DNA from: Sphingobacteriaceae bacterium | GTDB lineage: Bacteria > Bacteroidota > Bacteroidia > Sphingobacteriales > Sphingobacteriaceae | Assembly (NCBI GenBank): GCA_947479815.1 | Contig: CANKAT010000004.1 | Span: forward strand, 1-64,000 | Direction: 5' to 3' | DNA: 64,000 nt | Shown: one piece after another, positions 1 to 64,000 of the stretch | How the letters are laid out: every line of letters starts with the position of its first letter | How positions within the stretch are numbered: the stretch's first letter is position 1 | Position numbers and translations under genes: made by a program | Notes under the pieces: generated by a model | Databases searched by the model: none | What the model was told of the DNA's origin: nothing | Seen by the model: only the letters and a program-made list of their open reading frames with translations

Positions 1-485
1 CCTGTTAAACCTGTTAAACCTGTTGCTCCTACTGCACCAGCTGCTCCATCAACACCAAAAATACCTTGTGCACCTGTTGCTCCTGTTAAACCTGTATTAC
101 CTGTTAAACCAATAATACCTTGTGCACCTGTTAAACCTGTTAAACCTGTTGCTCCTGTTAAACCTGTTGAATTTCCACTCTGGAAATTCCAAACTCCATT
201 TTTACGAATATAAAGACCTGCATTAGGTGATTTTTGCAAATAGATCAGCATTCCATTTGAAGGATTTAGTGCATTGATGGCAATTGTATCGGTTAAACGG
301 GGCAACAAAAGCCCCTTTGTATCACTCTCCAATTCCAATAAGGATGACTTTTGAATCTGATTCGGATTAGTTCCTATTTTAACCTGGGCCTGGGAAATAC
401 TCATCCATAACAAGCTGGTCAGCATAACAAGTCCAATTTTTATCGGGACATTCTGAAATACGTTTTTGTATTTATTATTTTCCAT
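1..485 (-). CDS. Collagen-like repeat protein (3' part beyond the window)
   Basis: The frame opens with ATG at 485-483 and stays open to the window edge, so only the first 161 codons are seen. The product starts with a hydrophobic signal-like segment ending near SQAQ (about residues 18-40), followed by a short domain with [19 protein letters not shown], a stretch seen at the head of many secreted Bacteroidota surface proteins. From about residue 108 it becomes Gly-X-Y repeats, mostly GLT, GAT and GAQ, with 18 triplets before the edge. Collagen-like triple-helical stalks are known in bacterial surface fibres, so a surface role is inference. The ATG lies 4 bases after the PorP/SprF stop, so it is translated as part of the same operon. 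The near-identical 9-base repeats could slip in frame and change length. The C-terminus, and any sorting signal, is not visible. Confidence 0.8.
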
Positions 486-489
486 TTTA

Positions 490-1428
490 TTAAAAATATC
501 TAGGTGAGTGAGTTATCCGGTCGTAAGAGAACTCATATCTCAATATAACTTCATGCGACCCTTTTGAAATAATATTTAAACTGGATGTACTTTGATCATA
601 TGCATAACCTACCCTAAGTTCAGGCAGTATTTTAAAATCGATTATGCCTACCAATGCACTTTGATTTCGGTAGGAAAATCCTAAAGACAACATATCTGCA
701 ATCCATAAATTCGTGCTGATATCATAGGAAAGCGGACTTCCTACAACACCCCGTACTAAAAAAGATGGTTTTAAAAGTAGATCCCTGCTTATCTCAAAAA
801 CATAGCCGCTGCTAAAATAAATATGCATATTTAGCTTTAAATCATTAAAAGCAACTGTATTATTTGCTTTATTAAGACTGTTTCGGAACAGATTTGGAGA
901 GGAAAGACTTGCATAAAATTTATCTGTATTGAAAAATATTCCTGTTCCGAAATTTAATTTGGTCGTATTCACGTTCTGACTGAATGATGGATCATTCGAA
1001 TGGATCACATCTATCTTGCTATAATCTGTGTTGAAATGATAAGCCCCGACCTGTAAACCAAGCGCTAGAGTGGAATACGGTCCAGTTGGAATTTTAAATG
1101 AGTAAACTGCCTGGGCTCCAAGTGTTTTTGTGATCTCATCTCGGTCATCAACCAATTTTAAACCCACACCTACACGTTTATTGGAAATAGGCATATCAGC
1201 AGAAAGAAATGTGCTCTGAGGTGCATTTTTAAAGCCGACCCACTGCTTACGGAACATGGTCGTTACGTTTAAGGCATCCCTGAAACCGGCATAGGCAGGA
1301 TTGATCTCGAGCGTATTAAACAAATATCCAGAAAACAGGGGTAACTGCTGTCCGAAAAGGCTCTGCGTTCCGGATAGTAATACAGCCATCCAGATAAATA
1401 AATAAACCTTTAATTTAGTCCTGATCAT
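490..1428 (-). CDS. PorP/SprF family outer-membrane protein (type IX secretion)
   Basis: This 312-residue protein matches the PorP/SprF family by its opening after the signal peptide: [22 protein letters not shown], here split across residues 27-48, then [15 protein letters not shown] and [11 protein letters not shown]. The remainder alternates beta-strand-like segments and ends with an aromatic residue (RYF), as expected for an outer-membrane barrel. Family members work with the type IX secretion system, and SprF is needed for secretion of the adhesin SprB in Flavobacterium johnsoniae. Many Bacteroidota genomes pair one PorP/SprF paralogue with each type B cargo. Here the cargo gene lies directly upstream with 3 bases between them, and a collagen-like gene starts 4 bases downstream. 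Its likely job is surface delivery or anchoring of these neighbours. It is a paralogue rather than necessarily the core PorP. Confidence 0.88.
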
Positions 1429-1431
1429 ATT

Positions 1432-2754
1432 CTACCTGTTTATTATGAAATAACCTATAATAGGTTTCGAGTCATTAAAATTCAAAATATAGTAATAGGT
1501 TCCATCAGGAAGCTCATTGGTAACCAATCCCTTTTGATTTCCAAACCCATTAAAATTGTTCTTATAATTAGCATCCCTGAAAACCAAACTTTGCAACCTG
1601 TTATAAATATCTATACTTACTTTATCTGTAAGTTTAAGATTTTCAATTATAAACCTGTCATTCAGACCATCATTATTTGGTGATATACCATTTGGAATTC
1701 TCAAACCGTAAATCGCATTACTTTTCATTACTGATTTTGAAAAATACTCATTCAAATAAAGCCCACTTATATTTGTACGTGAACTGACAAAAGCATTCAG
1801 GATGGAATTACCTGAAGTTATTACTCCCGGGGTTAGACCAGTAGCAGAAATTATATCCCAATTTTCTGTAATCGACTGGAATTTGCTAATAAAACTCTCA
1901 TTCCGGCGTATTGCAAATTGCGAACCTTCGTCGCTGATATTATGCTGAGTATTAAGAGTCAGTTTAGCATTAGGATCAACAAGATCTGATGAAAGATTCC
2001 AGGTCTTATTTACAAAATTATCATGCACATTGATTCCATAAATTGCCTTATCATACACATTTTCAAATACCCTTAATTTTAAATTTTGTGCAATCCCTAT
2101 ATAATTTAGAGAAGCTGGGGTATAGCTATCTACTGTTGTACCCACCGGAAACAAAATATTCTCCTGTTGCTTTCCTAAAGTACTTCTGATTAGAAACCCC
2201 CCATTAACACCCGTGCCGGTTACTATAAATTTCGATGCGTCATATCCGGTTATACTTGCCTTTGCTAGTATTAACGCATTTCTGTTATTCAAAATTAGAT
2301 GCCCACTTTCAAAATTCAGATTATTTCGAATCTTCAAATCTGAACCTTCGAGTATCACATTCTTAGAATTAGATAAACTAATATTGGGGAATCCTGAATT
2401 GGGCAGGGGATTATACGAGCTACTAATGTATTGTGAATATGAGGCTGTGCTGCCAAATATAAAATTTCCTCCCGTACCATCTACACCGCTTGAACTTTCA
2501 TCGGGCATAGAACTACCTGCTTTATTTTCCCAACGCTGACCCCAAAAATTAATCTTTGAGTCTTTGGTCGAAGCGAAAGATCCGGAATTACTTATATCGG
2601 AGTAAATGGAAACTTCCTCATCAGGATGAGCAGAAAAGGATTCGCCGGCATAAATTGACATTTGTATCCTTTCTTGACTATTTGCAAAAAAAGGCAGTGT
2701 CAGGCAAGCAATAAAATAGATTAAAAATCGGTATCTGTTAAATAGCAAAATCAT
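1432..2754 (-). CDS. Secreted protein with T9SS type B (gliding-motility-type) C-terminal sorting domain
   Basis: The 440-residue product has an N-terminal signal peptide (LIYFIACLTLPFFANSQ) and a C-terminal domain of about 85 residues (355-440) with the hallmarks of type B sorting signals: IPNGISPNNDGLNDRF, then VSIDIYNRLQSLVF, then LPDGTYYYILNF. The middle is rich in Ser, Asn and Gly and is beta-strand-like, with no domain I recognise. Type B proteins are exported through the type IX system and, in known cases, need a PorP/SprF partner. That partner is the next gene, 3 bases away. The receiver-domain gene ends 11 bases upstream. The protein is probably a surface component or scaffold for the collagen-like protein. 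Its binding partner cannot be inferred from sequence. Confidence 0.85.
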   Translation of the reverse strand: MILLFNRYRFLIYFIACLTLPFFANSQERIQMSIYAGESFSAHPDEEVSIYSDISNSGSFASTKDSKINFWGQRWENKAGSSMPDESSSGVDGTGGNFIFGSTASYSQYISSSYNPLPNSGFPNISLSNSKNVILEGSDLKIRNNLNFESGHLILNNRNALILAKASITGYDASKFIVTGTGVNGGFLIRSTLGKQQENILFPVGTTVDSYTPASLNYIGIAQNLKLRVFENVYDKAIYGINVHDNFVNKTWNLSSDLVDPNAKLTLNTQHNISDEGSQFAIRRNESFISKFQSITENWDIISATGLTPGVITSGNSILNAFVSSRTNISGLYLNEYFSKSVMKSNAIYGLRIPNGISPNNDGLNDRFIIENLKLTDKVSIDIYNRLQSLVFRDANYKNNFNGFGNQKGLVTNELPDGTYYYILNFNDSKPIIGYFIINR

Positions 2755-2765
2755 TGTATAAATAT

Positions 2766-3194
2766 TTAATATCCTGTACTTTGAATAAAAGGCAGGTTCA
2801 ATTTTTTCAACTCATCTTTCACCAAACTAATTTTATTGATAATACGTGTCATTTTATCATACATAAAATTGTCTTTAATTATGTAGTCATATGCGTCATA
2901 CTCAATCGCAGCAACAGATATATAAATATTTTGCTGACCCGAAACCATTATCACATAAATGCTGGGATTGTAGCGTTTTATTTTTTTTAAAACTTCCAAT
3001 CCTGTTATTCCATCCATGTTGTGATCCAAGAAAATAATATCTGGATTTTGATTTAGATTATTAAGGCAATCATTCCCATTACTGAAACATGTAATATTGC
3101 TGTAGTTTAGGTTTAACAAATATTGTTCCTGCATTTTTGCACAAAAAACATCGTCGTCTACTATAAAAAAATTGAATATATTTTGATTTTGCAT
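2766..3194 (-). CDS. Stand-alone response-regulator receiver domain
   Basis: This 142-residue protein is one CheY-like receiver domain with no output domain. It has the acidic triad start FIVDDD at 10-15, the phospho-acceptor D57 in IIFLDHNMDG, a Ser in VMVSGQ and the conserved Lys near YDYIIKDN. Its partner kinase is probably the hybrid histidine kinase encoded about 450 bases upstream on the same strand, whose HPt domain could hand phosphate to it; this is inferred from proximity. It heads an operon with a type B T9SS cargo, a PorP/SprF protein and a collagen-like protein (gaps of 11, 3 and 4 bases). Placing a receiver-only gene at the head of a surface-structure operon suggests control of assembly or activity by protein contact rather than DNA binding. 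An inverted repeat overlaps its start codon. Confidence 0.85.
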   Translation of the reverse strand: MQNQNIFNFFIVDDDVFCAKMQEQYLLNLNYSNITCFSNGNDCLNNLNQNPDIIFLDHNMDGITGLEVLKKIKRYNPSIYVIMVSGQQNIYISVAAIEYDAYDYIIKDNFMYDKMTRIINKISLVKDELKKLNLPFIQSTGY

Positions 3195-3217
3195 GTTATC
3201 TATAATCTTGATAACAT
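3193..3217. promoter_or_regulatory. Inverted repeat over the start of the receiver gene
   Basis: Arms ATGTTATC (3193-3200) and GATAACAT (3210-3217) are exact reverse complements separated by 9 bases. The left arm includes part of the start codon of the receiver gene (CAT at 3192-3194 on the plus strand). It could be an operator or an mRNA hairpin hiding the start. Function is inferred from position only. Confidence 0.35.
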
Positions 3218-3640
3218 TAAGCCAAAAGTGATCCAGAATTTTAATTATCTGATTATAAGAGTTTTAACAAAAAACTATGTTTTGTTTTTTCCATTTTTTG
3301 GAATGTATTCCAACCTAGGAATAAAGCAAAATGATTAATTTTTATAACCCGGCGTCAGAGCTGACGGGGTATTATACTGCGAAAGGGATAAATTTCCGCA
3401 TAGCGTAATCCCAAAACAAAAAAAATAACCCCATAGGTACCATAGTAAATGAGATACAAACAAAGAACAATATTTTTTTTACATAGCCTTTTCTATGTAC
3501 ACAGCGAAGCTTCTGCTATCATAAAATAAAAACTATGTAGCTATATGGTTAAATAATTTATTCAAACACCACGCCATAGAATCATTTTTTATTACTCAAG
3601 TTGCGGAAATTTACCCCCGCAAAGTCGGGACAGGCTGTTT
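3195..3640. other. Intergenic region between the hybrid kinase and receiver operon
   Basis: I see no gene here. Besides the start-codon inverted repeat there is an imperfect palindrome at 3298-3313 (arms TTGGAAT and ATTCCAA around GT) and a GC-rich hairpin at 3347-3370 (CGTCAG and CTGACG plus an outer ACCC/GGGT pair). The hairpin has no T-run on either strand, so I do not call it a terminator. The region probably carries the promoter of the receiver/T9SS operon. I found no convincing -24/-12 sigma-54 promoter in it. Confidence 0.5.
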
Positions 3641-6520
3641 TTAGTGTAATTCATTTTTCTGAAGCTGGGAAATTACAAGTTGTAATGTATTTTTTACCAA
3701 CGTATAAATACCTGTAATTTCCACTTTATTTTGTGATTCTTTTGCTATTTTTTCTAAAATTTTCATTTGACTCTGAATAGACAGAACACCCATGTTAGCT
3801 GTGCTTGGTCTAATTTCATGGATTAATTTGCTTATTTCCAGAAAATCATTTGATACTAACGCTGCATCTATTTTTTCAATAGTTGCGATTGTTTGTTCCA
3901 CAAAGACACCGACCATTTTAAGCACAAATTCTTCACTACCTCTACTCGAATTGCGAAGAACATTCAAATTATAAAGGGGTTGATTTGGGTTCATCTCATT
4001 ATCTAAAGATGGAATACCATTTTTATTTATAGTGTGTTTTACAATAGTCTGTAGTAAAACTTTTTCTTGAAAAGGTTTTATCACATAATCGTTCATGCCA
4101 GCTTCCTTGCATTCTTTAAGTTTTGTTTTAAAGGCATTCGCCGTAAGTGCAATTATGGGAGTCGAAAGTTTTAATTCTTTTCTAATAACTTTTGTAGCTT
4201 CAATACCATCCATTTTTGGCATTTGAATATCCATAAGAATGAGGTCGAAGTGCTGTGCTTTTAAAATTTCAAGTGCATCCAAACCATTTTCAGCCTCCGT
4301 TACATTACAATTAAAATATTGTAATGAGCTTTGAATAACCATTCTATTAATTTCATTATCTTCAACCAATAAAATAGACAAACCATCAAGGTTAAAATTA
4401 ATTTCAGTAGGTAATTTTATCACATTTTCTATATTTCCTTTTTTAAGATTAAGCTTAACATGAATGGTGGTTCCTATATTCTTTTCACTTTCAATTTCAA
4501 TTTCCCCACCCATCAAATTAACTAATTCTTTAGTAATAGTCATTCCCAAACCGGTTCCGCCATATTTTCGGGTAATACTTTTATCTTCCTGTGAAAATTT
4601 ATCAAAAATTAATTTCGCATATTTTGGTTCCATGCCTATTCCTGTATCAGCTACAGAAATATGTATTATTTGAGAATTATTACTATCAGAAAGCAGCTCG
4701 CAGCTAACGTGAATGTTACCTTTTTGAGTAAATTGTAAGGCATTTCCTATAAGGTTAAAAAGTATTTCTTCAAGGCGCAAAGAATCTCCCTCGAATACTT
4801 TATTTACCTTGTCGGAAATGAAAGTAGTCAACTTGATTTCTTTTTGTTTGGCTTTTAAATCAAGTACTTTATGCACATTGTTTAGGGAATCTTCAATAAA
4901 AAAGTCTTTCAATTCCAGTACTATTTCGCCAGCTTCTATTTTTGAAAGGTCTAAAATATTATTGAGCATAGCCATTAAATGCTTAGAAGCGATTGAACTG
5001 TTATCTATATATGTTTTTTGAAGACCAGAAAGTTCTTGTTTTTCCAACGCCCTTAAAAACCCAATAATAGCATTCAATGGCGTTCTTATTTCATGACTCA
5101 TATTTGCTAAAAAAGATTCCTTGGCTTTTGAAACTTCTAGGGCTAAGTTTTTCTTTTCCGTTACGTCCTGCATGGCGCCTATCATCCGTATAAGTGTGTC
5201 GGTTTCATTATATATAAAAAACACCCTGTCATTTATATGTTTATACGTACCATCCGCACACCGGTACTGGTATTCCATCTCTATGGTATTATATTTTTTG
5301 TCACAGGCCTCATTTATTCTTGCAGAAACTACCGGATGATCAACAGGGTGAATATTATTTTTCCACCAGTTAGGATCATGATTTACTTCTTGATTTTCGT
5401 AGCCAAACATTTTTGAAATCCCCTCATTATAATTCGTCCTGTTATTTAAAATGTCGCAATCCCAGATGGTATCGCTGGTAGCACGGGCAAGAATATCATA
5501 CCGTTCATGAACTATGCGTATTTTTTCTTCTCCAATTTTGATAGCGGTTATATCACGTGCAACTGCGTAAAGTTTTCCGCTGACAGGATTGGGAGTTGCA
5601 TTCCAAACAAACCACAAATAATTTCCATCATTTTTACGATACCTGTTCTCAAAATTTATAGTTTTAGCGCCGCTTTTCAGTTTCTTAATTTCTTTTAGGG
5701 TTAAATCAATATCATCAGGATGTACGAAATTCAGAAATTGACTTTCGAGCAATTCTGTTTTTGAATATCCTAATACCTTTTCAAAATTTGTATTAACGAC
5801 TTCGAAATAACCCTGCATATTTGCAATGCACACAAAGTTAGCTGTGTTGTAAAAAAAATATTGGTATTCAAGTAGTTTTTCTTCTAAATGCTCTCGTCTT
5901 TTGTAATTCTTAATAAATAAAAATACGCTGATGCATGCAATTACTATTGCCAGAATGATTTTAACAATAACAATTTTAATTATTGTGGATATTATTTGAT
6001 TAGCGGTATATACTCTTTCGCTAAGCAATTTTTTTTCGTTTCTGATAAACTTATCAAATATGATTATGACATCCTCCATTAAATCTATACCCTTACCTGT
6101 TTTGATTATCTGTATGGCCAATCCAGTCTCTTTTTTTTGCATGACTGATGAAATTTCTTTTGAAAAATCATACTTTAAATTAACTGCATGATATAAAGAA
6201 TCCAATAAAACCTGCTGCGAGGGATTATCTTTCTTTAAATTTTTTAACTTTAAAAAGGTGTTTTCTAATTTTTCGGAATCCTCTTGAAAGTATTTTAACA
6301 ATCGTACATTCCCTGTAATTACATACCCTCTCACTGTTGATTCTGAATTAAGAATATCTATTAACATACTTCTTGTTTCAGATATCACAGTTTGAGTATT
6401 GGTTACCCGATCAAATGCTTTTCTGTAAGAATTAATACTTATGACTAAATAGATGCCAAGGATACTTAGGCTAGCAATGCCTATACAAAATGCTAGTATG
6501 CTTTTTTTTATTTGGTTCAT
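3641..6520 (-). CDS. Hybrid sensor histidine kinase (CHASE3-PAS-PAS-HisKA-HATPase-REC-HPt)
   Basis: The 959-residue inner-membrane kinase has two transmembrane segments (about 8-28 and 172-203) around a helical periplasmic region of CHASE3 type, recognised by STVRGYVITG. Two PAS domains follow (about 215-330 and 335-455), the second followed by a PAC-like DGTYKHINDR. HisKA has the phospho-acceptor H476 in ANMSHEIRTPLNAI. The ATPase domain has N and G boxes (LIGNALQFT, DTGIGM, GGTGLGM). A receiver domain has D764 in LILMDIQMPKMDG, and the C-terminal HPt domain has H901 in HEIRPSTANMG. The His-Asp-His chain within one protein implies export of phosphate to a separate receiver. Candidates are the stand-alone receiver downstream and the sigma-54 regulator upstream, both on the same strand. 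The stimulus is unknown. Confidence 0.92.
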   Translation of the reverse strand: MNQIKKSILAFCIGIASLSILGIYLVISINSYRKAFDRVTNTQTVISETRSMLIDILNSESTVRGYVITGNVRLLKYFQEDSEKLENTFLKLKNLKKDNPSQQVLLDSLYHAVNLKYDFSKEISSVMQKKETGLAIQIIKTGKGIDLMEDVIIIFDKFIRNEKKLLSERVYTANQIISTIIKIVIVKIILAIVIACISVFLFIKNYKRREHLEEKLLEYQYFFYNTANFVCIANMQGYFEVVNTNFEKVLGYSKTELLESQFLNFVHPDDIDLTLKEIKKLKSGAKTINFENRYRKNDGNYLWFVWNATPNPVSGKLYAVARDITAIKIGEEKIRIVHERYDILARATSDTIWDCDILNNRTNYNEGISKMFGYENQEVNHDPNWWKNNIHPVDHPVVSARINEACDKKYNTIEMEYQYRCADGTYKHINDRVFFIYNETDTLIRMIGAMQDVTEKKNLALEVSKAKESFLANMSHEIRTPLNAIIGFLRALEKQELSGLQKTYIDNSSIASKHLMAMLNNILDLSKIEAGEIVLELKDFFIEDSLNNVHKVLDLKAKQKEIKLTTFISDKVNKVFEGDSLRLEEILFNLIGNALQFTQKGNIHVSCELLSDSNNSQIIHISVADTGIGMEPKYAKLIFDKFSQEDKSITRKYGGTGLGMTITKELVNLMGGEIEIESEKNIGTTIHVKLNLKKGNIENVIKLPTEINFNLDGLSILLVEDNEINRMVIQSSLQYFNCNVTEAENGLDALEILKAQHFDLILMDIQMPKMDGIEATKVIRKELKLSTPIIALTANAFKTKLKECKEAGMNDYVIKPFQEKVLLQTIVKHTINKNGIPSLDNEMNPNQPLYNLNVLRNSSRGSEEFVLKMVGVFVEQTIATIEKIDAALVSNDFLEISKLIHEIRPSTANMGVLSIQSQMKILEKIAKESQNKVEITGIYTLVKNTLQLVISQLQKNELH

Positions 6521-6695
6521 TTTTATTTATTTATCTATTTAAAAAGCCAAATAAGAATGATTCACCGTCTGAATAAAATCATTAAGTACAGTATTATCCT
6601 GGCGACCATATTAGAAATACTACTGAGATTGTTTTTGTAAAAGCTGGTGCAATTCCATATTTTCACTTTTCAATTAAAAAGTTGAATTGATATGT

Positions 6696-8045
6696 TTATT
6701 TGGTGTTTTCTGAAGATTTAACTAAATTATAAATGGTTGATTTTCCGATATCTAGCTTTTTTGCAGTTTTTAATATATCATTATTGTTCTTTTTTAAATA
6801 ATGAGCTATAATCTCGGCAGTATATTCTTTTAAAGTCTTTTCTTCTGACAAGAAAAAATCTGTGGTATTTATATTATTAAAGGTAAGGTCATCTGCAAAA
6901 ATTTCTTTACCATCGCTCATAACACAAGCTAAATCGATAACCGATTTTAATTCTCGAATATTACCTGGAAAGGGGTATGTTATTAGTTTATCTTTAGCCT
7001 CCTTTGACAAGGATATTGCCTTCATTTTATTATACTTAATGAATAAATCAATAAAATATTTTGCTAATAATAAAATATCATTTCCTCTTTCTCTTAAAGG
7101 GGGCAAATCAATTGGTAAACCCATAATTCTATAGTATAAATCTTCTCTAAAATTTCCTTTTTTTACTTCTTGAGCCAAATCTTTATGCGTAGCTATTATT
7201 AATCGGGCATCAAATTTTATTTTAGCAGTACCGCCTAAACGAACCACTTCTCTTTCTTGCAAAACTCTTAGTAATTTACTCTGAAGATTTAAATCTAATT
7301 CAGCAATTTCATCTAAAAAGATGGTTCCTCCATTGGCTTGCTCAAATTTTCCGATATTTCTGGTATTGGCCCCTGTAAAAGCTCCTACTTCATGACCAAA
7401 AAATTCACTTTCCATTAACCCTTTAGGAATTGCAGCCATATTTATGGCTATAAAAGGTTTGTTTTTCCTTTCTGAATTATAGTGAATAGCTTTAGCAACA
7501 ACTTCTTTTCCGGTTCCAGTCTCTCCAGTTATTGAGACATTAATATTAGAATTAATAGATTTATTTACTTTATTAAAAACTTTTTTTATGGCATCACTTT
7601 GCCCAATTATCGTTTTTTCGAAACTATATATTTGTTCTAATTCTTCTTTTAATTCTTCTACTTGATTTACTAAATCAAGGTTTTCTCTAATTTTAATGAT
7701 TGCATTCCAAAGCAAGTCTTTTGTGTGTTCACTTTTGACAATGTAATCTTTGGCTCCAGCTTTTAAAAAGTTAACAGCAATCTGTATTTCCTCCTGGCCA
7801 CTAATGATTATAATTGGGATTTTATTATTTGTTTCCTGAATTTTTGCCATCAACTTATTACCTGTAATGTCCGGCAATCCAAAATCTAAACAAATGATAT
7901 CTGGTTTTAGATATAAATTATTTAAACACTCTTTACCAGTTTTAAAAAGATGGATATCAAACTCTGGATTTAGCTTTAAATAATATTTTAAAGCCTCTCC
8001 AAAGTAAGTATCATCTTCAACGAGGAAAATTTTCAATATGGCCAT
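6696..8045 (-). CDS. Sigma-54-dependent response regulator (NtrC family)
   Basis: The architecture is receiver, AAA+ and Fis-type DNA-binding domain. The receiver starts ILKIFLVEDD and has D54 in IICLDFGLPDITG. The AAA+ domain has Walker A GETGTGKE at 174-181, the sigma-54 contact loop GAFTGA, Walker B GGTIFLDEIAEL and an arginine-finger region REDLYYR. The C-terminus carries a helix-turn-helix (LKTAKKLDIGKSTIYNLV). It should activate RNA polymerase-sigma54 when phosphorylated. I chose the ATG at 8045, which puts the receiver start at residue 5; an in-frame ATG at 8084 would add 13 residues with no family counterpart. The hybrid kinase lies downstream on the same strand, about 175 bases away. 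The target promoters are not evident in this window. Confidence 0.92.
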   Translation of the reverse strand: MAILKIFLVEDDTYFGEALKYYLKLNPEFDIHLFKTGKECLNNLYLKPDIICLDFGLPDITGNKLMAKIQETNNKIPIIIISGQEEIQIAVNFLKAGAKDYIVKSEHTKDLLWNAIIKIRENLDLVNQVEELKEELEQIYSFEKTIIGQSDAIKKVFNKVNKSINSNINVSITGETGTGKEVVAKAIHYNSERKNKPFIAINMAAIPKGLMESEFFGHEVGAFTGANTRNIGKFEQANGGTIFLDEIAELDLNLQSKLLRVLQEREVVRLGGTAKIKFDARLIIATHKDLAQEVKKGNFREDLYYRIMGLPIDLPPLRERGNDILLLAKYFIDLFIKYNKMKAISLSKEAKDKLITYPFPGNIRELKSVIDLACVMSDGKEIFADDLTFNNINTTDFFLSEEKTLKEYTAEIIAHYLKKNNNDILKTAKKLDIGKSTIYNLVKSSENTK

Positions 8046-8753
8046 CCATTTATAATTTAGGAGAGTATTATAGTATATCTTCAAAATAGTATGTCATACA
8101 ACTAAATTGAAGTAACTCTTAAGGAGTGTTTTCGATTAAATCAAAGCTAACTTATTTAATTTACCATTGTTGGAATTTCTTCTTTTTAGTTTTTCATAAT
8201 CCTCATTTATTTTTAACTAATTCAATCCACTTTTTGATGACGATTTACAACGATTATTTACACTATATGCTATTACCTTAAAGGCTCTAAAACAGCCCTT
8301 CAGGCAACTTATTTTATGTTGCTTGAATACTGCAATTCAACAAGATAAAGTCATTTAAATGGCCTTATTTAAGGTCTGCTCTTTTAATCAACTGTTTATT
8401 ATTCATTTATTAGATGGCTTGCGTTTAGGCAATATTCAGGTTTTGGATAGAGGGGTTATCCCAATAAGATTATAGCATCTAAATATTATTTGCTAGTAGC
8501 TAGCGAGTAGTCAAAGCCTATCCAAAGTTGTTATTCAGAAAATGTGTATGGCAATTGTTTCCACGTGAAATATGATTATTAAATAGACTTGAAGGGTACG
8601 GGGTCAAGCATTTTGAATTCTTCTCAAATAACCAACATCCCTATTAACACTATCATCACAGTTGTATATAATGGCAAACAATTTTGCTGATACTCCAAGT
8701 TAATTATTGGTTAAACTGCTTTAAAGGATTTTTATTGGGTTGATTTGTGCTGC
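8046..8753. other. Long intergenic region without a visible gene
   Basis: About 700 AT-rich bases lie between mnmE and the sigma-54 regulator, both on the minus strand. I see no open frame of note and no tRNA-like clover leaf. One hairpin is present (CAGGCAAC at 8301-8308 with GTTGCTTG at 8318-8325, one G-T pair). It should contain the mnmE 3' end and the promoter of the regulator. A short RNA cannot be excluded. Confidence 0.4.
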
Positions 8754-10187
8754 TTACTTCCCGATACAGAACTTACTAAAAATCGTCTCCAGCAAATCAT
8801 CAGTCGTAACCTGACCGGTGATCTCACCAAGATAATAAAGAGCCTGCTTAATATCTGAAGCCAAAAAATCTGAAGTTATAGGGTTATCGATATTTACAAG
8901 TACTCGGTTCAGCGAATCTTCGGTCTTTTGTAGCGCTTCCAGGTGACGGATATTGGAAACCAAAACATCATCGGTATTGATGGCATGGAGATTTACTTTG
9001 CGGAGGATATGCAATTTCAAATCTTCAATTCCAGTTTTATTTTTAGCAGAAATGTAGAGAATGTTATCTGTTGTCTGTTGTCTGTTATCTGTTGTCTGTT
9101 GTCTGTTATCTGATAACTGATAACTGATAACTGACAACTGGTCTTCAAATTCATCATTAACCAGATCCTTCTTATTCACCACAACCAGGAAAGGAATATC
9201 CAGCTCATTCAAATACTTGACCTGAGTTTCAATTTCTTTCACACTCTGCTTAGGATCAACTAGATATATAATCAATTTTGCTTGCTTGATCTTTTCATGG
9301 GTACGCTCCACTCCTTTTGCCTCAATACTATCTACAGTTTCACGGATGCCTGCTGTATCAATAAAACGGAAACGGAGCCCGCCTATGATCATTTCATCTT
9401 CCACCGTATCACGGGTAGTACCGGCTATCTCCGAAACAATGGCACGTTCTTCATTTAAAAGGGCGTTCAGTAAAGTTGATTTCCCAACATTTGGTTTACC
9501 AGCAATAACCACAGGAACCCCATTTTTCATCACATTGCCTTGCTCAAATGATTGAATTAAACGGTGTAAGATGCGCTGGATCTGATAGATAAGTCCTTTG
9601 AGCTGTTCCCGATTGGCAAATTCTACATCTTCTTCACCAAAATCAAGTTCAAGCTCGATCATAGCTGCAAAATGAATGAGCTGATCACGCAAATGCTGCA
9701 GTTCTCCAGAAAAGCCACCACGCATTTGCTGCATAGCCACCTGATGCGAGGCCTGTGAGTTAGAAGCAATCAGATCGGCAACAGCCTCGGCCTGTGAAAG
9801 GTCAAGCTGACCATTTAGAAATGCTCTTAAAGTAAACTCACCCGGATTGGCCGGGCGGGCACCTTTACGGATCAGTAGTTTAATGATACTTTCAATAATA
9901 AATGCAGAACCATGCGTAGATATCTCCACCACATTTTCGCGGGTGTACGATTTTGGTCCAACAAACAAAGAAACCAAAACCTCATCGATAATCTGATTAC
10001 CATCCCTGATAGTCCCAAAATGAATGGTATGGGTATGCTGTATACTGAGGTCTTTGCCAGCAAAAACTTCATTTACCAAAGCAATTGCATCGGGTCCGGA
10101 AAGCCTGATCACTCCAATTGCACCTATTCCAGAAGGTGTTGCCAGGGCAATGATGGTATCAGAAGTGTAAACAAGAGTATCAGACAT
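8754..10187 (-). CDS. mnmE: tRNA modification GTPase MnmE (TrmE)
   Basis: MnmE works with MnmG to add the (carboxymethyl)aminomethyl group at position 5 of wobble uridine in several tRNAs. The N-terminal tetrahydrofolate-binding domain starts DTIIALATPSGIGAIGVIRLSG. The embedded G domain has G1 GKPNVGKST, G3 DTAG and G4 NKKD, and the protein ends with the catalytic CIGK. The ATG at 10187 fits the family N-terminus; the frame continues upstream to 10379 but that extension is not MnmE-like. At 477 residues it is longer than the usual 450-460. The excess is a run of about 26 residues between NKKD and the G5 ISAK that reads as repeats of DNRQQTT and SVISYQL. It is encoded by the 7-base array at 9064-9140. 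The insertion is in frame and the flanking motifs are intact, so the gene should be functional. Confidence 0.95.
   Translation of the reverse strand: MSDTLVYTSDTIIALATPSGIGAIGVIRLSGPDAIALVNEVFAGKDLSIQHTHTIHFGTIRDGNQIIDEVLVSLFVGPKSYTRENVVEISTHGSAFIIESIIKLLIRKGARPANPGEFTLRAFLNGQLDLSQAEAVADLIASNSQASHQVAMQQMRGGFSGELQHLRDQLIHFAAMIELELDFGEEDVEFANREQLKGLIYQIQRILHRLIQSFEQGNVMKNGVPVVIAGKPNVGKSTLLNALLNEERAIVSEIAGTTRDTVEDEMIIGGLRFRFIDTAGIRETVDSIEAKGVERTHEKIKQAKLIIYLVDPKQSVKEIETQVKYLNELDIPFLVVVNKKDLVNDEFEDQLSVISYQLSDNRQQTTDNRQQTTDNILYISAKNKTGIEDLKLHILRKVNLHAINTDDVLVSNIRHLEALQKTEDSLNRVLVNIDNPITSDFLASDIKQALYYLGEITGQVTTDDLLETIFSKFCIGK
9064..9140. repeat. Heptanucleotide array inside mnmE
   Basis: Eleven consecutive 7-base units are seen on the plus strand: TTATCTG or TTGTCTG seven times (9064-9112), then ATAACTG three times and ACAACTG once (9113-9140). 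The second half contains GATAAC, the reverse complement of GTTATC in the first half, so the array can fold on itself. The TTATCTG and TTGTCTG units also recur in the intergenic array at 47973-48748. It encodes the extra segment in the MnmE G domain. Confidence 0.9.
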
Positions 10188-10324
10188 AAATGTTTTATTA
10201 TTACTACAAATATCGTGATTCTTCAGACAGCATAAAAGGAGATTTTGCTTATAGAATATTGGTGCTAGTTTAGCCAAGGCGTAAATATATTGCACTGCCC
10301 GCGTTAACGATGGCAGCGGTATCC

Positions 10325-10348
10325 TTTTTGGCTTTTTGGAGCCAAAAA
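10325..10348. repeat. Perfect 9-bp hairpin
   Basis: TTTTTGGCT (10325-10333) pairs exactly with AGCCAAAAA (10340-10348) around a 6-base loop. From memory, similar sequences with the neighbouring AAAGATATAGCG are frequent between genes in Bacteroidota, so this is probably one copy of a dispersed motif. Its role is unknown. Confidence 0.5.
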
Positions 10349-10426
10349 GATATAGCGTACAGCGTGTTAAAACGCCCAAAATCTAATAAATAGATCAGAT
10401 TACACTTTAAATATAAACATTGAATA

Positions 10427-10521
10427 ATGAAAATATACTTCAACATTAATGCATAAACTTAAGTCAATCACAAATGAAAATATACTTCAACTTTTATGCA
10501 TCAAACTTAAGTCAATCACAA
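10427..10521. repeat. Two-copy 47-base direct repeat
   Basis: Two adjacent copies (10427-10473 and 10474-10521) share the head ATGAAAATATACTTCAAC and the tail ACTTAAGTCAATCACAA, and differ only in the middle around TTAATGCATA versus TTTATGCATC. Each copy starts with ATG, but no long frame follows. Confidence 0.85.
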
Positions 10522-10659
10522 TGTATACTCCTTATTCTACTCAAATGAAATAAATATTAAACCCCATTTTTTCCATACTCATAAATTCAGTAATTTACCC
10601 TCAAATTACCTTTCAAATAAGACTACCGCAGTAGCGGAATTAAATCAAATAAAACATCA

Positions 10660-12852
10660 ATGAAAAAGTACTTTCTTCCCATTGCTACCATTCTGATTTC
10701 TTTAGGAACTGCATCTGCACAAAACCAGAAACAATTAGAATCGAGCTTCGATAGTCATCTGAGTAGCGAAAATATTGGAAAAACTATCAAAGAGCTAACC
10801 TTGAAACCTCATTATTTAGGTTCTGCTGGAAGTAAAGAGGTTGCAGAAAACCTTTTGGCCAAATTCAAAAGCTATGGCTGGGATGCAGCAATTGAAACCT
10901 ACCAGGTGCTATTTCCTAGTCCAAAGGTGCGTATCCTTGAAATGACGGCTCCCACAAAATATAAAGCCATACTTAAAGAACCGGCATATAAAGAAGATGC
11001 AACCTCAGGACACCCAGATCAGCTTCCATCGTATAATGCCTGGAGTGCAGATGGTGATGTAAGTGCAGAACTCGTATTCGTAAATTTTGGCTTGCCAGAA
11101 GATTATTTAACGCTTGAAAAACTAGGCATTGATGTAAAAGGAAAGATCGTGATTGCCCGTTACGGCAGATCATGGCGTGGAATTAAGCCAAAAGTAGCTC
11201 AAGAACATGGAGCAATCGGTTGTATCATTTACTCCGACCCAAAAGAAGACGGATATTATCAAGGTGATGTGTATCCAAAAGGAAGTTTTAAAAACGAATT
11301 TGGTGTTCAGCGTGGTTCGATTATGGATATGGTTATTTACCCCGGCGATCCATTGACACCATTTATTGGAGCAACGCCAAACGCCAAACGATTAGCCCGT
11401 GAGGATGCTGAAAATTTATTAAAGATCCCGGTTTTACCCATCAGCTACCATGATGCACAGCCGCTGCTTGAATCACTCGGTGGCCCTGTTGCACCTGAAG
11501 ACTGGCGCGGAGCATTGCCTTTCACCTACCATATTGGCCCGGGTAAAACCGCTGTCCGTTTAAAACTGGAATTCGACTGGAAAATCGTACCGGCATATAA
11601 TGTGATCGCCAAGATCAAAGGATCTGAATTTCCTGATCAATGGATCGTTAGAGGTAATCATCATGATGCCTGGAATCCGGGCGCAAATGACCCAATCAGT
11701 GGCATAGCAGCAATGATGGAAGAAGCAAAATCAATTGGTGAACTAGTAAAAAATGGCTACAAGCCGAAACGAACATTGGTTTATTGTGCATGGGATGCAG
11801 AAGAACCGGGTCTGATTGGATCAACCGAATGGGTGGAAGATCATCTGGCCGAATTAAAACAAAAAGTTGTTGTTTACATAAATTCTGATGGAAACGGACG
11901 CGGTTTTCTATCTGCTGCTGGCTCGCACGGACTGGAATCAATGATAGACGGAATCGCAAAAGATGTGATCGACCCTCAAACCAATGTTAGTGTTTTTGAT
12001 CGACTAAAAGCAAGGGATGTAGTTTCATCCGATTCTGACAAATCACGTAAAGAGAATATGGCCAAAAAATCAATGACTATCGGAGCTTTAGGCTCAGGAT
12101 CTGACTATTCATCTTTCCTGCAGTATGCAGGTATTCCATCATTGAACATATACTATGGTGGCGAGAATGCAGGTGGCGAATACCATACGGCCTACGATTC
12201 TTATGATTATTATAGCAAATTTGGTGATCCGGGATTTAATTACGGACGTGCGCTGTCTCAAACAATAGGCCGAGCTGTGCTCAGAATGGCTGATGCCAAT
12301 ACGCTCCCTTTTGAATTTAAAAATCTTCATAAAACCATTGCTGCTTATGTAACTGAAATGATCAATATGACTGATCAAATGAGAGAATCAACGGCAGTTT
12401 ATAACCAAGTAATTTCAGGGAACAATCATCAGCTTGCTGCTGATCCTGCAAAACCAGAGAAGCTTCCAATAGCCAAATCAGAGGTACCATTTATTGATTT
12501 CTCTGCTCTTCAAAATTCATTGGTTAACTTGGATCGGTCAGCAACAGCTTTATCTGATAAAATAGCTACTGGAAAGATTGCTTCAACCTCTTTAAAGGCA
12601 CTAAATGAAGCACTTTATAGGGCAGAACAAAACCTTCTGACCACAGCTGGCTTGCCACGGCGCCCTTGGTATAAGCATACCATTTATGCTCCAGGATTCT
12701 ATACCGGCTATGGCGTAAAAACAATGCCTGGAGTGCGTGAGGCTATCGAACAACGCGATTGGAAAGAAACTCAAGACCAGATTGAAATTGCAGCAAAAGC
12801 AATCAGCAGACTGGCTGAGCATTTGAATAATACAATAAAACTAGCTCAGTAA
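10660..12852 (+). CDS. Secreted M28B metallopeptidase, glutamate carboxypeptidase II-like
   Basis: The 730-residue protein has a signal peptide ending near TASAQ and the three-part layout of the GCPII/PSMA/transferrin-receptor family: protease-associated domain (about 120-280, with GKIVIARYGRSWRGIKP), M28 peptidase domain, and a helical dimerisation domain at the C-terminus. Zinc ligands and catalytic residues are visible in VRGNHHDAWNPGANDP, CAWDAEEPGLIGSTEW, YINSDGNGRGF and GGEYHTAYDSYDYY. GCPII enzymes remove C-terminal glutamate from N-acetyl-aspartyl-glutamate or folyl-polyglutamate. In a bacterium of this type it more likely trims peptides in the periplasm. It is transcribed alone and converges on the GH20 gene. 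The substrate is inferred only at the level of an acidic or free C-terminal residue. Confidence 0.88.
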   Translation: MKKYFLPIATILISLGTASAQNQKQLESSFDSHLSSENIGKTIKELTLKPHYLGSAGSKEVAENLLAKFKSYGWDAAIETYQVLFPSPKVRILEMTAPTKYKAILKEPAYKEDATSGHPDQLPSYNAWSADGDVSAELVFVNFGLPEDYLTLEKLGIDVKGKIVIARYGRSWRGIKPKVAQEHGAIGCIIYSDPKEDGYYQGDVYPKGSFKNEFGVQRGSIMDMVIYPGDPLTPFIGATPNAKRLAREDAENLLKIPVLPISYHDAQPLLESLGGPVAPEDWRGALPFTYHIGPGKTAVRLKLEFDWKIVPAYNVIAKIKGSEFPDQWIVRGNHHDAWNPGANDPISGIAAMMEEAKSIGELVKNGYKPKRTLVYCAWDAEEPGLIGSTEWVEDHLAELKQKVVVYINSDGNGRGFLSAAGSHGLESMIDGIAKDVIDPQTNVSVFDRLKARDVVSSDSDKSRKENMAKKSMTIGALGSGSDYSSFLQYAGIPSLNIYYGGENAGGEYHTAYDSYDYYSKFGDPGFNYGRALSQTIGRAVLRMADANTLPFEFKNLHKTIAAYVTEMINMTDQMRESTAVYNQVISGNNHQLAADPAKPEKLPIAKSEVPFIDFSALQNSLVNLDRSATALSDKIATGKIASTSLKALNEALYRAEQNLLTTAGLPRRPWYKHTIYAPGFYTGYGVKTMPGVREAIEQRDWKETQDQIEIAAKAISRLAEHLNNTIKLAQ

Positions 12853-12868
12853 GACTCATCTAGGGGCA

Positions 12869-13003
12869 ACTTACGAATTTACTTAGGCACCATGCCGGTA
12901 AAATTCGTCACCCGATAGCTATCGGGTCGATAGCTATCGGGTCGCTTTCCTAGGATGTGACTGACGAAATCTACTTTCTAATCGCCTAGGTGATTTCGTA
13001 AGT
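12869..13003. repeat. Nested palindromic element, copy 1
   Basis: The ends are near-exact inverted repeats (ACTTACGAATTTACTTAGG and, as reverse complement, ACTTACGAAATCACCTAGG). A second inner pair is built on AAATTCGTCA and GACGAAAT. The centre holds two tandem 15-base units GATAGCTATCGGGTC, which include the perfect palindrome CCCGATAGCTATCGGG at 12911-12926. It lies between two convergent genes and could terminate both transcripts. It has no coding capacity and resembles a MITE- or REP-type element. Confidence 0.75.
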
Positions 13004-13016
13004 CGATAATCGTGCT

Positions 13017-13123
13017 GACTTACGAATTTACTTAAGCACCTTGAACGTTAAATTCGTCAGTCACTTAATTTAAGGCGCGACAGACGAAATCATTTTCCGC
13101 TCTTTCAGGTGATTTCGTAAGTC
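13017..13123. repeat. Nested palindromic element, copy 2
   Basis: It has the same organisation and orientation as the element at 12869-13003, with ends GACTTACGAATTTACTTAAG and GGTGATTTCGTAAGTC and inner arms around TTCGTCAGTCAC and GACAGACGAAAT. It is 28 bases shorter because it lacks the tandem CCCGATAGCTATCGGG insert of copy 1. Confidence 0.75.
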
Positions 13124-13160
13124 GTTTTATTCGATAAAAATATCGAATGTATTAACTGTG

Positions 13161-15716
13161 CTATTGATTCACAATCTCAGTAACCTTTCCTCTTCTGCCT
13201 GCAGTATCAAATGCTGCGAATCTTAATTTCCCTTTATCGGAAACCGGACTGCTATAACGTGTGCTTGCGGAACCAGGCTCCGAGCCATCAACCGTGTACC
13301 TGATTACTAAACCGGGAAGCTGAATGTTCGCATAAACCTTTCCATTATCAGACTTTAAGCCCACATCAGGAATGCGATAAGAATACCCCCCATGATAATA
13401 ATTTAAACGAGGCAATTCACGCTTTCCAACAGTATTTGCAAAGGTTGTTAAGGCATTGGTATAATATAGCTCATTCAGTGCGGAAACCTCGCCCATTGCC
13501 CATTCAGGTTCTTTTGCCCAGGCACGCTCAGCCATACCCAGAAGTTTTGGTAGCAACATGTATTCAAGTCGCTCAGCAGTTACATTGTTTTCAGACCATA
13601 ATAAACCCTGTAACCCGACGATATTTGATTTACCATAATCAGTAAGCCTGATCATTTTAGTCTGGTCTAGATTCTTGATTGGCCTGCCCTGACCATCTTC
13701 CTTTACGTTCTTTAAAAAATCAAAAGGAATAAAATAGAAAGGTTTATCAAGGTCAACCGTTCCACCCCACTTTAAACCAGGCTCAAAATAAGAACTCGTA
13801 TATGCCAGGTCGAAATATTGATTGGATACCGGCGAGAGAACTACTTTATAACCGCTATTCGCTAATTTATAAGCTAAGTCTTCTGCACCCCAACCAATCA
13901 CATTATTCCAAACATGTAACTGAAAATGTTGATTCCCAAAATCAGGATTGGCAATATAAGTTGGCTTGCCATCCAGCATGGTCTTGCGCATTCCTGCTTC
14001 TTCCCATCCTGAAACAAATAATCCGCGCTTTTTAGCCATCTCGTTCAATCGACCGAAATAATAATACCAAAGATCATTTGTTGATTTTATGGCTGGATTA
14101 ATGCTTTTAAGTTTCTCATAAGCTGGTGATTTTTCCCAAACTCCAGGAGGAACTTCATCACCACCATAATGAATAGTTTTCAAAGGGGCACCCGCCTCTT
14201 TATACATTAATATCAGATCATCAGTCACCTTTTCAACAAAATTATAAACAGAAGGCAAAGCCACATCCATTACATTATCTTCCCAGCCTTGAACAGAGCG
14301 GTATTTGGTTTTATCTAAAGGATCGATCAATCGGTATTTCGAAGCTTCTGCTGCTTTACCAGCCTTCATTAATTTTGCATAACGGTTCTCCATTGCTTTG
14401 ATCGCTGCTCGGGCATGCCCAGGCGATTCAATTTCAGGAATAACCTGAATATGCCGTGCTGTGGCATATTTTAAAACATCAATAAAGTCTTTTCTGCTTA
14501 AATATCCGCTTCCAGGCATTTGATTTGAAACTCCACCAGAAGCAAATGCAGGCTGAAGATTATTCTTATTATCTAAGGTATGTCCTCTCACACTTCCAAT
14601 CTGAGTTAATTCTGGAAGTGAAGGAATTTCAACACGCCAACCTTCATCTTCTGAAAAGTGAAAGTGGAATACGTTCAGCTTATACAGGCTCATCACATCC
14701 AGAATCTTAAATAACTGATCTTTTGTCTGAAAATTTCTGGCTACATCCAGCATAAAGCTACGGTATCCAAAACGTGGATGATCTTTTACTTCTACCATCT
14801 GAACTGTGATTGAGGATTGTTTTGATTTCCAGCTAAGTGGAGGAATAAGGCTCTTGAGCGATTGAATTGCATAAAAGGCACCTGCCGGGCTTGATGCAGA
14901 GATTTGTATTCCTTTTTCAGTAACCTGAAGTTTATATTCTTCTGTAGCCAATTTAGAATCTCTTTGGAAAATAATTTGGCCTTGTTTATTCATAGAGGGC
15001 TTAGAAATCAGAACTTTAGCTAGTTCATCTGCTAGATAGTTTGCTTCCTTACTAAACCAGGAATCTGCTGAAATTCCAGTAGTTTGACTGATCGTAAACT
15101 CACCGGCATTTACTTTCATCTCTGAAGGTGTTGGGAATATTGGGGGTAATTTCGAAGCAGATACATCCTGAATATCCCTGTTTTTAGAATACACAAAAGC
15201 TGGATCCATCCATGTTTTAGATGCAGGAAGTGCCTTTATAAATTCAGCTGAAGGCTCTGGATACGTACACTTAACGGGTACAGCCTTATTCGGTGCATCA
15301 TCAAATACTAAATAAAACCCTTGAGGTGATTGAGTTACATTGTCTATACTCCCTGTTTTGATCATCTGGAAATTGATCTTTGCTCCAGCCGAGATCCCGT
15401 CAGAAGCTGCATTGGGCTCAATTTTATACAAATCGCCATTTATAAATGACATGGTCAAACCTCTACTATCAGGCTTAAGTATATCTGCACCATAATTAAA
15501 ATATAAACTCCAACCATGTGGCGGTAGGTCATTTTCAGATCCATTCAGTATCGACAATACCGATAAGGATTGATTCTTACCTTCATAATTATTTTGAGTA
15601 GGCTGCCATTGAACACTGATATTGTAGTTTTTAACTTGAGAAAAACCAGAAAGAATAGTAAATATTACAGCGATCAATGATAGAATCAGCTGTTTTTTTA
15701 GAGTAGTTAAACGCAT
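13161..15716 (-). CDS. Beta-N-acetylhexosaminidase, glycoside hydrolase family 20
   Basis: The 851-residue secreted enzyme has a signal peptide ending near SGFSQ, an N-terminal CHB-HEX-type carbohydrate-binding domain (about 25-170), a GH20b domain (about 195-310), the catalytic barrel (about 315-760) and a small C-terminal beta domain with YTVDGSEPGSAS. The family signature HYGGDEVPPGVWE holds the catalytic pair D520-E521 of the substrate-assisted mechanism. It removes terminal GlcNAc or GalNAc from chitin oligomers, glycans or peptidoglycan fragments. The N-terminal domain makes it closer to bacterial chitobiases than to short lysosomal forms. No chitinase or SusCD pair is adjacent. A perfect TAnnTTTG element lies about 30 bases upstream of the start. 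Confidence 0.93.
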   Translation of the reverse strand: MRLTTLKKQLILSLIAVIFTILSGFSQVKNYNISVQWQPTQNNYEGKNQSLSVLSILNGSENDLPPHGWSLYFNYGADILKPDSRGLTMSFINGDLYKIEPNAASDGISAGAKINFQMIKTGSIDNVTQSPQGFYLVFDDAPNKAVPVKCTYPEPSAEFIKALPASKTWMDPAFVYSKNRDIQDVSASKLPPIFPTPSEMKVNAGEFTISQTTGISADSWFSKEANYLADELAKVLISKPSMNKQGQIIFQRDSKLATEEYKLQVTEKGIQISASSPAGAFYAIQSLKSLIPPLSWKSKQSSITVQMVEVKDHPRFGYRSFMLDVARNFQTKDQLFKILDVMSLYKLNVFHFHFSEDEGWRVEIPSLPELTQIGSVRGHTLDNKNNLQPAFASGGVSNQMPGSGYLSRKDFIDVLKYATARHIQVIPEIESPGHARAAIKAMENRYAKLMKAGKAAEASKYRLIDPLDKTKYRSVQGWEDNVMDVALPSVYNFVEKVTDDLILMYKEAGAPLKTIHYGGDEVPPGVWEKSPAYEKLKSINPAIKSTNDLWYYYFGRLNEMAKKRGLFVSGWEEAGMRKTMLDGKPTYIANPDFGNQHFQLHVWNNVIGWGAEDLAYKLANSGYKVVLSPVSNQYFDLAYTSSYFEPGLKWGGTVDLDKPFYFIPFDFLKNVKEDGQGRPIKNLDQTKMIRLTDYGKSNIVGLQGLLWSENNVTAERLEYMLLPKLLGMAERAWAKEPEWAMGEVSALNELYYTNALTTFANTVGKRELPRLNYYHGGYSYRIPDVGLKSDNGKVYANIQLPGLVIRYTVDGSEPGSASTRYSSPVSDKGKLRFAAFDTAGRRGKVTEIVNQ

Positions 15717-15745
15717 GATATATTTTGATTTACGATTCGAAATTA

Positions 15746-15753
15746 CAAATTTA
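15746..15753 (-). promoter_or_regulatory. Bacteroidota-type -7 element for the GH20 gene
   Basis: On the minus strand this reads TAAATTTG, an exact match to the TAnnTTTG -7 consensus of Bacteroidota primary sigma factor promoters, about 30 bases upstream of the GH20 start. I see no clear TTTG -33 box. Confidence 0.5.
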
Positions 15754-15797
15754 TCCTCACAGATAAATGCCTGAAAAACATTACAAATGCCAGAGAT

Positions 15798-18215
15798 TTA
15801 CTTCTTGACCAGAATCTCAATTTTTGAGCTGCCAAGCTTCCCTTCCGGACTGATTCCCTGAATCACTACGGTATATTTATTTTCCTGGTCGGAGGTATAA
15901 AAGCTGATCGATTTCTTCCCGTTTGAGTCAATTTTTAGATCAGGTGACCAATAAAGAACATTTCTAAAATCAGGAAGCCGTTCAGAAACTTTAGCCTCAG
16001 TTTCGTATAGCGGCGAGTAGAACTCTCTTTTCAATTGTATTCCTTCGTAATCCATTACAGTTGCTCGTGTATCCAATTGAAAATCAGGCAAATTACCTTT
16101 ATATGTTTTGAAGTTTAGGATACTATTGAACATTAGCGGTCCAAGAAAATACCGCTTTGCTACGACATCCAATTCTCGAATTTTCTTTGGATCATATTTA
16201 ATAATCTTGTTTCCACGGTCAAAAACTGGCACTCCATCTAAAAGAATCAGAGGCTCTACATTTCTTGGATAATCATTGGGATGAGGCTTAACTCTAACCA
16301 ATATGGTAAAATCATCCTTTTGCCGAATCAAAGGAACTTCAGTAACATATTCTCTCAAAACCTCTTCCATGGTATTGAACCTGACAAAATTATCGAGTAG
16401 GTATGTTTTATCAGACTTAATATAAAAAGCAGTACTGTCTGTTAGGGCAGGATAAAAAGTCTTGAGCTTATCACCTGCAAAAATAGTTTGTACCTGACTG
16501 CTGACACTTTGGTTCAGAATACTGGATTTGAATTTTTCAGACAATTTGAATTCATAAGGCCCTGAGGAAGAATATTTTTCAAAAAACGGATTTGAAATAT
16601 CAATTCTATAGGTTGAATCTTGCTGATATTTTGTTTGTGCAACTAGTTCAGAAGGCCCAAAAATATCTCTGGTATAAAACCTGACCTGGCCAGTATTATT
16701 GCTTTTAGATCCGTAAATATGAAGCTTTTTGCCCGGTACAGCCAAATATGCCATTATACCTAGTGCAGGTGTATTCGTTCGTGTATCCACTATTCTTCCG
16801 TTGATAATATGACCATCAATTTCAGGAAGAAATTCAACTGATGGAATTGTATTCTTCAGTAAATCCTGCCAAACAAATCGTCGCCAGCCATGTGTTAGCA
16901 TCAGGTTATCCAAAGCCGCCTTGCTTATATCGTCATTCGTATTGAAGTAATATGCAGGAGATTCAACATTTCCCTTCAAATCTGCTTTTAGCCATAAGTA
17001 ATTAAAAATATCTCCATTATCTGCTTCCAGGTTATCTGTTGCATAAACTGATACCGAAGCATCAACTGCCAGAGCTTGTCCCTTTTCATCTTTAGTATCC
17101 AAATTGATGGTCACCTTTTTCCTTGGCGCATACTGCTGTTGATTAGCACTGGTACTAATCAATAACTTACTGAAAGGTTTCTTGAAAAATAAACGCTCAG
17201 CAACTGCCTGACCTAAATCATTAAATAGGGTCAAATGCGAAATACCTTCTCCGAGCATACTTTTATCAATCAGAAACTCTGCCTTTCCCATATTCAGATC
17301 AGCAGACACCTTCACGATTTTTACCTCTCTGGTGTGTACAAAAAGATGCACCTTCTGATTAGCAGAAACTCCATTTGTATACACACTTAGTTTTAACTTA
17401 TCATTTTGATTATCAGATAATTGAATAACATATCCTGTTTTTTCGAATGGAATTTCTTTACTAATGCTTTCACCTGGCAGTTCAATCAAAGCTCTATACG
17501 TTTTTCCTGCCTCAGGAATGAAAGAAAAACTACCTATGCCGAATTTCAAAGGTTTAAACCTGAGTAGAACTGCGTTGTTCTGATCAACTAGAGTACCATT
17601 GAAATCAACACCTTTACCCTGATCATCTATGGCTCTGTAAGCCACTTTTCCAGGCAAATTCTCAATAATCTGTCCTCCTTCAGGAAAGAACTGAACATCA
17701 TATCTTGTAGCAGCCTTTTTAGCCTGAAGATTTTCAGGTTTTAATAAAGAATTGATGATGCTGATGTTTTTATTGAAAAAATAATCAGGGCTGAAATTTT
17801 TCATCCAGTTGGTGTAAGCCCTGAGCTGATAATTTCCAGAAGTCAATGATACGGGTATATACAATGACCCATTCCCAGTTCCCTTTTCAATTGAAATCTT
17901 AGCTTGCAAAATGGGCTTTTGATTTTTATCAATTACCTCAACATAGGCAATCTTACTTAAGTCTAATAACTCATTTTTAGCACCTGAGGTATAGTAAAGT
18001 TTAAACCAAATGATCTCACCTGCCAGATACATTTCCCTATCGGTGTGAACAAATATTTTTTCCTGAAGGTTATTTGCATTAAAATTTTCAAATCGAGAGG
18101 AAATACTATCTAGATTTAATTGCTGAGCCTGAACATTAGAGATAAAAACCAACAAAAAAAATATCCATGCAAATCTGAAGGTCATAGTGGAAGAAATATG
18201 TATTGGTTTGTACAT
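15798..18215 (-). CDS. Large secreted MG2-like protein with TonB plug-like C-terminal part
   Basis: The roughly 800-residue protein has a signal peptide (MTFRFAWIFFLLVFISNVQA). An N-terminal alpha-2-macroglobulin MG2-like domain is marked by EKIFVHTDREMYLAGEIIWF and SGNYQLRAYTNWM. Several beta-sandwich-like stretches follow, and near the C-terminus (about 670-730) a plug-like segment ILLDGVPVFD...IRELDVV...GPLMFNSILNFKT. It has no TonB barrel. In Bacteroidota such proteins accompany an STN-type TonB receptor and a DUF4249 lipoprotein, as here, where they form the end of a four-gene operon. A role in handling a substrate for the receptor is plausible but unproven. The start could be ATG 18215 (A-rich leader, used here) or ATG 18185, which begins directly at the signal peptide. 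Confidence 0.75.
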   Translation of the reverse strand: MYKPIHISSTMTFRFAWIFFLLVFISNVQAQQLNLDSISSRFENFNANNLQEKIFVHTDREMYLAGEIIWFKLYYTSGAKNELLDLSKIAYVEVIDKNQKPILQAKISIEKGTGNGSLYIPVSLTSGNYQLRAYTNWMKNFSPDYFFNKNISIINSLLKPENLQAKKAATRYDVQFFPEGGQIIENLPGKVAYRAIDDQGKGVDFNGTLVDQNNAVLLRFKPLKFGIGSFSFIPEAGKTYRALIELPGESISKEIPFEKTGYVIQLSDNQNDKLKLSVYTNGVSANQKVHLFVHTREVKIVKVSADLNMGKAEFLIDKSMLGEGISHLTLFNDLGQAVAERLFFKKPFSKLLISTSANQQQYAPRKKVTINLDTKDEKGQALAVDASVSVYATDNLEADNGDIFNYLWLKADLKGNVESPAYYFNTNDDISKAALDNLMLTHGWRRFVWQDLLKNTIPSVEFLPEIDGHIINGRIVDTRTNTPALGIMAYLAVPGKKLHIYGSKSNNTGQVRFYTRDIFGPSELVAQTKYQQDSTYRIDISNPFFEKYSSSGPYEFKLSEKFKSSILNQSVSSQVQTIFAGDKLKTFYPALTDSTAFYIKSDKTYLLDNFVRFNTMEEVLREYVTEVPLIRQKDDFTILVRVKPHPNDYPRNVEPLILLDGVPVFDRGNKIIKYDPKKIRELDVVAKRYFLGPLMFNSILNFKTYKGNLPDFQLDTRATVMDYEGIQLKREFYSPLYETEAKVSERLPDFRNVLYWSPDLKIDSNGKKSISFYTSDQENKYTVVIQGISPEGKLGSSKIEILVKK

Positions 18216-18242
18216 TTTTTTAAAGCTGATTATGTATTCGAT

Positions 18243-19382
18243 CTACCAAAAAGCAGGCTTAATACTACTGCCTTTTAACCTACAATCAAGGCAATTGGCA
18301 GTACTTCCATTATACGTTTCTATTTTACCACTCGCCCCCAAATTGGATATAGTAACCAGATTTTTCCCATCCTTGAAGTAAGCATCCAAACTATCTTTTC
18401 GATTAGGAACCGTTAGTGTACCACAGTTCATGTTAAAATTCCACCCTGGAACCTGAGTATAGTTGATAAAAATTCGTTTTTCCATAATCCCTGAAATGGT
18501 CATAAACCCGATTACCATTTCATTTGGATCTGTAATGCATTTAATATTTCCGTTGATCTCTGAAGGTTGAATATCAAAAAATGAACCCTGCTGCTCTGAA
18601 TTTTTCTTCATGATACTCAAATATTCAAAAGCTTCCTGACCTATTGCATATTGCTTGGTAAGAATACTATATCTCACATCTAGTTTTTCAGCACGGTTTT
18701 GAATAGTTACCAATGGAAAACGATGCACCACATCTGAATTAAGTTTTGCAGTTGAGGCAATTAATAAACCGGTTGATTTTTCAGTAACATAACAAGTAAA
18801 CAAAGCAAGCATTTCATTTTGGTCTCTTGCCACCATTACGCCATTTTTGTAAATATTTTCAGAATAGGCAGAAGAACGTATCTCCCAAGTTTCCTGATAG
18901 TCCCACTGATAATACTTGGTATTATTTTTACTATCGTGGGCATTCACATATATCTTAACTCCTTCAGTTGTTTTTTCCCAGTTCACACTGTCAATGGCTG
19001 GTGTGGTGCGAACAGTCATCAGTTCAGACAGGTATTCTTTACCTAGAGCAGTTCTGATTCTAAGTCGGTATTTCTGATTAGGGTCTAGATTCATTTGGGG
19101 GGCAGAATAGGTGCCGGCAGTATTCTCAGTAAGTGGGAAAATAGTATTATTTTGTGCTTCAACCTGTACTTTTGCCTTGGTTTCACTACTAGCCTTTAAC
19201 TTATCTGCTAACTTCAGAGTCCGGCTTAAATAAATAGTAGTTTGGCCCGCAGTATTAATTACACCCTCCACAACAAGTAAACTAGGTGATTCTGTAATTC
19301 CATCATGTACAAAAGGCTTTTTACAAGCCAGACTGAAAAAGAGGATAGATAAAATTACCGTAGTTATATAATTTCTTTTCAT
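18243..19382 (-). CDS. DUF4249 family outer-membrane lipoprotein
   Basis: The 379-residue product starts MKRNYITTVILSILFFSLAC, a lipoprotein signal with the cleavage Cys after SLA. The body matches the DUF4249 pattern: an opening LLVVEGVINTAGQTTIYLSRT, a beta-rich Ig-like first half, and Cys residues near the end (NCGTLTVPNR, NCLDCRLKGS). The ATG at 19382 begins right at the lipoprotein signal; the longer frame from 19424 overlaps the upstream gene and adds a segment without a clear role. It follows the TonB receptor with no more than a few bases between them. DUF4249 genes nearly always follow STN-containing TonB receptors, so it is probably the surface lipoprotein partner of that transporter. 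The ligand is unknown. Confidence 0.85.
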   Translation of the reverse strand: MKRNYITTVILSILFFSLACKKPFVHDGITESPSLLVVEGVINTAGQTTIYLSRTLKLADKLKASSETKAKVQVEAQNNTIFPLTENTAGTYSAPQMNLDPNQKYRLRIRTALGKEYLSELMTVRTTPAIDSVNWEKTTEGVKIYVNAHDSKNNTKYYQWDYQETWEIRSSAYSENIYKNGVMVARDQNEMLALFTCYVTEKSTGLLIASTAKLNSDVVHRFPLVTIQNRAEKLDVRYSILTKQYAIGQEAFEYLSIMKKNSEQQGSFFDIQPSEINGNIKCITDPNEMVIGFMTISGIMEKRIFINYTQVPGWNFNMNCGTLTVPNRKDSLDAYFKDGKNLVTISNLGASGKIETYNGSTANCLDCRLKGSSIKPAFW

Positions 19383-19386
19383 CACG

Positions 19387-22167
19387 TTAAAACCTGATAT
19401 TATAATTAACAAAAGGAATGGCATTTCCGAAAATGGACAGCTGATACCCTTTGATTACTCCTTTTTCTGAAACAAAATAAGTTGAATACGCATTATCCCT
19501 GCCAGTAACATTGTAAATCCCGATCGTCCATGAGCTATGTGTTAACTGATGGATTTTATGATTGCCTTCAATATTGAGCGAAAAATCGGTTCTGAAATAA
19601 TCGGGGGCTCTGAATTCATTACGGCCCGAATAACTAGCTCTCAAAGATCCTGCATAATAGTATTTTCCAACCGGTACTGTAATTGGTCTTCCAGTGCTGT
19701 AGGTAGTGTTAAAGGAAGCACTAAACCTATGTGAAAATCGGTAGTTTCCAACAAGACTGAAATCATGAGGTTTATCAAAATTAGCTGGATAATAGTTTCC
19801 CTGATTTACGATCTGACCAGCATTCGGATCATCCGACATCAATAAAGTACGTGAATAGGTATAACCTACCCAACCATTTAGCTTACCACTTAATTTTTTA
19901 ACCAGAAATTCAACCCCATAGGCCTTACCTTTGGTGTTGATCACATCTGTTTCAATATGATGGTTTAAAACCAATGAAGCACCGCTTTTATAATCCAAAT
20001 AATCTTTTAACCGCTTATAATATCCTTCAATAGAGGTTTCAATGGTATTCGACTTAAAATTCTTGTAAAGACCCAGAGAAACCTGATCACCATATTGAGG
20101 TTTAATATTGGGGTCACTGAGTTTCCAAATATCGGTTGGTGAAATAGCTGTACTATTAGTTAACAGATGAATATATTGTCTTAGCGTATTGTAACCAGTC
20201 TTAATAGAAAGGTCTTCAGTAATCTGATATCGTGCAGATAAACGAAGTTCAGGGCCATGATACGTTTTGATCAGATCTCCTTTTGCATATGATTTAGTTC
20301 CAATACTATTAATTGACTCCTTGGGCAAACCAGGGGCATATAAATTAACATTGTTTGGGCCCAGGTAATTAAACATTGAGTACCGAAGTCCAAGATCTAG
20401 CGACAGGTTAGAGGTCAGATCAAAACGATCACCAATATATGCTGCACTTTCAAATGCCTGTTCAGAGGCAAGCGCATTAGGTTTCACCAAAGATTTAGAA
20501 CCTAATGGCTGAAATGATCCCGGATGCAGATTGTAGCGGGTAGTGCTTAATCCAAAATCAATGGTATGTTTTGAGCTTAAATAATAATTGAAATTTGCTT
20601 TTCCATTGGTTTGATTAATATCAAAAGCCATTTTATAGGCATTTACAGGATTTACATCACTCCGATTGTCATATTGATACCTGCTAAAACCACCTACAAA
20701 TACTGCTGTTAACTTATTACTGAATATATGCTTCCATTTCATGGACATATTTTTATTACTGTAAGCATAGGTAGTATCACTACTTAGATTTGAATTATCA
20801 TCACTTAAATACCCCGTAAAATACAGATTGTTTTTTTCGTTGATCTGATGGCTTAATCTAAGATTCACATCATAAAAAGATGCTTTGCTATCTTTATATC
20901 CTGAATCATCAGGCAGCATCTTCAATAGCCAATTGGAATAGGTTGTTCTACCACCAAGAATAAATGAAGTTTTATCTTTAATAATTGGGCCTTCAATACT
21001 CATTCTGCCGGTTAAAAGACCAATTCCGGCCTTACCCGTTATCTTTTTTGTATTACCATCCCTACTATTCACATCAAGAACAGATGATAATCTACCTCCA
21101 AAACGTGAAGGAATACTGCTTTTGTATAACTCAACATCTTTAACCACATCCGGATTAAAGGCAGAAAAGAACCCGAAAAAATGAGATGGATTATAGATAG
21201 TAAGATCATCGAACAGAATGAGGTTCTGATCTACAGCTCCACCCCTCACATTAAAACCGTTGCCAGCCTCACCTACAGATTTCACTCCCGGCAAAGTCAA
21301 CATGACCTTAATGATATCTGCTTCACCGAATGCTACAGGAACCTGTTTGATAGAACTAATGTTGAGTTTCTCCACTCCCATCTGCACATTCCTTACATTC
21401 TTAGAGTTTTCGGCTGAAATAACCACTTCTCTAAGCGAAAGGACCTGCGTTTGAATCTCAATATCAAGTTTACCCTCCGAATAAAGTTCGATGCGGCGTT
21501 TGGTATCAATAATGCCAAGCGCTTTGATATTGAGCGTATGCGGGCCTTTAGGTAATACCAGCGAATAATATCCAAACTGATCGGTATAGGTTCCTATGCG
21601 TGGATTTTCAACAAAAACCGATGCTCCGATTACAGGCTCACCTGTCTTAGAATCTTTAAGATATCCCGCAAGTGAAACATTACCCGGCTTATTTTGTGAG
21701 GTTTTAGTGCCGATCTGAACAATTTTATTATCAAGTGTTGATACCAACTCAGATGAACTTGAAAGCTCTGCAACATTCGAAGGATCTTTTTGACTGATCC
21801 ATCTTAAGGAGTCTCTTTCTGAAGCAAATATCCCATAAGGTAAATCGGCAATAATTTGTACGCTTTTGGTTAAAAAAATATTATCCTGTTGATCAATAGA
21901 GAACTTAAATGCAGTAGTATTAAATACCTTATTCAGAATGAATTGCACAGAAACTGCATTTGTACTGAGGTTTACCCTCAAACTGTCAAACTCTGCTGCT
22001 TTGTAGTAAAAATGATAATTCGTTTTTGATTCAATATCTACCACAAGTTCTGAAATGGTAGCGTTTTTAAAATCCACGTTAATCAGGCCTGACTTTACCT
22101 GAGCTGATATCTGTATTACACAGAACAGAAAAAAAACAACTAGTAAATGGCTTTTAAATTTCATCAA
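19387..22167 (-). CDS. TonB-dependent receptor with STN and carboxypeptidase-regulatory domains
   Basis: The 926-residue outer-membrane receptor has a signal peptide ending near ISAQ and an STN domain (about 28-105, with ISELVVDIESKTNYHFYYKA). A CarboxypepD-regulatory-like domain follows (about 165-250, with LAGYLKDSKTGEPVIGASVF and IGTYTDQFGYYSL), then a plug (about 265-380, with NVRGGAVDQNLILFDDLTIY and RFGGRLSSVLDV) and a 22-strand-type barrel to the terminal YNIRF. STN domains often connect receptors to FecR-type anti-sigma factors, but no such pair is encoded nearby. Its start overlaps the stop of the upstream gene by 4 bases, and the DUF4249 gene follows at once. It presumably imports an unknown nutrient. 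It differs from the SusC-type receptor at 44684-47680. Confidence 0.92.
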   Translation of the reverse strand: MMKFKSHLLVVFFLFCVIQISAQVKSGLINVDFKNATISELVVDIESKTNYHFYYKAAEFDSLRVNLSTNAVSVQFILNKVFNTTAFKFSIDQQDNIFLTKSVQIIADLPYGIFASERDSLRWISQKDPSNVAELSSSSELVSTLDNKIVQIGTKTSQNKPGNVSLAGYLKDSKTGEPVIGASVFVENPRIGTYTDQFGYYSLVLPKGPHTLNIKALGIIDTKRRIELYSEGKLDIEIQTQVLSLREVVISAENSKNVRNVQMGVEKLNISSIKQVPVAFGEADIIKVMLTLPGVKSVGEAGNGFNVRGGAVDQNLILFDDLTIYNPSHFFGFFSAFNPDVVKDVELYKSSIPSRFGGRLSSVLDVNSRDGNTKKITGKAGIGLLTGRMSIEGPIIKDKTSFILGGRTTYSNWLLKMLPDDSGYKDSKASFYDVNLRLSHQINEKNNLYFTGYLSDDNSNLSSDTTYAYSNKNMSMKWKHIFSNKLTAVFVGGFSRYQYDNRSDVNPVNAYKMAFDINQTNGKANFNYYLSSKHTIDFGLSTTRYNLHPGSFQPLGSKSLVKPNALASEQAFESAAYIGDRFDLTSNLSLDLGLRYSMFNYLGPNNVNLYAPGLPKESINSIGTKSYAKGDLIKTYHGPELRLSARYQITEDLSIKTGYNTLRQYIHLLTNSTAISPTDIWKLSDPNIKPQYGDQVSLGLYKNFKSNTIETSIEGYYKRLKDYLDYKSGASLVLNHHIETDVINTKGKAYGVEFLVKKLSGKLNGWVGYTYSRTLLMSDDPNAGQIVNQGNYYPANFDKPHDFSLVGNYRFSHRFSASFNTTYSTGRPITVPVGKYYYAGSLRASYSGRNEFRAPDYFRTDFSLNIEGNHKIHQLTHSSWTIGIYNVTGRDNAYSTYFVSEKGVIKGYQLSIFGNAIPFVNYNIRF

Positions 22168-22910
22168 TCAATTTTTAACTGATCATAAAATGAAACCATC
22201 ATAACTATTGCTTTTTCAGGGTCTTTCTTAAATTTGATCGCATTCTTTTTGAGATGAGACAGAATCTCTTTCTGTTTATTTCCCAATGCCTTTAAAACCG
22301 ATCCTGAACTTAGCACTGAAAAGTATTTTCCTTCCTTTTTAAGGTAAATCTCATTTTTTTGCTTTAAAATTTTGGTAAAAATTCCTTCTGGTGATACATC
22401 TTCCAAAGTGCCTTTATATCGCCGCACTAGCACCTCCGTTTTTCCTATATAGATATGGTCATAGAAACCAGTAGTTAATGAATTAGAATTGGAGGGATCT
22501 TGAACAACCTTTTTAAATTCATGCCCAAACATAGAAAAATAATCAATTCGTTCATTATGAAGACTGATCATCGATAAACTGTCTATATTCTGTACAACAA
22601 CCTGATCCTTAACTAGATCATACCACATTGGAATGTCCTGATAAAGCATTCCATCGTAAAAAATCGTTCCTTGAGTTAATTTAGCAGATTCAAAAAACTG
22701 ATGACCATTGCTTAATTGATAGGGATAACCGGTATATGCAGGTCCATGGTAAATTCCTGACTGTTCACCTAAAGATTTATAATATCGAGAAACCGTATTT
22801 TTTAGAGCTAGCTGTTGATAGTTTTTATCGGTTTGAATTTGGCCAAACGACACTTCATGACCAAAACATATAAAAATGATTGTAAAAATGAAGGTAGCAG
22901 TTCTGAACAT
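22164..22910 (-). CDS. Secreted protein of unknown function, first gene of TonB/DUF4249 operon
   Basis: I do not recognise this 248-residue protein. It has a signal peptide (TFIFTIIFICFGHEVSFGQ) and no transmembrane segment afterwards. Visible features are a Tyr/Gly-rich segment GIYHGPAYTGYPYQLSNGHQF, a stretch of alternating strand-like sequence and a Lys-rich C-terminus. The segment HQFFESAKLTQGTIFYDGMLYQD looks like the beta-strand repeats of some periplasmic proteins of Bacteroidota. Its stop overlaps the start of the TonB receptor (22164-22167), so the two are translationally coupled and probably act together. Confidence 0.75.
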   Translation of the reverse strand: MFRTATFIFTIIFICFGHEVSFGQIQTDKNYQQLALKNTVSRYYKSLGEQSGIYHGPAYTGYPYQLSNGHQFFESAKLTQGTIFYDGMLYQDIPMWYDLVKDQVVVQNIDSLSMISLHNERIDYFSMFGHEFKKVVQDPSNSNSLTTGFYDHIYIGKTEVLVRRYKGTLEDVSPEGIFTKILKQKNEIYLKKEGKYFSVLSSGSVLKALGNKQKEILSHLKKNAIKFKKDPEKAIVMMVSFYDQLKID

Positions 22911-23187
22911 ACAGTATCGTAAATTATTTTTTATCGCTTAAATTCTCATATCAAATTGGATTTTCTGCGATAAACTAGTTCGAATGTATATAAATTTTAA
23001 TTAGTGCATACGCTAAGTTTGTAATATAACTGATAGAATTGGGAGGTGGTATAAATTCCAGGTGCTTATGAATCATTAATAGGTATTCTATCCACTATCA
23101 AGGACTAAAATTTTTCAATGACAGAAAATCACCTGTAAATAGGGGAACTTTATTTTGTAATTTTTAATTGAAACCGGTGGTGTATGC

Positions 23188-23877
23188 TTATTCAAAAATC
23201 TCCACTTTCCGTTCAATAGCACCTAGGGTAATCAGGTATTGTGCAATCATATACGTTGCCATGATTAAAACACCTGAAAAAGAAAAAGGTTCAACAAACT
23301 TATTATAAGCTAGTGCAGAATCAGAGATCACAAAAAATAGTGCACCCCAGTAGATCAACCTAAAACTAAGCAGATTTACTCTTCTGTAACGGTATCCAGC
23401 CAATATTGCCATCATAGATATCACAAACATATAAGCCATAACCGGAATCCTGAAATCATTCAGATAATCGCGAATCCATGAATAATAACTCAAAGAAAAA
23501 ACTCCCATGACAAATAGCATGAGGTGCCCATAAACCTTAGATGCCTGCGGATTATTTTTAAAATCTCTAAAGAATGCCATAGAATAAACGATATGCGCCA
23601 ATAGAAATGAGACCAATCCATAAAGGAAGAAATAAACATCACTTCCCGCAAAAATCAAAAAACTATCACCAAACAGCGAAAAAAGTAAGCCTGCTAAAAC
23701 CAATCTATTGAAACCTAAATTCATATTGACTTGCACATAAAAGTAAGCACCCAGAGAAATACAAATTAGCGGTTTTATAAAAAGAACGTATTCCTGGAAT
23801 AAAGCAGATTGAACGAGTAAATTCAAAATGATGATCACACTGAAAAGAAGGGTGAATTTTTTATGATTTTTTAACAT
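23188..23877 (-). CDS. YhhN/TMEM86 family membrane protein (candidate lysoplasmalogenase)
   Basis: The 229-residue integral membrane protein has about eight hydrophobic helices and the family motifs FSLFGDSFLIF (about 66-76) and FFVISDSALAYNKF (about 187-200), each carrying an acidic residue in the membrane as in human TMEM86. TMEM86B hydrolyses the vinyl-ether bond of lysoplasmalogens, and some bacterial YhhN proteins have been assigned the same activity. The gene follows the AGMO-like oxygenase with only 3 bases between them, which supports a joint role in ether lipid breakdown. The family assignment is good; the reaction in this organism is inference. Confidence 0.82.
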   Translation of the reverse strand: MLKNHKKFTLLFSVIIILNLLVQSALFQEYVLFIKPLICISLGAYFYVQVNMNLGFNRLVLAGLLFSLFGDSFLIFAGSDVYFFLYGLVSFLLAHIVYSMAFFRDFKNNPQASKVYGHLMLFVMGVFSLSYYSWIRDYLNDFRIPVMAYMFVISMMAILAGYRYRRVNLLSFRLIYWGALFFVISDSALAYNKFVEPFSFSGVLIMATYMIAQYLITLGAIERKVEIFE

Positions 23878-23880
23878 AAA

Positions 23881-25086
23881 TTAGGCTCGCAAGAGTCGTT
23901 TAAACCAGATAAATGAAAAGATAACTAAACTAGTATTCCCAATTAATAATTGAATGAAAAATACTTCTGCATTAAAAACAAATGGGCAAAGAATCCAAAA
24001 CAAGAAACGGAAATATTCCAGGCTGATTGCCCATTTCTTTTGTTCCATCAAAGAACCGTAAGCTGTAAGGCTGATTATAACCAAAATCACGGAGGCAATA
24101 AGCTGTAATAAATTAAGTTTTGCGGCAGTAAAAATTAAAATACTTGCTATGGTCAATGAAAAAACGAATTGGAAAAGGATATATATAGTGAATCTCTGAT
24201 CGTACTCAGGACTATACTTAACATACGAATTGATATTTATTTCTTTGGGAATCTGCCTCCCGCCCATAGTCTCTGGAAACCAGCCAGGCGACTTTGTGAA
24301 TACAAACAATTTCTCTTTCATACCTTTTGCTCTATTAAAAGTAGCAAAGAGCTCAAGCCAGTAATGAATATTTGCCCAAACGGGATTCCAACTAGCTAGA
24401 GGCGTAGTAATACCATAAACAACCTCCTCTTCCTCCTTTTGGAAAGTACCGAATAATCGATCCCAAATGATTAATGTTCCAGCATGATTTTTATCAATGT
24501 ATTTTGGATTTGAGCCATGATGAACACGATGATGAGATGGAGTATTCAAGAACCACTCCAAAAAACCCATATCGCCAATTGCTCTGGTATGAATCCAAAA
24601 TTGATACAGTGTATTGAATGCACTAACGGTAAGGAACATCACCGGCTCGAAACCAACAAATGCCAGAGGAAGATAGAATACCCATGAAAAACCTGATTGA
24701 AACCAGGATTGCCTTAGGGCAACAGTTAGGTTATACTCTTCCGATTGATGGTGAACAATATGTGCCGCCCATAATGCATTGATCTGATGACTTAATCGAT
24801 GAAACCAGTAATAAAAAAAATCTACCCCCATGAACAGAATTAACCAGGTCCATATTGTGTTCGGAAATGAATAGAATCGCCAAGATTCGTAAATGAATAA
24901 ATACCCAAAAAAGGTAATTGTTTTTAAAAATATTCCTACTAATTGAGAACCAATTCCCTGACTAAGATTGGCCAAAGAATCATTTAACCTATAATAGTTA
25001 AGTTTTTTATAGAAGGCGTAAACCAGCTCTACGGCTATCAGGATAAAGAAAACAGGAATCGAAAGGGCAATATAATCTACTTTCAT
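23881..25086 (-). CDS. Fatty acid hydroxylase/sterol desaturase family protein, AGMO-like
   Basis: The 401-residue membrane protein has the eight-histidine di-iron motif of the fatty acid hydroxylase superfamily: WFHRLSHQIN, AHIVHHQSEEYN and PSHHRVHHGSNPKYIDKNHAG (about residues 95-205). Hydrophobic segments flank it on both sides, and the extended C-terminal membrane part (about 290-400) is like that of alkylglycerol monooxygenase (TMEM195/AGMO). AGMO cleaves the O-alkyl bond of glycerol ether lipids with a pterin cofactor. The motif and overall length fit AGMO better than sterol C4 or C5 enzymes, but I cannot exclude another lipid substrate. It is followed after 3 bases by the YhhN gene. 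A TAnnTTTG element lies about 90 bases upstream. Confidence 0.82.
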   Translation of the reverse strand: MKVDYIALSIPVFFILIAVELVYAFYKKLNYYRLNDSLANLSQGIGSQLVGIFLKTITFFGYLFIYESWRFYSFPNTIWTWLILFMGVDFFYYWFHRLSHQINALWAAHIVHHQSEEYNLTVALRQSWFQSGFSWVFYLPLAFVGFEPVMFLTVSAFNTLYQFWIHTRAIGDMGFLEWFLNTPSHHRVHHGSNPKYIDKNHAGTLIIWDRLFGTFQKEEEEVVYGITTPLASWNPVWANIHYWLELFATFNRAKGMKEKLFVFTKSPGWFPETMGGRQIPKEININSYVKYSPEYDQRFTIYILFQFVFSLTIASILIFTAAKLNLLQLIASVILVIISLTAYGSLMEQKKWAISLEYFRFLFWILCPFVFNAEVFFIQLLIGNTSLVIFSFIWFKRLLRA

Positions 25087-25175
25087 GAATCCAATTTAGG
25101 CTTTTAACCTGAAGACAAAAAATCTGGATGAATATTGTACAATTCTGCATTAGGCTGTCTATATTAGCAGTTCCG

Positions 25176-25183
25176 CAAATTTA
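25176..25183 (-). promoter_or_regulatory. Bacteroidota-type -7 element for the AGMO/YhhN operon
   Basis: The minus strand reads TAAATTTG, matching TAnnTTTG, inside a short inverted repeat CCGCA...TGCGG (25173-25191). It lies about 90 bases upstream of the AGMO-like start. The same intergenic stretch serves the divergent FKBP gene. Confidence 0.4.
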
Positions 25184-25225
25184 GAATGCGGATACGCTGA
25201 CCTTATACTTTAAAAATACTATTAC

Positions 25226-25915
25226 ATGAAACGATTTCTTCTAATTTTGGCCGCATCGGCAATTTCAACATTAAGCTTTGCACAAACAAAACCCATGGCT
25301 ACAACAGCTCCATTATTCAAAACCCCTAGCGACTCTGCCAGTTATGCTTTTGGCGCAAGTATCGCCAATGATCTGAAATCACGTGGAGTCACAAGTTTAA
25401 ATTATTCATTGATCTCAAAAGCCATGAATGATGTTTTATCTGGCGGAGTAGTTATTATGAGTCCTGAAAAATGTCAGCAAGTTATTTATACTTTTTTAAG
25501 TGCCATTGAAAAGAAAAAATTTGAGGGCTCGATCACAACTGCTGCAAATTTTTTGGCAGAAAACAAGAAAAAACCGGGAGTAACTACACTTCCAAGTGGT
25601 TTACAATTTGAAATTATAACTCCGGCAACTGGAGCTAAACCAGTGGCAACAGATGAGGTTACCGTACATTATAAAGGTACTCTTACCAATGGAAGTCAGT
25701 TTGATAGTTCTTTAGATCGCGGTGAACCAACTACATTTACGTTAAATCAGGTTATCCCAGGATGGACTGAAGGTCTTCAGCAAATGTCAGTAGGATCAAA
25801 ATACCGTTTCTTTATCCCTCATGCTCTTGGTTATGGAGAACGTGGAGCTGGCAAAGATATCCCTCCTTATAGTACGCTAATATTTGAAGTTGAATTGATC
25901 AAGATTGGGAAGTAG
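25226..25915 (+). CDS. Secreted FKBP-type peptidyl-prolyl isomerase
   Basis: The 229-residue protein has a signal peptide ending near TLSFAQ, a helical N-terminal dimerisation region of FkpA/Mip type (about 35-115, with DSASYAFGASIANDLKSRG) and a C-terminal FKBP domain (about 125-229). The FKBP domain has VTVHYKGTLTNGSQFDSS, VIPGWTEGLQQMSVGSKYRF and IPPYSTLIFEVELIKIG, and the active-site Tyr, Phe, Asp and Trp are present. It accelerates proline isomerisation and probably acts as a chaperone in the periplasm or at the outer membrane. It is transcribed alone, divergent from the AGMO gene. A 7-base repeat array begins at the base after its stop codon. Confidence 0.93.
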   Translation: MKRFLLILAASAISTLSFAQTKPMATTAPLFKTPSDSASYAFGASIANDLKSRGVTSLNYSLISKAMNDVLSGGVVIMSPEKCQQVIYTFLSAIEKKKFEGSITTAANFLAENKKKPGVTTLPSGLQFEIITPATGAKPVATDEVTVHYKGTLTNGSQFDSSLDRGEPTTFTLNQVIPGWTEGLQQMSVGSKYRFFIPHALGYGERGAGKDIPPYSTLIFEVELIKIGK

Positions 25916-26033
25916 GGGAAAGGGGAAAGCGGAAAGGTGGAAGCGGAAAGGTGAAAGCTAAAAGCTAAAAGATTAAAGCTGAAGATTAAAGTGAAAAGCT
26001 AAAAGGTTAAAGGGGAAAGCTGAAAGGCAAAAG
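25916..26033. repeat. Heptanucleotide array of AAAG type
   Basis: Seventeen units follow the FKBP stop codon directly. All are 7 bases except one of 6, and nearly all end in AAAG or AAG: GGGAAAG, CGGAAAG, GTGGAAG, CTAAAAG, ATTAAAG, TGAAAAG, GCAAAAG and others. Units vary in their first three or four bases, but phase is kept throughout. It lies between two convergent genes. The same vocabulary appears at 53781-53995. Confidence 0.85.
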
Positions 26034-26148
26034 TTATGAATGTTAGATTCAAAATCTAAGCAAAAAACGGATTAATTATCAGGGTCGCTAAAGCAAAATT
26101 ACCATTGTGCGGTTTTAGTACTAAACTCTATTACTGCTTATAACCTGA

Positions 26149-27297
26149 TTATTTTAAAAAATATTCTAGAAACAAAAACGCTTTTTCATTTGAATCTGGA
26201 TTGGGGGTATGATCGGGCCGGTTGGTCATAGCCACTCTATTTTCATAGCCTAAAAATCGATTCACTGCAATGCTATGATTTAAAGGAATCCAACGCTTTT
26301 CAGGATCTTCAGAACCCCCCGAAACAAGAAAGGGCCTTGGAGCCATTAGGGCATGCAGTTCATGCAGGTTTAGCCCTTCAGAAATCAATCTAGGGTACAG
26401 CCCTTTTGCCGGATTCTGTGCTGTTATAAGTCCTCTTTTACGCCATGGTTGAGGATGATACCCTAAATACCAGGGTTCCCAATAATTAATTGATTCTCTA
26501 CTTTCATCAAAAACAATTCCGGGATCAGACCAAACAGCGCAGGCAAATTTTTCATAAAGGCAGGAAGCAAACATAGCCCACTTTCCTCCATAAGAATGAC
26601 CCATGATACCAATTCGCTTACTGTCAACCTGCTTAACTTTTGCTAATACATTCCAGGCATTAGCCGCAGCATAGGCCAGCATAGAAAGAGGCTGAACACT
26701 GACATTTTTTATATCCGGATAATACAGCGAATAGGTTTTATTGTTCGTAGTTTCTGTTGTTCCCAATGAAAGTGTCACAAAACCACGTTTAGCAAGTTGA
26801 TAAGCAAAATTACGGTCAGGCAGATCAGCCCTTCCTAATCCGGCAGAAGTTTCGGGCTCGTAATAAACAGTAATTACTGCAGGCTTTTTACCAAGCCCGT
26901 CAGGTATCATTAAATATGCATCAGTTTGTTGGTTTGGAAGCCAGTAAAACCTAACCTTATATTGAGTAAATCCATCCTTGCGAGTTGAATCTCTGATTTC
27001 AAAATTCTGATTTGTAATTAATGCAGGCCATGCCCCCATTAGTCCGTTCCATTTGGCTAAAATTTCTTTACGTCTACTTGCCCAGTCTTGTTTATTTTTT
27101 ACCTGTTTTCCATTATAAAATGTTAAAGGAGAACGATAGTCGCCAAATTGGTCTTTAAATTCAAGCAAGGGAGTAAAATAGTTTGCTATTTTTTCAGGCA
27201 AGGGTTTTCCTTTCTGATCCAGTCTTTGTGCCAGTACCGTTCCTCCAAAAAAGACAGCTCCTAGCGCCAATAAAAATACTTTAGCTACAGACATCAT
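26149..27297 (-). CDS. Secreted alpha/beta hydrolase (dienelactone hydrolase/acetyl xylan esterase-like)
   Basis: The 382-residue protein has a signal peptide (VFLLALGAVFFGGTVLAQ) and an alpha/beta hydrolase core with the nucleophile elbow GIMGHSYGGKW, an oxyanion region VITVYYEPETSAG, an acid candidate in LVSGGSEDPEKRWIP and a His in NRPDHTPNPDSNE. Its start overlaps the stop of the upstream hydrolase by 4 bases, so the pair is co-translated. Related Bacteroidota proteins are annotated as acetyl xylan esterases or prolyl oligopeptidase-like enzymes, but I cannot assign a substrate. The C-terminus lies near the convergent FKBP gene, with a 7-base array between them. Confidence 0.8.
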   Translation of the reverse strand: MMSVAKVFLLALGAVFFGGTVLAQRLDQKGKPLPEKIANYFTPLLEFKDQFGDYRSPLTFYNGKQVKNKQDWASRRKEILAKWNGLMGAWPALITNQNFEIRDSTRKDGFTQYKVRFYWLPNQQTDAYLMIPDGLGKKPAVITVYYEPETSAGLGRADLPDRNFAYQLAKRGFVTLSLGTTETTNNKTYSLYYPDIKNVSVQPLSMLAYAAANAWNVLAKVKQVDSKRIGIMGHSYGGKWAMFASCLYEKFACAVWSDPGIVFDESRESINYWEPWYLGYHPQPWRKRGLITAQNPAKGLYPRLISEGLNLHELHALMAPRPFLVSGGSEDPEKRWIPLNHSIAVNRFLGYENRVAMTNRPDHTPNPDSNEKAFLFLEYFLK

Positions 27298-28409
27298 TTC
27301 AAATATTTTTCAAACCAATCGAGCATTTCAATCTTCATGTCATCGGTGTAAACATGACCGGTATTTTGATAAATAATACTTTTAAACTTATCCTTCTCTT
27401 TATACAATGAATATACTGTATCGAGCTTTTTCTCCAAGACCTTCATCCCACTCAGCGGAGAACCGCTATCACTATCACCTGTTAGCGCAAGAAATGGTCT
27501 AGGTGCAATAAGCCCCATTACCGCCTCCGTATCAAAGTGCTGAAGCATGCCCGGAACAAAATAATATATCCCATGCGATTTCAATTCACGTTGCTCAATG
27601 AGTTCTTTATATCGGGTAAAGCAGGCTACACCTACCACCACTTTAATTCTGGAATCCAAGGCAGCTAGCCACCATGCACGCGTGCTTCCCATACTCATTC
27701 CCTCTACACCTATCCGCTCCATATCAATTTCAGGACGACTATTTAAATAATCTAAAGCAATTTGCTCATCCCGAATCTGCATGCCCCAAAGCGAACGACC
27801 AAACCATAAATTGATCTTAAACTGGGATCCCTCTTGATCTGCTCCTTTTAATTGAGTTTCAAGCTCTCCTGCAGGTCCAGTACCTTTGCGTTCACCATTA
27901 AAATAACTGTCAATTGCCATTACAGCATAACCTTTAGAAATCAATAGTGCTAAAACATCTTGAGCTGTTGATGAATTGGAACCCATGATATTCTCCTTAC
28001 TGCTGCTATGACCATGTAAACCTAAAATAAGGGGCACCTTACCCTTCACATGCGATGGAATGGCGAGAAAACCGGGAATCCATCCATCTACCCCATTGTC
28101 AATCAGAAACTTTTCAAGAATGTATCCGTTCATTTGTTTCTTAAAAACCGTTTGAACATTGAGATTTTTTGGGCGCGGTGGAATGTCACCCAATAATTTT
28201 TGCAGTGTTTCACTGACCTGAACGCGCTCTTTTTTCCATGAAGTAAGTTCTGAGGGGAATTTATAATCGGGATATTCCCATTTCTGATAATACTCTGGAA
28301 CACCCGCCCATGGAGCCTGTTCTTTCCAAAGTACTTCTTGTGCAAAAACAGAAAAATTGTCTGTCAAATAAATGAAGGAAAGAAAAAAGAAACAAAAACA
28401 TTTTTTCAT
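27294..28409 (-). CDS. Secreted alpha/beta hydrolase
   Basis: The 371-residue protein has a signal peptide (CFFFLSFIYLTDNFSVFAQ) and an alpha/beta hydrolase fold. Visible are the oxyanion segment LILGLHGHSSSKENIMG, the nucleophile elbow GVEGMSMGSTRAW, an Asp in LALTGDSDSGSP and the catalytic His in YQNTGHVYTDDM, in the right order for a Ser-Asp-His triad. An extended region around WFGRSLWGMQIRDEQIALDYL is typical of dienelactone hydrolase and glucuronoyl esterase relatives. It is the first gene of a two-hydrolase operon. The two enzymes are only distantly alike and may act on different bonds of the same polymer; this is inference. Confidence 0.8.
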   Translation of the reverse strand: MKKCFCFFFLSFIYLTDNFSVFAQEVLWKEQAPWAGVPEYYQKWEYPDYKFPSELTSWKKERVQVSETLQKLLGDIPPRPKNLNVQTVFKKQMNGYILEKFLIDNGVDGWIPGFLAIPSHVKGKVPLILGLHGHSSSKENIMGSNSSTAQDVLALLISKGYAVMAIDSYFNGERKGTGPAGELETQLKGADQEGSQFKINLWFGRSLWGMQIRDEQIALDYLNSRPEIDMERIGVEGMSMGSTRAWWLAALDSRIKVVVGVACFTRYKELIEQRELKSHGIYYFVPGMLQHFDTEAVMGLIAPRPFLALTGDSDSGSPLSGMKVLEKKLDTVYSLYKEKDKFKSIIYQNTGHVYTDDMKIEMLDWFEKYLK

Positions 28410-28460
28410 ATTTATGAATTAAATACCTAAAAATCAATAACTTATTAACTACTCAAATAA

Positions 28461-29231
28461 TTATACTTTCCTTGCTTCAGCTATAAGTTTTGAAGAAAGT
28501 TCAGTTCCAAGGTATTTATCAATGATACTGTGAACCCCATACAATAAAGGTGTCATCAGTATGGCAACTACAAACTTATAGCTGTAATTTACAATACCGA
28601 TAGCAGCAACCATTTGCCAAGTCCAATTATATTGTGGATTAATATAGAAGGCAATAAAAATGACCACAAAGCTATCAATGAACTGCGAAGCAAGGGTTGA
28701 ACCGGTAGCCCTTAGCCAGAGAAATCGCTCCCCTGTAATTTTCTTAATCCGGTGAAAAATTAGTACATCAACCATTTGTCCAATTAAAAATGCGATGATT
28801 GAACCCACTATGATCCACATTCCCTGACCAAAAATTGCACTAAAAGCGTTATTCATATTAATTGCTTCGCCATTAACAGTTTGATTGACCCAGAAATCAG
28901 AAGGTGCCAGATTCATAGCAAAGCCAACAACAAAAAAAGCATATGTAATTAAGATAGCAGCTAGAATTGATAAAAAACGAACCTGCTTAATTCCAAAATA
29001 TTCATTGATGATATCTGTCATAATAAATATCAATGGCCAGGTTACTACGCCTGCAGACATGTTGAATGAAAGATCAGGAACACCAAACATATTAATGTCG
29101 AATTTTTGGATACCTAATGAACCTTCAACCGTAAAGATTTTAACCCCGATAAACTCTGCAAGAATAGCATTTGCGATTAAAAAGGCAGCCAGAACAAGAA
29201 AAAGACGACTTTCTTTGGTTTTATAAGTCAT
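28461..29231 (-). CDS. Queuosine precursor transporter, YhhQ/VUT family
   Basis: The 256-residue membrane protein has about six transmembrane helices and the family motifs MTDIINEYFG (about 71-80) and LRATGSTLASQFIDSFVVIFIAFY (split at about 173-197). YhhQ imports queuine or preQ0/preQ1 for queuosine modification of tRNA; this function is known for the E. coli family member. It appears to be transcribed alone, divergent from the aminotransferase gene with about 100 bases between starts. I see no preQ1 riboswitch in that spacer. Confidence 0.9.
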   Translation of the reverse strand: MTYKTKESRLFLVLAAFLIANAILAEFIGVKIFTVEGSLGIQKFDINMFGVPDLSFNMSAGVVTWPLIFIMTDIINEYFGIKQVRFLSILAAILITYAFFVVGFAMNLAPSDFWVNQTVNGEAINMNNAFSAIFGQGMWIIVGSIIAFLIGQMVDVLIFHRIKKITGERFLWLRATGSTLASQFIDSFVVIFIAFYINPQYNWTWQMVAAIGIVNYSYKFVVAILMTPLLYGVHSIIDKYLGTELSSKLIAEARKV

Positions 29232-29330
29232 TTGTTTAAGATCTAATTACAGTTCAAAATAATAATTAAATCCGGATAATAATGGAACATTTTAAATCAG
29301 GATAGTAGAATTTGTTATTTTAGCTCCATT

Positions 29331-30473
29331 ATGCATATACAATCCAAATTGCCTGATGTTGGCACTACAATTTTCACAGTCATGTCACAGCTTGCGGTTC
29401 AACACCAGGCTATTAATTTATCGCAGGGTTTTCCTGATTATGAATGTTCTCCAGAACTCATCAGGTTAGTAGATCATTACATGAGATCAGGTTACAACCA
29501 ATATGCACCGATGGCCGGACTTTTATCGCTTAGGGAACGTATCGCAGAAAAACAAGAAAAGCTTCACCATGTTATTTACAATCCTGATACAGAAATAACG
29601 ATCACTGCTGGAGGAACACAAGCACTATTTGCTTCTATTGCATGTGTAATCAGACCAGATGATGAGGTAATCATTTTTGAACCTGCCTATGATGCTTATG
29701 GCCCTACAGTAACCCTCTTTGGTGGCCGTATCCGGTCGGTTGAACTAAGTGCTCCAAACTATTCGATTGATTGGGTAGAAGTAGGTAAACTGATCAATGA
29801 TAAAACCCGAATGATCATTTTAAACTATCCCAACAATCCGACGGGAAGAACACTGGATGAGCATGATATAAAATGCTTGATTAATTTAACAAGAGGTACC
29901 AATATCCTCATACTGAGTGACGAGGTTTATGAGCACCTTATTTATGATGGGAAACAGCATCTGAGCTTATCTCGCTATCCTGAATTGAGAGAAAGAAGTT
30001 TCATTACTGCCTCATTTGGAAAACTTTTGCATGCAACTGGATGGAAGGTTGGTTATTGCCTTGCACCGGAAGGGTTAATGAAGGAATTTCGAAAAATTCA
30101 TCAGTTTGAAGTATTTAGTGTCAACTCATTTGTGCAATATGCGATATCAGACTTTTTAAAGAATGATCGTAATTACCTAGAAATTAGCGAATTTTTTCAA
30201 GTTAAAAAAGATTTTTTTGGCACCTTGATGAAAGAAACACGTTTCGACCTGTTAACCTGTAATGGTTCTTATTTCCAATCTGTACAATATAGTAGGATAA
30301 GCGATGAAAAAGATACTGATATAGCAATAAGGTTAATAAAGGAATTTGGAGTTGCGGGAATACCGGTCTCTGCATTTTATTCAAAAGGTACAGACGATCA
30401 TGTGCTTCGTTTTTGTTTTGCAAAAAAGAAAGAAACACTTGAAAAAGCCGTAGAAATCTTAATTAAAGTTTAA
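29331..30473 (+). CDS. PLP-dependent methionine/aromatic-type aminotransferase (YbdL-like)
   Basis: The 380-residue class I/II aminotransferase has a family head LSQGFPDYECSPELI and substrate/cofactor motifs YNQYAPMAGLLSLRE, TAGGTQALFASI, NYPNNPTGR and LSDEVYEHLIYD. The PLP lysine sits in SFGKLLHATGWKVGY, and Arg in LRFCFAKK near the C-terminus binds the carboxylate. It most resembles YbdL/KAT-III enzymes, which transfer the amino group of methionine or glutamine and are used in methionine salvage. An omega-amidase gene lies next on the same strand, 537 bases downstream, consistent with the transaminase/omega-amidase route. The preferred amino acid cannot be read from the sequence. Confidence 0.9.
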   Translation: MHIQSKLPDVGTTIFTVMSQLAVQHQAINLSQGFPDYECSPELIRLVDHYMRSGYNQYAPMAGLLSLRERIAEKQEKLHHVIYNPDTEITITAGGTQALFASIACVIRPDDEVIIFEPAYDAYGPTVTLFGGRIRSVELSAPNYSIDWVEVGKLINDKTRMIILNYPNNPTGRTLDEHDIKCLINLTRGTNILILSDEVYEHLIYDGKQHLSLSRYPELRERSFITASFGKLLHATGWKVGYCLAPEGLMKEFRKIHQFEVFSVNSFVQYAISDFLKNDRNYLEISEFFQVKKDFFGTLMKETRFDLLTCNGSYFQSVQYSRISDEKDTDIAIRLIKEFGVAGIPVSAFYSKGTDDHVLRFCFAKKKETLEKAVEILIKV

Positions 30474-31010
30474 CAGTAACATGCATTATCCATCACTAAT
30501 ATATACCTAAAAAAAATCGCCCATTCTATCATTTCTTGAGAAACATTACAAAAACCTTCGGAATCTGGGTTAAATAATAATCAAATACTGAATTTTATCA
30601 ACTCATACCTATGGGCAATAAAAAAAAGTATTATCTCTAGAGTTTAGTTCATAATTAAAAACTCAGTCTTGTATTTTCTCATCTTTCAACTAGTTTCTAA
30701 GCTTTTATGCCCTTTTGTGTTCACAATTAAAAAATTGGACAATTCTAAAATCGGCCTAGGCTAGATTTTAAACTAAAACCATTGATATTCATATAATTAA
30801 AAAAATAAAAAATTAGCTTTTACTGTTTATTCGCAGTTATTTATGGTGAGTTAAACAAATCAATAGCTTTTTGGAGCATTTAATTAATTAGTTAAGGGGG
30901 GTTAAGAACTTATAAATGTTGCACCTCATAAACAATTTTTTATATTTATATAAATTCCAAAATATAAGTTTAAAAGCATTTTTTTTATTGATCACGTAGA
31001 ATAAAATCGA
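30474..31010. other. AT-rich intergenic region
   Basis: I see no gene, strong hairpin or RNA-like fold in these 537 bases. It probably holds the terminator of the aminotransferase gene and the promoter of the omega-amidase gene. An early stretch (30600-30900) is composed almost wholly of A/T runs, and a G-run lies at about 30896-30902. Confidence 0.4.
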
Positions 31011-31793
31011 ATGAGTGTACTAAAAATAACCACCTTTCAGACTTACCTATTTTGGGAAAACATTGACAAGAACCTTCAGTATCTGAGTTTAAGACTTGGA
31101 TCAATTCGTGAGACTACTGATCTTATTGTTCTTCCTGAAATGTTTAGTACGGGTTTTTCTATGGATTCGGAAAATCTTGCCGAAAAGATGAACGGTAAAA
31201 CCATGAAATGGATGGTTGAGCAGGCAAAAAAATATAAATGTGTAATTACCGGAAGTATCATCATCAAAGAAAAAAATAAGTATTATAATCGATTGATTTG
31301 GATGCGCCCCAACGGAACTTATGAGTATTATGACAAAAGGCATCTGTTTGGCTTAGGCGAAGAGGATCAGCATTATACGGCAGGTTCTAAAAAGCTTTTC
31401 GTAGAACTTAAAGGCTGGAAAATTTGTCCGGCAATCTGTTATGACCTTCGTTTCCCTATTTGGCTTAGAAATACAAATCAGGAATACGACATGTTATTGA
31501 TCGTTGCCAATTGGCCCGAACGTCGTTCATTACACTGGCGCTCACTTATCCCTGCAAGGGCCATAGAAAACCAAGCTTTTGTAGTTGCTGTTAACCGGGT
31601 GGGTCATGACGGAAATGAAGTTTATCATTCCGGTGATTCTATGTGCATAGATCCAAATGGGAAAGTAATTTATTATAAACCCAATGATGAAGACTTGTAT
31701 ACTTTTTCAATCAATAAAAATGATGTAACCGAAGCTCGCGCCTCTCTTCCATTTCTTAAAGATGGCGATTCATTTACACTAACTGATCAATAA
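31011..31793 (+). CDS. Omega-amidase, nitrilase superfamily (YafV-like)
   Basis: The 260-residue cytoplasmic enzyme has the nitrilase triad: Glu in LIVLPEMFSTGFSM, Lys in YYDKRHLFGLGEE and Cys in PAICYDLRFPIWLRN. The sequence around these follows YafV/Nit2, omega-amidases that hydrolyse alpha-ketoglutaramate and alpha-ketosuccinamate, products of glutamine and asparagine transamination. Together with the preceding methionine-type aminotransferase it makes a plausible pathway that pulls transamination forward. Its stop lies close to the convergent PPK2 gene. Confidence 0.9.
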   Translation: MSVLKITTFQTYLFWENIDKNLQYLSLRLGSIRETTDLIVLPEMFSTGFSMDSENLAEKMNGKTMKWMVEQAKKYKCVITGSIIIKEKNKYYNRLIWMRPNGTYEYYDKRHLFGLGEEDQHYTAGSKKLFVELKGWKICPAICYDLRFPIWLRNTNQEYDMLLIVANWPERRSLHWRSLIPARAIENQAFVVAVNRVGHDGNEVYHSGDSMCIDPNGKVIYYKPNDEDLYTFSINKNDVTEARASLPFLKDGDSFTLTDQ

Positions 31794-31839
31794 CTCAGAT
31801 TCTGTAATTCGCAAAATCCTTTAAATAAAATCGATCTAT

Positions 31840-32712
31840 TTATTGTTCATTGAACAATCTATTCCTGCAATCTTCGAGTTTTAATTTTTCAATATCAGAA
31901 AGTTCAGGTAATTGCAATTGCATCGATTTAAACGTATCAATAATGATTTTACTGATGGTAATTCTGGTAAACCATTTTTTATCGGCAGGAATAATATACC
32001 ATGGAGCATGCTCTTTACTAGTTGCATTGATGGCCTCTTCATATACCCTCATGTAATCATCCCATAAAGTACGTTCATCAATATCGGCAGAAGAAAACTT
32101 CCAGTTCTTATTGGGCTGATCTATTCTTTCTAAAAATCGCTTCTTTTGTTCCTTTTTAGAAATATTTAGAAAAAACTTAATGATTACTGTACCATTAATA
32201 GAGATATGTTTTTCAAAATTACGAATACTCTCATACCGTTCTTTCCAGAAATCAGCACGCATAGATTCTGCGGCTTTAAACCCCTCATTAAAACTATATT
32301 CAGGATGAACTTTACAGACCAAAACATTTTCATAATGCGAACGATTATGTATTCCAATCCTCCCCCGCTCAGGCAAGGCCTTATAATGTCTCCATATAAA
32401 ATCATGATCAAGCTCTTCTTGACTAGGTTGTTTGAAGCTATAAACCTGACAGCCCTGCGGATTTAAACCACTCATCGTAGTTTTTATGGCACTGTCTTTT
32501 CCAGCTGCGTCCATACCCTGAAAAATAATAAGCAACGAGTGTTTGTTCTGAGCATACATCTTTTCCTGTAAGTTACTCATTTCAGCACTTAACTCCTTTA
32601 GCAATTCAGCAGCTTCATTAGTAGTGAGCTTACCCGTGAATTCAGGATCATGATCTTTAACACTAAAATGAGTTTTAGGACTTATTTTGAATTTTTTAAT
32701 TAAATCATCCAT
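31840..32712 (-). CDS. Polyphosphate kinase 2 (PPK2) family protein
   Basis: The 290-residue protein has the PPK2 core: Walker A LLIIFQGMDAAGKDSAIKT, lid module RSHYENVLVCKVHP after PERGRIGIHNR, and the Walker B-like IIKFFLNISKKEQ. These enzymes use polyphosphate to phosphorylate nucleotides (class I ADP, class II AMP, class III both) or the reverse. The subclass is not decided from sequence. I chose ATG 32712 (MDDLIKKFKIS...), which starts at the usual family N-terminus; an upstream ATG at 32775 would add a hydrophobic stretch without counterpart. Divergent PBP1A follows after about 110 bases. Roles in nucleotide pools under stress are inferred from the family. Confidence 0.9.
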   Translation of the reverse strand: MDDLIKKFKISPKTHFSVKDHDPEFTGKLTTNEAAELLKELSAEMSNLQEKMYAQNKHSLLIIFQGMDAAGKDSAIKTTMSGLNPQGCQVYSFKQPSQEELDHDFIWRHYKALPERGRIGIHNRSHYENVLVCKVHPEYSFNEGFKAAESMRADFWKERYESIRNFEKHISINGTVIIKFFLNISKKEQKKRFLERIDQPNKNWKFSSADIDERTLWDDYMRVYEEAINATSKEHAPWYIIPADKKWFTRITISKIIIDTFKSMQLQLPELSDIEKLKLEDCRNRLFNEQ

Positions 32713-32826
32713 AAAAAAAATTAAAATATTTAGTGATTTTGGCAGGTCAATTGCAATAAAAATTAAGCAATTCAAAAATCACAGAAATTTACACCATATT
32801 AATCATGATTTCCTCATCTTTACCCT

Positions 32827-35292
32827 ATGTTCAGAAGAATTAAAAATAAGCGTCTTCGCTATGCTATTATAGCTTTATATTTTATTGTACTCTTTTTTTG
32901 TGCCCTTGAACTAAATTTTCTATGGTTATTTGGTTATTCTCCAACCATAAAGGATATAAAAACTCCTAATATTAACGTAGTTTCCGAGCTATTTACCTCG
33001 GATGGCAAGCTCATTGGAAAATATTATAAAGAAAACAGAACCCCTGTTGAATACGATAGTATCTCTCCTGCGATAATTGATGCGCTTGTTGCCACAGAAG
33101 ATGTTCGATTTTATGAGCATAGTGGTATCGATATCAGATCACTCCTATCCAGTATCGTTTCAACTGCCAGCGGCGACAAACGTGGGGCAAGTACCATCAC
33201 ACAACAACTCGCTAAAAATCTATACAGTACCAGAAACAGAAAATCGCAGGGGCTAATCAAATACATTCCCTTAGTAAGAACAGTAGTTTTTAAATTAAAA
33301 GAATGGGTAACTGCCTATAAACTAGAAAATTACTATTCAAAAAAAGAAATTCTTACACTCTATCTCAATACCGTGCCATTTGGCAATAATACGTTCGGTA
33401 TAAAAACCGCCTCGAAAAGATATTTCAATAAAAATGTTCATAAGCTTCAGGTTGAAGAGGCCGCTATGCTGGTTGGAATGTTAAAAGCAATTACTACGTA
33501 TAATCCGATCCGAAATCCAGAAAAATCACTTGAACGACGAAATACTGTATTATCTCAAATGCAGAAATATGATTACTTGACTGAAAAGGAATTTAAAAAA
33601 TACAGTCAGAGGCCACTTAAATTAAATCCCGGCAGTTTTGATGAAGGCAGCGATGGGGGTTCTTATCTCAGATCAGCTGTTTCAAGATACCTTGAAAAAT
33701 GGTGTGAAGACAATGGCTATGATCTGTATGCTGACGGATTGAAAATTTATACCACTATCGATTCCCGAATGCAGCAATATGCTGAGGAGGCGGTGACAGG
33801 CCAGATGAAGATCTTACAAAAGCGATTTGAAAATGTATGGGGAAATGAAAATCCATGGAGAACAACAGATGGAAATGAAATTCTTGATTTTCCTGAAAAA
33901 GCTGCTCAGCGACTTCCTTATTATGAATTCCTGAAAAAACGGTTTGATGGCAATCGCGATTCCATTGACTATTATCTAAACCGGCCTAAGAAAATGAAAG
34001 TTTTCAGCTGGAATGGTGAAAAGGAAGTCCTATATTCTACCATAGATTCCATAAAATATTATGCAAAAATTCTGAACACTGGAATGATGACCCTTGATCC
34101 ATTCAATGGGCATATTAAGGTTTGGATTGGAGGAATAAATCATAATTATTTTAATTACGATCATGTTAATCAGGCAAAAAGACAGGCAGGATCAACTTTT
34201 AAGCCTTTCGCCTATCTGGCAGCCCTTGAAGCGGGTATGAATCCTTGTGATAAATTTATTGATCAGGCGGTACGAATTCCATATACCTTAAAAGGGAAAA
34301 CCGAATACTGGGAGCCTAAAAACTCCAATTATAGCTTTTCAGGAAGAGAAATGTCTATGCGATGGGCCATGGGCAAATCGGTAAATTCTATTACTGCACA
34401 AATAACTGAAAAAGTAGGTGCTAAAAACGTAGTAAAATATGCACATGAATGTGGCATTGAAAGTGATTTAAAAGCAGTTCCATCGGTTAGTTTAGGACCG
34501 AATGATGTCAGTGTTTTTGAAATGGTAAAAGCCTATGGAACCTTTTTGAATAAAGGAATTAGATCTGAGCCTATTCTAGTTGAAAAGATATTGGATCTGG
34601 ATGGTAACCTGATTGAGAAATTTAAATCGGAACAAAAGAGAACACTCAGCGAAGAAATAGCCTGGCTGATGATTTACATGCTTCGTGGCGGTATGGAAGA
34701 ACCTGAGGGTACTTCGCAAGCGCTATGGGAATGGGATCTATGGAAAAATAATAACCAGATCGGCGGTAAAACCGGAACATCATCTGATTATGTGGATGGT
34801 TGGTACATGGGCGTAACAAAAGATCTGGTTACCGGTGTCTGGGTAGGCTGCGATGAGCGAAGTGTTCATTTCAAAACTTCTCAAACTGGTGAAGGTTCTA
34901 GAACCGCATTGCCAATCTTTGGAAAATTTATGGAAAAGGTTTATAAAGACAAATCTCTGGGAATTACACAAGGGCCATTTCCAAAACCTGGCGTTAAGAT
35001 AACACGAGAATATCAATGTGAAACTCCACGATATACTTCAGATACAACAAGTATTGACTCTTTATTTACAGACTCATTGTACATTCCTGATGAAATTTCT
35101 GATACCACAGAACGTTCTAATTTTAATGCCCGTCAAACAATAAGTCCTAAAATTCAGGAAAATAAAAGCAATTTACCTGTAGATAATAAAGCGCCAGTAA
35201 ATCCAAAAACAGACCCCCCTGTAGAGGTCCAAAAAACGCGCAAAGAAATCAGGGATGAACGCAAGCAAAATAAACCAACACCAGTTAATTGA
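32827..35292 (+). CDS. Penicillin-binding protein 1A-type bifunctional peptidoglycan synthase
   Basis: The 821-residue protein has one N-terminal membrane anchor (about 10-35). A GT51 glycosyltransferase domain follows (about 55-235) with ATEDVRFYEHSGID and GASTITQQLAKNLY, then a transpeptidase domain (about 400-690) with SxxK at S456 (AGSTFKPFAYL), SxN in GKSVNSITA and KTG in GGKTGTSSDYVDGWY. It polymerises and cross-links peptidoglycan in the periplasm. The Pro/Lys-rich tail (about 745-821) is probably disordered. The next gene follows after about 90 bases, with a short AT hairpin at 35304-35321 between them. Confidence 0.93.
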   Translation: MFRRIKNKRLRYAIIALYFIVLFFCALELNFLWLFGYSPTIKDIKTPNINVVSELFTSDGKLIGKYYKENRTPVEYDSISPAIIDALVATEDVRFYEHSGIDIRSLLSSIVSTASGDKRGASTITQQLAKNLYSTRNRKSQGLIKYIPLVRTVVFKLKEWVTAYKLENYYSKKEILTLYLNTVPFGNNTFGIKTASKRYFNKNVHKLQVEEAAMLVGMLKAITTYNPIRNPEKSLERRNTVLSQMQKYDYLTEKEFKKYSQRPLKLNPGSFDEGSDGGSYLRSAVSRYLEKWCEDNGYDLYADGLKIYTTIDSRMQQYAEEAVTGQMKILQKRFENVWGNENPWRTTDGNEILDFPEKAAQRLPYYEFLKKRFDGNRDSIDYYLNRPKKMKVFSWNGEKEVLYSTIDSIKYYAKILNTGMMTLDPFNGHIKVWIGGINHNYFNYDHVNQAKRQAGSTFKPFAYLAALEAGMNPCDKFIDQAVRIPYTLKGKTEYWEPKNSNYSFSGREMSMRWAMGKSVNSITAQITEKVGAKNVVKYAHECGIESDLKAVPSVSLGPNDVSVFEMVKAYGTFLNKGIRSEPILVEKILDLDGNLIEKFKSEQKRTLSEEIAWLMIYMLRGGMEEPEGTSQALWEWDLWKNNNQIGGKTGTSSDYVDGWYMGVTKDLVTGVWVGCDERSVHFKTSQTGEGSRTALPIFGKFMEKVYKDKSLGITQGPFPKPGVKITREYQCETPRYTSDTTSIDSLFTDSLYIPDEISDTTERSNFNARQTISPKIQENKSNLPVDNKAPVNPKTDPPVEVQKTRKEIRDERKQNKPTPVN

Positions 35293-35381
35293 ATTTATAA
35301 TTTATTGATATTTTTATCAATTGCTCAAAAATCAAAATCAATATTTTTACGTAATTTAGTTTAGATCATTTCAAGATATCA

Positions 35382-38300
35382 ATGAAAGACCATTCAGTTG
35401 CCCCAAATAAGCCAAAATTTTGGCTGGTATTAATCGTATTACTTTTCACACTTATTGGTAATAGCATCTATGTTCAGGCTCAATATTTTGGCCAAAACAA
35501 GGTTAGGTACAAAAACCTAAAATTCAAGGTTTATGAAACTCCACACTTTGACTTATATTATTATCTGAAGAATGATAGCCTTGTTCAACGCTTTGCCAAA
35601 GAAGCTGAGGTTTGGTATGAATTACATCAGCAGGTTTTTAGGGATACGTTCTTAAAGAAAAACCCATTTATACTTTATTCAAACCATCCTGATTTCCAAC
35701 AAACTACGGCTCTAAGTGGTGAAATAGGCGTAGGAACAGGGGGTGTGACAGAAGGCTTAAAAAATAGGGTAATCATGCCTATTTCACAGGTAAACCATCA
35801 AACAAGACACGTATTAGGCCACGAATTGGTACATGCTTTTCAGTATCATTCATTAATTGAAGGCGATTCCACAAATCTAGAAAATATTGCAAACTTACCT
35901 TTATGGATGGTTGAAGGTATGGCTGAATACCTTTCAGTTGGCAAACAGGATGCTTATACCTCGATGTGGATGCGTGATGCATTTTTGAATAAAGACATAC
36001 CTACCTTAAAGGATCTGACCGAATCAAATAAATACTTCCCGTATCGTTATGGGCAAGCTTTCTGGTCGTATATAGGCTCAACCTATGGTGATACCGTTAT
36101 CGTTCCATTTTTTAAAGAAACTGCAAAATATGGCTATCAAATAGCTATTCGACGTACATTTGGATACGATGACCGTACTTTATCAAGCCTCTGGAAAACA
36201 AGTATAGAAAACACATATCGCCCCTATCTTAAAGATACGGCTCAGGTGCCGATCGGAAAAAAGATCATCGACGAAAAGAATGGTGGCACAAACTATAATG
36301 TTGCGCCTGCAATTTCTCCTGATGGAAATTATATTGCATTCCTCTCAGAACGTGATCTCTTGAGTATTGACCTATTCCTTGCCGATGCACGCACTGGAAA
36401 AGTGATCAGGAAATTATCAAGTAAAGCCAAGAGCGGAGATATCGACGAATACAATTTTATTGAATCTGCAGGTGCTTGGTCGCCAGATAGTCGAAAATTT
36501 GCTTTCAGTGTATTCAGCGCAGGGGTAAATAAACTGATGATCATTGATGTTTCTAACGGCAAAGTCATCGCTACCGAGGCCATGGGAAAAGTTGAAGAGT
36601 TTAGCAATATTACTTGGTCTCCAAATGGAAATGATGTAGCTTTTTCGGGATTAAAGGAAGGTCAAAATGACCTCTACCAATTTAACCTACGCACTAAATT
36701 ACTTACTCAGCTTACCAATGACAAATATTCAGACTATCATCCAAGTTATTCAAGAGACGGTAAGTCAATAGTATTCAGCACCGACCGCAAAACATTTGAC
36801 CGGTCATCAACCAGTGTAGATATCACTCTCAATATGGCTATTATCGATGTGGCCAGTAAGAAGATTACTACTATTCCCGTATTTGATGGTGCTAACAACC
36901 TGAATCCTCAATATTCTGGAGATAACAAAAGTATTTACTTCCTATCAAACAGAGATGGCTTCAGAAATTTATACAAGTATTCTCTCGAAAAACAAAGTGT
37001 TCAGCAGCTAACTGATTATTTCACAGGAATAAGTGGTATTACTGAATTTTCACCTGCCTTAAGTGTATCCAATAAGGACGACATCTTGTACTCGTATTAT
37101 AGGGCTCAAAAATATACAATCTATAATGCTAAAGCATCAGATTTTAAGCCTGAAATGGTTGGAAATGATGATATCAATTTTGATGCTGCTGAACTTCCTC
37201 CTTCTAGATCAGTTGGAGTAAATATTGTAAATGCCAATCTGGATAATTTTGAAAGATTCGAAAGAATTCCAAAAGATTCAATCCGTACAATTGCATACCA
37301 ACCTAAATTCAAACTAGATTATCTGTCAAGCAATGGAGTAGGCGCTTCTGTTGGACGATTTGGAACTGGACTATCCAGTGGTATTCAAGGCGTTTTCAGT
37401 GATATTCTTGGAAGAAATCAAATTTTTGCTACGGCAGCTGTAAATGGTGAAATCTATGATTTTGGAGGCCAGGTAGCCTATGTGAATCAAAAAAGCAGGA
37501 TTAATTGGGGTGTTGTAGGATCACATATTCCGTATGTATCCGGTCAGTTTTCTGCAGCAATTAAAAATATTGCGGGAATCGGACAAACTTACATTGAACG
37601 GTACGATATCATCCGCACATTTGAAGATCAATTTTCTGTTTTTGGATCCTATCCATTTTCAAAAAACCATCGTTTTGAAGCTGGAAGTGGAATTTCTCGC
37701 TACAGTTATCGGATTGATCGATATAACAACTATTATGACTATAACCGAGGCTATCAGATTGGTACTGATCGTGAAAAACTTTCTAATGATGAGGCCTTTC
37801 AAACCTATGGGGTATACTTTAATCCATTTACTACCGTACAGTTGAATGCAGCATTTGTAGGCGACAATTCCTTTTCAGGTATTACGTCTCCCCTTGCCGG
37901 ATTCCGTTACCGTGTAGGTTTGGAAAGCTACCAGGGCGATTATAAACTAAATGCTTTAACTGTAGATGGAAGAAGATATGTACGGGTTAAACCAGTAACT
38001 ATCGCAGCCAGAATTTATACTTACACCCGGTTTGGACGTGATGAGAATAGACTTTATCAAATGTATGCAGGATATGGATATTTAATACGTGGATATGACG
38101 CAAACTCTTTTTACAGGAATGGTTCAGCTACAAGCAATGGATTTGATATTAATCAGTTAGTGGGTTCTAGAATTGCTGTTGCTAATTTTGAATTACGTCT
38201 TCCATTCACTGGCCCAAAAAAGTTAGCTGCAGTTGAATCTAAATTCTTATTCTCTGATCTGAACCTATTCTTTGATATGGGCTTAGCATATGATAATAAT

Positions 38301-38504
38301 TCAAAAGTTGCCTTCAGATCTGAGCCACGATTAATTGGCGGCGCTAGAGGATACCTTGAACGTATACCTGCCATGAGTGCAGGTGTATCCTTAAGAGTGA
38401 ATGTATTCGGCTATTTTGTTCTTGAACCTTATTATGCTATACCTTTCCAAAGAAAAGATGTTAACCTTGGAGTATTTGGTCTAACCTTAGCACCAGGGTG
38501 GTAA
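35382..38504 (+). CDS. Secreted three-part protein: peptidase MA-like domain, TolB-type propeller, outer-membrane barrel
   Basis: The 1040-residue protein has a signal peptide ending near YVQAQ. Residues about 45-260 look like a gluzincin (peptidase MA) domain with HELVH in VLGHELVHAFQYH and a downstream ENIANLPLWMVEGMAEYLS, which gives HExxH plus a distal Glu. Residues about 305-570 contain PD40/TolB-like propeller blades (APAISPDGNYIAFLSER, AGAWSPDSRKFAFS, NITWSPNGNDVAFSG, HPSYSRDGKSIVFS). Residues about 650-1040 are beta-rich and end in TLAPGW, as expected for an outer-membrane barrel related to surface-antigen/BamA proteins. Such fusions occur in Bacteroidota with no fixed function. A barrel-anchored periplasmic propeller and protease suggests processing or assembly at the outer membrane; this is inference. 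A strong hairpin overlaps its stop codon. Confidence 0.8.
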   Translation: MKDHSVAPNKPKFWLVLIVLLFTLIGNSIYVQAQYFGQNKVRYKNLKFKVYETPHFDLYYYLKNDSLVQRFAKEAEVWYELHQQVFRDTFLKKNPFILYSNHPDFQQTTALSGEIGVGTGGVTEGLKNRVIMPISQVNHQTRHVLGHELVHAFQYHSLIEGDSTNLENIANLPLWMVEGMAEYLSVGKQDAYTSMWMRDAFLNKDIPTLKDLTESNKYFPYRYGQAFWSYIGSTYGDTVIVPFFKETAKYGYQIAIRRTFGYDDRTLSSLWKTSIENTYRPYLKDTAQVPIGKKIIDEKNGGTNYNVAPAISPDGNYIAFLSERDLLSIDLFLADARTGKVIRKLSSKAKSGDIDEYNFIESAGAWSPDSRKFAFSVFSAGVNKLMIIDVSNGKVIATEAMGKVEEFSNITWSPNGNDVAFSGLKEGQNDLYQFNLRTKLLTQLTNDKYSDYHPSYSRDGKSIVFSTDRKTFDRSSTSVDITLNMAIIDVASKKITTIPVFDGANNLNPQYSGDNKSIYFLSNRDGFRNLYKYSLEKQSVQQLTDYFTGISGITEFSPALSVSNKDDILYSYYRAQKYTIYNAKASDFKPEMVGNDDINFDAAELPPSRSVGVNIVNANLDNFERFERIPKDSIRTIAYQPKFKLDYLSSNGVGASVGRFGTGLSSGIQGVFSDILGRNQIFATAAVNGEIYDFGGQVAYVNQKSRINWGVVGSHIPYVSGQFSAAIKNIAGIGQTYIERYDIIRTFEDQFSVFGSYPFSKNHRFEAGSGISRYSYRIDRYNNYYDYNRGYQIGTDREKLSNDEAFQTYGVYFNPFTTVQLNAAFVGDNSFSGITSPLAGFRYRVGLESYQGDYKLNALTVDGRRYVRVKPVTIAARIYTYTRFGRDENRLYQMYAGYGYLIRGYDANSFYRNGSATSNGFDINQLVGSRIAVANFELRLPFTGPKKLAAVESKFLFSDLNLFFDMGLAYDNNSKVAFRSEPRLIGGARGYLERIPAMSAGVSLRVNVFGYFVLEPYYAIPFQRKDVNLGVFGLTLAPGW

Positions 38505-38539
38505 ATTAATAAAGCGAACTTAAAGTGGCTTTATTAATT
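38504..38539 (+). terminator. Hairpin at the end of the peptidase/propeller/barrel gene
   Basis: AATTAATAAAGC (38504-38515) pairs perfectly with GCTTTATTAATT (38528-38539) around a 12-base loop, beginning within the stop codon. It is AT-rich and followed by mixed A/T rather than a clean T-run, so termination is probable but not certain. Confidence 0.5.
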
Positions 38540-38613
38540 ATTAAAATAGAGAAAAAAAACACTTTCTAAACTTATTCATAAGTTATCAGACTAATTTCTA
38601 ATTAAAAACCATG

Positions 38614-38648
38614 TACACGAAATATACAATTGCAGTATATTTCGTGTA
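38614..38648. promoter_or_regulatory. Perfect 14-bp inverted repeat upstream of msrB
   Basis: TACACGAAATATAC (38614-38627) is the exact reverse complement of GTATATTTCGTGTA (38635-38648), with a 7-base spacer. It ends 15 bases before the msrB ATG. Size and symmetry fit a dimeric repressor operator, or an mRNA hairpin in the leader. It carries no T-run, so it is not a typical terminator. Confidence 0.6.
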
Positions 38649-38663
38649 TACAGAAACAATACC

Positions 38664-39161
38664 ATGAAAATAATATTAACTATTGCCGCATTAGTATTGA
38701 TGATTTCGACCAACAGTTGCGGTCAAAGCAAATCAAAAATCAAAGAGGAAAATAATAAAGTCTTAAGTTTCCCTATTCAAAAATCAGAAGCTGAATGGAG
38801 AAAGATTTTGAATCCCCTTTCATTTGAAATCATGGTAAATAGAGGCACTGAACCTCCTTTTAATAATCCATATAATAATAACCATCAAAAGGGAATTTAC
38901 GTGAGTGCTGCTACAGGTGAACCTTTATTCAGCTCGGATGACAAATATGAATCAGGTAGTGGTTGGCCTAGCTTTACCAAAGCAATCAAAGCTGGTGTCA
39001 TTACTGTAGTTACTGATAACAGCCATGGAATGACCCGTGATGAAGTAATCGAAACTAAAACAGGATTACACCTGGGTCATGTATTTGATGATGGCCCAAA
39101 AGAAAAAGGTGGTAAACGCTATTGCATGAACTCAGCAGCCCTGAAATTCATTAAAAAATAA
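38664..39161 (+). CDS. msrB: Lipoprotein methionine-R-sulfoxide reductase (MsrB)
   Basis: The 165-residue protein reduces methionine-R-sulfoxide. It has a lipoprotein signal ending STNSC, so it is probably anchored in the envelope. The MsrB fold motifs are SGSGWPSFTKAI, LHLGHVFDDGP and the active-site RYCMNSAALKF. Both zinc-binding CxxC pairs usual in MsrB are absent: the first position reads YVSAATGEPLF, and the second precedes LHLGHVF as VIETKTG. This is the zinc-free subtype. Only the catalytic Cys and the lipid-attached Cys remain, so the resolving step must use another reductant; this is inference. A perfect inverted repeat precedes the gene, and its stop abuts that of the GIY-YIG gene. 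Confidence 0.92.
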   Translation: MKIILTIAALVLMISTNSCGQSKSKIKEENNKVLSFPIQKSEAEWRKILNPLSFEIMVNRGTEPPFNNPYNNNHQKGIYVSAATGEPLFSSDDKYESGSGWPSFTKAIKAGVITVVTDNSHGMTRDEVIETKTGLHLGHVFDDGPKEKGGKRYCMNSAALKFIKK

Positions 39162-39536
39162 TCAGGATAAACTGCTGAAAGAAGCACGCATCGGTTGAAT
39201 TCCGGAAACCAATACCTGTTCAAAATCTAAACCGATTGTCAGATCGATCCAATCAGGATTTACAGATCTGATTAGTCTATCCTTTTGGATACGCGCAAAT
39301 TTGTTTATTAAATTAAAGCGCTCCTTTGCAGCTGCTTCAGAACTTAATTCTTCAAAATATACGAGTCTAGTTAATTGCTGACCCGAGTCAAAAAATAAAT
39401 TAGGCATCTGTCTGTAAAAACTCATGGTCTTCATCAGGTCAGTACTCATGCCTACATGTATAGAGGTACGGTTACGGTCAGTAACTAAATAAACAAATTT
39501 TTTAGTTTTCATAGCTGGTTTAATTAGGATCGGCAT
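39162..39536 (-). CDS. GIY-YIG superfamily small protein
   Basis: The 124-residue protein resembles UPF0213-type GIY-YIG proteins: FVYLVTDRNRTSIHVGMSTDLMKTM at the start and LVYFEELSSEAAAKERFNLINKF in the middle. The canonical GIY and YIG triplets are degenerate (VYL and HVG), while the Arg and Glu positions seem kept, so nuclease activity is uncertain. Its start may be the ATG at 39536 or at 39512 (MKTKKFVYLV); the first has the more A-rich leader. It is divergent from an S24 repressor gene with 95 bases between, and its stop touches the msrB stop. The biological role of this family is largely unknown. Confidence 0.75.
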   Translation of the reverse strand: MPILIKPAMKTKKFVYLVTDRNRTSIHVGMSTDLMKTMSFYRQMPNLFFDSGQQLTRLVYFEELSSEAAAKERFNLINKFARIQKDRLIRSVNPDWIDLTIGLDFEQVLVSGIQPMRASFSSLS

Positions 39537-39594
39537 ATATTAAAAATTAAATTTTTAGTTTCAAGAATAATTGCTAATTTTATGAGCATAAATT

Positions 39595-39611
39595 TACTAA
39601 TAATTTTAGTA
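39595..39611. promoter_or_regulatory. Short inverted repeat upstream of the S24 repressor
   Basis: TACTAA (39595-39600) and TTAGTA (39606-39611) are exact reverse complements with a 5-base spacer, 20 bases before the repressor ATG and in the divergent promoter region with the GIY-YIG gene. It could be the repressor's own operator. Function is inferred from position. Confidence 0.35.
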
Positions 39612-39631
39612 TTAACAAATTTATTTTTCAA

Positions 39632-40408
39632 ATGGCAAATATTTCTTCTAATCTGAAGTACCTACGTAAGAAAAAAGGGCTTACTCAACAACAATTCGCA
39701 GATACTCTTGTTATTAAACGCTCCTTAGTTGGAGCATATGAAGAGGACCGTGCAGAACCTAAATATGAATTGCTAAAAAAATTCGCGGAATTTTACGAGC
39801 TTTCCATGGACGAACTGATCAATGATCGCATTGATGATAAGTGGAAACCAACTCCAAAAGGTGATCCTGCAAACATCCGGGTACTCAGCATTTCGGTTGA
39901 TAGTCAGGATAGAGAAAATATTGAGCTGGTTCCTGTAAAAGCTAGTGCAGGTTATCTGAATGGATATGGAGATCCCGAATACATTTCTGAACTTCCTAAA
40001 TTTCATTTGCCCATGTTTCGTCAGGGAACCTATCGTGCATTTGAAATTAAAGGTGATTCTATGTTACCACTTCAATCAGGTACTGTGGTTGTAGGAGAAT
40101 ATCTTACAAACTGGAATGAACTGAAAGCTGGCGACACCTATGTAGTGATCAGTAAAAGTGATGGGATTGTTTATAAAAGGGTTGGCAATAAATTCAAAGA
40201 GAATAAGGTATTAAAGCTAATCTCAGACAATCCAGTTTATGAGCCTTATACTATTGCCGGAGAAGATGTTTTAGAGATATGGAAAGCAAAAGCATATATC
40301 AGCACAGATTTTCCTGACCCGGCACCTGAACCTACCTTAGAAACGCTTACAACTATGGTGTCACAAATGCAGAAATCAATCTCCAATCTCGATAGAAATA
40401 AATCTTAG
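39632..40408 (+). CDS. XRE/S24 family self-cleaving-type repressor (LexA/CI-like)
   Basis: The 258-residue regulator has an N-terminal XRE helix-turn-helix (about 7-62, with LRKKKGLTQQQFADTLVIKR) and a C-terminal S24 peptidase domain (about 98-215). The Ser-Lys dyad is S143 in IKGDSMLPL and K182 in GIVYKRVGN. An Ala-Gly pair at 106-107 (KASAGYL) occupies the expected self-cleavage site. Such proteins repress targets until cleavage is triggered by RecA filaments, though some Bacteroidota members have no proven cleavage. No SOS or phage gene is nearby, so it is not obviously a prophage remnant. A small inverted repeat precedes its gene and may be autoregulatory. Confidence 0.88.
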   Translation: MANISSNLKYLRKKKGLTQQQFADTLVIKRSLVGAYEEDRAEPKYELLKKFAEFYELSMDELINDRIDDKWKPTPKGDPANIRVLSISVDSQDRENIELVPVKASAGYLNGYGDPEYISELPKFHLPMFRQGTYRAFEIKGDSMLPLQSGTVVVGEYLTNWNELKAGDTYVVISKSDGIVYKRVGNKFKENKVLKLISDNPVYEPYTIAGEDVLEIWKAKAYISTDFPDPAPEPTLETLTTMVSQMQKSISNLDRNKS

Positions 40409-40481
40409 CACTATTTAACAATTGGATTTTAAACCTTTTTGATTTAAAATCATCTATCTGTATAAACCAACACAAATAGAT

Positions 40482-40901
40482 ATGAAAAAAATAGTGATCA
40501 CTGCAAGTTTATTAATCGGATTAGTAGGCGCTGGTTATTCGCAAGATACTCCACTAAGAAAAGGAGATAAAGAAGTTCCAGCTCATCGGGAGATGAAGTC
40601 TGCTGAGGCACGTGCAAAAATGAGTACGGATGCCCTTGAGAAGAAATTAAATTTAACTCCTGAACAGAAGGAAAAAGTATATGCACTTCAACTGGAACGT
40701 GCCAATAAGATGGGCAAAATTCAGGAAGCTGATGCTGAGTACAGAAAAAACCAAATAGAAAAACGCAAGGAATTAATAGCCGAAGCTGAGAAAAAAATGA
40801 ATAAAATCCTAACAGAAGATCAGCAAAAAACTTTGGAGGAAATGAAAGCAAAAGGCAAAGAACGCATGCAGAACAATAGGCGTTTAATGCATAGACCCTA
40901 A
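40482..40901 (+). CDS. Periplasmic helical protein, Spy/CpxP-like
   Basis: The 139-residue protein has a signal peptide ending GAGYSQ. The mature part is one long run of charged helix with KMSTDALEKKLNLTPEQKEKV, here split around residues 44-64, and a second LTEDQQKTLEEM near the C-terminus. This LTxxQ spacing resembles Spy/CpxP periplasmic chaperones. Function by similarity would be protection from envelope stress, which I can only suggest. It is followed by a strong terminator. Confidence 0.7.
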   Translation: MKKIVITASLLIGLVGAGYSQDTPLRKGDKEVPAHREMKSAEARAKMSTDALEKKLNLTPEQKEKVYALQLERANKMGKIQEADAEYRKNQIEKRKELIAEAEKKMNKILTEDQQKTLEEMKAKGKERMQNNRRLMHRP

Positions 40902-40931
40902 AAAGGTTAACTAATCTTATCCTGTATTTCT

Positions 40932-40963
40932 AAGAAAAGCGGACTAATTAGTCCGCTTTTCTT
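40932..40963. terminator. Perfect 13-bp hairpin between the Spy-like gene and bioF
   Basis: AAGAAAAGCGGAC (40932-40944) and GTCCGCTTTTCTT (40951-40963) pair exactly around TAATTA and end in a T-rich tract. This is a rho-independent terminator for the Spy-like gene. Its end is only 21 bases before the GTG of bioF, so it could also act as an attenuator or operator for the biotin genes. Confidence 0.85.
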
Positions 40964-40984
40964 ATTTTTAACAAAAAATACAAC

Positions 40985-42106
40985 GTGGAAGGCATTAATA
41001 AGTTCATTTCGGAAAATTTAAAGAATCGGATTATTACCAATTCGTTAAGAACTTTAAAACCTGAAAACGATCTGATAGATTTTTGTTCAAACGATTACCT
41101 CGGATTTGCACATTCAATAGAATTCAAACGAATGTTTGAGGCTGAATTAAAGAATTACCCTAACTATCAAATGGGTTCTGGAGGCTCACGTTTGCTGGCA
41201 GGCAATGATCGCTTTACCGAAAATCTTGAAAATGAAATTGCGGAATTCCATTTAGCAGAGCAATCTCTGCTCTTCAATTCAGGATATGATGCAAATATTG
41301 GTCTATTTTCTTCCATTCCACAACGAGGTGATACCATTGTATCAGATGAGTACATTCATGCTTCCATTATTGATGGAATCAGGCTTAGCCATGCAACACG
41401 TTTTGTATTCAAACATAATGACCTAAAAAGCCTGGAGCAAAAATTAAAATTGGCTAAGGGAAAAATATTTATTGTTATTGAAAGCATCTATTCTATGGAT
41501 GGCGACGAAGCTCCTATTTCTGAAATTGCAAAAATTGCAAATCAATTTGATGCAGCCCTGATTGTTGATGAAGCTCATGCCATTGGAATTTTTGGAAAAT
41601 CAGGCAGAGGTCTTGTACATGAACTAGGCCTATGCAATCAAGTTTTTGCACGAATTATCACATTTGGGAAAGCTATGGGCACACATGGGGCTGCAGTTTT
41701 AGGAAGTGAACAGCTTCGTACCTACCTAATCAATTTTTCAAGATCTTTTATTTACACTACAGCATCTTCATTTCTAAGTCATTTAGCTATAAAGGTTGCC
41801 TATGAATTTTTAAAGAATCATGATCATCAATCCATGATTCATGAAAGAATAAAACAATTTAAATTAAAAGTTAATTCTACAATCAATCTATTACCCAGCA
41901 AATCAGCAATACAGATCATCGTAGTTCCTGGAAATACACAAGCAAGAGAAGCCGCAATAAAAATTCAACAAGCCGGTTTTGATGTCAAGGCCATATTAAG
42001 TCCAACTGTTGCAATCGGAACAGAACGGCTGAGAATATGCCTGCACAATCATAATTCTATCGATGAAATTAATAATCTATGTAAAATTTTAAATCAAATA
42101 CTTTGA
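40985..42106 (+). CDS. bioF: 8-amino-7-oxononanoate synthase (biotin synthesis)
   Basis: The 373-residue alpha-oxoamine synthase has QMGSGGSRLLAGN, VDEAHAIGIFGKSGRGL and the PLP lysine in ITFGKAMGTHGAAV. It condenses alanine and pimeloyl-thioester to 8-amino-7-oxononanoate. Relatives such as KBL and serine palmitoyltransferase share these motifs, but the adjacent bioD supports BioF. The start is GTG at 40985; the next in-frame ATG is well inside the fold. The stop overlaps the bioD start (TTGA). bioA and bioB are not in this window. Confidence 0.92.
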   Translation: MEGINKFISENLKNRIITNSLRTLKPENDLIDFCSNDYLGFAHSIEFKRMFEAELKNYPNYQMGSGGSRLLAGNDRFTENLENEIAEFHLAEQSLLFNSGYDANIGLFSSIPQRGDTIVSDEYIHASIIDGIRLSHATRFVFKHNDLKSLEQKLKLAKGKIFIVIESIYSMDGDEAPISEIAKIANQFDAALIVDEAHAIGIFGKSGRGLVHELGLCNQVFARIITFGKAMGTHGAAVLGSEQLRTYLINFSRSFIYTTASSFLSHLAIKVAYEFLKNHDHQSMIHERIKQFKLKVNSTINLLPSKSAIQIIVVPGNTQAREAAIKIQQAGFDVKAILSPTVAIGTERLRICLHNHNSIDEINNLCKILNQIL

Positions 42107-42714
42107 AAAAGAAACCAATCTTCATAACAGGTATAGGAACAGAAATTGGCAAAACTATAGTTTCAGCTGTTCTCGTTGAAAAATTACAGGCTGATTATTG
42201 GAAACCTGTTCAATCGGGTGAATTAAACAATAGTGATACCATGATCGTAAAAAAATTGATTTCAAACAAAAAATCAGTTTTTCATCAAGAGGCTTATCGG
42301 TTAAATCAGCCATTCTCACCACATTACTCTGCAGCATTAGACGGTATAGAAATAGATTTGGATAAGATCAATTTACCCCAAACAGAAAATCAACTGATCA
42401 TTGAAGGTGCCGGAGGATTAATGGTTCCATTAAATGAAAAAGTTTTAATGATTGATTTGATAGAAAAACTAGGTGCTGAAGTGGTTCTGGTTTCTAAAAA
42501 CTATTTGGGTAGTATTAATCACACCTTATTATCTGCAGAACTTCTTAAGGGGAGAAAAGTAAAAATAAGGAACTTAATTATCAGCGGTGAAAGCAATCCA
42601 AGTACAGAAGAAATCATTTCTAAATATTTGGATACAGCTATCATCAGAGTTCCATTTTTTAATGCCTTGAATAAAAGTACGATCCACGAATTTGCCTCAA
42701 AATTGAATTTATAG
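42103..42714 (+). CDS. bioD: Dethiobiotin synthetase
   Basis: The 203-residue enzyme closes the ureido ring of dethiobiotin from DAPA, CO2 and ATP. Visible are the P-loop FITGIGTEIGKTIVSAVL (residues about 5-22), WKPVQSGEL for substrate binding and LIIEGAGGLMVPL for the Mg/ATP site. The start is TTG at 42103, overlapping the bioF stop by 4 bases, the usual form of coupling. It is slightly shorter than E. coli BioD (about 225) but complete. A bidirectional terminator follows. Confidence 0.92.
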   Translation: MKKKPIFITGIGTEIGKTIVSAVLVEKLQADYWKPVQSGELNNSDTMIVKKLISNKKSVFHQEAYRLNQPFSPHYSAALDGIEIDLDKINLPQTENQLIIEGAGGLMVPLNEKVLMIDLIEKLGAEVVLVSKNYLGSINHTLLSAELLKGRKVKIRNLIISGESNPSTEEIISKYLDTAIIRVPFFNALNKSTIHEFASKLNL

Positions 42715-42737
42715 AATCATTTCCAAGAAAATAGATC

Positions 42738-42776
42738 AAAAAAAAGATCGGCTATAATTAGCCGATCTTTTTTTTT
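42738..42776. terminator. Bidirectional terminator between bioD and the SusD-locus lipoprotein
   Basis: AGATCGGCT (42745-42753) pairs exactly with AGCCGATCT (42760-42768) around ATAATT, flanked by A- and T-tracts on the two sides. It can end transcription from both convergent genes. Confidence 0.88.
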
Positions 42777-42794
42777 GCAATTACATCAGATTAT

Positions 42795-43238
42795 TTAAGG
42801 AACAATCGTCAATGTATATTGTCTGAAATTTGGATTTGGCGTAATCCCTCCCGGGGCTTCACCCAAATTGATTATCAATTTTACACCCGTTGCAGCTGTT
42901 ACGCTTCCAGGAACCAAACTGATTGGAATTGTAACTGAGCTTTTATTAGGTGCCAAAGCTACAGAATTACCGGTTGCAGTAATGTTATAGTGAGTACCCG
43001 CAACTGCAGTACTAGCTGGATCAATATTAAAAGGAACCATCAAGGTTGCTCCTAATTGTGGTCCAACTAACTGAATCAATGCATCTGCAGAACCTGCAGC
43101 TGCAGTCAACTTTACAGTTCTTGCAATAGGCTTAAATTCTGTTACAGTTGGCCCGTCAAATGCTTTATCATTATCAGGAAAACAAGCTGTAATACTGCTT
43201 ATTACAGTAAAGAGAAATAAATATTTTATATACTTCAT
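42795..43238 (-). CDS. Lipoprotein of the SusCD locus, unknown family
   Basis: The 147-residue protein has a lipoprotein signal ending ISSITAC. The mature part is beta-rich with VKLTAAAGSADALIQLVGPQLG and TVTEFKPIARTVKLT, a pattern like Calx-beta or DUF4843-type domains found in SusE-position proteins. It is encoded last in the susC-susD operon, 10 bases after susD. In Bacteroidota the third gene often encodes a surface glycan-binding lipoprotein, so a similar role is likely but unproven. No catalytic motif is visible. Confidence 0.72.
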   Translation of the reverse strand: MKYIKYLFLFTVISSITACFPDNDKAFDGPTVTEFKPIARTVKLTAAAGSADALIQLVGPQLGATLMVPFNIDPASTAVAGTHYNITATGNSVALAPNKSSVTIPISLVPGSVTAATGVKLIINLGEAPGGITPNPNFRQYTLTIVP

Positions 43239-43248
43239 GATTATAAGA

Positions 43249-44673
43249 TTAGTATCCTGGATTTTGTTTTATTAGTGGATTTAATGATACCTGAGCAGCC
43301 GGAAGAGGTGCTAAAAGTTTAAAGTCTGTATACAATAAAGTTGGTACACCTGCAGGCTTTGAAATATTTAAGCCTCTTCTCTTTAAGTCGAAGAAACGAT
43401 GACCTTCTAAGTGAAGTTCAACCCTACGCTCATTAAAAATCAAGTCTAATAAGGCAGTACCAGTAGTAGCAGCCGGTACAGCCGCTAAACCTCTATTCGT
43501 TCTTAATGTTGTTAAATCATCTTGAGCTAACGTATTTTTAGCTTGTTGAGCACGAGCTTCAGCACGAATTAAATAAACCTCTGAAAGACGAATAACTGGA
43601 ATATTATTGAAATAATTTCCTTTATGTGCAGGAAACTTCAAACTGTATGAAACCATAGAACCCCCATCAAGTGTTTGATCAAATGCAGTTCTTCTTACGT
43701 CGCCTGTTTCAAATGAATTCAATAATTCAGTTGTAGCTCTAACAGCAAAAACACCACCGGTAGTTTTTTGGGTAAGAGAGTTCATTGAGTTGTTAATTCC
43801 GTCAACTGTAGTCCACTGCTCAGTTCTATAATCTAACTCAAACATTGATTCACGGCCTGGAACCGAAGCAAATGAAGCGATATAGGTAGAAGCAGTTGCC
43901 AAAGATGTACTAGGTTGTTTGTTTGTGATTGCATCACTTGCTGCCTGCTCAGCTTCAGCCCACTTGCGTTGGAAAAGATAAACCCTAGAAAGCAGGGCAA
44001 AAGCTGCGCCTTTGCTAGCTCTAAATACACCTGCTCCAGTAACTGTAACAGGCAATAAAGTAGCTGCTTGCTTCAAATCAGTTTCAATTAAAGCGTAAAC
44101 ATCTGCAATCTTAGCTCTTGGTTTGAAATCGGCTTTAGTTACATCATCAGTTGGGAGTGTACGAAGCACTATACCTTCACCAAATCCATTAACCTCTAAT
44201 CCTGGTTCATAAGAATAAGTCTTTAACATATCATGATTGAACATGGCTCTCATAAACAAGGCTTGCCCTTTTAAGGCATCTTTATCAGCCTGTGCTGCAG
44301 AAACCTTATCTACATTTGCAATGATAAAATTTGCCTCATTAATGGCAGGATAAAGAGTACCCCATAAATCTAAATGTGCATTTGGGGCATTTATTCTTTC
44401 ACTTACATACCTACCACCAGAATTTGCAGTTATAGTGTAATTATCTGCTAGAACTTCTGGAGCGATCAACATACGTTGTCCGTAATAGCTAAAAGATTGG
44501 GCTCTAGAATAAAGCGAAACAGAGATTGCATTCACACTCGCAAAATCAGTTAATGCAGCTGAGGCAGCCAATGATTGCTTGGGCTGCACATCAAGAGTAT
44601 CTTTACATGATGTTCCGGCTAGAACCAGAGTCACCACAGATACCGCTAATATTTTCTTATACATAATTTTCAT
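43249..44673 (-). CDS. susD: SusD/RagB family surface lipoprotein
   Basis: The 474-residue lipoprotein has a signal ending LAGTSC, KDTLDVQPKQSL at the N-terminus, TPR-like helices and the family C-terminal segment ERRVELHLEGHRFFDLKRRG. SusD proteins cap the SusC channel at the cell surface and capture oligomers. Start: ATG 44673, with an ATG at 44664 as alternative. It follows susC by 10 bases. No glycosidase, sulfatase or protease follows, so the ligand cannot be named. Confidence 0.93.
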   Translation of the reverse strand: MKIMYKKILAVSVVTLVLAGTSCKDTLDVQPKQSLAASAALTDFASVNAISVSLYSRAQSFSYYGQRMLIAPEVLADNYTITANSGGRYVSERINAPNAHLDLWGTLYPAINEANFIIANVDKVSAAQADKDALKGQALFMRAMFNHDMLKTYSYEPGLEVNGFGEGIVLRTLPTDDVTKADFKPRAKIADVYALIETDLKQAATLLPVTVTGAGVFRASKGAAFALLSRVYLFQRKWAEAEQAASDAITNKQPSTSLATASTYIASFASVPGRESMFELDYRTEQWTTVDGINNSMNSLTQKTTGGVFAVRATTELLNSFETGDVRRTAFDQTLDGGSMVSYSLKFPAHKGNYFNNIPVIRLSEVYLIRAEARAQQAKNTLAQDDLTTLRTNRGLAAVPAATTGTALLDLIFNERRVELHLEGHRFFDLKRRGLNISKPAGVPTLLYTDFKLLAPLPAAQVSLNPLIKQNPGY

Positions 44674-44683
44674 AAATTATAAA

Positions 44684-47680
44684 TTATAAACCTATTTGAA
44701 GTCCACCAGTGTAAGTTCTTGCTTGTGGATTATTTCCTATTTCGTTAACACCTATTGGCGCCTCTGGATCTAAACCAGGATACTTTGTAAATGTTAACAC
44801 ATTAATTCCTGTAGCAAAAACACGAATATTACGCAATTTCACTTTAGAAGCTATGCTTGCCGGAAGATTATATGAAAGCGTTATATTTTTTAAACGAATA
44901 TAAGACGCATCAAATAAATATCTGGTTGAACCTGTGGTTATAGCATTAGATAATGCGCCAGAATTATTAAGATGTGGAGTATTGCGTAATGCTCTTGGAA
45001 CAGCTGTTATCTGTCCAGGTGCAAGCCATTGTTCAGCTATCTGAGAAACAATCTGATTATCATCAGTATATCCTGAATTCCAAATAGTCTGGTACATACT
45101 TACAAAAGATTTATTTCCGTACTGGTACTGGAATAGAAAATCAAGACTTAAATTCTTGTAGGAAACTGTGTTATTGAAACCTCCAAAGAATTTTGGATAT
45201 CTTGTACCCTGAATTTTTGGATCAGTTGCTGCTACTAAGTTGTAGGTATAGTGACCATTTACATCATACCACATTGGCCTACCATCAGCAGGATTAACTC
45301 CAGCCCATCCATAAGTAAAAATTATATCAATTGGCTGACCTACAAAATACGAAGTTCCAATACGATCTTGTCCACCTATCAATTCTAAAACTTTATTTCT
45401 TTGGAATGAAATATTAAAATCAGAAGACCATTTAAAACCTGATTTTGTATCTAAATTGATTGTATTTAAACCAAATTCTATACCCTCATTCTGAACTTTT
45501 CCAATGTTTTCGTTGATAGACCCAAAGCCTGAGTCAGAAACTAATGGACGGCTCAATAATAAGTTGGAGTTTATTCTACGATAAACATCGATACTACCCG
45601 TAATGCGATTGCCTAAAAATCCATAATCAACTCCTACGTTAGTTGTAGCAGCTTGCTCCCATGATAAGTTTGCATTTCCCAATTGTGTTGGACGAATACC
45701 ATTACTTCCAAGGTAACTTCCTCCTGCACCAAATAATGCTCGGGATGCAAAGTCAGAGATCTGATCATTACCAACCACACCATAACTTGCACGCAATTTT
45801 AAATCAGAAATAACTTTGTTATCGGCTAAGAAATCTTCACCAGAAATTCTCCAGGTTCCAGAAATACCCCCAAATAATCCATAACGTTTTTCTGCTCCGA
45901 ATCGAGAACTACCATCATAACGCATGGTTCCAGATAAGTAGTATTTTTCTTTGAAATCGTAATTAAGTTTTGAGAACAAACCTGCTTTTTTATAACCTGT
46001 AAAAAAACCAGCTATTGAAAGCGGAGTAGCATTTTGTAAACTTCTGAAAAACGGATTAGGGAATGCCTGACCAGTAGCAGAAGCACTTTCAACATTCTGT
46101 TCCTTGTATTCACCACCTACTAAAGCAGCAAGCGTATGGAAACCGAATTTTTTATTCCAGTTAGCTGCAACGTTTGAATTCCAATCTAGGTTACGCGTAT
46201 TCACAACAGACGAAGTTCCACCATTGGCAGCAAATGCTGGAATAGAGGCAGGACGCTGATTATCATCTCGCGTATCAACGAAATCAATTCCTGAGAATCC
46301 AGTAATTGATAAAGAAGGAGTTACCTTATAAGTTGCAGAAAAATTACTTACAGTTTGAAGGGCATTACCCAATCTAACTTCTTCCTTTGCACCTTGAACA
46401 ATGTTATATGGGAATGAAGCTTTCAAGTCTGCACCCTGAGTATAGGTTCCATCTGCCTGATAAATAGGCACATCAGGACGTAAAGTAAATGGATAGTAAA
46501 ATGGTGAGTTAACACTTGCACCATCGGCAATTGATCCAAAAACTTTAGATGCTGTTAAGGATATATTTGCATTAACACTAAGTTTATCATTCACTTTGTG
46601 ACCAACATTACCTCTGAAAGTTCCTCTTTTGTAGAAAGATTCAATTACCTGAGCATTTTGATCTGTATACGATCCTGAAATAAAGAAATTGGTTTTTGAA
46701 TCACCACCAGCGAAGGAAAGGTCATAAATTCTTGATTGCCCTTCACGAGTAACAGCATCAAACCAATTTGTGCTCGGAGCAGTTGAATTGGCAGGATTTC
46801 CAAAAAATGCTGTTGCAGAAGATTCAGAAGTTCCAGCATTAACGGCACCAGGAACTTTAAACTGTGCATATTGTTGTGCGTTCATTACATCGTAACGCGA
46901 TACATTTTGAATAACACCTTGCTGAGCAGAAAAATTCACTGCAGTAGCTCCGTTTTTACCTTTTTTGGTAGTGATTAAAACTACTCCGTTAGCAGCAGCA
47001 GCACCATAAATAGCAGAAGCAGCAGCATCTTTTAAAACTTCTATGTTGTCAATATCATTTGGATTGATTGAACCCAATGTATTGGAAGAAGCTTGTCCGG
47101 AAATACCTCCAGTTTTAATCTGAACACCATCAACAATATACAATGGATCATTTCCTGCGTTGATGGAACCTACCCCACGTACTCTTACGTTGATAGCTCC
47201 ACCCGGCTGACCACTCTGAGAAGTAACCTGAACACCAGCAGCACGACCCTGTAATGCACGGTCAAAACTTTGTATTGGTAAGTTTTCAATTTGTTTTCCA
47301 GTTACACGTACACTTGCAGATCCTAGATCACGTTTCTGTGCAACACCATAACCTGTTACAACTACCTCAGCAATTTGCTGTGAGTCAGAAACTAATCGAA
47401 CATTTACTGATCCCGCAGAACCTAATGTAATACTTTGAGTTAAATACCCAATGTATGTAAAAGTTAAAACCTTGCTATCTAATGGAACAGACAAGGAAAA
47501 ATTTCCATCTACATTGGTTGAAGTACCCACGGCACCACCTTTTACTCGAACTGAAACACCTGGAAGGGGGAGACCATCATCTGCTCCAACAACTCTACCA
47601 GTGATTGTCTTATTCTGGGCTATTGCGTTGGAAAAAGCAAAAAAGCCTAACAATAAGAAAGCTAGTAATTTTCTTTTCAT
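44684..47680 (-). CDS. susC: SusC/RagA family TonB-linked outer-membrane transporter
   Basis: The 998-residue protein has a signal peptide ending AIAQ and a CarboxypepD-regulatory-like domain (about 23-105, ITGRVVGADDGLPLPGVSV). The SusC box VVVTGYGVAQKRDLGSASV follows, then a plug (LQGRAAGVQVTSQSGQPGG, LYIVDGVQI, IEVLKDAAASAIYG) and a large barrel ending GGLQIGL. With SusD it forms a TonB-driven pump for oligomers. It lacks the STN domain present in the other receptor of this window, so regulation by a FecR-type anti-sigma factor is less likely. A variant -7 element TATTCTTG is seen upstream in the AT-rich leader. Confidence 0.95.
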   Translation of the reverse strand: MKRKLLAFLLLGFFAFSNAIAQNKTITGRVVGADDGLPLPGVSVRVKGGAVGTSTNVDGNFSLSVPLDSKVLTFTYIGYLTQSITLGSAGSVNVRLVSDSQQIAEVVVTGYGVAQKRDLGSASVRVTGKQIENLPIQSFDRALQGRAAGVQVTSQSGQPGGAINVRVRGVGSINAGNDPLYIVDGVQIKTGGISGQASSNTLGSINPNDIDNIEVLKDAAASAIYGAAAANGVVLITTKKGKNGATAVNFSAQQGVIQNVSRYDVMNAQQYAQFKVPGAVNAGTSESSATAFFGNPANSTAPSTNWFDAVTREGQSRIYDLSFAGGDSKTNFFISGSYTDQNAQVIESFYKRGTFRGNVGHKVNDKLSVNANISLTASKVFGSIADGASVNSPFYYPFTLRPDVPIYQADGTYTQGADLKASFPYNIVQGAKEEVRLGNALQTVSNFSATYKVTPSLSITGFSGIDFVDTRDDNQRPASIPAFAANGGTSSVVNTRNLDWNSNVAANWNKKFGFHTLAALVGGEYKEQNVESASATGQAFPNPFFRSLQNATPLSIAGFFTGYKKAGLFSKLNYDFKEKYYLSGTMRYDGSSRFGAEKRYGLFGGISGTWRISGEDFLADNKVISDLKLRASYGVVGNDQISDFASRALFGAGGSYLGSNGIRPTQLGNANLSWEQAATTNVGVDYGFLGNRITGSIDVYRRINSNLLLSRPLVSDSGFGSINENIGKVQNEGIEFGLNTINLDTKSGFKWSSDFNISFQRNKVLELIGGQDRIGTSYFVGQPIDIIFTYGWAGVNPADGRPMWYDVNGHYTYNLVAATDPKIQGTRYPKFFGGFNNTVSYKNLSLDFLFQYQYGNKSFVSMYQTIWNSGYTDDNQIVSQIAEQWLAPGQITAVPRALRNTPHLNNSGALSNAITTGSTRYLFDASYIRLKNITLSYNLPASIASKVKLRNIRVFATGINVLTFTKYPGLDPEAPIGVNEIGNNPQARTYTGGLQIGL

Positions 47681-47972
47681 TTGATTCTTTTTAAATTAAT
47701 AAATTGGTTAATAACCTTGGTTTTTGAATTAATTGGCAAGAATAATAGATAAATCCGAAAAAAGTGTATTAAGTATGTAAGTTTAATGTAACAAAATTGT
47801 TGCAAAACGCTGTTTATTTTTAATTCTCAATATTCAAATTGCGTACTAAAACACATTCAAACAAGCAATTGTAATCCTTATCAATTTATGATTGAACATT
47901 AGAAACAAAATAAGGATAGCTATTAATCCATTATTTAAAATGAGAGAATGTAAAGGGATGAGGAAGGAGGTC
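47681..47972. promoter_or_regulatory. susC upstream region
   Basis: AT-rich leader of the susCD operon. On the minus strand it has a near-consensus -7 element TATTCTTG and A-rich sequence before the start. No ORF or hairpin of note is seen. Confidence 0.35.
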
Positions 47973-48748
47973 AGTTGTCTGTTATCTGTTATCTGAGGTC
48001 TGTTGTCTGTTATCTGTTATCTGTTGTCTGTTGTCTGTTATCTGAGGTCGGAGGTCTGAGGTCTGAGGTCTGAAGTATGAGGTCAGAAGTATGAGGTCAG
48101 AAAAAAGCAGAAAATTTTCAATTAGCACTAAACAGTCTTGGTTCTTTGCTCCTGGTTCTTGGTTCAGTTATCAGTTATCTGTTATCAGTTATCTGTTATC
48201 TGAGGTCGGAGGTATGAGGTCAGAAGTATGAGGTCGGAGGTCAGAAGTATGAGGTCAGAAAAAAGCAGAAAATTTTCAATTAGCACTAAACAGTCTTGGT
48301 TCTTGGCTCTTGGCTCTTGGTTCAGTTATCAGTTATCTGTTATCTGTTGTCTGTTCTCTGTTATCTGAGGTCGGAGGTATGAAGTATGAGGTCAGAAGTA
48401 TGAGGTCAGAAAAAAGCAGAAAATTTTCAATTAGCACTACACAGTCTTTGTTCTTTGCTCTTGGTTCTTGGTTCTGTTGTCTGTTATCAGTTATCTGTTG
48501 TCAGAGGTCAGAAAAAAGCAGAAATTTTCAATTAGCACCACACAGTCTTTGTTCTTTGCTCTTGGTTCTTGGTTCTTGGTTCTGTTGTCTGTTATCAGTT
48601 ATCTGTTATCTGAGGTCGGAGGTATGAGGTCAGAAGTATGAGGTCGGAGGTCTGAAGTATGAGGTCAGAAGTATGAGGTCAGAAAAAAGCAGAAAATTTT
48701 CAATTAGCACTAAACAGTCTTGGTTCTTGGCTCTTGGTTCTTGGTTCT
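47973..48748. repeat. Composite heptanucleotide array with five copies of a 39-base core
   Basis: The array is built of 7-base units from a few families: TTATCTG/TTGTCTG, AGGTCTG/AGGTATG/AAGTATG/AGGTCAG, and TTGGTTC/TTGGCTC/TTTGTTC. Between them lies a conserved core of 39 bases (one copy 38) starting AAAAAAGCAG, with palindrome GAAAATTTTC, and ending CAGTCTT. Core copies are at 48101-48139, 48259-48297, 48410-48448, 48512-48549 and 48683-48721, with 102 to 171 bases between starts. The array lies between argS and susC, both on the minus strand. Translation of it gives only low-complexity frames, which I do not call genes. Confidence 0.92.
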
Positions 48749-48840
48749 ATATAGTTGGTTAGTAATTAGATGGTTAGGTGGTTAGTAATATTTGTTATCT
48801 GAAGTATGAGGTGCTTGTATGAAATGAAGCAGAATCTATC

Positions 48841-48896
48841 TCAATACTCAATACTCACTACTCAATACTCACTACTAAATACTCAATACTCTATAC
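48841..48896. repeat. Heptanucleotide array of TCAATAC type
   Basis: Eight in-phase 7-base units end 14 bases from the argS stop: TCAATAC (four times), TCACTAC (twice), TAAATAC and TCTATAC. The stretch from 48750 to 48790 is also loosely periodic in GGTTAG(T/G), with units of 7 and 8 bases. Confidence 0.85.
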
Positions 48897-48910
48897 TCAA
48901 AATTAGTTTC

Positions 48911-50689
48911 CTACATCCTATCGGGCACCTGAATACCCAATAATTTCATTCCTTTATTGATAGTTGAGGCAGTGGCAGCAGAAAGGTCTAGTCTGAAATT
49001 TCTAACATCTGGATCTTCGGCCTTCAATATGCTTTCTTCATGATAAAACTTATTGAATAATTTAGCTAACTCAAAAACATAATTTGCAATATGTGCCGGA
49101 CTGAATTCTTTAGCTGATGCAGCTATCACATCAGGGTATTTAGCCAAATTAACGATCAGATCTTTTTCAAGAGCGGTAAGTATAGTTGAATAGTTAGTAG
49201 AAATTTTATTTTGATAATCTGCTTTTGCCATAACTGAACGTATCCTTGCATGAGTATACTGAATAAAAGGCCCAGTATGCCCCTGGAAATCAATCGATTC
49301 ATTCGGATCAAATAATAATCTCTTTTTAGGCTCAACCTTTAACAAGAAAAATTTAAGAGCTCCTAATCCTATCATATGATAGAGCTCTTTCTTCTCTTGC
49401 TCTGAGAACCCTTCAACTTTTCCTAATTCCTCGGTTCTGTCACGAGCAGTTAGGATCATTTCATCCATCAACTCATCGGCATCTACAACTGTGCCCTCCC
49501 TAGATTTCATTTTACCAGAAGGTAAATCAACCATCCCATACGAAAGGTGAAATAAACCTTTAGCCCATGTTTTACCCAATTTCTGGAGAATCAGAAATAA
49601 TACTTTAAAATGATAATCCTGTTCATTACCTACCACATAAATAGACTTATCCATTTTAAAGTCATCATATTTTAATTGGGCAGTTCCAAGATCCTGTGTA
49701 ATGTAAACAGAAGTTCCATCTGCTCTAAGAACAAGTTTCTGATCTAGGCCATCTTCGGTGAGATCTATCCAAACTGACCCATCATCTTTTTTAAAAAAAA
49801 CTCTCTTTTCAAGCCCCTCCTGAATCGTATCCTTCCCTAAAAGGTAAGTATCTGATTCATAATAGTATTTCTTGAAATCAACTCCCAGCATTTTATAAGT
49901 AACTTCAAAACCGGAGTAAACCCAGCCGTTCATCATACTCCAAAGCTTTATTACCTCCTGATCGCCAGCCTCCCATTTCAAAAGCATTTCCTGAGCCTGC
50001 TTTATAATTGGAGCATTCTTTTTTGCTTCATCTTCAGTCTGTCCTTTATCGATCAGCGCTTCAATCTGCTTTTTATACTCCTTATCAAAAATCACATAAT
50101 ATTTACCAACCAGGTGGTCTCCTTTTAGTTGACTACTTTGAGGAGTTTCACCATTCCCAAACATTTGCCATGCCAGCATCGACTTGCAAATATGTATCCC
50201 ACGATCGTTTACCAAATTGACCTTTATTACTTCATATCCATTTGCCGATAAGATTTCAGCGACAGAAAAACCCAGTAAATTATTGCGCACATGCCCTAAA
50301 TGAAGGGGCTTGTTCGTATTTGGGGAAGAATACTCCACCATAACTTTTTGTCCATTAGACGGGAATTGCCCAAATGAACTGCTATGAATAGTAGTTAATA
50401 ACTCATCAACCCAGTAAGAATCAGCAATTGACAAATTCAAAAATCCTTTGATCACGTTGAAATCTTCAACTTCTTTAACATTATCCTTTAGATACTCTCC
50501 TATTTCAGTTCCGGTTTGTTCAGGAGTTTTTTTAGAAAAACGGGTAAATGGAAAGGTAACAGCAGTAACCTGACCTTCAAATTCTTTTCGAGTTTCCTGA
50601 ATAACGATACTATCTGATGCTATTTCTGTTTGATAAAGTACTGAAACAGCTCTCCGGATTTGCTGAACTATGGTATTTTCTATTGTCAT
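48911..50689 (-). CDS. argS: Arginyl-tRNA synthetase
   Basis: The 592-residue class I synthetase has an N-terminal additional domain, the HIGH-type motif HLGH in NTNKPLHLGHVRNN, a KMSKS-type loop read as KMKSREGTVV, and the C-terminal anticodon-binding domain (about 480-592) with PFIQYTHARIRSV. It charges tRNA-Arg. The ATG at 50689 (MTIENTIVQQ...) matches the family start; an upstream ATG at 50743 adds 18 residues without counterpart. It is divergent from the arginine decarboxylase gene. Two 7-base arrays lie just beyond its 3' end. Confidence 0.95.
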   Translation of the reverse strand: MTIENTIVQQIRRAVSVLYQTEIASDSIVIQETRKEFEGQVTAVTFPFTRFSKKTPEQTGTEIGEYLKDNVKEVEDFNVIKGFLNLSIADSYWVDELLTTIHSSSFGQFPSNGQKVMVEYSSPNTNKPLHLGHVRNNLLGFSVAEILSANGYEVIKVNLVNDRGIHICKSMLAWQMFGNGETPQSSQLKGDHLVGKYYVIFDKEYKKQIEALIDKGQTEDEAKKNAPIIKQAQEMLLKWEAGDQEVIKLWSMMNGWVYSGFEVTYKMLGVDFKKYYYESDTYLLGKDTIQEGLEKRVFFKKDDGSVWIDLTEDGLDQKLVLRADGTSVYITQDLGTAQLKYDDFKMDKSIYVVGNEQDYHFKVLFLILQKLGKTWAKGLFHLSYGMVDLPSGKMKSREGTVVDADELMDEMILTARDRTEELGKVEGFSEQEKKELYHMIGLGALKFFLLKVEPKKRLLFDPNESIDFQGHTGPFIQYTHARIRSVMAKADYQNKISTNYSTILTALEKDLIVNLAKYPDVIAASAKEFSPAHIANYVFELAKLFNKFYHEESILKAEDPDVRNFRLDLSAATASTINKGMKLLGIQVPDRM

Positions 50690-51016
50690 TTTAATTGGCA
50701 TTGAGCCCTGTAAATTTAATCGATAATAAGGAATTTGTTGCACCTAGCAAGATATCAAATACATGATCTTTCATTAGATTCTATTTATTTAGATTATTAC
50801 TCCAAATTAAAAACAGCAGACTATTTGATTATTGATCAAATTAAAAACTGGATCCTCAAGTAAAGCAGCACTATTAGATTTAACCTTAATGATATTCAAA
50901 TCAAGCATATTCCATTTTGTTTACCACACAGATTTTTAAATGAACATAAAATTTTTAAGCAGTGTATTATGTTCTATGCTATATGCTTTTTATATCTTTG
51001 CCAAAATTATAAAAAA
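50690..51016. other. Divergent promoter region of argS and arginine decarboxylase
   Basis: This 327-base AT-rich spacer contains no gene. The decarboxylase side has a perfect -7 element TATCTTTG at 50993-51000. I see no arginine-attenuator-like RNA fold. Confidence 0.5.
50993..51000 (+). promoter_or_regulatory. Bacteroidota-type -7 element for the arginine decarboxylase gene
   Basis: TATCTTTG matches TAnnTTTG exactly, 16 bases before the ATG at 51017. The -33 TTG box is not clear. Confidence 0.55.
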
Positions 51017-52399
51017 ATGCAGAGTTACGCGGAGTTTCTTGATTTAAGCGTGGGCTTCCCTCAGGATGGTTTTGATATCATAGAGGATGAGTTATATTTC
51101 CATGACCTAAACTTGATGGAGATGATTGAAACCTATGGTTCTCCACTCAGATTTACTTACTTACCGATCATAAGTAAGAAGATACAACAAGCCAAACTAT
51201 TATTTCAGGCAGCTATTGTTAAAAACAACTATAGAGGTGGCTATAAATATTGTTATTGTACTAAAAGCTCACACTTTAGGCATATTGTAGAAGAAGCGCT
51301 ACGAAATGATATACACTTGGAAACTTCATCTGCATTCGATATGCCTATGATTGATGCGCTTGAAAAAAAAGGTGCATTAAATAAGGAGATAACAGTTATC
51401 TGTAATGGATTTAAAACTTTTCAATACAAGCAATATATCATTGATATGCTTCACGATGGGTTTAAAAATATTATTCCCGTTCTTGACAATAAGGAAGAGT
51501 TTAACATCTATGATGATGAATTAGATATTCCATGTAGTTTAGGGATCAGAATCGCTGCTGAAGAGCAACCTGACTCACAATTCTATACCTCTCGATTAGG
51601 CATTAGAATTGAAGATATTATTGATTTCTATAATCATAAAATAGCTCAAAATCCTAATTTCAAGGTTAAACTGCTTCATTTCTTTATTAATTCAGGAATT
51701 TCTGATACACCTTACTATTGGAATGAACTTGAAAAATACGCTACACTTTATTGCAAGTTCAAGAAAATTAACCCTGATCTCGACACGCTTGATATTGGTG
51801 GAGGAATGCCTTTTAAGGATTCTTTAGCCTTCGATTTTGATTATGAATACATGGTCAACGAAATTGTAAAAAGGATCAAGGAAATTTGTGCAGAGCACGA
51901 TGTCATGGAGCCTGATATTATTACTGAATTCGGTAAATATACCGTTGCTGAATCTTCAGGTATTCTTTACAAAGTGTTAGGCCGTAAGCAACAGAATGAC
52001 CGTGAAAAATGGCTAATGCTTGATGGCTCTTTCATCACCAACCTTCCAGATGTTTGGGCATTGAATCAAAAGTATATTCTTGCACCAATAAATAATTGGG
52101 ATTCTGAATATGAACGTGTAAATCTTGGTGGAATTACCTGCGACGGTCAGGATTATTATAGTCAGGAAGCTCATATGAACAACGTATTTATGCCTAAAAC
52201 CCGAAAGGTTCAGTATTTAGGCTTCTTTCATACGGGTGCATACCAAGAGGTTCTTAGCGGTTATGGTGGCATTCATCATTGCCTGCTTCCGTCTCCTAAG
52301 CATGTAATCATTCGCCGCAACAGGGATGAAACCTTCAATTTTGAAGTATTTGGTGAAGAACAGAATAGTAAACAGGTTTTGAAGATATTGGGATATTAG
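51017..52399 (+). CDS. Arginine decarboxylase-like PLP enzyme (alanine racemase fold)
   Basis: The 460-residue protein belongs to the fold-type III PLP decarboxylases. It has YKYCYCTKSSHF with the PLP lysine, a glycine-rich phosphate site LDTLDIGGGMPF and an active-site Cys/Asp segment LGGITCDGQDYYS. Bacteroidota members of this length (about 460) are annotated as arginine decarboxylase for the agmatine route to spermidine. The ATG at 51017 follows an A-rich leader; the longer frame from 50969 adds 16 residues. Being next to argS is suggestive but not a functional link. Ornithine or diaminopimelate as substrate is less likely from family length. Confidence 0.85.
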   Translation: MQSYAEFLDLSVGFPQDGFDIIEDELYFHDLNLMEMIETYGSPLRFTYLPIISKKIQQAKLLFQAAIVKNNYRGGYKYCYCTKSSHFRHIVEEALRNDIHLETSSAFDMPMIDALEKKGALNKEITVICNGFKTFQYKQYIIDMLHDGFKNIIPVLDNKEEFNIYDDELDIPCSLGIRIAAEEQPDSQFYTSRLGIRIEDIIDFYNHKIAQNPNFKVKLLHFFINSGISDTPYYWNELEKYATLYCKFKKINPDLDTLDIGGGMPFKDSLAFDFDYEYMVNEIVKRIKEICAEHDVMEPDIITEFGKYTVAESSGILYKVLGRKQQNDREKWLMLDGSFITNLPDVWALNQKYILAPINNWDSEYERVNLGGITCDGQDYYSQEAHMNNVFMPKTRKVQYLGFFHTGAYQEVLSGYGGIHHCLLPSPKHVIIRRNRDETFNFEVFGEEQNSKQVLKILGY

Positions 52400-52476
52400 T
52401 CACGCTTCAATTCTGAATTGACTAAGGGTGAAAGCCCAGGGCAACAAAGATGAGGTAGATAATAATTAATTAAAGG

Positions 52477-53013
52477 ATGCAGAAATATTACTTATTACTC
52501 ATTTGCATTTTTCCATTAATATCTTGTTCACAAAACAAAAAAGTGAACTCAGAACCAGGAAAAATTGAAGCTCCTATCATTAATCAGAATTTCACAACGC
52601 TAAAATTTGAAGCAAATGGTAAACCATGTTTAGCTTCAATTAACGACCGTTATATTGATTTTAAAGAAAAATCTATTTTTTCGCTGTCACTTTTCATCAT
52701 GGTGAATACTTTAGATAAAAATAAGGATGGACATCCAACAGATAAAGAAGCCTTGATTTTCAATGACTTACAAACAGAAATTATACAAGAACTAGGCAAG
52801 GTTTTAGGAAATTATTGTTACGTCGGTACAACTACGATGACTGGATATCGTGATATACTTCTGTATATCAAAACTGAAGATCAAAAAAAGGCAATAGAGA
52901 TCATGGAGCGATTTAAGAAAAAACAGAGTCGCATTGAGTCTATTTCTTTTGAGTCAGACCCTGAATGGGAGGCTGTTTCTTCTTTTTATGAAGCCTCTGC
53001 ACTAAAAAATTAA
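52477..53013 (+). CDS. Lipoprotein, DUF695-like
   Basis: The 178-residue protein has a lipoprotein signal ending PLISC. The body is an alpha/beta sequence starting TTLKFEANGKPCLASINDRYI and containing a KNKDGHPTDKEALIFNDL stretch, then CYVGTTTMTGYRDILLYIK. This resembles DUF695 domains, and no catalytic motif is evident. It is transcribed after the decarboxylase, with 77 bases between. Its stop shares bases with the stop of the convergent pseudouridine synthase gene (TTAA at 53010-53013). Confidence 0.7.
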   Translation: MQKYYLLLICIFPLISCSQNKKVNSEPGKIEAPIINQNFTTLKFEANGKPCLASINDRYIDFKEKSIFSLSLFIMVNTLDKNKDGHPTDKEALIFNDLQTEIIQELGKVLGNYCYVGTTTMTGYRDILLYIKTEDQKKAIEIMERFKKKQSRIESISFESDPEWEAVSSFYEASALKN

Positions 53014-53750
53014 GAATCAAACTTATCCAGTAACTTGATCAAAGTTGCAAAATCTTTAGGATATGGAGCTTCAAAAGTCATTTCAGTATTCGCATCAATC
53101 TTAAAAGTAATACATCGCGCATGTAATGCAAAACGCTTCATGATGGGTAATTCTTCTTGATCTTTACCTATTCGATATGCTCTTTTGATTTCGGAAAGGT
53201 AAACTGGCTTACCGCCATACATTTCATCACCTGCAATATTAGCTCTCTGCGAGGCCAGGTGAATCCTTATTTGGTGCATTCTTCCGGTTATTGGCCTGCA
53301 TTCAACTAGGGTATAATGTTTGTAAAATTTAATTGAATTGAACACAGTTTCTGCAGGTTTACCTTCCTGCTTGTTTATTGCTACGTTCTTTGCTCCCAGG
53401 TTCAAAATAGGCAAATCCACGTGTAGCTCCTCAAAAGCATGAGTTCCATTAATTATGGCATGATACACCTTGTTAACTTTTCGGTGTTCAAATTGCATGG
53501 AAATAAGGCGATAGGTTTCAGGATTTTTAGCAATGATCAATACCCCTGAGGTTTCTCTGTCTAAACGATGGCAAATTTGTGCATCATTAGAATAGTGCTT
53601 GGCCATTCTTAACAAATTATTATCCCCACCTTCCCTGTCGTCGAGCGAGCTTAGAAAGGCTGGTTTATTAACGACTATAAGATTATCGTTCTCAAAAAGA
53701 ATAAGATCCTCGAATTTTGGAAACTTCACACATGACAAATTAGAATGCAA
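53010..53750 (-). CDS. RluA family pseudouridine synthase
   Basis: The 246-residue enzyme has the RluA-family catalytic motif HRLDRETSGVLIIAKN, a family start LIVVNKPAFLSSLDD and a conserved RPITGRMHQIRIHLA. It isomerises uridine to pseudouridine in rRNA or tRNA; which site cannot be told from sequence. There is no S4 domain, unlike RluC/RluD. The C-terminal stop shares bases with the DUF695-like gene. Upstream (5') lies a 7-base array. Confidence 0.9.
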   Translation of the reverse strand: MHSNLSCVKFPKFEDLILFENDNLIVVNKPAFLSSLDDREGGDNNLLRMAKHYSNDAQICHRLDRETSGVLIIAKNPETYRLISMQFEHRKVNKVYHAIINGTHAFEELHVDLPILNLGAKNVAINKQEGKPAETVFNSIKFYKHYTLVECRPITGRMHQIRIHLASQRANIAGDEMYGGKPVYLSEIKRAYRIGKDQEELPIMKRFALHARCITFKIDANTEMTFEAPYPKDFATLIKLLDKFDS

Positions 53751-53780
53751 ATTTAGACTTTAATTTAAGAACTAAGGAAG

Positions 53781-53995
53781 GTTAAAGGTTAAAGGGTAAA
53801 GCAGAAAGTTGTAAGTTGTAAGTAATAAGTTAAAAGGTAAAAGCTAAAAGCAGAAAGTTGTAAGTAATAAGTAATAAGTTAAAAGGTAAAAGCTTAAAGG
53901 TTAATGGGAAATGGTTAAAGATAAAAGTTCTTTCTTTCTTGCTTTCAGCTTTCTGCTTTCGGCTTTAGGGCTTTCAGCTTTAAAAAGGCTTTCTT
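53781..53995. repeat. Heptanucleotide array with orientation switch
   Basis: Twenty-one in-phase 7-base units occupy 53781-53927 (GTTAAAG, GGTAAAG, CAGAAAG, TTGTAAG, TAATAAG, TTAAAAG, CTAAAAG and variants), nearly all ending in AAG. After a short T/C spacer the reverse type follows (53942-53995): CTTTCAG, CTTTCTG, CTTTCGG, CTTTAGG, CTTTCAG and CTTTAAA. CTTTCAG is the reverse complement of CTGAAAG, a unit of the 25916 array. The two halves could fold on each other. The array reaches the stop codon of the PhoB-like gene. Confidence 0.9.
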
Positions 53996-54686
53996 ATTTC
54001 AGCTCAAATTTATATCCCACCCCTTTTACTGTACTGACATAATTATCACCCAGTTTTTCACGAAGTTTACGAATATGAACATCGATTGTGCGGTTAGTTA
54101 CCACAACAGAATCTTCCCAAATACTTTTCAGAATTACATCACGGGTATAAACTTTACCTGGCTTAGATGCCAGCAGATAGAGTAACTCAAATTCCTTTTT
54201 GGCAAGAACTATTTTTTCACCATTACGGAATACAAGAAATGCTTCACGATCAATGATTAGATCGCCAATTTCAACTTTATTTTCTACTTCAGCTTCTTCA
54301 GAATGTACATTACGTCTTAAAATCGCATTGATCCTGCTGGTAAGTGCACGAGGCTTGATTGGTTTAGCTATATAATCATCTGCACCCACATTAAATCCAG
54401 CAATTTCAGAGTATTCTTCACTTCTTGCAGTTAAAAATACCATGAATGTATTCTTAAACTCATTCATGGTTCTAAGAATCCTGCAGGCTTCTATCCCATC
54501 CATTTTGGGCATCATGATATCAAGTATAATGAGATCAGGCAACACCCGTTTGGCTTCAGTAACCCCTTCTTGACCATTAGAAGCAGTATATACCTGATAG
54601 CCTTCCTTTTTTAAATTGTACTCAATAAGCTCCCGTATATCAGGTTCATCATCAACAATCAGAATCTTATGCTTAGTTGTACTCAT
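53994..54686 (-). CDS. PhoB/OmpR-type response regulator
   Basis: The 230-residue regulator has an N-terminal receiver (D56 in LIILDIMMPKMDG, Lys in DDYIAKPIKPR) and a C-terminal winged helix of OmpR type (about 135-230, with KEFELLYLLASKPGKVYTR and VTNRTIDVHIRKLREKLG). No kinase gene is adjacent, so it is an orphan in this window. Its 3' end is the edge of a 7-base array. Target genes are unknown. Confidence 0.92.
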   Translation of the reverse strand: MSTTKHKILIVDDEPDIRELIEYNLKKEGYQVYTASNGQEGVTEAKRVLPDLIILDIMMPKMDGIEACRILRTMNEFKNTFMVFLTARSEEYSEIAGFNVGADDYIAKPIKPRALTSRINAILRRNVHSEEAEVENKVEIGDLIIDREAFLVFRNGEKIVLAKKEFELLYLLASKPGKVYTRDVILKSIWEDSVVVTNRTIDVHIRKLREKLGDNYVSTVKGVGYKFELK

Positions 54687-54787
54687 AAATCAGATTAATT
54701 TTTGTAAAAATAACCTCTTAGTTCCATCATTGCGTTAAGCCTTTATTAACAAATTGTAAACTTTTACCGAATTTACAATTAAAACAG

Positions 54788-55882
54788 CTATTTTAATGTC
54801 TTCCCTAAAAATTGCTCTAATTCAACACCTCTTAGGTTCTTTGCAATAATCTTACCTTCTGGATCAAGTATAAATGAAGCCGGTATTCCTTCAACTTTGT
54901 ACTGTAAAGTTACTTTCCCATCCCATCTTTTTAATTCTGATAAATGCGGCCAATTCAACTGATCATCTTTTATAGCCTTCAGCCACGCAGCACGGTCATC
55001 ATCTAAAGAAACGCCAAGCACCATAAAGTTCTTGTTTTTAAACTTTTCATATTGCTTTACAATATTGGGGTTTTCATCACGGCAGGGAGCACACCAAGAA
55101 GCCCAAAAATCAAGAAGTATATATTTGCCTTTAAAATCAGAGAGCTTGAACTCTTTCCCTGTTTGATCAGGCAACTTAAAATCGGGCGCAAACTGACCAA
55201 TCGAAACTGGCTTGAGGCCTTGCATTTTAGTCACAAATGATTGTACAGCACCATTCTTAGGAAATTTAGACTTAATCTCATCGGCATATACGATCAATTG
55301 CTGTTCATATTTATTTTGATCAATGGTGCCTGCAGCATAAAATCCTGCCAGGTTATCTTTATTGGCCTGAACAAACACAAACGCTTCTTCAGCAAATTTA
55401 TCCATATTTGACTGGAATTGAGGCATCAAAACGTTGTATATTGAGTCTTTTGCAGCAGGGTTCGAGTTTATAAGCGCTGCATAATCGCTCTGAATTTTCT
55501 TGTATATTTTCCCATATTCATTACTCAGCTTATTAAAGTCACGGATCTTTTCAGAATCGGCTGAACCTTTTATTTCATACGTATTTGTGGAATCTGAATA
55601 ATCAGATTTAAACTCCACTGCATCACCATTTTGGCCTACAATAAGAAAATTTTTCTCACCAATAACAAGGGTGTAAAAATTGGGGTCAGGTGTAACCCTG
55701 CGAAATTTAAACTCATTACTTTCATTTAAAAAAGCGGAGTCAACCAATTGGTCAGCTTCATAAAGTAATACCTTTTTAATTTCTTTTGCATTTTCAATTT
55801 TCCCTGAAATACTCAGTTCTTCATTGTTTTTACAAGAACTAATAAAAATCCCAAGCAGGGCAATTATTACTATTTTTTTCAC
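54788..55882 (-). CDS. TlpA/ResA-like thiol-disulfide oxidoreductase with DUF4369-like N-terminal domain
   Basis: The 364-residue lipoprotein has a signal ending IFISSC. The N-terminal half (about 22-115) is a DUF4369-like beta domain (LSISGKIENAKEIKKVLLYE), then comes a helical linker, then a thioredoxin domain with DFWASWCAPCRDENPNIVKQ (CxxC, about residue 263). It probably transfers electrons to envelope proteins. Its ATG overlaps the gatB stop by 4 bases, although the two have no obvious functional link. Confidence 0.9.
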   Translation of the reverse strand: MKKIVIIALLGIFISSCKNNEELSISGKIENAKEIKKVLLYEADQLVDSAFLNESNEFKFRRVTPDPNFYTLVIGEKNFLIVGQNGDAVEFKSDYSDSTNTYEIKGSADSEKIRDFNKLSNEYGKIYKKIQSDYAALINSNPAAKDSIYNVLMPQFQSNMDKFAEEAFVFVQANKDNLAGFYAAGTIDQNKYEQQLIVYADEIKSKFPKNGAVQSFVTKMQGLKPVSIGQFAPDFKLPDQTGKEFKLSDFKGKYILLDFWASWCAPCRDENPNIVKQYEKFKNKNFMVLGVSLDDDRAAWLKAIKDDQLNWPHLSELKRWDGKVTLQYKVEGIPASFILDPEGKIIAKNLRGVELEQFLGKTLK

Positions 55883-57351
55883 GATGTACTTTCTAATTTT
55901 TCTATTACTAACTTACTGGCAATCTGAGGATTGATCTTACCTTTTGTTTTTTTCATAAGATCACCCATAAACAATCCTAAAACGCCTTTTTTACCATTTT
56001 GGTATTCTTTCACCTTATCGGGATAGTTGTTCAGTACTTCTTCAATAAGCAAACTCAAATCATCAGCATCAGTATCTATCAAAACCTGCAGAGAAATTGC
56101 TGCATCCTCAGCAGATATCGATGGATTTTTGATCAGTTCAGGAAAAACCTGATTCGCTGCAACAGAATAGTTTAATTTTCCAGCATCAATTAGCTCAATT
56201 AATTCTGATAAAACCTTAGGTTGAACTTTAAAATCCTTAGTATGCGTTCCGGTATCATGAAGATGCGTTCTTAATGGCCCTATCACCCAATTTGCGGCTG
56301 CTTTAAAATGGTTATTGTAGATTATAAGCTCATCAAAATATGCTGCAATTTCTTTCTCAGATGAAAGCAATATTGCATCATATTCAGACAGACCTAGCTT
56401 AGCTATATATCGCTCTATCTTCTTTGCAGGAAGTTCAGGCAATGACTTTTTAAGCTCAGCGATGTATTTTTCATCAATAACAAGTGGTGGAAGATCTGGT
56501 TCGGGGAAATAGCGATAATCATTGGCTGTTTCTTTGCTTCTTAACGGACTCGTATGTCCAGTTTCAGCATCAAAGTTGAGCGTATTTTGTTCTATGTATT
56601 CTCCTTTTTCCAGAAGCTGTGCTTGTCTGATAAATTCATGATCAATGGCTCTTTGCAGATTCTTGATTGAATTCAGGTTTTTTACTTCACATCTATTACC
56701 ATATTCTGTTGCATCTTTCAGTCTCACAGAAATATTCGCATCACATCGTATACTACCCTCTTCCATGTTACCATCACAGATATCAAGATATCTTACCAGT
56801 TTACGGATTTCATTTAAATACGCTGCAGCTTCATGAGCAGAGCGAATATCAGGTTCCGAAACAATCTCTATAAGTGGGACTCCTGCACGATTAAGATCAA
56901 TCAATGAGTCAACTTCGTCTTGATCATGCATACTTTTACCGGCATCATCTTCCATATGAATTCGATGAATTCTGATTCTTCTTGTAGTATGATCATCTGC
57001 TTTTACATCAATAAATCCTGAGGTACATATGGGCTGGCTATCCTGAGTAGTTTGAAAACCTTTTGGAAGGTCTGCGTAAAAATAATTCTTGCGATCAAAG
57101 TGGGTACTGGTATTAATCTGGCAATTAGTTGCAAGCCCCATTTTAATGGCATACTCCACCACTTTTTTATTAAGTTTTGGCAAGGTTCCAGGAAGACCTA
57201 AGCTAACCGGACTAATATGCTCATTTGGCCCTCCTCCAAAACCAGCAGAGTCAGAAGAAAAAATCTTACTTGAGGTAGATAATTGAACATGTACCTCTAG
57301 TCCAACTACAAGTTGGTATTTTTCAATTAAACTGTCCAGGATTATTGTCAT
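55879..57351 (-). CDS. gatB: Asp/Glu-tRNA amidotransferase subunit B
   Basis: The 490-residue protein has the GatB opening YQLVVGLEVHVQLSTSSKIF, GLPGTLPKLNKKVVEYAIK, the active-site region DDAGKSMHD and IEIVSEPDIRSAHEA, plus the C-terminal tail domain with KGVLGLFMGDLMKKTKGK. It amidates Glu-tRNA-Gln or Asp-tRNA-Asn together with GatA and GatC, which are not in this window. The TlpA-like gene follows with a 4-base overlap. Confidence 0.95.
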   Translation of the reverse strand: MTIILDSLIEKYQLVVGLEVHVQLSTSSKIFSSDSAGFGGGPNEHISPVSLGLPGTLPKLNKKVVEYAIKMGLATNCQINTSTHFDRKNYFYADLPKGFQTTQDSQPICTSGFIDVKADDHTTRRIRIHRIHMEDDAGKSMHDQDEVDSLIDLNRAGVPLIEIVSEPDIRSAHEAAAYLNEIRKLVRYLDICDGNMEEGSIRCDANISVRLKDATEYGNRCEVKNLNSIKNLQRAIDHEFIRQAQLLEKGEYIEQNTLNFDAETGHTSPLRSKETANDYRYFPEPDLPPLVIDEKYIAELKKSLPELPAKKIERYIAKLGLSEYDAILLSSEKEIAAYFDELIIYNNHFKAAANWVIGPLRTHLHDTGTHTKDFKVQPKVLSELIELIDAGKLNYSVAANQVFPELIKNPSISAEDAAISLQVLIDTDADDLSLLIEEVLNNYPDKVKEYQNGKKGVLGLFMGDLMKKTKGKINPQIASKLVIEKLESTS

Positions 57352-57681
57352 TAAAGCTTAATAGTTGAAATAATTCTTTTGTAAAGATAAGCAATTGATT
57401 ATAAATGAGTATTCAATGCTCTCCTATTAGCAATTTTTATTACTGGTACTTTAATAAAGTTTGACAGTTTAAAGGGCATAGAGGCAAATAGCCTATTATT
57501 GAATAATTAAAATTCAAAAATACAGCCCATTCAAAAACAAATCATCCAGCTCACATTTACAAGAGGGTAAAAAGAAAATCAATGAAATAGCTATAATGGC
57601 TAAAGTAGAGATGAATTAAGAAATATACTAATCAATATAAATTTAATATGGCCATTAAAATTTTATAATCACCTCGATAAT
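57352..57681. other. Intergenic region gatB/alaS
   Basis: I see no gene in this 330-base AT-rich spacer. A small hairpin AGGC/GCCT at 57481-57493 is the only local structure. It should carry the alaS terminator and the gatB promoter. Confidence 0.35.
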
Positions 57682-60315
57682 TTAAAGAAATAATTTTGCT
57701 TTATCTAAGGCGCTCGCCATTCCGGAACTATCTTTTCCACCTGCAGTAGCAAAGAATGGTTGTCCTCCGCCTCCACCCTGAATTTCTTTTGCAAGTTCAC
57801 GAACAATAGTTCCTGCATTAAGACCTTTTTCTTTGACAAGATTTTCTGAAACCATAACAGTCAAACTTGGCTTTCCATCAATTTGGCACGCTAAAACAAG
57901 GAAAAGATTATCTAAAAGATCTTTCACAGCATATGCCAGGCTTTTTACCGCATCTGTATTGGGCAAGTCAACCTGTTTAGCAAGAAAATTAACCCCGTTT
58001 ATGTTTAATACGTCTTTCACAAGCTCATGTTTTAAACCTGCTGAACGCTCAAGAACAGTTTTTTCGATTTCCTTCTTTAAACGATTATTCTCTTCCAAAA
58101 GGCTTTCAACCGATTTTAAAATATCATTTGGGTTTTTAAGTAAGTCCTTAAGCCCTTTAATCTGTTCATTCTGCCCATTAATAAATTTTTCTGCAGCCTC
58201 GGCAGTTATTGCTTCTATTCTTCTAACGCCAGCAGCAACTGCACTTTCTGAAATTATTTTAAAATATCCAATCTGCCCACTGGCTTTTACATGGGTTCCA
58301 CCACATAATTCCTTTGAAAAATGATCATCAAAAGTGATTATACGTACAAAATCTCCATATTTTTCACCAAAAAGTGCAGTAACACCAGAATTAATCGCAT
58401 CCTGATAGGGAACATTTCTTTCTTCCTTTAAATTAATATTTTCACGGATCTTACGATTAACAATCGCTTCTATCTCTGCAAGCTCCTGATCTGTAACTTT
58501 TGAAAAATGAGAAAAGTCAAAACGAAGATAGTCTCCATTTACGAGTGAGCCTTTCTGATTCACATGCGTACCCAAAACTTGTTTTAAAGCTGCATGCAGC
58601 AAATGAGTAGCCGAGTGATTATTTGCTGTTGCTTTCCTGTTTATTGGATCTACTATTGCTCTAAATGTACCTGAAGGATTATCCGGAATCTGATCCAAGT
58701 AATGAATAATCAGTCCGTTTTCTTTTTTTGTATCCCTTATCTGGTATTCAATCAAGCCGGTATGATCTTCAATCTTACCGGTATCACCTGCTTGCCCGCC
58801 ACTCTCGGCATAAAATGGGGTACGGTTCAAAACTACCTGAAACTGATCCTTTCCTTTTGCAGTTACCTTGCGATATCTAAGGATCTTACATTCACTTTCC
58901 AGGTAATCGTATCCAACAAATTCAATCTCATCTCCTTCAGTGGTGATTACCCAATCGCCAGCATCAATTGCTGTAGCCGCACGTGAACGCTGTTTTTGCT
59001 GCTGAAGTTCAGATTCAAATCCCTCCATATCAACATTCCAACCTTTTTCCCTTGCCATAAGCTCGGTCAAATCAATTGGAAACCCGAAAGTATCATATAA
59101 CTCAAAAGCAAAGTCGCCCTTGATTAGTTTGTCTGTTGTTTCAAACCGTTCAAAACGTTGAATTCCTGTAGCTAAGGTTCTTAAAAAAGACATTTCCTCT
59201 TCAAGAACAACCTTTTGAACAAAATCCTGTTGTTTTTTAAGTTCAGAAAACACGCCATCGAACTGATCTGCAAGTATTGGAACTAGTTTATTTAAAAATG
59301 GCTCCTTTAGATTAAGAAACGTATAGGCATACCTCACTGCTCTTCTGAGAATTCGTCGAACTACATAACCGGCCTTATTATTTGAAGGAAGTGTTCCATC
59401 GGCAATACAAAAACAAATGGCACGAATATGATCAGACATTACTCGCATGGCAACGGCAGAACCCCAGCCCTCTTCACCAGGAATTGAATTTCCATGGTAT
59501 GGAGTGCTCGATTGTTCTGAAATATATTGAATCAATGGTTGAAAAACATCCGTATCATAATTTGATGTTTTATTTTGAATTACCCGAACTAAACGCTCCA
59601 ATCCCATACCTGTATCAACATGCTGATTTGGAAGCTTTTCAAGTGAACCATTTTTGAGTCTGTTATATTGCATAAATACATTATTCCAGACCTCAATCAC
59701 TTGTGGATCATCCTGATTAACTAGTGTACTTCCATTTACTTTTTTGCGTTCAGCTTCTGACCGCATATCTACATGGATTTCAGAACATGGTCCGCAGGGG
59801 CCAATTTCACCCATTTCCCAGAAATTGTCTTTTTTATTGCCAAGAAGAATTCGATCCTCAGAAATATAGTTCTTCCAAATTTCAAAGGCTTCCTGATCTT
59901 TTGGGAGGCCCTCCTTTTCATCACCTTGAAATACACTTACATATAACTGGTCTTTGGGAATTTTATAAACTTCAGTCAGAAGTTCCCAGCTCCAAGCAAT
60001 GGCTTCTTTTTTAAAATAATCGCCGAAACTCCAATTACCAAGCATCTCAAACATGGTATGATGATACGTATCAATTCCAACTTCTTCAAGATCATTATGC
60101 TTGCCAGATACACGTAAACAACGCTGTGTATCTGCAACCCTCGAATACTTAATTGCAGCTTCACCCAGAAAAAGATCTTTAAACTGATTCATACCTGCAT
60201 TGGTAAACATCAATGTTGGATCGTCTTTCACCACAATAGGTGCCGATGAAACTACCTGATGTCCTTTATTGGCAAAAAAATCTAAAAAACTCTGTCTTAT
60301 TTCTTTGGTAGTCAT
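57682..60315 (-). CDS. alaS: Alanyl-tRNA synthetase
   Basis: The 877-residue class II synthetase has the N-terminal catalytic core (FFANKGHQVVSSAPIVVKDD, DTYHHTMFEMLGNWSFGDYF), the editing domain (about 560-700) with metal-binding HSATHLLHAALKQVLG and ELCGGTHV, and a C-terminal C-Ala domain ending with the glycine-rich EIQGGGGGQPFFATAGGKD. All parts are present. A perfect TAnnTTTG element precedes the gene. Confidence 0.96.
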   Translation of the reverse strand: MTTKEIRQSFLDFFANKGHQVVSSAPIVVKDDPTLMFTNAGMNQFKDLFLGEAAIKYSRVADTQRCLRVSGKHNDLEEVGIDTYHHTMFEMLGNWSFGDYFKKEAIAWSWELLTEVYKIPKDQLYVSVFQGDEKEGLPKDQEAFEIWKNYISEDRILLGNKKDNFWEMGEIGPCGPCSEIHVDMRSEAERKKVNGSTLVNQDDPQVIEVWNNVFMQYNRLKNGSLEKLPNQHVDTGMGLERLVRVIQNKTSNYDTDVFQPLIQYISEQSSTPYHGNSIPGEEGWGSAVAMRVMSDHIRAICFCIADGTLPSNNKAGYVVRRILRRAVRYAYTFLNLKEPFLNKLVPILADQFDGVFSELKKQQDFVQKVVLEEEMSFLRTLATGIQRFERFETTDKLIKGDFAFELYDTFGFPIDLTELMAREKGWNVDMEGFESELQQQKQRSRAATAIDAGDWVITTEGDEIEFVGYDYLESECKILRYRKVTAKGKDQFQVVLNRTPFYAESGGQAGDTGKIEDHTGLIEYQIRDTKKENGLIIHYLDQIPDNPSGTFRAIVDPINRKATANNHSATHLLHAALKQVLGTHVNQKGSLVNGDYLRFDFSHFSKVTDQELAEIEAIVNRKIRENINLKEERNVPYQDAINSGVTALFGEKYGDFVRIITFDDHFSKELCGGTHVKASGQIGYFKIISESAVAAGVRRIEAITAEAAEKFINGQNEQIKGLKDLLKNPNDILKSVESLLEENNRLKKEIEKTVLERSAGLKHELVKDVLNINGVNFLAKQVDLPNTDAVKSLAYAVKDLLDNLFLVLACQIDGKPSLTVMVSENLVKEKGLNAGTIVRELAKEIQGGGGGQPFFATAGGKDSSGMASALDKAKLFL

Positions 60316-60333
60316 CCTTGATTAGCTATTCTG

Positions 60334-60341
60334 CAAATATA
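60334..60341 (-). promoter_or_regulatory. Bacteroidota-type -7 element for alaS
   Basis: The minus strand reads TATATTTG, exact to TAnnTTTG, about 19 bases upstream of the ATG at 60315. No clear -33 box is seen. Confidence 0.5.
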
Positions 60342-60530
60342 AATATTGATGCGGATTTGTGTGTGGAGAATATAAGAATATTTGGATACAAAATTCATAA
60401 TCATTAAACATGGCTAATTTTAGCAAAATGGTTAATTTTTTCATGTTTCAAGGCAGAAAAAAGGTTTTGGCAGTATACTTCTGTTGTTAAATGGTCAAAT
60501 AGTATTATTTTTACAAAGAAAAACAAGGCT

Positions 60531-60866
60531 ATGCCATACAAAGATCGAGAAATCACAAAGTTGTATTACACTATGGGTGAAGTAACCCAAATGTTTGATG
60601 TGAACGCGTCTCAGATCCGTTATTATGAGCGGGAATTTGAAATTCTTCAACCCAAGAAAAATAAAAAGGGCAACCGCCTGTTCAGTCCAGACGACGTTGA
60701 GAATTTAAAGATCATCTTTAGTCTTGTAAAGGATAAAGGATATACCCTTCAAGGTGCAAAAGATCATCTTCGCAGTAATAAAGACGAAGTAAAAGAGAAT
60801 CAAAAAGTAATTGACTCATTAGAACGACTAAAACATTTTCTCCTCGAAGTAAAGGAAAAGCTTTAA
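60531..60866 (+). CDS. MerR family transcriptional regulator (short)
   Basis: The 111-residue protein has the MerR winged helix (about 11-80, with YTMGEVTQMFDVNASQIRYYEREFEILQP split in the text by residue) and a short coiled-coil, with no ligand-binding domain and no Cys. It probably dimerises on a spaced promoter. The ligand, if any, is unknown. It is divergent from alaS and convergent with comEC. Confidence 0.9.
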   Translation: MPYKDREITKLYYTMGEVTQMFDVNASQIRYYEREFEILQPKKNKKGNRLFSPDDVENLKIIFSLVKDKGYTLQGAKDHLRSNKDEVKENQKVIDSLERLKHFLLEVKEKL

Positions 60867-60914
60867 TTATACGACTAAGCCCCTGCTGTACAATTAGTTT
60901 TAGTTAAAACAGAA

Positions 60915-63014
60915 TTATTCTAGCTTGACAATATATGCCGGAAATTTCTTTAGTGAAATACAACTAATTTTTAACCTCTTGGCTTCCCTTAGCCAGGCCT
61001 CTATTTGATACTCCGGATTAGATGAATCTATAATAACAGATTTAAAATCTACCATTTCACTAATAAAGCGCAATCTCTGTGTCGAGCCTTTACTTAAAAG
61101 CAGCAAATCAACAGTTATTTTCTTGTTGACATTAAACTTATTAAGGTCATTGTTCCACCTCAGTATCCTAAAATTGCCGAATTGCATAAAATCAGAATCT
61201 GACCAGTAGGTAGTTCCTGAAAATTGTTGCTCAGGATCATTAATAAAATTTTCTTCAATACCGCACATTAAAATTGAAGGCTTTATTGAATACGTATAAA
61301 GTTTATCAGACGGCTTTAAATCAGTAATAACAATACTTTTCCCATTAAATAAATAAGCTATTGCTGTATTCTTACGAAGACTATAAAAGATCAATTCATG
61401 CTTATTAAAATTCTCAATTGATTTCATAGACAAACTGAAAGCAAGTATAAGACCACTAGAGATTGATAGCCAGATGATGACCTTATTTCTAAATAATTGC
61501 CAGAATACGAATAAAATAACCAATGAACTCATCAGCATGTACTCAAAAGTGCTGACCCAAATGCCTTCCATAGCTGAAAATGGCAGTTGTTCAATTTTGT
61601 ATAAAATTTCATTTGTAAAATTGATCAGCCAGTTTAGAAATTTGCCAAGAGGCTGTATAATTAAGGGGTATGGGATAATTAAGAAAGCAATTCCTGCATA
61701 CATGATTAAGGCAACTGGCAACACAATGAGCAAATTGCTTAACAGAAAATAAACAGGGAATTGATGAAAATAATACACACTAAGTGGAAAGGTGGCTAAT
61801 TGTGCTGCAATTGATAAAGCGCAATAGCTCCAAATATGTTCCAATAATTTATTTTTAATATAAAGTACATTAAAAATTATTGGATGGAAATATACCAACC
61901 CAATTACAGCCAGATAGGACAGCTGAAAACCGACGTCAAACAAGTAATATGGATCATACAAAAGCAATAAAAAAGCAGAGATAGCAATTAAATTGTAGGT
62001 GTTCTGATTTTTATTCATCGCCTTTCCCAACACCACAAAACTTAACATGAGTGCAGATCTGCAGACAGATGGTGAAAATCCGGTAAGTAGGGAGTAAAAC
62101 CAGATTACTGCAATAATGATAATGGCTCTTAGCAAAATTAATTTTTTGCTTCTGCTCATCGGTTTAAGCAAAAAAGATAAAACAAGAAATACAATTCCAA
62201 CATGCATTCCTGATACAGAAAGTACATGCATTGTACCGGTTTTTGAATACGCCTCAATAAGATCTTTATTAAGATCAGCGCGGTAGCCTAGAATCAGGGT
62301 TGCTGCCATTGAAGAGGCCTCCTGATCAGGTATATACCCGTTGAATTTTTTGACCAGATCTTTCCTTAATTTGAGTGCAAATGAGATGAATGGATTGCCA
62401 GTATTTTGGGAAACACGTTTAAGATCATCTGCTTGAAGAAAAATCTGAAAATAGATTTGCTTGTCCTTTAAATAGGATTTGAAATCAAATTCTCCAGGAT
62501 TATACGATGGTTCTATTTCTTGATAATTTGCTGGTATTAGAAATATATCTCCATAATTAACATCAATTGCATTCAAAGGATCAAGCTTCATGGCAATTAA
62601 TAGCTTTCCATTAGTATTCTGGATACGTTTTTTAGAAAATACGGCGATAACTTCAGCCTCAAAGCGAACAATTCCTGTCGATAATTTTGGTTCATTAATT
62701 ATTTTAACAAAAAGAGTTTCAGATTTAATTGCACTAAAATGGCTAGGATCAAACCTGCCAGAGAAATGAACGGTAAGTTCATAGGCTAATAGTATAAGGT
62801 AAAAATGAATAAGTAAACCAAAAAGCCATCCCCATCTAAACAATTTATATTTTTTGTAAGCCAATAATCCTATCAAAAAGGATCCAAAAAGCAAATTTAT
62901 CAGACCAAATCCCCATGAATAAATCAAAGGATCAGCAAAAGTATATGCAACTAAAATTCCGATGATCAGTGGAAATAATAATCGAACAAACGGCACCTCT
63001 CCTTTAAAGAACAT
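60915..63014 (-). CDS. comEC: ComEC/Rec2 family DNA uptake channel protein
   Basis: The 699-residue inner-membrane protein has an N-terminal DUF4131-type membrane and beta region and the ComEC/Rec2 competence core with YSKTGTMHVLSVSGMHVGIV and LTGFSPSVCRSALML, followed by many transmembrane helices. The C-terminal part lacks the metallo-beta-lactamase motif HxHxDH found in the longer ComEC of Bacillus, as is common in Bacteroidota. It carries transforming DNA across the inner membrane. Only 2 bases separate it from the upstream outer-membrane gene, so they form an operon. Confidence 0.92.
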   Translation of the reverse strand: MFFKGEVPFVRLLFPLIIGILVAYTFADPLIYSWGFGLINLLFGSFLIGLLAYKKYKLFRWGWLFGLLIHFYLILLAYELTVHFSGRFDPSHFSAIKSETLFVKIINEPKLSTGIVRFEAEVIAVFSKKRIQNTNGKLLIAMKLDPLNAIDVNYGDIFLIPANYQEIEPSYNPGEFDFKSYLKDKQIYFQIFLQADDLKRVSQNTGNPFISFALKLRKDLVKKFNGYIPDQEASSMAATLILGYRADLNKDLIEAYSKTGTMHVLSVSGMHVGIVFLVLSFLLKPMSRSKKLILLRAIIIIAVIWFYSLLTGFSPSVCRSALMLSFVVLGKAMNKNQNTYNLIAISAFLLLLYDPYYLFDVGFQLSYLAVIGLVYFHPIIFNVLYIKNKLLEHIWSYCALSIAAQLATFPLSVYYFHQFPVYFLLSNLLIVLPVALIMYAGIAFLIIPYPLIIQPLGKFLNWLINFTNEILYKIEQLPFSAMEGIWVSTFEYMLMSSLVILFVFWQLFRNKVIIWLSISSGLILAFSLSMKSIENFNKHELIFYSLRKNTAIAYLFNGKSIVITDLKPSDKLYTYSIKPSILMCGIEENFINDPEQQFSGTTYWSDSDFMQFGNFRILRWNNDLNKFNVNKKITVDLLLLSKGSTQRLRFISEMVDFKSVIIDSSNPEYQIEAWLREAKRLKISCISLKKFPAYIVKLE

Positions 63015-63016
63015 TC

Positions 63017-64000
63017 TTAAAATTGATAGCGTATTTGCATTCTTATATCCGACCTTTTATTTCCATTGATTTGATCGCCCCCACTACCCACTGTTATTTG
63101 ATCATAATAGCTTGTTAATGAATATCTTAGCCATAGATCAAAACCCCTAATTAAGGTATACCGAGCATTGACATAAAAACGGACACCCTTGCCTTGATAA
63201 GCAGGAACCGAATAAGCGTACAAAACATCATTTTCATAGGCATATATCCTTGAATTAAAACTTTCAGTATCAAAAATCCCAAACCGTACATTACCTGAAA
63301 GCCTTGAGCTCATTGGCTTGTAAATAATATCCTGATAATTCAAAAATCCAAGTTCAAATTTTGAGTTTCCCTTTTGATAACGTACCATTTCAACACGGTT
63401 TCTAAAGCTGAATCGATCATTAATGCCATAACTAATCTCAATACGATAATTTTGCTTATCCACAGTTTCCAAACCAGAATGGGTAATGATGCCCTCCGAG
63501 TTTTCTTCCCTAACCTGTTGCTTAAAGCGAGTATTTAAGTTCAGTTTCTTATTCATTTTGTAGTTTATCTGAGCAAATATTTCGTAGCCGGATGAAGGAG
63601 CATTAACCCTGAATTTCAACCATGGAAACCTGAAAAAGTCGGAATAGGTAAATAAATCCCATTTAGAATCAAACTTGAGTGACAAGGCAGAATAAAATCC
63701 ACTTTCATTAACTGGATTTGAAGCTTCAGAAACTGACTGATTAAAAAATGAATGATAATTCTTAGCATACCTGCGGTGCATAAGTACCAGCGAAACTCTG
63801 GGAGATAGGCTACTCATGATTCCATTAATAAATGCAGATCCCCCATTTTTGCTGTGTGCCATCTCCCCAAAAAAATAGGTATTCTTATAATTATAATCAT
63901 AATTTATCCCCAGATTAGTTAGCAAGTTTCCTCTAAAATCGTATTGTTCATAAAGTGATTTTCCAATACTAAAAGGAAGGCTGAATTGGGTTTGATAAGA
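63017..64000 (-). CDS. Outer-membrane barrel protein upstream of comEC (5' part beyond the window)
   Basis: The frame is open to the window edge (reading SYQTQFSLPFSIGKSLYEQY at the edge), so this is the C-terminal 327 residues of a longer gene. The visible part consists of alternating beta strands with aromatic ends and finishes IQMRIRYQF, as in outer-membrane barrels. In Bacteroidota the gene beside comEC is often a long protein with N-terminal helix-hairpin-helix motifs and a C-terminal barrel, thought to bind DNA. I cannot see the N-terminus, so this is only a suggestion. The start of the longest ATG/TTG frame (63925) is not the true start. Confidence 0.75.
   Translation of the reverse strand, partial: SYQTQFSLPFSIGKSLYEQYDFRGNLLTNLGINYDYNYKNTYFFGEMAHSKNGGSAFINGIMSSLSPRVSLVLMHRRYAKNYHSFFNQSVSEASNPVNESGFYSALSLKFDSKWDLFTYSDFFRFPWLKFRVNAPSSGYEIFAQINYKMNKKLNLNTRFKQQVREENSEGIITHSGLETVDKQNYRIEISYGINDRFSFRNRVEMVRYQKGNSKFELGFLNYQDIIYKPMSSRLSGNVRFGIFDTESFNSRIYAYENDVLYAYSVPAYQGKGVRFYVNARYTLIRGFDLWLRYSLTSYYDQITVGSGGDQINGNKRSDIRMQIRYQF

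Follow-up and report, generated by a model that had tools for sequence, protein, structure and literature searches.

The window analysed here, a stretch of 64,000 nucleotides, was taken from the genome of a Sphingobacteriaceae bacterium (assembly GCA_947479815.1, contig CANKAT010000004.1, positions 1 to 64,000). Its first base is also the first base of the contig, C4 in our numbering of a 157-contig assembly. The genes and gene parts that concern us lie at this edge:

2766-3194, minus strand: stand-alone receiver-domain frame, 142 aa (Response_reg, E 6.7e-21, Pfam)
1432-2754, minus strand: type B T9SS cargo, a proposed fibre adaptor, 440 aa (CHU_C, TIGR04131; signal peptide by eye)
1729-2673, minus strand: N-terminal domain of the cargo (alignment A3), which goes with head-bearing fibres even where the C-terminal signal is of type A
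490-1428, minus strand: PorP/SprF-like outer-membrane carrier, 312 aa, no cysteine (PF11751, PorP_SprF; TIGR03519)
3-485 (feature 1-485), minus strand: collagen-like fibre protein, N-terminal 161 residues only, frame open at its 3' end
174-389, minus strand: conserved fibre head domain, 72 aa, no Pfam family found
3-164, minus strand: collagen-like stalk, 18 Gly-X-Y triplets (Collagen, Pfam)

A preliminary description of this DNA had named the families of the four genes and the distances between them. Pfam and NCBIfam profiles bear out all four families (receiver, type B signal, PorP/SprF and collagen), and our frame calls reproduce the gaps, namely 11 bases between receiver and cargo, 3 between cargo and porP and 4 between porP and the collagen-like gene. 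At its C-terminus the cargo scores above cut-off for both the CHU_C type IX signal (75.2 bits, cut-off 27, E 4.4e-21, residues 352-432; Pfam) and TIGR04131 (42 bits, cut-off 35; NCBIfam), and thus carries a type B sorting domain. The gene directly downstream encodes a PorP/SprF protein (PorP_SprF, E 3.1e-73; TIGR03519, 254 bits, cut-off 90.55), a pairing that is, as had been said, a published one. The genome also encodes the T9SS translocon SprA (PF14349, E 3.9e-154, on contig C1, with a second match on C58).

The visible product of the last gene consists of a signal peptide (recognized by eye), the 72-residue head and 18 perfect Gly-X-Y triplets, an unbroken repeat that scores above the cut-off of the collagen family (33.9 bits against 27.2, E 2.7e-8) and makes this a collagen-like protein. 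The stalk is free of proline across all its triplets, and may form a weak triple helix. The gene does lack its end, as first reported: contig C4 begins within tandem repeats of 9, 18, 27 and 54 bp, so that it is the assembly which truncates the gene. Fibre repeats break draft assemblies, hence such genes are often cut. Elsewhere in the same genome the Pfam collagen model found no second match, and the complete fibre of L045, a relative, used as query did not retrieve a separate C-terminal piece.

A search for the cargo in 100 relatives gave 16 full-length loci within the same genus, taken to be Daejeonella, eight at 55-57% identity and eight at 41-45%; an internal TAG interrupts one of these, G019:C10. 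Behind the cargo, porP and then a head-bearing gene follow in 15 of the 16 (L055 is the exception), and no homologue of the receiver was found in the frames of any of them. The conserved module is therefore one of three genes, cargo, PorP/SprF and a head-bearing third gene, and the receiver lies outside it. The four-gene order finds no support in these loci. Receiver and collagen-like gene had both been presented as additions to a known pair; this holds for the receiver, a local addition, and fails for the collagen-like gene, which belongs to the core, only its collagen stalk being unusual in the genus. A 701-aa gene is found upstream in 10 of the 16 loci, and is elongation factor G by Pfam in L045.

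The same-genus heads are 62-82% identical to that of the window, and what follows them turns over. In a first group of loci the head gene starts 3-5 bases after porP (L056 overlaps through the choice of start) and encodes a protein of 254-270 aa, with a giant tail-fibre-like protein that bears a similar head about 800 bases further on. In a second group the distance is 87-733 bases and single head proteins, of 401 to 2,338 aa, carry other repeats. A run of six Gly-X-Y triplets is absent from the head proteins of all same-genus relatives, because the stalk behind the head varies. The genome of the window itself contains a second, cut cargo locus that belongs to the other group (L043). The cargo domain is present in 12 of 20 genomes of the genus. 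A contig scan with a single cargo sequence as query gave no match; with the cargo alignment it gave ten loci, eight of which are close cargo homologues.

The cargo N-terminal domain (A3, at 1e-8) occurs in 35 of 201 genomes of the family and in 13 of 395 drawn from the phylum, the genome of the window included. Reading the stretches around 26 family loci outside the genus, fetched with the cargo profile, revealed a head-bearing frame in 16. Among the others, L132 gains a head once read further (as L174); in L131, L139, L140, L141, L142, L151 and L153, where none was recognized, a frame runs off the stretch or the contig; L134 and L150 show no head and no such frame. In these genera one or more head-bearing fibres, often with another adhesin, usually come first, then the type B cargo and PorP, and last a protein of some 650 aa in which OmpA, PD40 and TPR domains are combined. 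A sample of the latter, from L133, stays below the cut-offs of both relevant models (433 bits against 620 for CHU_0125 OmpA-like, 370 against 600 for T9SS_PorE) and is therefore PorE-like at most. Such a gene is present in 21 of 34 other-genus loci and in none of the stretches read beside 17 Daejeonella loci, the contig of the window ending inside the third gene. Adhesins that end in a shared TNPMLPS-like tail occur in other genera.

Two further sets of loci extend the association. L157, L158, L160 and L161, from three genera and found by their heads only, encode a fibre, a type B protein of about 400 aa, PorP and a PorE-like protein one after the other with hardly a gap. The cargo HMM did not pick up these type B proteins, which are nevertheless remote homologues of the cargo of the window (hhalign 94%, E 1.5e-7, 125 columns). 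Collagen is found in all four stalks, with longest Gly-X-Y runs of 115, 14, 89 and 115 triplets and Pfam collagen E-values of 1.2e-73, 9.2e-8, 6.8e-45 and 9e-65, respectively. The second set comes from outside the family, where two of seven cargo loci (L060 and L154) carry a head. There head-bearing fibres adjoin the cargo domain, the stretches read contain no PorP, and the signal has changed: one L154 cargo has a type A signal above cut-off (36.2 bits), and the L060 cargo comes close (26.9 against 27). That the link between cargo and head is kept despite a changed signal suggests that cargo and fibre form the functional pair, of which PorP serves the type B version. In L125 the cargo lies 3 bases behind a fibre-like frame, but at this locus neither head nor signal was recognized. 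In all, runs of at least six Gly-X-Y triplets occur in the head-bearing frame of 16 of 36 head loci of other family genera, some of these loci being contig ends. L159 and L168 combine a head, a match to carbohydrate-binding module 5/12 and collagen, and the type B gene that follows encodes about 700 aa.

The linkage also appears when the head alone is used as probe. A profile of 17 heads of the genus and one from G095 (A4) was run against 22 genomes of other genera, 17 of them picked for the cargo domain and five not, and gave 42 matches in 19 genomes. For 28 of these a PorP gene is no further than 15 kb away, and for 24 of the 28 no further than 8.1 kb; another 12 are so close to a contig end (3 kb or less) that their neighbourhood cannot be judged. 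Two matches fall in neither class: at G557:C1 a cargo adjoins the head and is cut by the contig end, and at G022:C90 (L168) a type B gene follows 18 bases downstream, with no PorP. If heads were placed uniformly, about 7% would be expected near PorP; the resulting naive tail probability, 2e-22, overstates the certainty, since the genomes are related and matches share loci, and counted by locus bins 22 of 36 are near PorP. The five genomes picked without a cargo match contributed two heads (G020 and G025), each with PorP at a distance of no more than 4.4 kb.

In published work, type B proteins have PorP-like proteins as binding partners (PMC9143113, in excerpt) and depend on a cognate shuttle (PMC12618676, in excerpt). 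With this background, the best explanation of the locus, and in our opinion a rather probable one, is that it belongs to a family of Sphingobacteriaceae surface-fibre loci in which a type B cargo, held by PorP/SprF, displays a fibre made of head, stalk and tip. The T9SS translocon would export the cargo, and the cognate PorP/SprF barrel would then take it over and keep it at the outer membrane. There the cargo would act as an adaptor that displays a second secreted protein, the fibre. Of its parts, the N-terminal head of some 72 residues is constant, the stalk is exchangeable (made of collagen in the window and, in relatives, of tail-fibre-like repeats or a short linker), and the tip at the C-terminus varies. 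From the sequences we infer that the head binds the cargo, that the fibre is located at the surface and that its role is adhesive. How it would cross the outer membrane allows several possibilities, co-export on the cargo, an unrecognized signal or another route, and co-export is our preferred guess. The display is expected to be static rather than gliding: the PorPs of the module lack the tail motif by which SprF joins the gliding track, and static anchoring has been proposed for operons that contain PorE (PMC12618676, in excerpt), with the reservation that the Daejeonella stretches lack a PorE-like gene.

One may ask whether the fibre needs the pair at all. It could be a surface or matrix protein in its own right, transcribed from a promoter common to it, cargo and PorP, with a linkage that reflects co-expression and no complex. 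In line with this, a broader head profile (A5) has nine matches in the genome of the window, seven on contigs without a PorP match, so that head-like domains occur elsewhere too, and 87 to 733 bases part porP from the head gene in the second Daejeonella group. We nevertheless hold this account to be rather unlikely: the linkage comes back in several genera, with the genes ordered differently and even with another signal type, which co-expression alone explains less well.

Another account, unlikely in our judgement, makes the fibre a parallel substrate of the same PorP, with a T9SS signal of its own, as yet unrecognized, in a C-terminal beta domain. Indeed, the last 80 or so residues of fibres from relatives are predicted, with modest confidence, to form a beta-rich domain of seven strands (pLDDT about 55-74), and type A signals are seven-stranded (PMC12618676, in excerpt). 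Against this, no Pfam T9SS signal was found on the complete relative fibres scanned; comparison of the end-domain profile (A7, 14 fibres) with the type A and type B signals of these loci gave probabilities of 0.1 and 0.2%, and so lent no support; and several relative fibres terminate in other domains than the A7-type end, that of L159 being related to BclB (TIGR03721, 182.7 bits, cut-off 93.15). Predicted structures were poor for the cargo (mean pLDDT 41.7) and for the 254-aa fibre protein (49.9). Foldseek returned no match below E 0.001, the best being 0.067 and the top rows a mixture of phage fibre or tailspike proteins and trimeric enzymes. A sequence search of the PDB at 0.01 gave no match for PorP; the rows listed for cargo and fibre were at chance level.

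The preliminary description saw a regulated surface fibre here, that is, a four-gene operon with the receiver in control of how the fibre is expressed or assembled. The genes do share a strand and the gap is short, and upstream of the receiver come genes for a hybrid kinase and a sigma-54 regulator. The absence of the receiver from the 16 relative loci leaves this reading with an 11-base gap in one genome, and we consider it very unlikely. Extending the search to all fetched loci gave one weak, unrelated match (L154, 25% identity). A scan for promoters and terminators gave signals not above those of shuffled sequences, and a Bacteroidota promoter pattern had no match; moreover, 446 bases separate the receiver from the kinase gene. 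Nor does the receiver qualify as PorX, since it reaches 61.5 bits on that model (cut-off 300) and covers only positions 4-102 of 513. Over 138 residues it shares 34% identity with the receiver domain of the sigma-54 regulator encoded at 6696-8084, and we read it as part of the neighbouring kinase and sigma-54 cluster. Read-through from receiver into cargo is possible, without support from conservation. Finally, a gliding adhesin of the SprB/SprF kind, moving along the gliding track, would fit a type B cargo paired with PorP, as well as Daejeonella stretches that lack a PorE-like gene, since moving substrates are not encoded with such genes (PMC12618676, in excerpt), but it is the most improbable account of all, because it is by a Cys-x-Cys motif in its C-terminal tail that SprF joins the track (PMC12635249, in excerpt) and none of 46 module PorP rows has it (45 distinct, L174 repeating L132; five rows have a single cysteine near the end, that of the window none).

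With reference to the displayed fibre, then, each component is of a known kind, and it is the combination and its recurrence that appear new. That one partnership is kept with many different fibres suggests a kind of bacterial surface fibre not yet described as such. In the cited literature, as far as excerpts go, type B/PorP pairs are mainly putative adhesins and their carriers; a subset of them would here gain a concrete, separate client, fibres that are often collagen-like, with a constant head and a changing stalk and tip. Should the fibre depend on the cargo for reaching the surface, proteins without the known signals are among the exports of the T9SS, and predictions of secretomes based on C-terminal domains miss them. 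A stronger version can be put forward tentatively, and we think it somewhat unlikely: fibres free of T9SS signals, and in other genera the adhesins with the TNPMLPS-like tail, would leave the cell and stay on its surface only through a dedicated type B adaptor and PorP, a new class of T9SS client. Were it true, the T9SS would build multi-subunit fibres with exchangeable stalks and tips.

Among the matches listed in a search of the open-access literature, which leaves subscription journals largely outside, none links collagen-like proteins with T9SS or PorP; the co-mentions, judged from excerpts, are reference titles (PMC12560110, PMC5742166) or concern a human gene (PMC9456077). The nearest known systems each share part of the module. 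In PorE-PorP-PG1035 of Porphyromonas gingivalis and Fjoh_3952/3951 of Flavobacterium johnsoniae a type B gene likewise directly precedes a PorP-like carrier (PMC9143113, PMC12618676, both in excerpt). Other Sphingobacteriaceae resemble the former in having a PorE-like gene next, unlike the Daejeonella loci read; to both, as the excerpts present them, the module adds a separately encoded, head-bearing fibre with a collagen or other stalk. The gliding adhesin SprB with SprF also joins a type B adhesin to a PorP/SprF carrier (PMC12635249, in excerpt), but the PorPs of the module lack its Cys-x-Cys tail and the cargo of the window has only 440 aa.

Phage tail fibres with collagen or other repeat stalks are a further likeness, the repeat stalks of the module matching tail-fibre families (PHROGs). 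These matches fall in the repeats; the fibre end domain has three weak PHROG matches, and three viral contigs came up weakly. The module differs from tail fibres in its signal peptide (recognized by eye) and in the absence of phage genes. A phage origin of the fibre was rejected, the tail-fibre matches being confined to repeats and the DNA having no match in 50,697 phage records. Finally, the bacterial collagen-like adhesins Scl and Lcl, and BclB, have in common with these fibres a Gly-X-Y stalk placed between end domains; matches to the Scl and Lcl models remain below their respective cut-offs, and the end of the L159 fibre is BclB-related. What sets the module fibres apart from them is the company they keep: a Bacteroidota head domain at one end of the protein, and T9SS partner genes beside it.

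Some of the genes that stand immediately 5′ of the type B cargo in relatives of the window organism encode adhesin-like proteins that are otherwise unlike one another, yet share a common C-terminal tail, TNP[MSG]LPS. It was found in 11 of 25 rows, corresponding to 10 distinct genes, as the rows for L132 and L174 are one gene; the other loci are L133, L138, L139, L140, L141, L142, L144, L146 and L151. Similar tails are present in L147 and in three adjacent genes of L167. The tail may be a short tag for docking or sorting.

At some loci a head-like domain occupies the C-terminal end of large or adhesin-like proteins, which are adjoined by a small protein of 167–188 residues that also carries head-like domains:
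L148:1885-5679, C-terminal head-like domain arrangement
L130:5330-6457, the same
L143:1944-8060, the same

The module also appears in reduced form, as if undergoing loss:
L055:5918-7234 (genome G011), cargo without porP or head gene
L062:2084-2428 (genome G007), cargo remnant of 114 residues, in the same setting as L055

Among the 42 head profile matches in genomes of other genera, 12 lie 3 kb or less from a contig end. Head-bearing fibre genes at contig ends comprise that at window base 1, those of L162–L167 and L169–L173, and one on G539:C1. Fibre repeats seem to have broken these assemblies, the window included.

Two further features belong to the window's own genome:
window 3641-8084, two signalling genes 5′ of the stand-alone receiver gene, coding for a hybrid histidine kinase with CHASE3, PAS, HisKA and receiver domains and for a sigma-54 response regulator
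G000:C58:16996-20139, where the SprA N-terminal family is matched a second time, less well than by the strong match on C1

Finally, in a Mucilaginibacter-like genus (g4), a head-bearing collagen protein whose gene adjoins type B and PorP genes ends in a domain related to exosporium BclB:
L159:8618-10042, C-terminal TIGR03721, 182.7 bits

Follow-up and report, generated by a model that had tools for sequence, protein, structure and literature searches.

In the window analysed here, a 64-kb stretch from a draft assembly rated 100% complete (G000), the gap between argS, encoding arginyl-tRNA synthetase, and a susC-type TonB-dependent receptor gene contains a composite array of heptamers (Table 1). 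Read 5′ to 3′ along the minus strand, which also encodes argS and susC, each module of the array passes from AACCAAG/GAGCAAA-type units through the core, GACTGTTTAGTGCTAATTGAAATTTTCTGCTTTTTTC, to GACTTCA/TACCTCA-type units and then to GACAACT/GATAACT/GATAACA-type units. A 105-aa ORF with a TTG start (48310-48627) sits entirely within the repeats. Rfam families gave no match at E ≤ 1 across 47000-49500, and a known structured RNA was rejected. Further stretches of period 7 in the window lie at 9044-9163, 25901-26044, 48823-48914 and 53761-53987.

Table 1. Features of the argS-susC gap and its flanks (positions in the 64-kb window), with examples of a second dispersed repeat at other loci of the same genome.
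Feature	Position	Strand	Basis
Whole composite heptamer array	47945..48756	-	Lag-7 segment and Tandem Repeats Finder (TRF) rows, periods 7/14/21/28/35/101/151/158
TGTTATC/TGTTGTC-type heptamers, outer end	47974..48044; again 48165-48200, 48325-48367, 48473-48504, 48581-48612	.	TRF and unit reading
TGAGGTC/AGAAGTA-type heptamers, partly alternating as 14-mers	48045..48100; again 48201-48258, 48368-48409, 48505-48511, 48613-48682	.	TRF and unit reading
Core copy 1 (GACTGTTTAGTGCTAATTGAAAATTTTCTGCTTTTTT)	48101..48137	-	Sequence scan and core-model match
Core copy 2	48259..48295	-	Sequence scan and core-model match
Core copy 3, one mismatch	48410..48446	-	Sequence scan and core-model match
Core copy 4, shorter by one base like many copies at other loci	48512..48547	-	Sequence scan and core-model match
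Core copy 5	48683..48719	-	Sequence scan and core-model match
TTGGTTC/TTTGCTC-type heptamers	48136..48164; again 48294-48325, 48445-48473, 48546-48583, 48718-48748	.	TRF and unit reading
argS (arginyl-tRNA synthetase), flanking gene, stop abuts array region	48911..50743	-	ORF listing
susC-type TonB-dependent receptor gene, other flank	44684..47680	-	ORF listing; orthologous in L013
Separate CTCAATA-type heptamer array, about 10 bases past the argS stop, shorter in relatives	48840..48900 (lag-7 segment 48823-48914)	.	TRF, alignments
Segment replacing about 1.04 kb with hbd of G008 (L013 11188-12226)	47927..48799	.	Flank alignments, ORFs
Examples of the TGCTTGGTGGTACCCACCAAGCA ... GCCGAGGCGGTACGACGAGACCATGAG repeat	L286 3-227, L158 1-337, L154 180-409, L149 3816-4681

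The strict 7-base phase that a first-pass annotation had read from the letters is evident in the autocorrelation: identity at lag 7 within 47973-48748 was 0.658, against 0.272 ± 0.016 (maximum 0.321) in 1000 dinucleotide shuffles, and the only other raised lags up to 35 were 14, 21, 28 and 35. By this measure the array is a tandem repeat with a period of exactly seven, beyond what chance would give. It is not a simple heptamer repeat made of one unit and nothing else, for it combines ordered unit families with a conserved non-periodic core. Unit order is the same in every module, as annotated: on the plus strand TGTTATC-type units are followed by TGAGGTC/AGAAGTA-type units, the core and TTGGTTC-type units, with the fourth module short. 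All five annotated core starts were borne out (the fourth at 48511/48512); the core copies measure 36-38 bases. Three copies are identical, one has a single mismatch and one lacks a base. Steps from core to core (158, 151, 102 and 171 bases) are whole heptamers plus the fixed core and leave remainders modulo 7 of 4, 4, 4 and 3, the last because of the one-base deletion in core 4. The nested periods listed in Table 1 bear on a further claim of the annotation, that degenerate units in constant phase exclude slippage. This claim is not supported, since nested repeats of 7, 14, 21 and about 150 bases are what one would expect of slippage acting together with point mutation and unequal exchange.

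Once gaps are allowed, the same core is found at unlinked loci, and a core private to this locus is thereby ruled out. At the loci read out, some of them in G008, the copies are one base shorter and the unit families around them follow the order seen here; most copies in the window carry one extra A relative to them. A sequence model built on 30 copies counted 72 in G000, spread over about 36 loci, and 53 and 20 in its two nearest relatives, G008 and G016 (the latter 82% complete). In these three genomes the block with its 37-base, non-repetitive core occupies tens of loci and often forms tandem modules. The same model returned nothing or one weak match in each of 17 other genomes of the genus, and no match in 294 other genomes of the class, searched with stricter filters. 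The annotation had staked its reading on the core recurring elsewhere and on a lag-7 signal above that of shuffled sequence; the core does occur elsewhere and the signal is far above the shuffles. The genomes compared are drafts, several of them MAGs, including G008 (L013) and G016 (L014), which were matched to these records by common array sequence at the RluA site.

A search for an ancestral single copy of the core gave only weak matches, in G007, G009, G014 and G017. The one in G007 (L251, about 1500-1610) is a single core-like stretch followed by GACCTCA/TACTTCC-type (TACCTCA-type) units, between convergent genes; with an E-value of only 7e-4, it is possibly a relic or ancestor of the core. 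At an unlinked locus of G008 (L093, about 1835-1900), a stretch like the one downstream of argS, with TATTGAG units and AGCTTCATTTCATACAAG, lies among modules, which suggests that a second non-heptameric piece also travels.

Comparison of orthologous sites in two species showed flanks mostly 92-97% identical and arrays of different length. The number of cores at such sites differs as well, for example 1 vs 5, 1 vs 3 and 4 vs 2, figures that may be wrong in places as many contigs end inside arrays. Modules of one locus are the most alike (identity 0.87), compared with 0.80 between loci of G000. Between orthologous loci identity is 0.83, hardly above the 0.82 of unrelated loci in two genomes, and because the flanks remain mostly 92-97% identical, turnover of modules within a locus outpaces divergence of the flanking genes. 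Taken modulo 7, the length of the tract between cores belongs to one of two neighbouring classes in 15 of 19 cases (the pattern search behind these 19 misses some core copies of the window), so that tracts change by near-whole heptamers. Both length and sequence thus vary at one site between related genomes. Taken together, the differing module numbers, the near-whole heptamer steps and the likeness of modules within a locus bear out the annotation's proposal that the array grows by module duplication and unit exchange.

At the argS site itself the change involved a gene. G008 has the order argS, a core-less array of 73 bases, hbd, susC, its hbd being by sequence a member of the 3-hydroxyacyl-CoA dehydrogenase family of 298 aa, and the spacing from argS to susC is similar (1.3-1.7 kb) in several other congeners. 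Homology to G008 breaks off on the susC side at 47926, a point that lies 96 bases upstream of where hbd starts, and begins again on the argS side at 48800. From the flank alignments, about 1.04 kb including hbd is judged to be replaced here by about 0.87 kb, most of it array. No hbd ortholog was found in the genome under study, where the best match is 36% identical. The absence of the gene from an assembly rated complete, together with the conserved order of both flanks, argues for a real loss rather than an assembly join inside the array.

Heptamer arrays extend well beyond the carriers of the core. In genome samples from the genus, segments with lag-7 periodicity number 0-10 per Mb in G013, G015 and G004 and 80-95 per Mb in G002, G009, G006 and G008, and periods other than 7 are rare. 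The sets of units differ between genomes, as between G000 and G018. Several species have arrays with different units at common sites: behind argS, between the response-regulator and RluA genes, and within mnmE. Some congeners have no array at these orthologous sites, that of argS included, and the junctions of such empty sites are blurred by heptamers. Judged by this distribution, the core-bearing module is younger and more restricted than heptamer arrays in general.

The array at 9044-9163 runs in frame within mnmE (trmE), in the loop of the GTPase domain between the NKxD and SAK motifs; congeners have different heptamers there (44-63 residues) or none (24 residues). Three more arrays lie within predicted ORFs (L149 6848-7002, L156 8154-8265 and L275 3349-3421). 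In such positions three heptamers together encode one unit of a seven-residue peptide repeat, for example SDLRPPT. The array at 53761-53987, like those at the orthologous sites L113-L131, is core-less and stands behind the response-regulator stop, with AAAGCTG-type and then CTTTCAG-type units forming complementary arms. At the same site G001 (L116) has two GACAGGTCGYGACCTGTC palindromes in place of heptamers.

The position of arrays relative to genes was examined in 685 kb of this genome, a sample partly chosen for containing arrays, with genes called by a simple ORF rule. Of 72 arrays, only 4 are inside ORFs, and in this sample they can be described as dispersed and mostly non-coding; 13 are at contig edges. 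The remaining 55 are distributed between tandem (27), convergent (21) and divergent (7) genes, the corresponding background, counted over gaps of 50 bases or more, being 191, 53 and 70. Convergent pairs are enriched for all arrays (P = 0.0008) and for core-bearing ones, 11 of 19 of which lie in convergent pairs vs 17% of gaps (P = 0.0001); with several tests on one sample these P values are indicative. Between tandem genes, arrays lie a median of -9 bases from the stop upstream and 15 bases from the start downstream, with array edges blurred by about 20 bases.

Such a distribution would suit a functional element of 3′ ends, acting as terminator or as insulator between convergent genes. Some core-less arrays with two complementary arms do exceed shuffles in folding stability by a wide margin (z to -7), and the arms at the response-regulator/RluA site stay complementary in several species despite the change of units. 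However, core-bearing arrays as a class fold no better than shuffles, the orientation of the core relative to tandem genes is mixed and the argS site has no array in some congeners; moreover, the same bias is expected if selection removes insertions elsewhere. We infer that the bias reflects tolerance, such DNA being least harmful at 3′ ends, and regard a 3′-end function for the family as rather unlikely. Some core-less arrays whose arms are complementary may act as terminators; for the composite ones such a role is not indicated.

Calothrix reportedly has tandem heptanucleotides, the STRR sequences attributed to Mazel in 1990. Where the first-pass annotation recognised no described relative of the layout, the general kind proves to be on record: mixed intergenic heptamer arrays have been described in Bacteroidetes and cyanobacteria (PMC4679880). 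In the survey of Mrazek et al. 2007, as PMC4679880 cites it, heptanucleotides formed the largest category of repeats in most of the genomes, and unit length seven likewise predominates in the present arrays. The taxa named there with intergenic TAACTGA or mixed heptamers are Beggiatoaceae, Microcystis, Elizabethkingia and Gramella (MacGregor 2015, PMC4679880), with TAACTGA mixed with other heptamers in cyanobacteria and five Bacteroidetes. Read on the opposite strand, TAACTGA becomes TCAGTTA, a unit of the present array. In the sections of PMC4679880 consulted those repeats are, as here, direct repeats of seven bases, mostly intergenic and in Bacteroidetes placed among other heptamers; they keep their position between related strains while differing by indels in steps of 7, contigs end in them and a role in rearrangement is suggested. 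An ordered module built on a conserved core that is not heptameric does not appear in those sections.

Other described heptamers resemble the present ones in part. The GGGNATC and GGGGAYT repeats of Xanthomonas and Nostoc (Rehm 2015, PMC4692102) are likewise degenerate, dispersed and mostly non-coding and vary in length and sequence at the same sites between related genomes, but they are G-rich and quadruplex-forming, consist of one unit type, often in four units, and have no core. Long simple sequence repeats and STRR are, as far as the citing papers tell (PMC4679880 and PMC4692102), single simple repeats and not composite modules. Several satellites of Chloroflexus derive from one heptamer, (GATAGRA)n, and in the portion of PMC6749651 available no conserved core is mentioned with them. 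Intergenic heptanucleotide satellites are hence already known, whereas searches of the open-licence literature yielded no description of a composite module with a conserved core; the dispersed family seen here is therefore taken to be new in this respect.

For Beggiatoaceae, MacGregor proposed that TAACTGA repeats serve a DNA- or RNA-binding protein (PMC4679880), and the seven-base phase could be read in this way here, given that the phase is constant and part of the unit is retained. Against this analogy, unit families differ among congeners at the same sites, unit spectra differ among genomes and the present arrays abut stops, unlike those of Beggiatoaceae, which lie just upstream of start codons. 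We therefore consider a binding array improbable.

The dispersal of an ordered block over about 36 loci of one genome, with a sharp phylogenetic boundary, a conserved core in variable surroundings and some orthologous places that are empty, recalls a non-autonomous mobile element, in which the core would be recognised by a transposase or similar enzyme acting in trans and the heptamers would be passengers or tails. Yet on inspection of the loci read, no terminal inverted repeats or constant ends were seen and the ends differ among loci, and comparable core sites are mostly common in position between relatives. A scan for transposases of the Y1 family (PF01797) gave no match in G000, which disfavours RAYT/Y1 transposition in this genome, and no RVT_1 domain was found in the carriers G000, G008 and G016. 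Mobility of this kind therefore seems unlikely. Horizontal carriage was rejected: phage and plasmid collections yielded only short heptamer matches (Microcystis, Nostoc, Rahnella, Embleya). Copying of units from a template, by a reverse transcriptase or a comparable enzyme, would account for each genome having its own set of units in constant phase. Unit types do recur over many loci within a genome and the sets differ from genome to genome, but with RVT_1 absent from all three carriers we give templated writing very little credence.

We favour, as the probable account, a lineage-specific composite satellite that grows by gain and loss of whole heptamers and by tandem duplication of modules and that probably spreads when arrays recombine with one another. 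Nothing points to a cellular function for it. Heptamer units would be gained and lost by replication slippage, and modules duplicated by unequal exchange or template switching. Blocks may reach other loci through recombination or break repair, with pre-existing short heptamer arrays offering the matching sequence, and one such event may have removed hbd at the present site. Transfer between loci is proposed because it best accounts for the dispersal of an ordered block; no single transfer between two loci was traced, the core being short and identities too low to name donors.

Slippage alone leaves the constant seven-base period unaccounted for. One could imagine an unrecognised activity, of the host or encoded by an element, that maintains heptamer arrays throughout the genus, fixing the period at seven, setting the genome-specific units exchanged between loci and rewriting arrays at fixed landing sites, with the core as its recognition or priming sequence. 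Should it exist, one activity would set both the period and the genome-specific group of units, but we hold this to be a long shot.

With the composite satellite as the preferred reading, the three related bacteria would present a simple repeat turning into a higher-order dispersed family, with congeners at earlier or different stages, a kind of evolution usually studied in eukaryotic satellites. The arrays offer a natural system in which to ask why period seven is favoured among bacterial tandem repeats, and the argS site documents a gene, hbd, replaced by a heptamer array. On the practical side, such arrays fragment draft assemblies, and they may be taken in error for genes or regulatory elements.

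Two other dispersed repeats were noticed in this material. One of 200-400 bases, TGCTTGGTGGTACCCACCAAGCA ... GCCGAGGCGGTACGACGAGACCATGAG, has about a dozen copies in the sample of this genome (examples in Table 1). The other, of about 90 bases with the ends GTCATTTCGAACACC ... GGTGGAGAAATCTG, lies at L275 2385-2505 and L145 7399-7483, and a similar one stands behind argS in L016-L020.
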